Part shown: positions 1 to 24,990 of the stretch, piece by piece
Numbering within the stretch: the first letter of the stretch is position 1
How the letters are laid out: every line of letters begins with the position of its first letter
Virus record (IMG/VR): IMGVR_UViG_3300042939_000024
Coordinates: 1 to 24,990 of that record
DNA from: a virus
Reading direction: 5' to 3' (one strand)
Length of the DNA: 24,990 nucleotides
Notes under the pieces: model-generated
Seen by the model: the letters and a program-made list of their open reading frames with translations, nothing else
Databases searched by the model: none
Told to the model about the DNA's origin: nothing
Translations under genes and position numbers: made by a program

Positions 1-191
1 CTTCGGGATGGAGTTTTGCGAGCCGCTCGGCCTTTCGCGTTATCGCGTCCCCTCGCTGCATCTGCCGCCTCCTTGCGATGTAGAACTATGTTGCCGTCGT
101 CATCCGGCATCGGGTTGGCACCGTCCGTGTCTTCCTCGTAGTCAACGTCGTCGAGGCCAGTCCACCCGCGCTCATCCGTGCGCTTTGCCAC
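1..191 (-). CDS. Partial hypothetical protein, acidic then basic, cut by left window edge
   Basis: The start is a GTG at 191 preceded by GAGGAGG about 7 nt upstream. It overlaps the 3' end of the previous gene by 20 nt. The 63 visible codons have no stop. The protein begins MAKRTDERGWTGLDD, has a strongly acidic stretch (residues about 5-33, many Asp/Glu), then turns Lys/Arg/Ala-rich. It continues past base 1, so its full length and C-terminus are unknown. I recognise no family. Its place after the tail genes is compatible with another minor tail or late gene. Competing short frames over the same bases lack a comparable ribosome binding site. Confidence 0.6.
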   Translation of the reverse strand, partial: MAKRTDERGWTGLDDVDYEEDTDGANPMPDDDGNIVLHRKEAADAARGRDNAKGRAARKTPSR

Positions 192-582
192 GATGCAGCC
201 TCCTCGCGTTGCTGATCGCTCGTCTCACCAGCACCGTACCCGCCGCGTCAACAAACGGCAGCCGCCTACTGGTGGCCTCCTCGCGGAGCCAGCCGACGAT
301 GGTGGGCACGTTGGCGTCGCACCAGTCACAGCCGCGGATGTCCATCTCCACGGCACGCGCCAGGCATTTACAGCCGGCCTTCGGCGTGATGCCGATCTTG
401 GATAGGAGCTTTTTCAGTTCCGTGCCCGGTCCTTCATTTGGTGGCGGCGGGGCATGCTCGACTACTCGCAGCTGGAGCAGGCCGCTGCCGGGGCTTTCGC
501 CCAGCAGTTTGGCAATCGCCGCCGCGAGCGTGGCCGGGTCCACTCGCCCCGAGTACGGGATGACCATGCTGCGGGTATTCAT
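172..582 (-). CDS. Hypothetical small protein with CxC/CxxC cysteine motif
   Basis: I place the start at the ATG at 582, which forms an ATGA overlap with the stop of the upstream Cys-rich tail gene and has GGGG upstream. A GTG at 591 in the same frame is an alternative. The product is about 136 residues. The middle carries GPGTELKKLLSKIGI, then GCKCLARAVEMD and GCDWCD, giving four cysteines as CxC and CxxC that could bind a metal. It is followed by a VGWLREEA helix and a basic C-terminus. From memory, similar sequences occur in planctomycete genomes and phages, but no function is known to me. Position at the end of the tail operon suggests a minor tail or late protein; this is inference. Confidence 0.75.
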   Translation of the reverse strand: MNTRSMVIPYSGRVDPATLAAAIAKLLGESPGSGLLQLRVVEHAPPPPNEGPGTELKKLLSKIGITPKAGCKCLARAVEMDIRGCDWCDANVPTIVGWLREEATSRRLPFVDAAGTVLVRRAISNARRLHRGKAHG

Positions 583-1706
583 GAGCAGCACCCCGGCGGA
601 TCACAAGCACTGGTACACACAGACTCCAGGCAGTCTCGCGTGCCGTCGATCGCGTGCCGCACTTGCTTCCATTGGTCCCCGATGCACTGGCTACTGGCCG
701 TACCGCCAAGACAGTTGCTCTCGGTCAGGTCGTCGATGCAGTCCTGCTCGCTTGCGTACCCGTAGCCGTCGATAACCACCGGGTCCGAGTCCTCGTTGTC
801 AGGGGAGACAACCACGGAGACGAGCGTGCCACAAGGGCAGACGGCGAGTACCACGGTGAACGAGGTTACGTCCGGCGAAGCCGGCGAGTTCGGCGAACAC
901 TGGTTCGTCCGCGTGACCGTGATGGTCACAAGCTTGCAGTTCTGCGGAGGGCATAGTTGCAGCGCGTCGGTAGACGAGTTGCAAAGGTCGGTAAACGAGT
1001 CTTCTACTGACACGGTCTTGTCGTAGAACACCTTGTAGTCCGCGGCTGGATCGCAGTCTGTCTCCAGCTCAGCAGGGTCGTCGCAAGAGGCACAGTCGTC
1101 GGCCTCGACCCACCCCTCGGCCGGCAGGTCGTCCTGTGTGCCACGCTCTAGCAGGGCGTCTACGATCCAGTCGCCAGTGCCGGGGGTAGCGAGAACAAGT
1201 TTGCGGATGTCGGGTATAGCCCCCGACGAGCCGGAAAACTCCTGCACGTACCAGTAGCGAGTGGCGCCAGGCAAGCACCAATCCGGTGCCGGCGGCGCGC
1301 CGTCGGGGCATTGCTCCTCCAGCACTGCCGCCGTGGCCACCACGCCGTTGATGTACGGCACGCTCCAACCGAACCATGTGGAGCCATTAAAAAAGATGTC
1401 ATCCCGGCACTCGTTAGCCTCCCAAGACGCCTGGAAAAGATCGCGAATTTGCTGCTCAGTCCACCCTGGAAAGTTAATTAGAGCCTGCGCCACCTTTGCA
1501 TCCACGCACGCGGACTGCGACTCATATAGCCGGCTGATACAGCCCGGCAGTAGGTCAAGCAGGTCGTCATAGAGACTCAGGGAATACTGGCTAGGCGATA
1601 GCTCCCGGGCGTCAAATGCCCAGTCCCACGGAGCGCACGAACAGCAAGCGTCACACGTCGGGCAGGTGCACGGTGTGCCGCAGCAGGCGCTACAGGGCAT
1701 GAGCAT
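579..1706 (-). CDS. Cysteine-rich putative minor tail protein
   Basis: The ATG at 1706 overlaps the upstream stop as TGATG and has GGAG about 8 nt upstream. A GTG at 1709 is less likely. The product is about 375 residues, of which I count 31 cysteines. The N-terminus is the densest part, with nine cysteines in the first 25 residues (MLMPCSACCGTPCTCPTC and onward). Further CxxC, CPC and terminal GCC motifs lie along the chain. The central part has aromatic-rich, beta-looking stretches (STWFGWSVPYINGVVA, RYWYVQEFSGSSG). There is no signal peptide or membrane segment. It sits downstream of the tape measure, where siphophages encode tail-tip and minor tail proteins, so a disulfide- or metal-stabilised tip protein is possible. 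No family is recognised. Confidence 0.8.
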   Translation of the reverse strand: MLMPCSACCGTPCTCPTCDACCSCAPWDWAFDARELSPSQYSLSLYDDLLDLLPGCISRLYESQSACVDAKVAQALINFPGWTEQQIRDLFQASWEANECRDDIFFNGSTWFGWSVPYINGVVATAAVLEEQCPDGAPPAPDWCLPGATRYWYVQEFSGSSGAIPDIRKLVLATPGTGDWIVDALLERGTQDDLPAEGWVEADDCASCDDPAELETDCDPAADYKVFYDKTVSVEDSFTDLCNSSTDALQLCPPQNCKLVTITVTRTNQCSPNSPASPDVTSFTVVLAVCPCGTLVSVVVSPDNEDSDPVVIDGYGYASEQDCIDDLTESNCLGGTASSQCIGDQWKQVRHAIDGTRDCLESVCTSACDPPGCCS

Positions 1707-2053
1707 CACTCACACTCCGCGGCGATGGCGTACCACCCAAACCCGTTGTTGCTCATGGCGACGTAGGCCGAACTGGGAATGGTGGCGAAGATGTTGTGCG
1801 CGACCATCGTCCCGGCCGTCGCCGTGGGCCTCGAAGTGGCCGTGGAAGGCGGACCGACGTAGAGCGTGATGACCGCCGACGATGCCTTCGACCACTCCGC
1901 TGTACCCACCTTGCCAATCATGATGCGGACGCCTGCCGCCCCGCGATCGTTCACCGCGCCGCTCGTCTTCAGCGTAGGGCCGCTACGTTCGACCACCTTG
2001 ACGGCGTGGCCGATACGCTTAGCGTCGTCCTCGCTGAACCCGTAGACCGGCAT
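1706..2053 (-). CDS. Hypothetical tail-region protein
   Basis: The 115-residue product starts at the ATG at 2053, three bases after the upstream stop. It begins MPVYGFSEDDAKRIGHAV, has a charged N-terminal part, then a Thr/Ala/Ser-rich beta-like part. It ends with an AMSNNGFGWYAIAAECE segment. Similar N-termini (GFSEDDAKRI) are familiar to me from phage and planctomycete hypothetical proteins, but I cannot assign a function. Its stop overlaps the start of the cysteine-rich gene. Its position after the tape-measure gene points to a small tail-tip, fibre-associated or structural accessory protein; that is inference from order only. Confidence 0.78.
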   Translation of the reverse strand: MPVYGFSEDDAKRIGHAVKVVERSGPTLKTSGAVNDRGAAGVRIMIGKVGTAEWSKASSAVITLYVGPPSTATSRPTATAGTMVAHNIFATIPSSAYVAMSNNGFGWYAIAAECE

Positions 2054-2056
2054 CGG

Positions 2057-2452
2057 TCACCTCGACAGGACGAGGTACTGCAGCCGAGCGGCCGACGTGT
2101 ACTGCGTGCTCGTCACCGCTCGCAGGCCAAGGGTAATCGTCTCGGCCAGCGGCAGGACCGCCGCCATGCCACGCTGAAGCTCAAGCACTTCCTGGCTGTT
2201 CGTTCCGTCGAAGCGGCCGATGAACACGGCGTGCGTGCCGGCCGTCTGCGTGGCCAGGTTGCGGAACGCCGCGTAGCCTGGGGCCGACACGATGCCGAGC
2301 GAGAGCGTTTGCACCGAGGTGCCGATGGTCACCACGCCGGCCGCCGCCGCCTGCGTCGTCTGGTTGGCCTTCACCGATGCCGCGGCGAACCGGTCGGAGA
2401 AGTTGCCGTTGTCACACTGCAGCGTGACCGAAGCCTTGATTTCGTCAGCCAT
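2057..2452 (-). CDS. Hypothetical minor structural (tail) protein
   Basis: The 131-residue protein starts at the ATG at 2452, which overlaps the upstream TAA (TAATG type junction). The sequence is rich in Ala, Thr, Val and Gly with little charge. It looks all-beta, for example SVTLQCDNGNF, VVTIGTSVQTLSLG and AVFIGRFDGTNSQEVLELQ. It ends with ARLQYLVLSR. This composition fits a small virion protein such as a tail-tip, fibre-attachment or decoration domain. No membrane segment, signal peptide or catalytic motif is visible, and no family is recognised with confidence. Confidence 0.78.
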   Translation of the reverse strand: MADEIKASVTLQCDNGNFSDRFAAASVKANQTTQAAAAGVVTIGTSVQTLSLGIVSAPGYAAFRNLATQTAGTHAVFIGRFDGTNSQEVLELQRGMAAVLPLAETITLGLRAVTSTQYTSAARLQYLVLSR

Positions 2453-3384
2453 TAGATGCCCGCCTCCGTAAACAGGTTGCTGTGGACTTTCTCTTCATAC
2501 GGATACGCCTTGCGCGTGAATATGTAGTCCTTGGCATTGGGGCCGGTGATCAGCGTTGGCAGAACCGCCAGTCCGCTGCCGTCGAGCTGCACCGGCTTGC
2601 TAACTGGATTACCGGCAAGGTCGAGGATTGCTCGCCGCTCGCCGCCGACAACCTCATTGAAGCCAGCGTCGTGGAACTCAACGAAATGCCCCTTGGGGTC
2701 GTACAGCCAATCGACTGAGACAACCCATTGGTCCACCTTGTCGTCGAAGTCCGCGTTGTAGCCGACACACAGCATCGTCCGCCGCGATGCACCTAGGAAA
2801 GCGACCTCGTTGGTCGTGTTGACGTAGGATGTTAACGCGGCAATGTTTGGCCTGACGACCTTGGTGTTGGTGTACGTCAGCCGAAGAAGGCAGCGGTTTT
2901 CTGTCAGCCCGTCCACCGGGTCGCCCGCCGAGTTTGTTGCCGGCTTTGGGGCAGCGTTGTACTCGCCATTCTCGCCCTGGTCCGTGAGCGGGCATTCCTT
3001 CTGTTCGGTCGAGATACTAATCCGCTTCCACGTTTCGGTCTCTTGATCTTCAGGCGACGGCTGCTCTGACTCGTCGTCTTGAGCCTCGTAGGTCACCGCA
3101 ATCTTGATCGCACGGTCGGCGTCGTCGCCCTTGTAGTAGGACAGTTTTCGCGACTTGACCTTGAACATCACACCCGCAACCAGCCGGGTTTCGCCGACCT
3201 TCGGGATCGTCTGGTTGCCCAGGTTGAGCCACGTCGAAGAGTCGTCAGCCAGCGTGCCGAAGTCGGGCGTGCTGTCGTGCAACGCCAGAAGGTCCACGGA
3301 CCCGGCAAGCGTGATCCGGCCCTTGTCGCCCAGCGTTTCGCCGTACTCGAAGGACCGCAGTTCTCGAACGTCGATGATAGCCAT
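2452..3384 (-). CDS. Putative tail-tip/distal tail protein, function unassigned
   Basis: The 310-residue protein directly follows the tape-measure gene (TAATG overlap at 3382-3386), the slot where siphophages normally encode the distal tail protein or tail hub. It is soluble and predicted mixed alpha/beta: MAIIDVRELRSFEYGE at the start, a KVKSRKLSYYKGDDADRAIKIAV strand-rich region, an acidic linker near residues 100-120 (DDESEQPSPEDQETE), and a late VVSVDWLYDPKGHFVEFHD segment. I do not recognise a Dit, RBP or hub signature, so the assignment rests on gene order. Other genes further downstream may form the actual adsorption apparatus. Confidence 0.8.
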   Translation of the reverse strand: MAIIDVRELRSFEYGETLGDKGRITLAGSVDLLALHDSTPDFGTLADDSSTWLNLGNQTIPKVGETRLVAGVMFKVKSRKLSYYKGDDADRAIKIAVTYEAQDDESEQPSPEDQETETWKRISISTEQKECPLTDQGENGEYNAAPKPATNSAGDPVDGLTENRCLLRLTYTNTKVVRPNIAALTSYVNTTNEVAFLGASRRTMLCVGYNADFDDKVDQWVVSVDWLYDPKGHFVEFHDAGFNEVVGGERRAILDLAGNPVSKPVQLDGSGLAVLPTLITGPNAKDYIFTRKAYPYEEKVHSNLFTEAGI

Positions 3385-4931
3385 TAGCCGATCACCGCCA
3401 ATCCGGTCGGGTCGAGCCTATCGGCGATGTCCTCTAGTGCGTCAGCAGACCGCTCCGTGTTGTCGGCCGTCTTGCGGGCGTCGTCCTTCACGTCGAGCCT
3501 AGGGTCGGCCCCGCGCATGATGTTGTTGCGGAACGCTTCGCCCTCGGACGAGCCGACGACGATGGCACGGAGTTCCTGGCTCGAGGCGCGGATCGCAGCA
3601 CCCACAGCCTGAGCGGTAGGACCGGCACCCGGCTGGCCCGGCTTGCCGCCCTTGGCAGCGTTGGCGGCAGCATCGGCTTGAGCCTTAGCAAGAGCGGCGT
3701 CAAAGGCACCGAAAGGGTTGGTGATGTTGTTGATGCCGTTGGCAAAGCCTTCGGCCGCTTGCTCCCCGTACTCCTTGCCGAGCTTGTCCACGCCTCGCTG
3801 CATCTTGGCGGCACCCGCAGCGCCGGCATCGAGCGAACCGGCAAGGTCCGTGAACCCAGCAGCCTCGGCCAACTGAGCCAGCGACCTCGCTAGGCTTTGA
3901 ACGCCAGAAAGGATCACTGAGAACACAGCACTAAACGCTTGGCTCAGTTTGGCGTTGATGGCGAAGATCACCTGAAACACGCCGTACAGGATCGTAAATC
4001 GACCCACCACGCCACGCAGTACTCCGGTAAACACCGCGGCCGCACTAGATGCCAGACTCCAGCCCTTCGTGTTCTCCGAGAAAAACCCGACGATCAGATT
4101 GGACACGGCGGTGATCGCCGGCGCAATGCCGGCCGTGAACTGCAGAATGAACCCCTTGACCGGCAGGATCAGTCGGCCGAGCGCGTCGCCCATCCCTTCG
4201 ATGGCTGCCGTCTGCTCGCCGCTCATCTTCACGCCAAGGTTCGTGAGCAGCGTGTCCATCTCGCGGATGCCGTCGCCGCCTTGCCGCAGGAAGTTCAGCA
4301 TCCCCTGCCCGGACCGGCCGAAGATGTCGATCGCCGCTGCGGCCTGCATCTCAGGCGGCAGGGCCGCGATGCGGTCAGCGATGAGCGAGAACTGGGCCGC
4401 GGTGTCGAGACCCGCCATATCCTGCATCGTCAGGCCGAGACCCTGGAACGCCTTGACGGCAGCCGGCGTGCCAGACGCCAGTTCGCTCGTCATGCGAGCC
4501 GTGCGACGCAGTCCGCCGGTCAGTTGTTCCTGGCTCACACCGACTTCGCCGGCCGCGTGCTGGAGAACCTGCAGTTGCCCCGCTGCCACGCCCAGTTCCG
4601 TGGATAGGTTTTGCACGCCTTCGGCGTAGGCCATTGCCTGGCCGATGGCCACGAACGGGGCCGTGAGGGCAGCGATGACGCCCAGCGGAATCAGCAGGCT
4701 CTTCATCGCCCCGCTTAGGATCGCCACGCCAACCGCCGCCGTAGACGCTCCCCGGCCAAGCCCGAGAACCCCCATTGCAGCACTGGCAAAGCCGGTGCCC
4801 ATCCCGCCGGTCATCCGGCTCACGAGACCCTGGAAGCCGCTCAGTTGCTTTCCAGCGCTCGCCAGCCCGGCAGTCAGTCCGCCCGTGGACGCCGTGATCG
4901 AGACGTTGACGCGGCCGAAGTTCTTCGCCAT
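3384..4931 (-). CDS. Tail tape measure protein
   Basis: I choose the ATG at 4931, which overlaps the chaperone-fusion stop as TGATG and has GGAGG upstream; a GTG at 4934 is in frame. The product is about 515 residues. The N-terminus (NVSITASTGGLTAGLASAGKQ) is typical of tape-measure proteins. So are the long Ala/Gly-rich helical repeats, the hydrophobic segments near residues 75-112 (LLIPLGVIAALTAPFVAIG) and 255-330, and the FGRSGQGMLNFLRQGGDGI region. Such proteins set tail length and are ejected with the DNA. At about 1.5 Angstrom per residue this predicts a tail near 77 nm. Its position immediately after a frameshifted chaperone pair is the standard siphophage order and strongly supports the call. 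Confidence 0.93.
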   Translation of the reverse strand: MAKNFGRVNVSITASTGGLTAGLASAGKQLSGFQGLVSRMTGGMGTGFASAAMGVLGLGRGASTAAVGVAILSGAMKSLLIPLGVIAALTAPFVAIGQAMAYAEGVQNLSTELGVAAGQLQVLQHAAGEVGVSQEQLTGGLRRTARMTSELASGTPAAVKAFQGLGLTMQDMAGLDTAAQFSLIADRIAALPPEMQAAAAIDIFGRSGQGMLNFLRQGGDGIREMDTLLTNLGVKMSGEQTAAIEGMGDALGRLILPVKGFILQFTAGIAPAITAVSNLIVGFFSENTKGWSLASSAAAVFTGVLRGVVGRFTILYGVFQVIFAINAKLSQAFSAVFSVILSGVQSLARSLAQLAEAAGFTDLAGSLDAGAAGAAKMQRGVDKLGKEYGEQAAEGFANGINNITNPFGAFDAALAKAQADAAANAAKGGKPGQPGAGPTAQAVGAAIRASSQELRAIVVGSSEGEAFRNNIMRGADPRLDVKDDARKTADNTERSADALEDIADRLDPTGLAVIG

Positions 4932-5601
4932 CACCCGCCTCCGATCGCACGGAAGGCCGCCACGATCTGCTCAGGCGTCTGCGTCCGCTTCGGCACCGGC
5001 ATGAAGTCGTCAGGCCGGCGACGCGGCGAACCCTTGGAACGGTGGGCGGACGCGAACTGTGACATGGCCATCGCGTCCCTCAACCACTCGTCGCCCCACG
5101 GTTCCAATTGGTAGTAGCCCATCCAGGCGTACAACTGATCGACGCTCATCGAGTCCGCCAGGCCGCCAGGCTCCTCGACGTTCCAGATGCCCAGCTTCAA
5201 GGCCAGCCGGTAGAGGAACTGCAGGACCGGCTGGCGCTCTATTTTCCCGCCGCTTCCTCCACCGGATTCGCACCGAGCCCGTTCAACTTGAACACCGCAT
5301 CGACGATCCGCTGCACGGCGTCGGCGTCGAACTCGCCAATCCGCTCCTCGTCCGCCTCGGTGAACAACGCCTTGCCGTCGTCGTCCACGCACGACAAAGC
5401 CACGACCTTCGCGGACACGTTCTTCAGGTTGACCGACCCGCCGACCTTGCCGCCGGTGGCGATCTCCTCGAAACGGTTCCGCATCCGGCTGGTGAACTTG
5501 GTGACCCACACCTCGGCGTCCTCGCCAAGTTCGGGCACCGGCACCTTCACCTTCGGCAGCGGACGCTTCCGCTTGAAGAACTCATCACGACTCAGAGCCA
5601 T
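4931..5601 (-). CDS. Tail assembly chaperone, -1 frameshift fusion product (gpGT-like)
   Basis: Translation starts at the ATG at 5601 and reads the 120-residue upstream frame to a GGGAAAA heptamer (5248 to 5242). A -1 slip there enters the second frame and continues with IERQPVLQFLYRLALKLG to the stop at 4931-4933. This adds about 103 residues, for a fusion of about 223. In lambda-type phages such fusions bind the tape-measure protein while the unfused form coats it, and both are needed for tail assembly. The second frame has no convincing independent start between 5242 and the gene end. Its conserved-looking MSVDQLYAWMGYYQLEPWGDEW motif is typical of T-domain extensions. It is followed directly by the tape-measure gene. 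Confidence 0.85.
5203..5248 (-). promoter_or_regulatory. -1 programmed ribosomal frameshift signal: GGGAAAA plus hairpin
   Basis: On the minus strand the order is G GGA AAA TAG in the zero frame. The heptamer GGGAAAA occupies 5248-5242 and fits the X XXY YYZ rule exactly. A 7-nt spacer (TAGAGCG, 5241-5235) is followed by a perfect 9-bp inverted repeat, CCAGCCGGT at 5234-5226 and ACCGGCTGG at 5211-5203, with a 14-nt loop. Spacer length and hairpin position match stimulatory elements in known -1 frameshift cassettes. The -1 frame stays open to 4931 and encodes a plausible T-domain. Confidence 0.88.
5239..5601 (-). CDS. Tail assembly chaperone, unshifted product (gpG-like)
   Basis: The 120-residue protein starts MALSRDEFFKRKRPLPKVKV at 5601 with an upstream GGAGG (in gggaggcgcgc). 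It lies between the tail-tube gene and the tape-measure gene. It contains VWVTKFTSRMRNRFEEI and an acidic DADAVQRIVDAVFKLNGLG segment resembling known tail-chaperone G domains. The frame ends with TAG at 5241-5239 immediately after the slippery heptamer, so most ribosomes should terminate here and a minority make the fusion. In related phages this shorter form is made in large excess. Confidence 0.9.
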   Translation of the reverse strand: MALSRDEFFKRKRPLPKVKVPVPELGEDAEVWVTKFTSRMRNRFEEIATGGKVGGSVNLKNVSAKVVALSCVDDDGKALFTEADEERIGEFDADAVQRIVDAVFKLNGLGANPVEEAAGK

Positions 5602-5625
5602 GCGCGCCTCCCTGCGTCACACCAA

Positions 5626-6024
5626 TCAACCAAGGGCACCCGAGAGCTTGATCGTCACGGAGCCCGACTGCATGTCTTCCATCTGGGCACCAGCCTCGTA
5701 GCCGGTCATGTAGCCGAACGCCGACCACAGCGTCACGGCCGTGCCACCGTTGGCCCAATACACGCTCACCACCTGATTGGTGGCGACGTTCGCCAGGTCG
5801 GCGACGGGCTTGACGGCAGGGTCGTGCAGCACCTCGACCGAGACTTCGCCGGGGTCGTAGATGCTCGAGGCCACGAACTCCTTGACCGTGGACTGCATGT
5901 GCGTCGCATCGGCCACGGCCCTCGCAATGCCGCTGTGATTCACGCCGGTGATCTTGTAGCCGGTCGCGGTGTGCAGCGCGGTGCCGAACGAAACGTAGGT
6001 TCCCTGCCCGATGTCAGCAGCCAT
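5626..6024 (-). CDS. Major tail tube protein (putative)
   Basis: The ATG at 6024 is preceded by GGAG and follows the tail-terminator stop by two bases; an open frame upstream to 6447 is a shadow of that gene. The product is about 132 residues and reads MAADIGQGTYVSFGTALH, with SSIYDPGEVSVEVLHDPA in the middle. The phrase around DPGEVSVEVLHDP matches the usual look of tail-tube subunits of lambda/HK97-type siphophages. It ends with beta-rich MEDMQSGSVTIKLSGALG. Gene order (terminator, tube, chaperone, tape measure) is canonical. It is somewhat short for a tail-tube protein, so there is no added Ig-like domain. Confidence 0.82.
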   Translation of the reverse strand: MAADIGQGTYVSFGTALHTATGYKITGVNHSGIARAVADATHMQSTVKEFVASSIYDPGEVSVEVLHDPAVKPVADLANVATNQVVSVYWANGGTAVTLWSAFGYMTGYEAGAQMEDMQSGSVTIKLSGALG

Positions 6025-6026
6025 GT

Positions 6027-6440
6027 TCAACTCTCCGAGTGGGTGATCTCGACCGTCAGGTCCGTCCGGTAAATGGGCGTCTGGTCGCCGGGGTTCGCTG
6101 GCTCTTGCTGGTCGTTTTCGTCCTTGACCGTGACGAGCCGAACCGCCGCCGTCCGCTTGAATTGTAAGGCTGACCGTACCGCTCGCCCGAGGTTGCGGCA
6201 GTCCACCAGACGGGTCGAAATACACGACACCGTGTACGTCGTCCGCGTGATCCCGGTCATCCCCTGCATGTGCATGTACGGTCCACGGCTGGCGTCTTGG
6301 CGGTCGATCACCAGGCACGGCAGCGTCGTCCCCTGCGGAGCCTGCACGGCGTAGATCCGCGAGCCGACAGACGCTGCGATGTCGGCCGAGACCGACAGCA
6401 GTTGCAGCAGGGATTCGTCGATGAACGTCGTGGCTGGCAT
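6027..6440 (-). CDS. Tail completion/terminator protein (gp17-like, DUF3168 type)
   Basis: The 137-residue product begins MPATTFIDESLLQLLSVS. It contains IAASVGSRIYAVQAPQGT and LPCLVIDRQDASRGP, then RTTYTVSCISTRLVDCRNLGRAVRSAL and a C-terminal beta strand TPIYRTDLTVEITH. This pattern (short helical N-terminus, V.SRIY...P.GT.LP.LV, late helix then strand) is that of the DUF3168/tail-completion family, which caps the tail tube and joins it to the head. Flanking gp10-like and tail-tube genes support this. It starts at 6440, three bases after the previous stop. Confidence 0.83.
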   Translation of the reverse strand: MPATTFIDESLLQLLSVSADIAASVGSRIYAVQAPQGTTLPCLVIDRQDASRGPYMHMQGMTGITRTTYTVSCISTRLVDCRNLGRAVRSALQFKRTAAVRLVTVKDENDQQEPANPGDQTPIYRTDLTVEITHSES

Positions 6441-6443
6441 CGC

Positions 6444-7028
6444 TCACTTCCCCTTGGCATCGCGGCGGGCGTTCTCGGCCACGGCCTTGTCTACGGACCG
6501 GCCCAGTTCCTCAACGAGTTGCTCACGGATTCGCGGCAGCGTGCGGTCCGCCCACTGGCCGAACTTGCCCGTGCCGGGGACGGCAGCCACCTCAGGGAAA
6601 TAGGCAGCCCCGCCCCCTTCCGCCCCGCTCAAGGCCACCTTGCCCATGAGGTACGGGTACTTCTTGGCCATCGTCATGGGCACCCGCAGCATGGATGCGT
6701 TCTTCGGCTTGCGGACCTTCACGCCGTTCTCGATCCACCAGGCGTGGTAGCCGAGCCCGCCCTTCTTGAACTTCTCGCCACGGCGGAAACCGAGCACGGC
6801 TGTCTGCGTCTTGCCGCGGACCTTGGCCTCAGTGAGCACGCCCACCGACCGCTTCAGGTTGCCCGTCGGACCCTTGGCAACCAGGGCTTTCACCTCGGGG
6901 ATGTACGGCTTCGTCACCTTCTTGACGCTCGCCCCCAGGTACTTTTTCTGGACGCCAATCCGCAGCCCATCAAAACGCTTGAGAACGTCTTGGATGTCCG
7001 ATGCGCTGGCACTGACTTGGAAGGCCAT
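6444..7028 (-). CDS. HK97 gp10-like tail/neck protein
   Basis: The 194-residue basic protein starts with ATG at 7028, overlapping the TAA of the preceding gene. It has the usual gp10 pattern: an amphipathic N-terminal region (MAFQVSASASDIQDVLKRFD), then VAKGPTGNLKRSVGV, GYHAWWIENG, and a long C-terminal helix (TLPRIREQLVEELGRSVDK). The motif TGNLKRSV followed by a W..ENG-type turn is typical of the HK97 gp10 family, which is encoded between the head-closure and tail-terminator genes. It is likely a neck or tail-joining component. Function is inferred from family and order. Confidence 0.85.
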   Translation of the reverse strand: MAFQVSASASDIQDVLKRFDGLRIGVQKKYLGASVKKVTKPYIPEVKALVAKGPTGNLKRSVGVLTEAKVRGKTQTAVLGFRRGEKFKKGGLGYHAWWIENGVKVRKPKNASMLRVPMTMAKKYPYLMGKVALSGAEGGGAAYFPEVAAVPGTGKFGQWADRTLPRIREQLVEELGRSVDKAVAENARRDAKGK

Positions 7029-7345
7029 TAGTCCGTCACCTCTGCCACCAGTAGTTCGTGCTCAGCCCGGTAGCCGCGCTCGACCACGCTAGTGATCTCA
7101 AACGTGCGGCTTTCGCAGACGATCCGCATCTTGGCCTTGAGCCCCGGCGTGTAGTGCAGCATCACCTTGTGGGTCACGTCGGAACCGGTCGCCATGGCGG
7201 ACACGCTCTCTGATCCCGACAGCGGCATAATGCCAACCCAGCGAGTCGCGAACGTCGCCCACGACAGGATCGGCTCGCCGATGGCGTTGGCCGACTCCGT
7301 CGGAGTCTGGATCGTCGCCAGCCGGTTGAGCGTGCCCGTCTTCAT
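7028..7345 (-). CDS. Head-tail adaptor / head closure protein (SPP1 gp16-like)
   Basis: The 105-residue protein starts MKTGTLNRLATIQTPTESAN at 7345, overlapping the upstream stop as ATGA. The opening (GTLNRLATIQ), the SWATFATRWVGIMPLSG strand region and the RIVCESRTFEITSVVERGY segment match the Phage_H_T_join family. These small beta-barrels seal the connector and bind the tail terminator. It lies between the head-tail connector and gp10-like genes, as in HK97-like phages. Length is normal for the family (about 100-110). Confidence 0.88.
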   Translation of the reverse strand: MKTGTLNRLATIQTPTESANAIGEPILSWATFATRWVGIMPLSGSESVSAMATGSDVTHKVMLHYTPGLKAKMRIVCESRTFEITSVVERGYRAEHELLVAEVTD

Positions 7346-7749
7346 GTGCCAACGACCACCAGCGTAAAGCTCGCCGTCCCCGAGTACGCCGAGACGTTGA
7401 AGCCCGCCGTGCCGCCGCCACGGGCATCCGACAACGCAACACGGCTCGCGGAACTGATCGCCGCCCCCGACCCGGACGCCTCAGCACAGCGGGCCGCAGC
7501 CGAGGCAGCGAAGGCGAACCGGTCCACTGTCGCGAGCGTCACGAGCGATCCGTCCGCGTCCCGGTACGTGCTGGGGGCCACAGCAATCGCCACAGAGGCC
7601 GTGCCGCAGGTGCCAGCGACAACCACCACCTTGCCAGCCGTGTAGGCGTCCGTGCTCGTCAACGCGATCCGCTGGACGCTCTGCACCGCTGTGCTCGTCG
7701 CCGAATCCGTGAAGCCCACGTCGATCGCGATCCGTCCCTCGAGACTCAT
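7342..7749 (-). CDS. Hypothetical virion-associated protein
   Basis: The 135-residue protein is encoded between the connector and head-closure genes with ATGA overlaps at both ends (7746-7749 and 7342-7345). It is Ala, Ser, Thr, Val and Gly-rich and almost free of lysine. It looks like beta-strands (MSLEGRIAIDVGFTDSATS, GKVVVVAGTCGTASVAIAVA, GTASFTLVVVGT). No catalytic motif, signal peptide or membrane helix is evident. Composition resembles the small structural genes at 9403-9861 and 2057-2452, suggesting a surface decoration or joining protein. Family unknown. Confidence 0.75.
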   Translation of the reverse strand: MSLEGRIAIDVGFTDSATSTAVQSVQRIALTSTDAYTAGKVVVVAGTCGTASVAIAVAPSTYRDADGSLVTLATVDRFAFAASAAARCAEASGSGAAISSASRVALSDARGGGTAGFNVSAYSGTASFTLVVVGT

Positions 7750-8381
7750 GCGTACTGCCTCCAGCGGAGGTTGGCCAGCAGGGCCGATACGGCCATTTCC
7801 AGTTCACGGCCGACGCTGCCCACGGCTTCCCGGTTCGCGTACCAGTGACCCACCAACATCTTGATCGCATGCTTCGCCGGCGTCGGCACGTTCGCCGATC
7901 CACCGTAGCCGGCGAGGTATGTCACCTGAACGGCCTTGTCGTCGAGCCGCACGCTCGGCCAGTTCTCCAAGTACTTCGGGTAAACGAGCGAAGGGACGTG
8001 GTCGCGGTCCAGGCGGAACTGCTGCGTTCCGGACTGCGCCCACGTCAGTGTTTGCGTGGTGCCCCCCTGGTCCACGTAGGAAATAGTCACCGTGGCGCTC
8101 GCGGCCGTCGCGTTCAGGCGGACGGGCGGGCGCGGAAGCCCAATCCGCAAATCCACGAAGTCGTCGAACGCCACGGTGTATTGCTTGTCGGCGAAGGTGC
8201 GGTCGCAGTAGTCCTCGCACCAGGCGGTCGCCGTGTCGATCAGAACGCCGATGTAGTCATCGTCGGTCGTCATATCGACGATCCGCAGATGCTCCTTGGC
8301 CTCGGCCACCGACACGGGCCGATCGCCCGACCCGCTGGCCGTCGCAACGATGAGCGACCGGTAGTTGCTACTTGCCCGCAC
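7746..8381 (-). CDS. Head-tail connector protein (gp6-like / phiE125 gp8 type)
   Basis: The start is GTG at 8381 with GGGAGG about 7 nt upstream, overlapping the end of the previous gene; ORF extension to 8477 is a shadow. The product is about 211 residues. The N-terminal half has the signature of connector proteins: PVSVAEAKEHLRI, DDDYIGVLIDTATAWCEDYCDRTF, then DLRIGLPRPPVRL. It ends with HAIKMLVGHWYANREAVG, a strongly family-typical phrase. These proteins form a ring under the portal. Gene order between capsid and closure protein agrees. Confidence 0.9.
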   Translation of the reverse strand: MRASSNYRSLIVATASGSGDRPVSVAEAKEHLRIVDMTTDDDYIGVLIDTATAWCEDYCDRTFADKQYTVAFDDFVDLRIGLPRPPVRLNATAASATVTISYVDQGGTTQTLTWAQSGTQQFRLDRDHVPSLVYPKYLENWPSVRLDDKAVQVTYLAGYGGSANVPTPAKHAIKMLVGHWYANREAVGSVGRELEMAVSALLANLRWRQYA

Positions 8382-8607
8382 GGCGTCGCCTCCCAGCCTT
8401 GGCGTAGGGTGCCTCGGCTCGCTCGACCTCCTGCGGCTCGTCAGCCACGGCGAACCGGATCTGCGGCTGCTCGTCACGCACGGCGTAGCCAGAACGCACC
8501 AGCATGTCCGCCAGGCCGCCAGTCACGTCCACGACCTGCCCCGTCTTGTAGGTGCGGACCGGTCGAGTGATCCGCACCGAGACCGTCGGGTACTGCGTGC
8601 TGCTCAT
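8368..8607 (-). CDS. Small hypothetical head-region protein
   Basis: The 79-residue protein starts with ATG at 8607, overlapping the glycosyltransferase stop as ATGA. It begins MSSTQYPTVSVRITRPVRT, has a TGGLADMLVRSGYAV motif, an acidic stretch, and a very basic tail (KAGRRRRAGK). It lies immediately before the connector gene. Small proteins with a GxAxxLVxxGYA-type motif are common next to head-completion genes, but I know of no established function. The basic tail might contact DNA or the capsid interior; this is speculation. Confidence 0.78.
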   Translation of the reverse strand: MSSTQYPTVSVRITRPVRTYKTGQVVDVTGGLADMLVRSGYAVRDEQPQIRFAVADEPQEVERAEAPYAKAGRRRRAGK

Positions 8608-9374
8608 TGCCACACCTTGTCCGGGGGTTGCCCGCCTCGATCCCAGAAATCCCCAGGATGCTGGAGCAACGGCTGCATGTTGTGGTCGGGCCATTTGAAC
8701 CAGACTTCGGCATGCCCCAAGGCGACCCGCGGGCAGACGCCCAACTTCAGCCCGGCCTTCTGAGCCTCGATCCAGAAGTGGATGTCGTCGTCGATCCGGC
8801 CGTCGTCCCACCGGCCATCGGCGTTCGGTCTGCCGAAGAACCACGGGTGCGGCATCTTCTTCAAGGCCGACGCCCGCAGGAGCGTGAACCCGAAGTGAGC
8901 CGTGTTCACCGGCATGATGTTGTGATAGATCAGCTGGTCGCGGCCGATGCTCCCGGCCCGCGTGCCGTCGTCGCTCATCATCGTGAACAGCGGCTCATCG
9001 TGCCGCCGCTTCATCTGCACGGCAGCGACCACGTCGTAGTCCGACGCCGAGGCGTAGGTCAGCAGACGAGGTAGTGCATCGGGCTGGAAAATGGAATCGT
9101 AGTCGAGTGTCAGGATCCACAGCGGAGGGCCGTCAGGCTCGGGGTCGTTCTCGACCATGTCCGTGAGGACACGCTCGAGGCACTGCCCCCAGAAAGCCCC
9201 TTCCAGCCGCACGGGTGCGACTCCGTAGGGGATGAGCCCTCTAGGCCAGCAGAACATGTGGTCTTGCCAACCCAGCCTAGGAACAGAGAACGCGCAATGA
9301 ACGCGAACCGGCCCCGAGCCAGTATTCAGCACAGCCGGCTTTATGCCGGCGATGGGTGAAGCAGCCGCGCCCAC
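8604..9374 (-). CDS. Glycosyltransferase, GT-A type, within the head gene cluster
   Basis: A GTG start at 9374 has a strong AAGGAGG 5-8 nt upstream. The 256-residue product has WILTLDYDS at about residues 87-94, a DxD-type metal/nucleotide-sugar motif, preceded by a helix-rich region. Downstream are AHFGFTLLRASALKKMPHPW and DDDIHFWIEAQKAGLKLGV followed by GHAEVW, which resembles the acceptor/catalytic end of GT-A enzymes. It should transfer a sugar from an NDP-sugar; substrate is unknown. It sits between a decoration-like gene and the head-tail connector genes and is co-transcribed with them, so virion-protein glycosylation is an attractive but untested role. Confidence 0.8.
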   Translation of the reverse strand: MGAAASPIAGIKPAVLNTGSGPVRVHCAFSVPRLGWQDHMFCWPRGLIPYGVAPVRLEGAFWGQCLERVLTDMVENDPEPDGPPLWILTLDYDSIFQPDALPRLLTYASASDYDVVAAVQMKRRHDEPLFTMMSDDGTRAGSIGRDQLIYHNIMPVNTAHFGFTLLRASALKKMPHPWFFGRPNADGRWDDGRIDDDIHFWIEAQKAGLKLGVCPRVALGHAEVWFKWPDHNMQPLLQHPGDFWDRGGQPPDKVWQ

Positions 9375-9402
9375 GGCAACCTCCTTCGAGTTGTCGAACT
9401 AC

Positions 9403-9861
9403 TTAACCAAGGACCACGCGGTTGGTGACGTTCGCGTCCGACGCCGAATCGACGCCAGACTCGCCGCGACCCAGACGGGCCGCCACCACCACCGTGTTGT
9501 TGCTTGCGTTGCTCGTCGCAGACGAACTCGGCGTGACCGAGACCTGCACGTAACGCTTGAGACCCTTCGTGCTGACCTCGAACCGGCTGACGTTGACCGT
9601 CGCCGTGTTGCCGACGCCAGCCAGCGTGTAATCCGTGTTCTGGATCAGGCTGGCGATCGTGCCGTAGCTGCCGTCCGTGTCGGAGTGACGCAGCGAGACC
9701 ACGCTCGGAGCCGCCGTGTTGGCGATCGAGCGGTAGCCCACGTCCACCGACAGCGAGTCGTAGCCGAGGCAATCGACCGCCACGGTCAGCGTGCTGGCCG
9801 AAGCGAGACCCGTAGCGTCCGTCAGGGCGACCACGGAACGAGAGTTCTGGAGATGGTTCAC
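9403..9861 (-). CDS. Putative capsid decoration / head-associated protein
   Basis: The 152-residue protein starts MNHLQNSRSVVALTDATGL at 9861, directly downstream of the major capsid gene. It is Ser/Thr/Ala/Val-rich with alternating beta segments: SASTLTVAVDCLGYDSLSVD, SVVSLRHSDTDGSYGTI and LKRYVQVSVTPSSSA. It ends with SDANVTNRVVLG. Proteins of this size and composition downstream of an HK97-type capsid gene are often head decoration or fibre proteins. The phrase DCLGYDSLSVDVGY plus DTDGSYGTI recalls small phage capsid-stabilising proteins, but I cannot name a family. The many Ser/Thr residues would be compatible with modification by the adjacent glycosyltransferase. Confidence 0.8.
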   Translation of the reverse strand: MNHLQNSRSVVALTDATGLASASTLTVAVDCLGYDSLSVDVGYRSIANTAAPSVVSLRHSDTDGSYGTIASLIQNTDYTLAGVGNTATVNVSRFEVSTKGLKRYVQVSVTPSSSATSNASNNTVVVAARLGRGESGVDSASDANVTNRVVLG

Positions 9862-9889
9862 GGTTCAGGGTTCCTTGATGGTGCTTGGG

Positions 9890-11185
9890 TCAGAGGATGA
9901 GGGCCACGACCGGACCGGCGGTGTTGGCGTCGCCAACGTCCGAGGTCACCGCGTCGTAGGACACAGTGGCCTGCATGTACGTCTGATCGAATTCAACGTA
10001 GCGGTCAGTGCTCGCCCGCACGGCAACCTGCCGACGGAGGGCGAAGTGGCTGGACCGCTTCAAGTCGCCGAAGAGAGCCACGCACTGGGTAGCGGCGGCG
10101 GTCTTCCGCATGACGTTGTTGAAGAACACCGGCCAGCCCATGAACACCGGCCGACGGACGCCGTCCACGATCTCGTTAGCCATGGCACCGTTGCCGCCCA
10201 GGGCCAGCGACTGCATCGCCAGAGCGTGCATCTGCGGCGTGGTGTACCAGCCGCAGGTCGGGCTCTGCGAAGCGTAGGTCGGCAACTTGGCGATCGTGTT
10301 GGCGAAGTCGTCGATCGTCAGGGCAGTGACCGCCGTCTGGCTGGAGTCGTGGATGCCAGCGGTCAGCGTCTCGTTTTCGAACTTCCACTGGATGCCGCGG
10401 ATGCCGCCGTAGGTGGAAGCCCCGGTCCCGATAAAGCCGTCTTCGTCGATTCTCTGCGCGATGGCGAGGGCAAATTCAGTTGCCACAAGCGACGCCAAAT
10501 CGATAGCCGAGTCGTCGATCAGCTGGTTGGGAATGCGGGTTCCGACCCTGACTTCCTTGCTAGAGAGCAAGACGTTGTCGGTCGCCATGTCCGTCACGAT
10601 CGTCTCAGCGTTGGCGCCGGTGTGGTACGCGGTATTGCCGGCGGTCCGACGCGGGATGTAGAGCGTGTCGCTCGTCATCGTCAGGTTGTTGGCCTGGGCG
10701 GGAAACGACCCATAGGCATCGACCAATCTGATCAACGTGGCCGCGAAGGTGTCAGGAATTAGCGCTCCGCCCTTGCTGTTGTCGTTGGGCGACAGGGCGC
10801 GAGCCTCGACGTGCTTCTCGTACCACGCCCGATCCTCGGCTCGGCCGAGGACGTAGCCACGAATCCAGCGACCGCAGGCTTCGGCGTCCGAAGACGACCG
10901 GAACATCGTTGCCTTGCCGCTGTCGCGGGACGGACGGGCCGCCGGCTCAACAGCAGCAACCTCGACCGGCTTCGCGGTCGCAGCAACCTTGCCGCGGAGC
11001 GACGTGATCCGCTCGGCGATGGAGTGCTCGCGGGCGAGCTCGGCCTCGAGACGCTCACCTTCGACGGCGAGCTTCTCCATCTCGGCGGCCTGCTCGGCGG
11101 AACGGTCCTCGACGGCCGAAAGGTCGGCGAGCATCGCAGCCACAGCGGCGGCGCGGTCCTGAAGCTTCGAGAGTTGAGTGGCCAT
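9890..11185 (-). CDS. Major capsid protein, HK97 fold
   Basis: I start at the ATG at 11185 with GGAG about 8 nt upstream; upstream in-frame codons to 11236 are probably non-coding. The product is about 431 residues. Residues 1-65 form a predicted coiled coil, the scaffolding delta domain normally removed by the prohead protease. A Pro/Ala linker (about 70-90) follows. The fold-typical shell part includes GGALIPDTFAATLIRLV, TLYIPRRTAGNTAYHTG, a GIRGIQWKFENE segment and the late VALFGDLKRSSHFALRR and VRASTDRYVEFDQ motifs. Protease and portal genes lie directly upstream, as in HK97. Confidence is high. Confidence 0.95.
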   Translation of the reverse strand: MATQLSKLQDRAAAVAAMLADLSAVEDRSAEQAAEMEKLAVEGERLEAELAREHSIAERITSLRGKVAATAKPVEVAAVEPAARPSRDSGKATMFRSSSDAEACGRWIRGYVLGRAEDRAWYEKHVEARALSPNDNSKGGALIPDTFAATLIRLVDAYGSFPAQANNLTMTSDTLYIPRRTAGNTAYHTGANAETIVTDMATDNVLLSSKEVRVGTRIPNQLIDDSAIDLASLVATEFALAIAQRIDEDGFIGTGASTYGGIRGIQWKFENETLTAGIHDSSQTAVTALTIDDFANTIAKLPTYASQSPTCGWYTTPQMHALAMQSLALGGNGAMANEIVDGVRRPVFMGWPVFFNNVMRKTAAATQCVALFGDLKRSSHFALRRQVAVRASTDRYVEFDQTYMQATVSYDAVTSDVGDANTAGPVVALIL

Positions 11186-11260
11186 CCGTGGCGCTCCGTA
11201 GTTGGTGAACGGTGACAGTCCGTGTCTGTCGTTCACACTACGGGAGCAAAGGGCGATGAC

Positions 11261-11446
11261 CTAGCGTTTCGGTTGTACGTACAACGAACGTCTGTAGATG
11301 TACTCGCTCGGCACGACCACCTTCGTGCTGAAGTCGCAGCATTGGCACTCGACGTAGCGAACCTGCTGATCGCCTGCCGCCTTGCTGGTACGTGTGCGAA
11401 TGCGGCCACGCTTGCACTGCGGACACACGTCGCCTGGTCTAGCCAC
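11261..11446 (-). CDS. Small zinc-ribbon protein
   Basis: The 61-residue protein starts with GTG at 11446, inside the end of the protease gene, and has AGGAG about 8 nt upstream. It contains CPQC (C8, C11) and CQCC (C34-C37), spaced like a zinc ribbon, within a basic sequence (CKRGRIRTRTSK). It ends in a hydrophobic/aromatic tail. It could bind DNA, RNA or a protein partner. It lies between protease and capsid genes, an unusual but observed slot for tiny accessory genes. Function unknown; transcription-related Zn ribbons have this cysteine pattern. Confidence 0.75.
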   Translation of the reverse strand: MARPGDVCPQCKRGRIRTRTSKAAGDQQVRYVECQCCDFSTKVVVPSEYIYRRSLYVQPKR

Positions 11447-12137
11447 GCAGATGGCTCCTGAGCTTGGCAGCCCGCAGGCGAGCCGCCATCCGCACCGCCA
11501 GATTCGTCAGCGTCTTGCCGTCGTTCACCGGCTCGGCCTGGACCGGAGCCTCTTCCTGCTCAGCCATCCACGCCTCCATGCTGCGACGGGCAACAGCCGC
11601 AGACGATGACGAGTATGCAGGGTGTGTCACGACCGACACGTCGAACAGGCCAGAAACCTCGCGGATCGAGCGACGCGGCATACCGTCTTCGCCCGGTGCC
11701 CACGACTGCCCCTTCTGCTCCACGGTGAACGCGAACGATGAGCCACGCAGGTCGCCGCGGGCCGTCAGTTCGCCGATCGTGCGGCCCAACTCCGTATTCG
11801 GCAAAACGACCGAGTACCGCAGCCCCTTGTCGTCGCTTGACAGTTCCAGCGTGCCTGACGACGTGCGGCCCAGCAGCTGGTTGGCGTCGTGGTTGAACAG
11901 GGCCACCACGTCCCGCTTGCCACGCTGGCGGTTAAGAACCTTGTCGAATGCACCCGGCAGGATCGTCTCGCGAAACCCGCCTAGGTCTACCGAAGTGGTG
12001 TTGTAGCGGACGGCATAGCCCGACAACACCGTGCGGCCGTCGGCCCGAGTCTCGACAGCCACGCCACCGTCGTCGGCGAACTCCCAGTCACGCCGCTCGA
12101 TCTCCGTAGCCACCGCCACGTCCGTCTCGTCAGCCAT
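11439..12137 (-). CDS. HK97-family prohead protease
   Basis: The ATG at 12137 has GGAGG about 6 nt upstream and overlaps the portal stop. Upstream codons to 12239 are the portal gene read in another frame. The product is about 232 residues. It shows the family pattern: TVLSGYAVRYNTTSVDLGGFRETILPGAF at residues 37-64, FNHD with His83 followed by LLGRTSSGTLEL, then GDLRGSSFAFTV (Ser133/134) and DVSVVTHPAYSSSSAAV. His and Ser form part of the catalytic site. It matures the procapsid by cleaving the capsid delta domain. A C-terminal extension is acidic then basic. Confidence 0.93.
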   Translation of the reverse strand: MADETDVAVATEIERRDWEFADDGGVAVETRADGRTVLSGYAVRYNTTSVDLGGFRETILPGAFDKVLNRQRGKRDVVALFNHDANQLLGRTSSGTLELSSDDKGLRYSVVLPNTELGRTIGELTARGDLRGSSFAFTVEQKGQSWAPGEDGMPRRSIREVSGLFDVSVVTHPAYSSSSAAVARRSMEAWMAEQEEAPVQAEPVNDGKTLTNLAVRMAARLRAAKLRSHLRG

Positions 12138-13365
12138 CGCTCGCCTCCGTGCTCGGGGTGTCCTGGGCCGGCTCGTCTTCGCTCGGTTCGTCCTGCTCCT
12201 CGGGCACGTCCTCCACCGGCTCGGCCACCGGCTCAGCACCAGGGGGCAGCGGGCCGAGGTTCTCCTTCTGCCGCACTTCCTCGGGCGTCAGCCACTTGTT
12301 GCGGATGGCGATCTCATACGCCTGGTAACGGGTCGTGATGTCGCTCCGCAGCAGCCCCTCAACGAGAAACTCCGCGTACAACTCGCCGTCCTCGGGGAGC
12401 ACGTCCCGCTCGATCGCGCCCTCGATCCGCCGCAGCCACGGGGCAATCGTGAACTTCTCGAACGACACCATCTCGCTCTGCAGGTTGCCCCACGTCGCGC
12501 GGCCCAACTCCTGAATCATGTGTGGCGGCATCCGCCAGATGCGGCAGATCGCCAGCAGCGATTGCATCCACAGCTCGGCCAGCTGGCTCTCTTGATTCGT
12601 GGCCGTGATCGTGTCGGCCTTCAGCCCGTTGCTCAGCACCGCCGTCTCGCCAGCGTTCCGCGCCCCCTTGTGCCGGGCGTTCCACGACTCGCGAAGCCCT
12701 CGCCGCTGCTCCTCGTTGAGCACCTGGTCGGTCGTGAGGATCAGCCCTGGCTGGGCGTTGTTGCGATAGAACGTGGCAGCGTAGCCCTCCAAGCTGCGGG
12801 CCAAGCTGATCGCATCGCGGCCCAACTCAATCGGCACCTCACCGTGAATGCCGTCGAACGAGATCCACGGAATGTGGCAGATCTGGTCGTCGCGGTAGAT
12901 CGTCTGCCGGCCCGTCTTCGGGTCCGTGAAGAGGTACGTCTTTGTGCCCTCGTCGTCCGCCTCGACCTTCATGCCGGCCGGGTTCAACGGCCGCAGTTCG
13001 GTCACCTGCCCATCGGGGCCGCGGAACTTGAACTGGTAGGACGAGCCGTAGAACCCCATGTGCAGGCAGATCTGCTCGACCCACTGATACCGGGTCTGGT
13101 AGCGGTTCGGCTTCTTGGCGAGCACGTTGTAGATCGCCAGATCCTTGGCCCGCTCCGACGTGTAGTCGTCGCGCTTGCGGTAGACGTGCAGCGGCAGGCA
13201 GGCGACGGTCTCGGCGACCACGCGAGCACACGCCATGTACGCCGCCGTCCGCATGGCGGTCTCGGGAGTCACCCGCACGCCAGACTCGGCAGCAGCGGCA
13301 ACAAGGTCATCCCAGCGGCTCATCCGCGTCTCAAGCCAGCGGATCTCGGGGAGCGTCGCATCCAT
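12130..13365 (-). CDS. Portal protein, HK97 type
   Basis: The 411-residue protein starts at the ATG at 13365, eight bases after the terminase stop. It has family hallmarks: AMRTAAYMACARVVAETVA with PLHVYRK near residues 37-65, HMGFYGSSYQFKFRG, then IPWISFDGIHGEVPIELG and YAATFYRNNAQPGLIL. NGLKADTITATNQESQLAEL and ICRIWRMPPHMI, with ATWGNLQSEMVSFEKFTIAPWL, complete the stem/wing pattern. The C-terminus is a long acidic, Pro-rich tail. Twelve copies form the DNA-entry ring. Terminase upstream and protease downstream confirm it. Confidence 0.95.
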   Translation of the reverse strand: MDATLPEIRWLETRMSRWDDLVAAAAESGVRVTPETAMRTAAYMACARVVAETVACLPLHVYRKRDDYTSERAKDLAIYNVLAKKPNRYQTRYQWVEQICLHMGFYGSSYQFKFRGPDGQVTELRPLNPAGMKVEADDEGTKTYLFTDPKTGRQTIYRDDQICHIPWISFDGIHGEVPIELGRDAISLARSLEGYAATFYRNNAQPGLILTTDQVLNEEQRRGLRESWNARHKGARNAGETAVLSNGLKADTITATNQESQLAELWMQSLLAICRIWRMPPHMIQELGRATWGNLQSEMVSFEKFTIAPWLRRIEGAIERDVLPEDGELYAEFLVEGLLRSDITTRYQAYEIAIRNKWLTPEEVRQKENLGPLPPGAEPVAEPVEDVPEEQDEPSEDEPAQDTPSTEASDG

Positions 13366-13372
13366 GCGGTGT

Positions 13373-15007
13373 TCACCAGAAGGAAAGTTCGGGCATCGCC
13401 TGCGGCGTCAGGCTTTCGCCCATGTGCGAGCCAATCGCCATCACCAGAGCCACCATGCCGTCGATGCGTTCCGTGCTCTTCGCCTTGGATGGCTTGATGT
13501 TGCCGGCCGAGTCGCTCTGAACCGCTACGTTTCCTGCTTGCCAGCCTAGCACCGGATGTCCAGCGTGCCGCAGTTTGCCGTCGATCGTGAGTGCCTCAGT
13601 CCTCTTAGCGGGCGCGCTCATGGACGCAAAACCCATCCCAAACATCTGCACCGGCAAGCCCTCAGCCACGAGCTCCTGCGCGAGCATCGTCGCGTTCCAT
13701 CGGTCGATGGCGATCTGCTTCGGCTGGAACCGCCCGCAGAACTCCATGATGTCCCGCTTGATCGTGGCGTAATCCGTGCTCTTGCCGTCCGTCAACCGCA
13801 GGAATCCGTCCCTGCCCCACTGGGTGTAGGGCACCCGGTCCGTCCGCTCCCGCTCAGCGGCGTTGGCCTCAGGGCACCAGAACATCGGCACCACGTCGTA
13901 CCGCCCCGACTCGTCGGGAAACACGGCCACGAACGCCGACGTGTCCCACGTACTCGCAAGGTCCAACCCAGCCCAGAACGGCCGCCCCTCCAGCGGCTCA
14001 AGTTCCACGCCGCAGGCCGCCCACTGGTCAGGACGAATCCAGCGGATGTCAGAGGTCGTTGGGATGTTCAGCCGATACCGCAGGAAGGCGTTGAGTTTGG
14101 TGGCGGAGTTCTCGGCTTCCTTGCAGTCAGCGGCGAATGACTCCTCGCTGATCGTCTCGCCTAGCGAGGGGTTCGCCTTGTGCCATATCTTCGGCGACTT
14201 CCAATCGTCCTCCCGGTCCGCCGCGTAGATGCAGCCGAAGAAAGACGGGTCGAACGTCGGGTCGGCAATGCACCGCTCGGCGTAATCGTGCTGGTCGTAC
14301 CACAGGTGGGTCTTGTTCGCCTCGCCAGCCGTCGTGATCGACAGTACCAGCGGCTGACGCCGGGCCGCACCGCCGTACCGCAGGGCATCCCACAGCCGGC
14401 GGTCGCCACGTTGGGCATGCAACTCGTCGAACAGCAGGCAGGAAATGTTCAGCCCCTCGGCCCTGAACGCATCCGCCGACAGCACGCGGTAGAACGAGTT
14501 GCTCCCGCGATGCACGATCGTCTTCCGCGAGTCGAGCACCTCCAGCACCTTCGACAAAGCCGGCGACGAGCGGACCATCGACGCGGCTTCACGGTAGATA
14601 ATGCCAGCCTGCTCGCGGTCCGATGCCGCACCGTAGACCTCGGCCCCGGCTTCCCCATCGGCCACCAGCATGAAGAGGGCGATGCCGGCGAGTAGCGTTG
14701 ACTTCCCGTTCTTTTTCGGGATCTCGATGTACGCCTGGCGATGTAACCGAGTGCCGTCAGGCTTCAGCCGGCCGAAGATCTCACCCAGCACGTACTTCTG
14801 CCACGGCAGCAGCAGGAACGGTTGCCCGGCCGTCTGTCCCTTCGAGTGCTTCAGCACCGTCTCGAAGAAACGGTACACCCGGTCGGCCTTCGCCTGGTCG
14901 ATGCCAGGACGATGCTTAGCCGTGGGCGGCGAAGAACTCTTCGAGCTCGTCCTTTTTGACTTCGACTTGCGTGGCAAGCTTCGTTCTCGACGAGGGATTG
15001 AGGCCAA
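13373..15007 (-). CDS. terL: Terminase large subunit (HK97/Terminase_1 type)
   Basis: The 544-residue reading begins with TTG at 15007, with AGAGG about 6 nt upstream, and overlaps the small-subunit gene by 92 nt; the true start is uncertain. ATPase: IPKKNGKST (Walker A, about 96-104), LLFDELHAQ (Walker B, 191-199) and LSITTAG (coupling motif, about 222-228). Nuclease: GLDLAST with D349, QIAIDRWN with D435 and ERIDGMVAL with D516. It cuts concatemeric DNA and pumps it through the portal. All key acidic residues are present, so it looks intact. The Lys/Ser-rich first 30 residues may partly be untranslated. A TTG at 14977 is the next possible start. Confidence 0.95.
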   Translation of the reverse strand: MASIPRRERSLPRKSKSKRTSSKSSSPPTAKHRPGIDQAKADRVYRFFETVLKHSKGQTAGQPFLLLPWQKYVLGEIFGRLKPDGTRLHRQAYIEIPKKNGKSTLLAGIALFMLVADGEAGAEVYGAASDREQAGIIYREAASMVRSSPALSKVLEVLDSRKTIVHRGSNSFYRVLSADAFRAEGLNISCLLFDELHAQRGDRRLWDALRYGGAARRQPLVLSITTAGEANKTHLWYDQHDYAERCIADPTFDPSFFGCIYAADREDDWKSPKIWHKANPSLGETISEESFAADCKEAENSATKLNAFLRYRLNIPTTSDIRWIRPDQWAACGVELEPLEGRPFWAGLDLASTWDTSAFVAVFPDESGRYDVVPMFWCPEANAAERERTDRVPYTQWGRDGFLRLTDGKSTDYATIKRDIMEFCGRFQPKQIAIDRWNATMLAQELVAEGLPVQMFGMGFASMSAPAKRTEALTIDGKLRHAGHPVLGWQAGNVAVQSDSAGNIKPSKAKSTERIDGMVALVMAIGSHMGESLTPQAMPELSFW

Positions 15008-15398
15008 AGTCAGCCTCTAAGACGTGGAGTTGTGCCGCTAATTTGTGGGCTATCGCAACCTCTGGACGCTGGGCGATGTACTTGATGTCGCCCTTGTCGT
15101 TCAGGATCGGGTACGTGTCGCCCTCTTTTTGGAGTTTCGCACGGGTGGCAAGCCACCATTCGTATGTGTCGCAGTACCTCGCCAGTGCCTCGATGTCGGC
15201 CTGCGTCATCACTCGCACGGATTGAAGTAGCGGCAGCACCCTGCCCCAACGCCGACGAGCGACCGGGCCGAGGTACTCTGGCATCTCCACCCCAGTCTGC
15301 GGCGGCGTCGGCTCAAGTTCGTTGAGGCGTCGCTTTCCTGGGTTGCCACGCAGGATCTTCAGCTGCGTTGGAACCGGCGGCCTGCCCTTCCTGGCCAT
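14916..15398 (-). CDS. terS: Terminase small subunit, P27 family
   Basis: The 160-residue protein starts with ATG at 15398 after AGGGGGTAGG. It opens with the diagnostic phrase GRPPVPTQLKILRGNPGKR. It continues with YLGPVARRRWGRVLPLLQS, TQADIEALARYCDTYEWW and a C-terminal DFGLNPSSRTKL motif, all typical of P27-type small terminases. These recognise the packaging site and recruit the large subunit. A 94-bp gene-free stretch and two HNH endonuclease genes precede it, and its 3' end overlaps terL. Confidence 0.94.
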   Translation of the reverse strand: MARKGRPPVPTQLKILRGNPGKRRLNELEPTPPQTGVEMPEYLGPVARRRWGRVLPLLQSVRVMTQADIEALARYCDTYEWWLATRAKLQKEGDTYPILNDKGDIKYIAQRPEVAIAHKLAAQLHVLEADFGLNPSSRTKLATQVEVKKDELEEFFAAHG

Positions 15399-15492
15399 GA
15401 CCTACCCCCTATGCGACTTTTGCGGGCGCGTTTTCGTGCTTCCCGCACGTGATTAATATTCGGCCCAGTAAATGTTTTTCGCCGTTTCGCCG
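15399..15492. other. Gene-free, AT-richer 94-bp stretch upstream of terS with inverted repeat
   Basis: No gene is supported here. It holds an AT-rich patch (GATTAATATT at 15451-15460) that stands out in the GC-rich window. It also holds an inverted repeat TGCGGG (15421-15426) / CCCGCA (15442-15447) with a 15-nt loop. Neither strand has a following T-run that would make a convincing terminator, and I find no good -35/-10 pair. Being next to terS, it could be part of a packaging site or a late promoter. Confidence 0.35.
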
Positions 15493-16413
15493 CTAAAACA
15501 GCCTAGTTTGGCCTATCCGCCTTGCGTGTTTCCTGACGTTACACGACAAGCACGCACACTGGCAGTTCTGTTCGACGTGATCGCCGCCCTTAACCATAGG
15601 GATGATGTGGTCAAGACTTGCTGTCCTCGGATGCAGCCTTCTTGTCACCTTGTGCCGCTTGGCCTTCCTCAGCACGGCGCGCCCGCACAGCTGACACCGC
15701 CACCCGTCACGCTCAAACACCGCGCGGCGCGACACGTTGGTATATCGCACCCCGTACAGCATGGCTCGGGACTTGAAGTCTCCACGGTGCAGGTTGCACT
15801 GGTCGCAGGACGAACGCCCCCTCCCGTTGCGATTGTCCGCCTGGATGTCGCAGCGACAGTGCTTGCATGACCTGCCAGCAGACACTGGGCGTAGGCGGAC
15901 GCCAGTGCGACGCTGGTAGGCGTCCCTCGTCCTTTGCCTCCCGTGCTCCAGCCCGCACGCCTTACTGCACGTAGCCGTGCTTCTTGCTCTTCTGCCTGAC
16001 ACGCACGGCGTACCACATACACGGCACTCAGGGAGATCATCGAGGCACGCCCCGAGAAGCATGCCGAACATGCCAGCGATGATACTGGTGGCCTCGCCCA
16101 TCTTTTCGCATTGACGGCAGCGATAGGGAGCCATGCCGTCATCAACCCACAGAACTACTCCGCACGCCCTGCACCGGTGGCCATTATCCCGCAGCACTTC
16201 GTATTGCGGCAGGCCGTGCGTAAGCGCCTCTTGTGCCGCTTTTAGGCGTTTCCTGCGAGCCTTGTCTCGCCTTCTCGTCTCGGCATTCTCGTGAGCTCGC
16301 TGGCAGGTCGGGCAACGCGTCCTGCGACGGTTGCGAGAAGCAGGAATATCCGTGCCGCAGGAAACGCACGGCACATGATGACAGTGAATGCTCATGCACA
16401 CATGCTGTCGCAT
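15493..16413 (-). CDS. HNH endonuclease with four extra zinc clusters
   Basis: The 306-residue protein starts with ATG at 16413 (GAAGG 8-9 nt upstream), just after the previous HNH gene. Its C-terminal part is an HNH nuclease: RRAVFERDGWRCQLCG (C240, C243), LDHIIPMVKGGDHVEQN (D268, H269) and CLSC (C288, C291). In front lie four separate two-plus-two cysteine sets: C16/C19 with C34/C37, C81/C84 with C99/C102, C130/C133 with C149/C153, and C183/C186 with C203/C206. These look like zinc fingers for DNA recognition. Such enzymes may be homing endonucleases or packaging-linked nucleases. Complete catalytic residues suggest an active enzyme. Confidence 0.9.
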   Translation of the reverse strand: MRQHVCMSIHCHHVPCVSCGTDIPASRNRRRTRCPTCQRAHENAETRRRDKARRKRLKAAQEALTHGLPQYEVLRDNGHRCRACGVVLWVDDGMAPYRCRQCEKMGEATSIIAGMFGMLLGACLDDLPECRVCGTPCVSGRRARSTATCSKACGLEHGRQRTRDAYQRRTGVRLRPVSAGRSCKHCRCDIQADNRNGRGRSSCDQCNLHRGDFKSRAMLYGVRYTNVSRRAVFERDGWRCQLCGRAVLRKAKRHKVTRRLHPRTASLDHIIPMVKGGDHVEQNCQCACLSCNVRKHARRIGQTRLF

Positions 16414-16416
16414 CCG

Positions 16417-16758
16417 TCAAGCCTTCTTGCGTCTCGCTACATGGCCGAACGCGCCGCCCTGCTCTTCCATCACGGTCTTGCGACTGTGGCAGCTGCGGCA
16501 GAGCGTCCGCAGGTTGCCCATTAAGTCAGACCCGCCCGCCACCTTTGGCACGACATGGTCAACGTGGGCCTCTCGCCCCGTAACGATCCGGCCGCATTGC
16601 TGGCACTGCCAGTTGTCTAGGAGCAGCCTTTCCGCCCGAGCGAGCCTCCACGCTCGCCTTCCGTATCCAGCCTGCGACTGATTCCTGACTGTGCCGCTGT
16701 TCGCCTTGGGCTTCCTGTTCACCCACGGCGGCTTGAACGTCGGTATTCGGTCTGGCAC
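16417..16758 (-). CDS. HNH endonuclease (packaging-associated type)
   Basis: The start is GTG at 16758, immediately after the previous stop; an open frame to 16866 is shadow. The 113-residue product has the compact HNH domain: WQCQQCG (C52, C55), AHVDHVVPKVAGGSDLMGNL (D67, H68, N82) and CRSCH (C87, C90, H91). Small HNH proteins encoded beside the terminase genes in HK97-like phages (HK97 gp74) stimulate cohesive-end cutting during packaging; this gene fits that size and neighbourhood. A basic N-terminus (FKPPWVNRKPKANS) precedes the domain. It could also be a free-standing homing enzyme. Confidence 0.9.
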   Translation of the reverse strand: MPDRIPTFKPPWVNRKPKANSGTVRNQSQAGYGRRAWRLARAERLLLDNWQCQQCGRIVTGREAHVDHVVPKVAGGSDLMGNLRTLCRSCHSRKTVMEEQGGAFGHVARRKKA

Positions 16759-16759
16759 G

Positions 16760-17116
16760 TCAGCCCTTGAAGACGGCGGTCCCGATGGTGCCCGTGCTGT
16801 TCGTGGTGGCCGACAGCAGCTTGATGTACTGCGTGGCGAACACCTCGTCGGGCAGGGCATAGGCACGGCCGTCGGTAGTGGACGCTGAGAGGGTCACCTT
16901 CACCACGGCTCCGTCCTTGTCGTACAGCTGGAAGAACGGGCCGCTAGTGCTATCGCTGGCCCAGATGTTGATCTGGGTGGACGCGGTCACCATAGTGCCG
17001 ACCTCGATGTGCCCGCCGGCCATGTCGAGCATGGGCAGCGTGTTGGCGACCGAGGTGGCGGTCGAGAGCGTGAACGCGAACGTCTTCGACTTGCGGCGGA
17101 TGCGGACTTCCGACAT
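16760..17116 (-). CDS. Hypothetical beta-rich protein
   Basis: The 118-residue protein starts with ATG at 17116 after AAGGAACC. It opens basic (MSEVRIRRKSKTFAFTLS), then is Thr/Ser/Ala-rich with alternating hydrophobics: GGHIEVGTMVTASTQINIWA, GAVVKVTLSAST and FATQYIKLLSATTNSTGTIG. It resembles a small virion surface or fibre-associated beta-sandwich. No catalytic motif, signal or membrane helix is seen. The neighbours are a fibre-like gene upstream and HNH genes downstream. Family unknown. Confidence 0.75.
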   Translation of the reverse strand: MSEVRIRRKSKTFAFTLSTATSVANTLPMLDMAGGHIEVGTMVTASTQINIWASDSTSGPFFQLYDKDGAVVKVTLSASTTDGRAYALPDEVFATQYIKLLSATTNSTGTIGTAVFKG

Positions 17117-17206
17117 GGCTATGGTTCCTTGTGAGGCACGGGTATGGCCCGATGCGTGGCCTTTCGCTTCAGCCTACCCTTCGCCAGCGACTCCGCCGGA
17201 GGTTGC
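17117..17206. other. Short intergenic gap, nothing recognised
   Basis: About 90 bases separate two minus-strand genes. The minus strand holds the AAGGAACC ribosome binding site of the downstream gene and a small CTCCG/CGGAG inverted repeat near 17191-17201. I see no terminator or clear promoter. A GTG-initiated 13-codon frame directly after the upstream stop is too short to support. Confidence 0.3.
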
Positions 17207-17584
17207 TCACCGCACACGGGCCGGCCAACCAGGCACGACGTTGAAATCCGACGGTTCCGGCAACGGCTCGGGGGATTGCGGCAGCAGTGCGACAGCGTCA
17301 GCCCACGGGACGATCGTGACACCAGCGGCGATGACCGCTCGATCGCTGTTCCTCCACATGCGGGCCAATAGCCGCTTGGAGTCCTCTTGCTCGCTCACCT
17401 CGCTCAGTATGTCAGCGGAAAGCATGTAGCGTCCGTCGGTCAGGACCACGGGCGTTGGCACAAGGTTGGCCGTGCCGAATTGCTCCCATCGCTGGCGTAG
17501 CACGGTCGCAAGCGGGCCGCCGAACACCAGTGCGTACTGGCGTTGGGTGTCGATGCCTGCGGTAAGCAGTTGGGCGAGGGTCAT
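17207..17584 (-). CDS. Hypothetical protein
   Basis: The 125-residue protein starts with ATG at 17584, overlapping the fibre-like gene stop as ATGA. It begins MTLAQLLTAGIDTQRQYALV, is mixed helix/strand, contains LTDGRYMLSADILSEVSEQ and WADAVALLPQSP, and ends in a Pro-rich tail (SPEPLPEPSDFNVVPGWP). It has no cysteine or membrane helix. The tight coupling to the preceding fibre-like gene suggests a fibre chaperone or accessory role, but that is only from position. No family is recognised. Confidence 0.72.
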   Translation of the reverse strand: MTLAQLLTAGIDTQRQYALVFGGPLATVLRQRWEQFGTANLVPTPVVLTDGRYMLSADILSEVSEQEDSKRLLARMWRNSDRAVIAAGVTIVPWADAVALLPQSPEPLPEPSDFNVVPGWPARVR

Positions 17585-18441
17585 ACGCTTCGCCCGAGTG
17601 CCGTCTGGAACGCGACCATCGCCACGTTGAACGCGATGACCTGAGCGGCCGACAGTGACTGGCCGATTGAGTACGCACCCAAGGCACCGGAGAAGTAGAG
17701 CGTCGGGACGTAAGTGCCAGACGCTGGCGGGTTGCCCTGAACGAAGTTGCGGCAGAACACGGTGAACGGCACGCCTGTTGCGGCCGGCGTGATCGCCGTA
17801 GTCACCTCGCTGCCGGAAACCGCGTTGTGGTAGGTGAACATTGACGATGCCGACGACCGGGTGACCAGAAGATGGCCCGGATACGTTGGCGAACCAGGGC
17901 CGGACGCGTTTGTCTCCCGCCCAAACCGACCATTGATTGGAACGAGCTCATACTGATGCCTGTCTGCCGCCGTGCTGTTGTGATATGCGTAACTGGAGAT
18001 GATTCCATTGCCGTTCGGTATCGTCCGCACATACGCCGACAGATGACCGTTCGTCTCCACGCCGGCAGGCAGCAGGTCCAGTCGCACGCCAGTCTGGAGG
18101 TACTTGTTGCTGCCGTTGCCCGTCAGGCCAGAGGCCAGGGTGTAGTCGCCGCCGACGAAGTTGACGTTGGCGTCGGTGGTGTTGCCGTACTGCGTTCCAG
18201 TGCGGCTCGGGCCTCGATAGAGCGGAACGAGGACAGCCGACAAGCCGTCGCCGCAGAAGAGGTTCAGCCGATAGAACCGATCCCGCAGCCCTGCCGAGTC
18301 GATGGCACGACAGAACGTCGTAACGGCCGTCATGGTTGACGCCGACACGGTGCCACCATTGGCGATGACGGCAGAACGCCACGCCAACGCCTCGGGGTGG
18401 CCGCTCGTCTTCGGCCGCAGCAACTTACCGCTCATGCCCAT
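17581..18441 (-). CDS. Putative tail fibre / lectin-like structural protein
   Basis: The 286-residue protein starts at the ATG at 18441 with GAGGA upstream; an ATG at 18435 is possible. It opens MGMSGKLLRPKTSGHPEALA, then has a helical part (residues about 35-60) and a long Gly/Ser/Thr/Asn-rich beta region. That region includes YGNTTDANVNFVGGDYTLA, GLTGNGSNKYLQTGV and GHLSAYVRTIPNGNGIISSY. This resembles a jelly-roll/LamG-like carbohydrate-binding fold seen in phage fibres and appendages. The C-terminus ends with a helix (SAAQVIAFNVAMVAFQTAL). It lies on the far side of the terminase from the tail genes. The fold is inferred; a host-glycan-binding role fits but is unproven. Confidence 0.75.
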   Translation of the reverse strand: MGMSGKLLRPKTSGHPEALAWRSAVIANGGTVSASTMTAVTTFCRAIDSAGLRDRFYRLNLFCGDGLSAVLVPLYRGPSRTGTQYGNTTDANVNFVGGDYTLASGLTGNGSNKYLQTGVRLDLLPAGVETNGHLSAYVRTIPNGNGIISSYAYHNSTAADRHQYELVPINGRFGRETNASGPGSPTYPGHLLVTRSSASSMFTYHNAVSGSEVTTAITPAATGVPFTVFCRNFVQGNPPASGTYVPTLYFSGALGAYSIGQSLSAAQVIAFNVAMVAFQTALGRSV

Positions 18442-18445
18442 GGCG

Positions 18446-18703
18446 TCAGTTCCTCGTCGGGTCAGGCTTGCCGTCGTTCGCTAACCGCGGCTGAAGTGCG
18501 TAGAGCAATTTCGTCTGCTCGCTGATGGTCTCACTGATCTCGCGTTGCGTCTCGGCGATATCCTTCAGGAACTCCCGGTGCGACTCAACCATCGGCAGGA
18601 TCACGTCCTGTCGGCCGACGTAGCCGAGAAAACACGCAACCAGCGTGGCAAATCCGTACTCGCGGAGTAGTTGGAAAAACGTTTCCTTGGTCGCGTCCGT
18701 CAT
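18446..18703 (-). CDS. Small single-pass membrane protein with coiled coil
   Basis: The ATG at 18703 has AGGAG upstream and overlaps the previous stop as ATGA; upstream codons to 18757 are shadow. The 85-residue protein has one hydrophobic segment, YGFATLVACFLGYVG (about 16-30). It is followed by a long Glu/Gln-rich helix (SHREFLKDIAETQREISE, about 40-70) likely to form a coiled coil. The size and layout fit a holin-accessory or spanin-like protein, or a generic membrane anchor. Its partner is probably the membrane protein encoded just upstream. Confidence 0.75.
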   Translation of the reverse strand: MTDATKETFFQLLREYGFATLVACFLGYVGRQDVILPMVESHREFLKDIAETQREISETISEQTKLLYALQPRLANDGKPDPTRN

Positions 18704-19032
18704 GGTGTCTCCTGCATTGCCTGCATCGCCGCCCGGTTCTCGCGGCTGTCGAGCCACCAGCGGATGAGGATCTTCACGATCTCGCTGATCAACGCCGACA
18801 GGACGAGCGTGAGGATGATGCCCATGCCGTACTGCTGCTGGCGCCTCTTGAGCGACTTGGCGAGGAACGATCCGACAACCTCAGCCTCCCCAACGTCGCA
18901 CTGCCGCAGGACCGGAGCGGGCCAGCGACGCACGGCGTCATCGACGATGCGGCCCACGGTGTCGCGGCCCGCAATACGCAGCCGCAGGGGCAAACGGCCG
19001 TAGACGTAGGCAGTCAGGTCGTCGCGAGTCAC
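18700..19032 (-). CDS. Small membrane protein with C-terminal transmembrane helix
   Basis: I choose the GTG at 19032, which overlaps the lipoprotein stop as GTGA and sits 5 nt after GGGAGG. The GTG at 19038 lies within that ribosome binding site and is less likely. The product is about 110 residues. A soluble N-terminal part (MTRDDLTAYVYGRLPLRLRI) is followed by a basic patch (KSLKRRQQQ). A strong transmembrane helix YGMGIILTLVLSALISEIV (about 68-90) precedes a charged tail. It may act with the next gene as a holin-like pair; function is not established. Confidence 0.75.
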   Translation of the reverse strand: MTRDDLTAYVYGRLPLRLRIAGRDTVGRIVDDAVRRWPAPVLRQCDVGEAEVVGSFLAKSLKRRQQQYGMGIILTLVLSALISEIVKILIRWWLDSRENRAAMQAMQETP

Positions 19033-19313
19033 TGGCACCTCCCGTCAGAGCATGCCTTTCCGGTTCCATTACACGCGGAGCATGTAATCACGATTCTTCC
19101 ATCAGTGCTGAGCTTTCCGGTGCCGAGGCACTTGGGGCACTTACCGGCTGGCACCACGGGCTTCGGGGGGGCTGGCGTCGGTGCCGGCTCATGCCGCATC
19201 TGCACGACCATGCGTGCTGTCTCGGCGGCCAGGTCAGCGGAGACGCCGTGGTCCGATGGCAGCGTGGCGACGCACCCGGCGAACACGACGAGCAAGGCGA
19301 TAAGAAACCGCAT
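19029..19313 (-). CDS. Lipoprotein with DnaJ-like CxxCxGxG zinc knuckles
   Basis: The ATG at 19313 overlaps the protease stop as TGATG. The 94-residue protein opens MRFLIALLVVFAGCVATLP, a lipoprotein signal with the lipid-modified cysteine at residue 14 (V-F-A-G-C). A Pro-rich linker (EPAPTPAPPKPVVP) leads to two motifs, CPKCLGTG and CSACNGTG, like half of a DnaJ zinc domain, then a final CSDGRC. It should be anchored to a membrane facing the periplasm. It lies between the papain-like protease and small membrane proteins, so an Rz1/spanin-like or protease-partner role is conceivable. The zinc motif is atypical for spanins. Confidence 0.8.
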   Translation of the reverse strand: MRFLIALLVVFAGCVATLPSDHGVSADLAAETARMVVQMRHEPAPTPAPPKPVVPAGKCPKCLGTGKLSTDGRIVITCSACNGTGKACSDGRCQ

Positions 19314-20236
19314 CACAGGATTCCTCGCAGCCAGTTGTCGGGCAGGGCGGTCGGCTGGAACCCGCTGTAGCCCGCGTAGACGTAAGAGTCACGGCCAGAC
19401 AGCATCCGGTCCACGACCTCAGCGTCGACGTAGAACGAGCAGTTGCGGACGACCTCGGGCATGTCCTCGGGATAGTGCTTCCCGGTGGTGTTGCTGTCGC
19501 CCCACGAATTGGCACAAAGCAGGCCGGGCCGCTTGCCGAACCGGGCTCCGATGAAGCACATGCAGTGCCACCAGACCCCACCTGCCGAACAGAACCCGTC
19601 GGCGTCGCGGGCCATGCTGAATCCCTGCCCGCTGCACACGACGACCGGGTAGCCATTGCTGATCGCTGCGGCGGCCTCGTTGAAGTTCGTCGCCAGCGTC
19701 GTCTCGCTGCACCGCCGCTCTTTGGCAAACGGCTCGAGCACGTCGGGCACACCGTTCCGGCCCCAGTCGCGATCACGGGCCTGCTTGCCTTCCTCGCGGA
19801 TGATCGTCCCGGCGTAGTCAACGCCGTAGTGCAGGCAGCCGTAGTCGCGGACGCTCTTGGCGGCATGAAACCCGGTGGACCCGTCGCCGCCAGTGTTCGA
19901 CCGCTGGCCCCTGGCCTCCACCCGAGAGAACCCGTAGAGGCTCGACTCGATCACGCGGCCCTTCCACGTCTCCGGCTCTTTCCGCCAGTGAATATCCGTC
20001 GCGGCGAGCACGTCCACGGCGAGCGACGCGCCCCAGCCGACGCACGAACCAACGTTGCCCTGCGAACCGCGACGCCACGACGGCGAGCACGCGAGCAACG
20101 CCGGGTAGAGCATCACGTCTTCGCCGGCCGCCCGCAGGTCAGGCCCGGCTTGTGCCAGCGTCGGGTGCCGCAGCGTGGCGACGAACGACTCGGCACCTTC
20201 AGGATCGGGGACGTACCCCATGCCACGGTCGGCCAT
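19313..20236 (-). CDS. Papain-like cysteine protease (C1 family)
   Basis: The 307-residue protein starts with ATG at 20236. The papain triad is complete: SQGNVGSCVGWGA with Gln59 (oxyanion hole) and Cys65, VWWHCMCFIGAR with His224, and LLCANSWGDSNTTGKHY with Asn243 in the familiar NSWG motif. No signal peptide or propeptide is apparent, so the N-terminal 55 residues are unlike the usual I29 prodomain. It would cut peptide bonds by a thiol mechanism. It lies among holin-like and lipoprotein genes and upstream of a fibre-like gene. Roles could be lysis, envelope or S-layer degradation, or virion maturation. The family call is strong; the role is inference. Confidence 0.88.
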   Translation of the reverse strand: MADRGMGYVPDPEGAESFVATLRHPTLAQAGPDLRAAGEDVMLYPALLACSPSWRRGSQGNVGSCVGWGASLAVDVLAATDIHWRKEPETWKGRVIESSLYGFSRVEARGQRSNTGGDGSTGFHAAKSVRDYGCLHYGVDYAGTIIREEGKQARDRDWGRNGVPDVLEPFAKERRCSETTLATNFNEAAAAISNGYPVVVCSGQGFSMARDADGFCSAGGVWWHCMCFIGARFGKRPGLLCANSWGDSNTTGKHYPEDMPEVVRNCSFYVDAEVVDRMLSGRDSYVYAGYSGFQPTALPDNWLRGIL

Positions 20237-20239
20237 GTC

Positions 20240-20833
20240 TCAGCCCCCCGCCCATGCCAAAGCCTTCGCCAGTTCGACGTAGCGGCCGCGAGTGTCGGCA
20301 GTGACCGGCACGTCGTCAGACCCCAGCACGGCCTTGTACGAGGCCTCCACGGCCCCCCTGAGCGATTCGTGGCTGCTAGGAGCATGACCACCGATCCGCC
20401 GCCATGCGATGTCGAGAGCCGTGGCAGTGAACGCCCGCAGTTCGCGGGTGTCGCGGAACGCCGGCTGGAGAGCCGTTGACTCGGCAGCCACGACGATGCC
20501 AGCCTTGCTCCACACCTCACGCCAGAGTGCCCGGTCGGACGCCGGGAGCGACCGCAGAGCGTCGGCGACCGGCTGGACCGTCTGACGCATGGACTCGCTG
20601 GGCAGGTCCACCGCGACCGGGCGCGTCGGCAGGCTCGGGAGCGACGGCAGATTGCCCCACGCGGCCCACAGGATCAGCCCTGCGGCGACTGCCCTGCCGG
20701 CCGTGCCGGCGTAGGGCTTGCCACGCTTCCAGGCTTCAACGAGCCACGGGGCGGCTTTGTGGAGATGTGGGCCAGCGACGAGAGCAACCGCCGCCACAAC
20801 GGCCCCGGCGCGAAGCAGATCATTGGTGCTCAC
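20240..20833 (-). CDS. Membrane protein with two N-terminal hydrophobic helices
   Basis: The GTG at 20833 overlaps the previous stop as GTGA and has GGAGG about 7 nt upstream; codons to 20863 are shadow. The product is about 197 residues. Hydrophobic segments at about 8-22 (RAGAVVAAVALVAGP) and 46-61 (RAVAAGLILWAAWG) are followed by a Pro-rich linker and a roughly 120-residue soluble helical domain (VQPVADALRSLPASDRALW, and a late RGRYVELAKALAWAGG). The gene is directly upstream of the papain-like protease. Membrane anchoring of a protease partner or a holin-like function is possible. Confidence 0.77.
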   Translation of the reverse strand: MSTNDLLRAGAVVAAVALVAGPHLHKAAPWLVEAWKRGKPYAGTAGRAVAAGLILWAAWGNLPSLPSLPTRPVAVDLPSESMRQTVQPVADALRSLPASDRALWREVWSKAGIVVAAESTALQPAFRDTRELRAFTATALDIAWRRIGGHAPSSHESLRGAVEASYKAVLGSDDVPVTADTRGRYVELAKALAWAGG

Positions 20834-21261
20834 CGGAGTGCCTCCGCTTGGACCACGATCCACCGGACCAAGGCTTCGCCTTGCGGCGTCTTGAGCACGT
20901 CGGCCAGCCGCTTGACCAGTTCGTCATCGACCGTCGCCTTGGTCTGGCTGGCGAGCCACTCGACTGCGTCAGACACGACGATCGACCGCTTATACGGGTC
21001 GGCCTCGGCCATGAACGCCTGTCCGTACTTCAGCAACGGTGACCACTTCTGAAGCAGCATGAGCGACTGCCAGAGGTTCAGGTTGCCGTACTCGGCGACC
21101 TCGGCCGGCGTGGCCCCGTAGACGTTCGCTTCCATGTGCGTCCTCCGTGACGTGATTCGACCGCGGCTGTATGCCCCGTCCGAGTGGCAAATGCCCACCG
21201 AGTGGGCCGCGATCTGCACCTCGATCCGGCCGCCGCCCTTGGCACGCTGATAGCCAGCCAC
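20830..21261 (-). CDS. Hypothetical helical protein, two possible starts
   Basis: Two in-frame starts each have a GGAGG site: GTG at 21261 (143 residues) and ATG at 21135 (101 residues). The downstream part (MEANVYGATPAEVAEYGNLN, then WQSLMLLQKWSPLLKYGQAF and a Lys/Asp-rich helical end) looks conserved and self-contained. The 42-residue extension is Arg/Gly/Ser-rich with a lone HSVGICHSDG segment and may or may not be translated. It is soluble with no known motif. It opens the row of genes that contains the membrane proteins and the papain-like protease. I list the longer form for completeness. Confidence 0.7.
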   Translation of the reverse strand: MAGYQRAKGGGRIEVQIAAHSVGICHSDGAYSRGRITSRRTHMEANVYGATPAEVAEYGNLNLWQSLMLLQKWSPLLKYGQAFMAEADPYKRSIVVSDAVEWLASQTKATVDDELVKRLADVLKTPQGEALVRWIVVQAEALR

Positions 21262-21284
21262 TAGCGACCTCCGGTTTTTTCAGC

Positions 21285-21944
21285 CTACCACCCACTTCGG
21301 CACACGGACTGGCTTGCCGCCGCGCGAAGCATCGCCATTTTCGACTCGATGCCGATCGTCCAGTTCGCATGCCAGACGACGGCCGACGCCGGGACGGTGA
21401 ACGGCTCACCCTTCCACGGCTCGCGGTTCCCGAGCGTGCCCCAGTTCGCCACCTTTGCCGCCGGCAGGACCGACATCGGGATCGGCAAACGCTTGGCGTT
21501 CCCCCGCAGAACGGCGATCGTCTCCTGGTCGGGCATGTCCAGCAGCCTCGACATGTCCAGCACCAGCCGCCACCAGTCATGAACCGCCTGAGTCGAGCGA
21601 AACAGCATCACCCCGGCACACCACTGGATCACGTCGTCGGAGTAGGCGATCTCGTCGGGCACCATGCGGGCGATCGTCTCCTCGGCCCACCGCTCTACGC
21701 CGGGCAGGAGCAGGCAGTCGGCATCGACGTACAGCGTGGGCGTGCCATCAGTCGGCAGGCTGAGCAGCAGCCGCAGCTTGTCGTCCATGCAGGCGTTCCA
21801 GCCCTGCTCCTTGAACGAGCCGCTAGGGCACGACTGCGGGTACTCGACCGCCACGATCTCGGAGAACCCGCGGACCCGGTCGAGTACGAACTCACGGGCC
21901 ATGGCGGCATGCGACGGCGTCCAGAACGTGGCAAGCCTTAGCAT
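21285..21944 (-). CDS. Glycosyltransferase, GT-A/DxD type
   Basis: The 219-residue protein starts with ATG at 21944 (GGAGG about 8 nt upstream) and overlaps the preceding glycosyltransferase gene. It contains TLYVDADCLLLPGVERW at about residues 70-86, a DxD motif in the style of nucleotide-diphospho-sugar transferases. Before it is a GWNACMDDKLRLLLSL helix. After it comes VIQWCAGVMLFRSTQAVHDWW and a late VVWHANWTIG segment with a likely metal/diphosphate-contacting His. It should be a soluble or peripheral enzyme adding a hexose or related sugar. Neighbours are a second glycosyltransferase and a methyltransferase. Confidence 0.82.
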   Translation of the reverse strand: MLRLATFWTPSHAAMAREFVLDRVRGFSEIVAVEYPQSCPSGSFKEQGWNACMDDKLRLLLSLPTDGTPTLYVDADCLLLPGVERWAEETIARMVPDEIAYSDDVIQWCAGVMLFRSTQAVHDWWRLVLDMSRLLDMPDQETIAVLRGNAKRLPIPMSVLPAAKVANWGTLGNREPWKGEPFTVPASAVVWHANWTIGIESKMAMLRAAASQSVCRSGW

Positions 21945-22684
21945 GGCGCCGACCTCCGCAGGGCCGTCGTGTACTCGGCCGGCACCTCAGACCATTCGTC
22001 TACCCGAGGGCCGGGCGTCGTCTCGACCCAGCAGCGGTTCAGGTGGTGCTCAGCGTGCCACGCCGCGCCGGGCACGTGAGCACCACCCTCCGCGCCAATG
22101 TTTTGGATGCGAGCCAACATCGGCCGGATTTCGTACCGCCCCCGGCGAGAGAACTTGTCTAGCACCGTGTCCCACGACACTTGATGGTCGTAACGCGGCC
22201 ATGACGCTCGCACCGTCTCCCAGCGGTCACGCCACGTCGCCCAGCCCCAAGGCGTGAACCACGCCTCGCGGAACACGGCGTTGCGGTAGCCAGCCTCGGA
22301 GACCGGCGTCTTCTGGTAACCGCAGACGCTGAACACGCTGGCGTCATGCTGGTACTCCTCGAGCCCCCAGCGTGCGAACCGGATGAAGTCCTTCCCCGGC
22401 ACCGTGTCGTCCTCCATGGCGATCACCCGAGTGTGCCGGTCGAAGCCGTGGGCCAGTGCGGCGTAGGTGTTGATGTTGCACCCCACCCTTTCAGTGCCGA
22501 CCAGCACTTCGCCACGACCTCGGAAGCGGGTGGCCGCCTCGATCACCTCGTCGGACACCGGTTCGCACAGCATGTACACCGGCACGTCTTCGATGCCGTC
22601 GCACCGTGCTAGGGCGTCGAGCACCTTCCGCGTGTACTCGGGCCGGCTGCAGAGCGTCATCACCACGCAAACGTCATTCGCCAT
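21938..22684 (-). CDS. Glycosyltransferase (GT2/GT13-like)
   Basis: The 248-residue protein starts with ATG at 22684 after GAGG. The N-terminus VCVVMTLCSRPEYTRKVLDA is the classical opening of GT-A glycosyltransferases. RVIAMEDDTVPGKDFIRFA (EDD at 91-93) resembles the metal-binding motif of N-acetylglucosaminyltransferase-like enzymes. Later, WFTPWGWATWRDRWETV is a motif shared with many glycan-modifying GT2 proteins. It overlaps the next glycosyltransferase gene. Substrate unknown. Confidence 0.85.
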   Translation of the reverse strand: MANDVCVVMTLCSRPEYTRKVLDALARCDGIEDVPVYMLCEPVSDEVIEAATRFRGRGEVLVGTERVGCNINTYAALAHGFDRHTRVIAMEDDTVPGKDFIRFARWGLEEYQHDASVFSVCGYQKTPVSEAGYRNAVFREAWFTPWGWATWRDRWETVRASWPRYDHQVSWDTVLDKFSRRGRYEIRPMLARIQNIGAEGGAHVPGAAWHAEHHLNRCWVETTPGPRVDEWSEVPAEYTTALRRSAPC

Positions 22685-22964
22685 ACGGCACCTCGTCGCT
22701 GTAGATCGTGTGCGGCTTCCCGCACCACCGCTGCATTGCCTCTACCGGCGTCCAGTTCGTTCGCTGCTCCATGGCTCGCAGCCGGATCTCGTCAGGGCCG
22801 ATGTCGTCCAGTTCCTCCACGACGACCCGGCGGGGCAGTCCGTAGGTGGCCCTCAGTTTCGCGGCGACATGCCATGAGATGCCGAAGTGCTCCGCGATCT
22901 CTCGCAGTCGCACCTGTGACATCCACATGCGGCAGAACTCTGCCCGATCGACGATTCGGCTCAT
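22674..22964 (-). CDS. Small helix-turn-helix protein
   Basis: The ATG at 22964 overlaps the methyltransferase stop as ATGA; the longer frame to 23237 is shadow. The 96-residue protein has an HTH-like stretch MSQVRLREIAEHFGISWHVA continuing to KLRATYGLPRR (about 15-45), then an acidic helix and a C-terminal TPVEAMQRWCGKPHTIYSD. It probably binds DNA. It could regulate the sugar-modification cluster or other late genes, or be a terminase-like accessory. Its position between enzymes is odd for a regulator. Confidence 0.75.
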   Translation of the reverse strand: MSRIVDRAEFCRMWMSQVRLREIAEHFGISWHVAAKLRATYGLPRRVVVEELDDIGPDEIRLRAMEQRTNWTPVEAMQRWCGKPHTIYSDEVPYGE

Positions 22965-23491
22965 CCGATGCGTACCCACCAAGACGGAGACGGCTCGTGC
23001 GTGATGCCACAAGGCCCGTTGCAGCACTCGTTGACTGCCGAGCGGACCATGAAAGGCTCGTTGTCGTAGTAGTCGTGACCGGCGAGGATGCCGCCGGCCT
23101 TGACCTTCGGTGCCCAAGCGACGATGTCCCGCGTGCAACCTTTCAGCGAGTGGTCGCCGTCGAGGTACACGAAGTCGAGCGACCGATCTGGGAACGTGTT
23201 CGCGGCGGCGACCGAGTCCATTCGCAGGATCGAGCACCGGTCACGGTTCTTCAGGGCCACCAGCAGGGCTTGCTGGTGCCGCTGTTCGTGCTCGTCGTCT
23301 GACCCGTTCATGATGTCGTCGTAGCCATCGATGTGGCACCAGCGGTCCACCATGACGTACTTGCCAGGCCACAGGTCGAGAAAGACCTTTGAGTAGTTCC
23401 CCTCGGCGACGCCGACTTCGACGGCGGTGCCGTTGAACCCGAGAGCCTGCAGGTACAAGGGGAACATGTTGCGATGGACGGGCTTGATCAT
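22961..23491 (-). CDS. SAM-dependent methyltransferase (Methyltransf_24-like)
   Basis: The ATG at 23491 overlaps the RusA stop as ATGA; codons to 23551 are shadow. The 176-residue protein has the SAM-binding motif AVEVGVAEGNYSKVFLDL, the motif II acid in KYVMVDRW, and SLDFVYLDGDHSLKGCTRDI followed by GGILAGHDYYD, typical of class I enzymes of the macrocin/cephalosporin-hydroxylase-like group. Such enzymes often O-methylate sugars. Next to two glycosyltransferases it most likely methylates a glycan, not DNA; there is no DNA methylase motif (such as DPPY). Substrate unproven. Confidence 0.85.
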   Translation of the reverse strand: MIKPVHRNMFPLYLQALGFNGTAVEVGVAEGNYSKVFLDLWPGKYVMVDRWCHIDGYDDIMNGSDDEHEQRHQQALLVALKNRDRCSILRMDSVAAANTFPDRSLDFVYLDGDHSLKGCTRDIVAWAPKVKAGGILAGHDYYDNEPFMVRSAVNECCNGPCGITHEPSPSWWVRIG

Positions 23492-23889
23492 GTGATGGTT
23501 ACCACCGTTCTGCTGGTCGTGCCGTACATCTTCGAGACGACGAGCCGGCACACCTGAGCGTCGTCTCCGATGATTGGACCGAGTGAGTCAAGCGCGGACT
23601 TGGCGATGTTGTCGGCATCGGCCCGCGGCCACTTCGGAGCGGTCGCCTTTACGCCCTTCTTGTTCAGGTGCGACGGCGGCCGAGCGAACTCGGCGACGAT
23701 CTCAACCTGCACGGCATGGTCCACCGCTCGCAGCCCAGCCGCTCGAGCAGCTGCGGCAATCGCCTGGCGGTAGGCATGGACCGGATGCTTCGCGGGCACG
23801 TAGGCGCGGGCGAACCCGCCCCGAGTCGAGACTCTCGGCCTCGGCTGCGGGACGGGCTCGCCTAGCACCGTAAACGACACCGGGTTCAT
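23488..23889 (-). CDS. RusA-like Holliday junction resolvase
   Basis: The ATG at 23889 overlaps the preceding small membrane gene as ATGA. The 133-residue product opens VSFTVLGEPVPQPRPRVS, a family hallmark, with KHPVHAYRQAIAAAARAAG next. The catalytic region WPRADADNIAKSALDSLGP holds D91 and D93, and GDDAQVCRL supplies D109/D110. RusA enzymes are dimeric, metal-dependent nucleases that cut four-way junctions and debranch phage DNA before packaging. Length is normal (about 120-135). No replication genes are visible nearby, so the replication module should lie upstream of the window. Confidence 0.9.
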   Translation of the reverse strand: MNPVSFTVLGEPVPQPRPRVSTRGGFARAYVPAKHPVHAYRQAIAAAARAAGLRAVDHAVQVEIVAEFARPPSHLNKKGVKATAPKWPRADADNIAKSALDSLGPIIGDDAQVCRLVVSKMYGTTSRTVVTIT

Positions 23890-24035
23890 TCGCCCCTCGC
23901 TGCGATATACAACCCGACGTTGGCGAACGCATACCCGAGGTACGCCAGGCCCAGCCCCGGCTTGCCATGCCAGGCCAGATCCGCAGCGACCACGAGGTAG
24001 ATGCCGCCCGTGAGGATGATGAGCCAAGGTGCCAT
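23886..24035 (-). CDS. 49-residue hypothetical membrane protein
   Basis: An ATG at 24035 starts a 49-codon frame that ends with TGA at 23888-23886, overlapping the RusA start as ATGA. It begins three bases after the stop of the preceding gene. The product has two hydrophobic stretches, PWLIILTGGIYLVVAA (3-18) and a YLGYAFANVGLYIAA helix (32-46), linked by a short polar loop with AWHGKPG. No other gene covers the 150 bases, and the gapless fit supports it. It is likely a two-pass inner-membrane miniprotein of unknown function. Confidence 0.7.
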   Translation of the reverse strand: MAPWLIILTGGIYLVVAADLAWHGKPGLGLAYLGYAFANVGLYIAARGE

Positions 24036-24038
24036 GGT

Positions 24039-24320
24039 TCACCGGTAGCGGATGACGGCGAACCACATGCGACGAGCCGGCGAGTAGGCAACGCCTTCCT
24101 CGACGATTTGACGCTTGCCGAAGAAGCAGCAGTTCCGCCGAGCCGCCTCGGGCGTCGAACCCATGCCGATCCCCTCCCACCGGTTGCAGCTCGAGTGAAC
24201 GAGCACGCCACGGCGGGCGATGACGACGGCGTGGTCCTGGGCCGTCACGATCACAGTCGGGCCAGCAGCCGACGCCGAAGTGGCGACCACCGCCAGGAGC
24301 AGAGCGAACACGAAACGCAT
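24039..24320 (-). CDS. Secreted small cysteine-containing protein
   Basis: The ATG at 24320 has GGAGG about 7 nt upstream; the open frame to 24359 is not needed. The 93-residue protein has a signal peptide, MRFVFALLLAVVATSASAAG, with probable signal-peptidase I cleavage after ASA or AA (18-19). The mature part is basic with VIVTAQDHAVVIARRGVLVH, NRWEGIGMGSTPEAARRNCC and a C-terminal MWFAVIRYR. Three cysteines could form disulfides in the periplasm. Unknown family. Phage-encoded periplasmic miniproteins can alter the envelope or exclude other phages, but nothing here proves that. Confidence 0.75.
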   Translation of the reverse strand: MRFVFALLLAVVATSASAAGPTVIVTAQDHAVVIARRGVLVHSSCNRWEGIGMGSTPEAARRNCCFFGKRQIVEEGVAYSPARRMWFAVIRYR

Positions 24321-24392
24321 GGCACGTCCTCCGATGACACCCGGTGTCCGCCGGGTCACTGGCAGGGTGTCAGACGTGTCAAGGAATGCGGC

Positions 24393-24410
24393 TTATACAG
24401 AACCGCATAA
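24393..24410. repeat. 18-bp operator-like repeat, copy 1
   Basis: TTATACAGAACCGCATAA, an imperfect palindrome matching copy 2 at 17 of 18 positions. Confidence 0.65.
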
Positions 24411-24478
24411 CGCCGGCGTCCGCCGTCACGCCGCAGGCTGGCGTCGATCCGGCGGGGTGATATACGGCAGGGGGCGGG

Positions 24479-24496
24479 TTATACGGAACCGCATAA
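24479..24496. repeat. 18-bp operator-like repeat, copy 2
   Basis: TTATACGGAACCGCATAA. It is followed within two bases by an inverted, degenerate related sequence, so this copy sits at the end of the DUF551 gene side of the gap. Confidence 0.65.
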
Positions 24497-24510
24497 ATGT
24501 GGTTCTGTGG

Positions 24511-24825
24511 CTACTTGCCGTCCGTTGGCGGGGCCGGTTCCTCAATCTCCATCCAGTGCGTGATCCCACGCAGATGCTCGCTGTTCAGCCCTTCGCGGTC
24601 GCATGATGCGCCGTATGACTGAAAGCCGTCTTCCCCCCAATATTCGCCCATTTCAACGTCAGTGCCGTCGAACACCCAGACGGTTGACCCGCGTTCCGGC
24701 AGTCGCTCCTTCACCGAAATCCAATCCGGCTCGGTCGCAATCCGAATGATGTCCGCGATGCCCTTCGCCAGCACTTCGCCCACAGAACCAGCCGATGCAA
24801 CAGACCGCTCATTTTCGTCGCTCAT
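24511..24825 (-). CDS. DUF551-family protein
   Basis: The 104-residue protein starts with ATG at 24825 after GGAGG. It holds the DUF551 signature: DWISVKERLPERGSTVWVFD at about residues 34-53, then a variable acidic/aromatic part (EMGEYWGEDGFQSYGAS), and the closing GITHWMEIEEPAPPTDGK. DUF551 proteins are common in the early or accessory regions of tailed phages; function is unknown. The first 30 residues (MSDENERSVASAGSVGEVLA) are an extension before the domain. It precedes the operator-like gap. Confidence 0.88.
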   Translation of the reverse strand: MSDENERSVASAGSVGEVLAKGIADIIRIATEPDWISVKERLPERGSTVWVFDGTDVEMGEYWGEDGFQSYGASCDREGLNSEHLRGITHWMEIEEPAPPTDGK

Positions 24826-24865
24826 AGTCGCCGCCTCCTTTGTTCGCGGCTGTTGATCGTTCTCG

Positions 24866-24990
24866 TTAGCCTGCTTCCCAAAGTAGCTTCTGCCCCTGGA
24901 GCAAAACGTCGGTGTCCACCCGTGGCCGCGACTTCACGTTCCAGTTCCCGCCGCCCCGTTCCCCAATGCACTTCCAGCCAGCTCCGCGAA
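24866..24990 (-). CDS. Partial hypothetical protein cut by right window edge
   Basis: One minus-strand frame is open from the window edge to a TAA at 24868-24866. Its last 41 codons read as a plausible C-terminus (GAGWKCIGERGGGNWNVKSR, then RVDTDVLLQGQKLLWEAG). Its start lies outside the window. Another frame is also open here but looks less protein-like (Arg-rich). No family can be named from this fragment. It would be the gene preceding the DUF551 protein. Confidence 0.4.
   Translation of the reverse strand, partial: RGAGWKCIGERGGGNWNVKSRPRVDTDVLLQGQKLLWEAG

Follow-up and report, generated by a model that had tools for sequence, protein, structure and literature searches.

An uncultured tailed phage very probably makes two siphophage tail-assembly chaperones from a −1 programmed ribosomal frameshift cassette that sits in an HK97-like gene order. 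The sequence elements of the cassette, its reading frames, the families of its proteins, its conservation and the selection acting in its −1 frame are established. The cassette belongs to the lambda/HK97 family of G/GT frameshifts. An earlier reading of the sequence (here called the original prediction) had placed it there, and that placement is borne out by the families of both halves, the gene order, the conservation of the heptamer, the purifying selection that T shows solely in the −1 frame and the lack of a conserved start for T. A −1 slip that yields G and GT is a textbook arrangement in siphophages, and the principle has been known since lambda. The phage group is new, the arrangement is real but ordinary, and the sole less ordinary element is a conserved internal Shine-Dalgarno (SD) sequence.

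The window (24,990 bases, 64% GC) is the entire IMG/VR record. Its genes run in the order terminase, portal, protease, capsid, connectors, tail terminator, probable major tail protein, G/T and tape measure; the cassette and its two neighbors lie on the minus strand. G/T is located between the probable gene for the major tail protein, immediately upstream of G (5626..6024, with the start ATG at 6024 assigned by inspection), which matched the major tail protein family phrog_1407 weakly (E = 7e-4), and the tail tape measure gene (3384..4931), which matched phrog_8462 (E = 8e-26) and phrog_2854 (E = 3e-20) strongly. No PHROG family match was found for the genes 3′ of the tape measure gene, in the tail-tip region (window positions 1-3384; e.g., 2452-3384, 2057-2452, 1706-2053 and 579-1709), and an Rfam search of the window gave no match. 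Two adjacent HNH endonuclease-like genes (16417-16866 and 15493-16413, minus strand) adjoin the small terminase gene.

The open reading frame (ORF) from 5601 to 5239 ends in GTG GAG GAA GCG GCG GGA AAA TAG. Within this sequence, the slippery heptamer GGGAAAA (5242..5248, read from 5248 to 5242) stands in the X_XXY_YYZ register as G_GGA_AAA, and the zero-frame stop codon of gene G, TAG (5239..5241), follows directly 3′ of it; both coordinates and register are exactly as originally predicted. Read one base back at the slip, the sequence becomes ...GGG AAA ATA GAG CGC..., and from the ATA at 5242 the −1 frame contains 103 open codons up to a TGA at 4933-4931. This TGA overlaps the tape measure ATG (4931-4929) as TGATG, so the −1 frame, from 5242 to 4931, does reach the tape measure start as had been proposed. 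By frame count, the predicted GT fusion has 120 + 103 = 223 amino acids, in agreement with the earlier figure of about 223 residues, and its junction reads ...EEAAGK-IER.... Heptamers of the X_XXY_YYZ type occur 17 times on both strands of the window, and hence the heptamer alone is weak evidence.

The zero-frame product of gene G (5239..5601; ATG start, 120 amino acids) matched the family phrog_344 (E = 1e-21). Its Pfam match, to Phage_TAC_13 (E = 0.0015), was below the cut-off of that family. The best PDB match of an AlphaFold model of G (pLDDT 81) was the HK97 tail assembly chaperone 2OB9 (E = 1.2e-4; TM 0.61/0.69), and other structural matches included viral models named tail assembly chaperone, one of them "Pre-tape measure frameshift protein G." Both its family and its predicted HK97-chaperone fold identify G as a tail assembly chaperone. 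A PDB sequence search with G and T found no significant match, tblastn found no relatives of G among annotated phages at an E value of 1e-5, and a scan of genome contigs for G gave no match; no host was inferred.

We searched IMG/VR proteins with G and with T and retained the best 80 of about 230 matches per search, so the most distant members are only partly covered; the retrievals overlap. The heptamer plus stop, GGGAAAATAGA, was kept in 375 of 375 protein-retrieved loci representing 72 distinct sequences (best 80 of about 230 matches per search). This count comprises loci with the region in view and leaves out those from the DNA motif scan described below. It answers the call in the original prediction for a check of heptamer conservation, and no homologue combined an intact heptamer with a closed −1 frame. 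Such complete retention of heptamer and stop is the strongest argument against a cassette arising by chance. The cassette is also present in two additional loci whose T differs slightly, and the lowest DNA identity to the window, measured across G and T together, is 63%. A scan of viral contigs for the DNA motif GGAGG-N6-10-GGGAAAATAGA returned, among the matches listed, true homologues and many chance matches; hence, this motif alone is not diagnostic. The tests of selection, codon use, hairpins and T starts were made on 16 representatives that are <92% identical to one another and that include some loci from the DNA motif scan (L296 and probably L343).

A local fold of the sequence downstream of the heptamer gave a stem with the 5′ arm GCCAGCCGGT (5226..5235) beginning 6 nt after the heptamer and the 3′ arm ACCGGCTGGC (5202..5211). 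The perfect stem and 14-nt loop of the original prediction are present, with the stem corrected from 9 bp to 10 bp (5235-5226 with 5211-5202) and the spacer consequently from 7 nt to 6 nt. The local fold has a free energy of −21.6 kcal/mol (z = −2.1 versus dinucleotide shuffles), and perfect stems of at least 9 bp within 5 to 9 nt of a given position are rare, occurring at 11 of the 24,910 positions on the minus strand. With a longer stretch folded, a different structure is preferred, which often happens with single-sequence predictions. All 16 representatives have a hairpin with nearly the same starting position. Each of these hairpins is at least somewhat more stable than the average of its synonymous recodings (z from −0.3 to −3.7), and 6 of the 16 are individually at or below 5%. 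Counting of stem pairs scored 85% of cells as paired, and RNAalifold retained only a 6-bp core. For the stem conservation that had been suggested as a check, recurrence was found and covariation was not: across the 16 representatives, 0 pairs showed compensatory changes on both sides, and the counts did not exceed those of shuffles, so the stem draws its support from its recurrence and the synonymous-recoding test. We regard the downstream stem as probable, not proven. The loop sequence UUCCUCU (5218-5212) can pair with GGAGGAA (5260-5254) upstream of the heptamer, a pairing predicted by the longer fold. The TTC in the loop is invariant among relatives, which could reflect codon preference or an alternative structure.

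The heptamer, stop and stem had been listed in the original prediction; an internal SD-like GGAGGA upstream of them (5255..5260, with the GGAGG core at 5260-5256) had been overlooked. The core is separated by 7 nt from the heptamer and by 11 nt from its A-site codon. In the review PMC5009743, the distance from SD to shift site for −1 stimulation is given as 9 to 14 nt, by a counting convention that may differ from ours; judged from sequence and synonymous constraint, the element lies at a putatively stimulatory distance. GTGGAGG was kept upstream in 71 of the 72 distinct homologues (best 80 of about 230 matches per search), and the exception, L355, keeps GGAG. At the end of G, a single codon was used in 16 of 16 representatives for each of GTG, GAG, GCG, GGA and AAA. 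The GCG is invariant because its last G is the first base of the heptamer, and GTG GAG G is invariant because of the SD-like GGAGG. The third base of the GAR codon varies between A and G in the representatives, both SD compatible, and the GCN codon between the SD-like element and the heptamer uses all four codons. Among the codons of G that encode invariant residues, single-codon use was found for 5 of the last 7 versus 9 of 46 overall (hypergeometric P = 0.0016, with related sequences that are not independent). Several genes in the window carry GGAGG-type ribosome-binding sites, and hence the host probably has a matching anti-SD sequence.

Whether the frameshifting depends on these flanking elements is a separate question. 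It is possible, though rather unlikely, that the frameshifting is real, that the heptamer and adjacent stop suffice for it, and that neither the stem nor the SD-like element contributes. The stem lacks compensatory covariation, V-E-E is invariant as protein, and codon preference could account in part for GTG and GAG. However, the stem is found in every representative and outperforms synonymous recodings on average, GTG GAG is invariant beside a free GCN, and the use of GGAGG-type ribosome-binding sites by window genes suggests that the host reads such sequences. In E. coli, G_GG.A_AA.A is called inefficient in the introduction of PMC4066793, whereas elsewhere in that paper the same motif is grouped with more efficient ones used by IS elements. 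If it is inefficient, substantial slippage would require stimulators or a host whose tRNA set differs. In either case, a useful level of slippage probably needs stimulators, in agreement with the conserved SD-like element and stem. That the tail-chaperone slip is stimulated here by an internal SD as well as by the stem, as a dnaX-like three-part signal under selection, has in our judgment about an even chance of being correct. In the portions covered of a mainly open-access literature, we found no description of a tail-chaperone slip with both an internal SD and a stem. The 72 distinct sequences provide a clean comparative set for separating the heptamer, the SD-like element and the stem.

The T domain in the −1 frame (4931..5242; 103 amino acids, from ATA, encoding Ile, to TGA) matched Pfam Phage_tail_T (PF06223; E = 1.8e-10), as expected from the T-like domain originally predicted, and the T extension also matched PHROG 337 (2.4e-8). 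An AlphaFold model of T alone was poor (pLDDT 53) and was left unused. Across the 16 representatives, mean pN/pS was 0.37 for G in frame 0 and 0.28 for T in frame −1, the latter indicating purifying selection; the G region gave 1.68 when read in frame −1. These comparisons also bear on whether T is an independent gene with a start of its own, which could be an upstream −1-frame GTG (e.g., at 5509), an internal TTG, or the AUA driven by GGAGG. No stop interrupts the −1 frame of the window between 5509 and the slip, GTG codons occur in it, and an SD-like GGAGG lies upstream of T. However, the window is the one representative with this frame open; in the other 15 of 16, the −1 frame 5′ of the slip is broken by stops, and the stretch has no protein-level constraint. 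No start codon for T was conserved across the 16 representatives. In L100, the −1 frame closes 8 codons before the slip and the first start comes only at T codon 15, and in L343 there is no start within T codons 1 to 20. The AUA is a poor start and is 13 nt from GGAGG, and initiation there would leave the synonymous invariance of GCG GGA AAA unexplained. Given the stops upstream of the slip and the lack of a conserved T start, translation of T independently of G is very unlikely on the sequence evidence. The same stops and pN/pS value agree with the earlier view that the N-terminal half of the ORF from 5509 is spurious. For an abundant, unannotated metagenomic phage lineage, the annotation is thus corrected to one G/GT pair in place of two wrong ORFs.

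A change of frame in the mRNA by RNA polymerase slippage, and not by the ribosome, is similarly hard to credit. The site does contain the homopolymer AAAA; however, a run of 4 A is short for polymerase slippage, and neither the conserved tandem-slip register of GGG plus AAAA nor the conserved SD-like element would be needed for it. A sequencing indel or chance overlap that makes two unfused genes mimic a frameshift, conceivable for a single contig, can be practically dismissed, since the same one-base change and the same heptamer recur in the 375 loci, which come from many metagenomes and represent the 72 distinct sequences (best 80 of about 230 matches per search).

We infer the slip itself, its efficiency, its stimulation by the SD-like element and the stem, and the functions of G and GT. 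Most ribosomes would stop at the TAG and release the 120-amino-acid G. A minority would slip back one base on G_GGA_AAA, with the P- and A-site tRNAs moving in tandem from GGA to GGG and from AAA to AAA, respectively, such that A-site pairing would stay cognate. Two elements would probably aid the slip: the stem, which begins 6 nt downstream, and the upstream GGAGG, which would pair with the 3′ end of 16S rRNA. The slipped ribosomes would bypass the TAG and add the 103-amino-acid T domain, giving the 223-amino-acid GT. In lambda, according to PMC5009743, G attaches to the tape measure, and the major tail protein is brought in by the T part; by analogy, G would coat the tape measure here and GT would recruit the major tail protein.

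The cassette shares with lambda G/GT (Xu, Hendrix and Duda 2004, as cited in PMC5009743) a −1 slip near the 3′ end of G and the production of T only as a fusion. It also shares the location before the tape measure and the membership of T in Pfam Phage_tail_T, the family of lambda T. In contrast to lambda, G here has a predicted HK97-chaperone fold, and the slip and stimulators differ in sequence. The likeness to the HK97 group lies in the predicted fold of G, for which 2OB9 was the top PDB match. In Enterobacteria phage mEp390, a member of that group, a GGGAAA-type heptamer (GGGAAAG, in frame) is likewise found at the 3′ end of G in an ...EEAGK context, and T has a weak similarity to that of the window over 76 residues (E = 0.4). 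The window differs from the HK97 group and mEp390 in a heptamer that ends in A and not G, a stop immediately after it and a conserved SD-like GGAGG, and protein identity is very low. E. coli dnaX, an unrelated gene, is alike in layout only, with an upstream internal SD, a heptamer and a downstream stem (11 bp according to PMC5009743, versus 10 bp in the window); its shifted product is the shorter one, whereas here it is the longer. Gene position and the kind of joined coding sequence (CDS) are shared with the annotated chaperone frameshifts of the SEA-PHAGES type (PRFect; PMC10885494), a set with 2,397 such annotated chaperone genes. The window lineage differs in having no G relative in the annotated phage collection at an E value of 1e-5.

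Related layouts were seen outside the close homologues. Distant relatives L069 and L070 share the layout, with AAAAAAA as the slip sequence, a TGA, and an inverted repeat close by. Annotated phages have, at the same place, GGGAAAG (mEp390) or A-rich heptamers (the others), and one of these annotated relatives, Serratia phage Rovert, has a joined two-piece chaperone CDS. In Rhodococcus phage Madraxi (L345, 1444-2138), the annotation has a separate CDS for each of the two tail assembly chaperone genes. No X_XXY_YYZ heptamer (YYY being A or T) was found near the end of the first of these genes, and Madraxi has either another type of slip or no frameshift. An apparently unrelated phage gene (L302, ~3200-3290, plus strand) also has AAGGAGGAGCTGCCGGGAAAATAGA and a 78-codon −1 extension, and is possibly a second chaperone type with the three-part layout.
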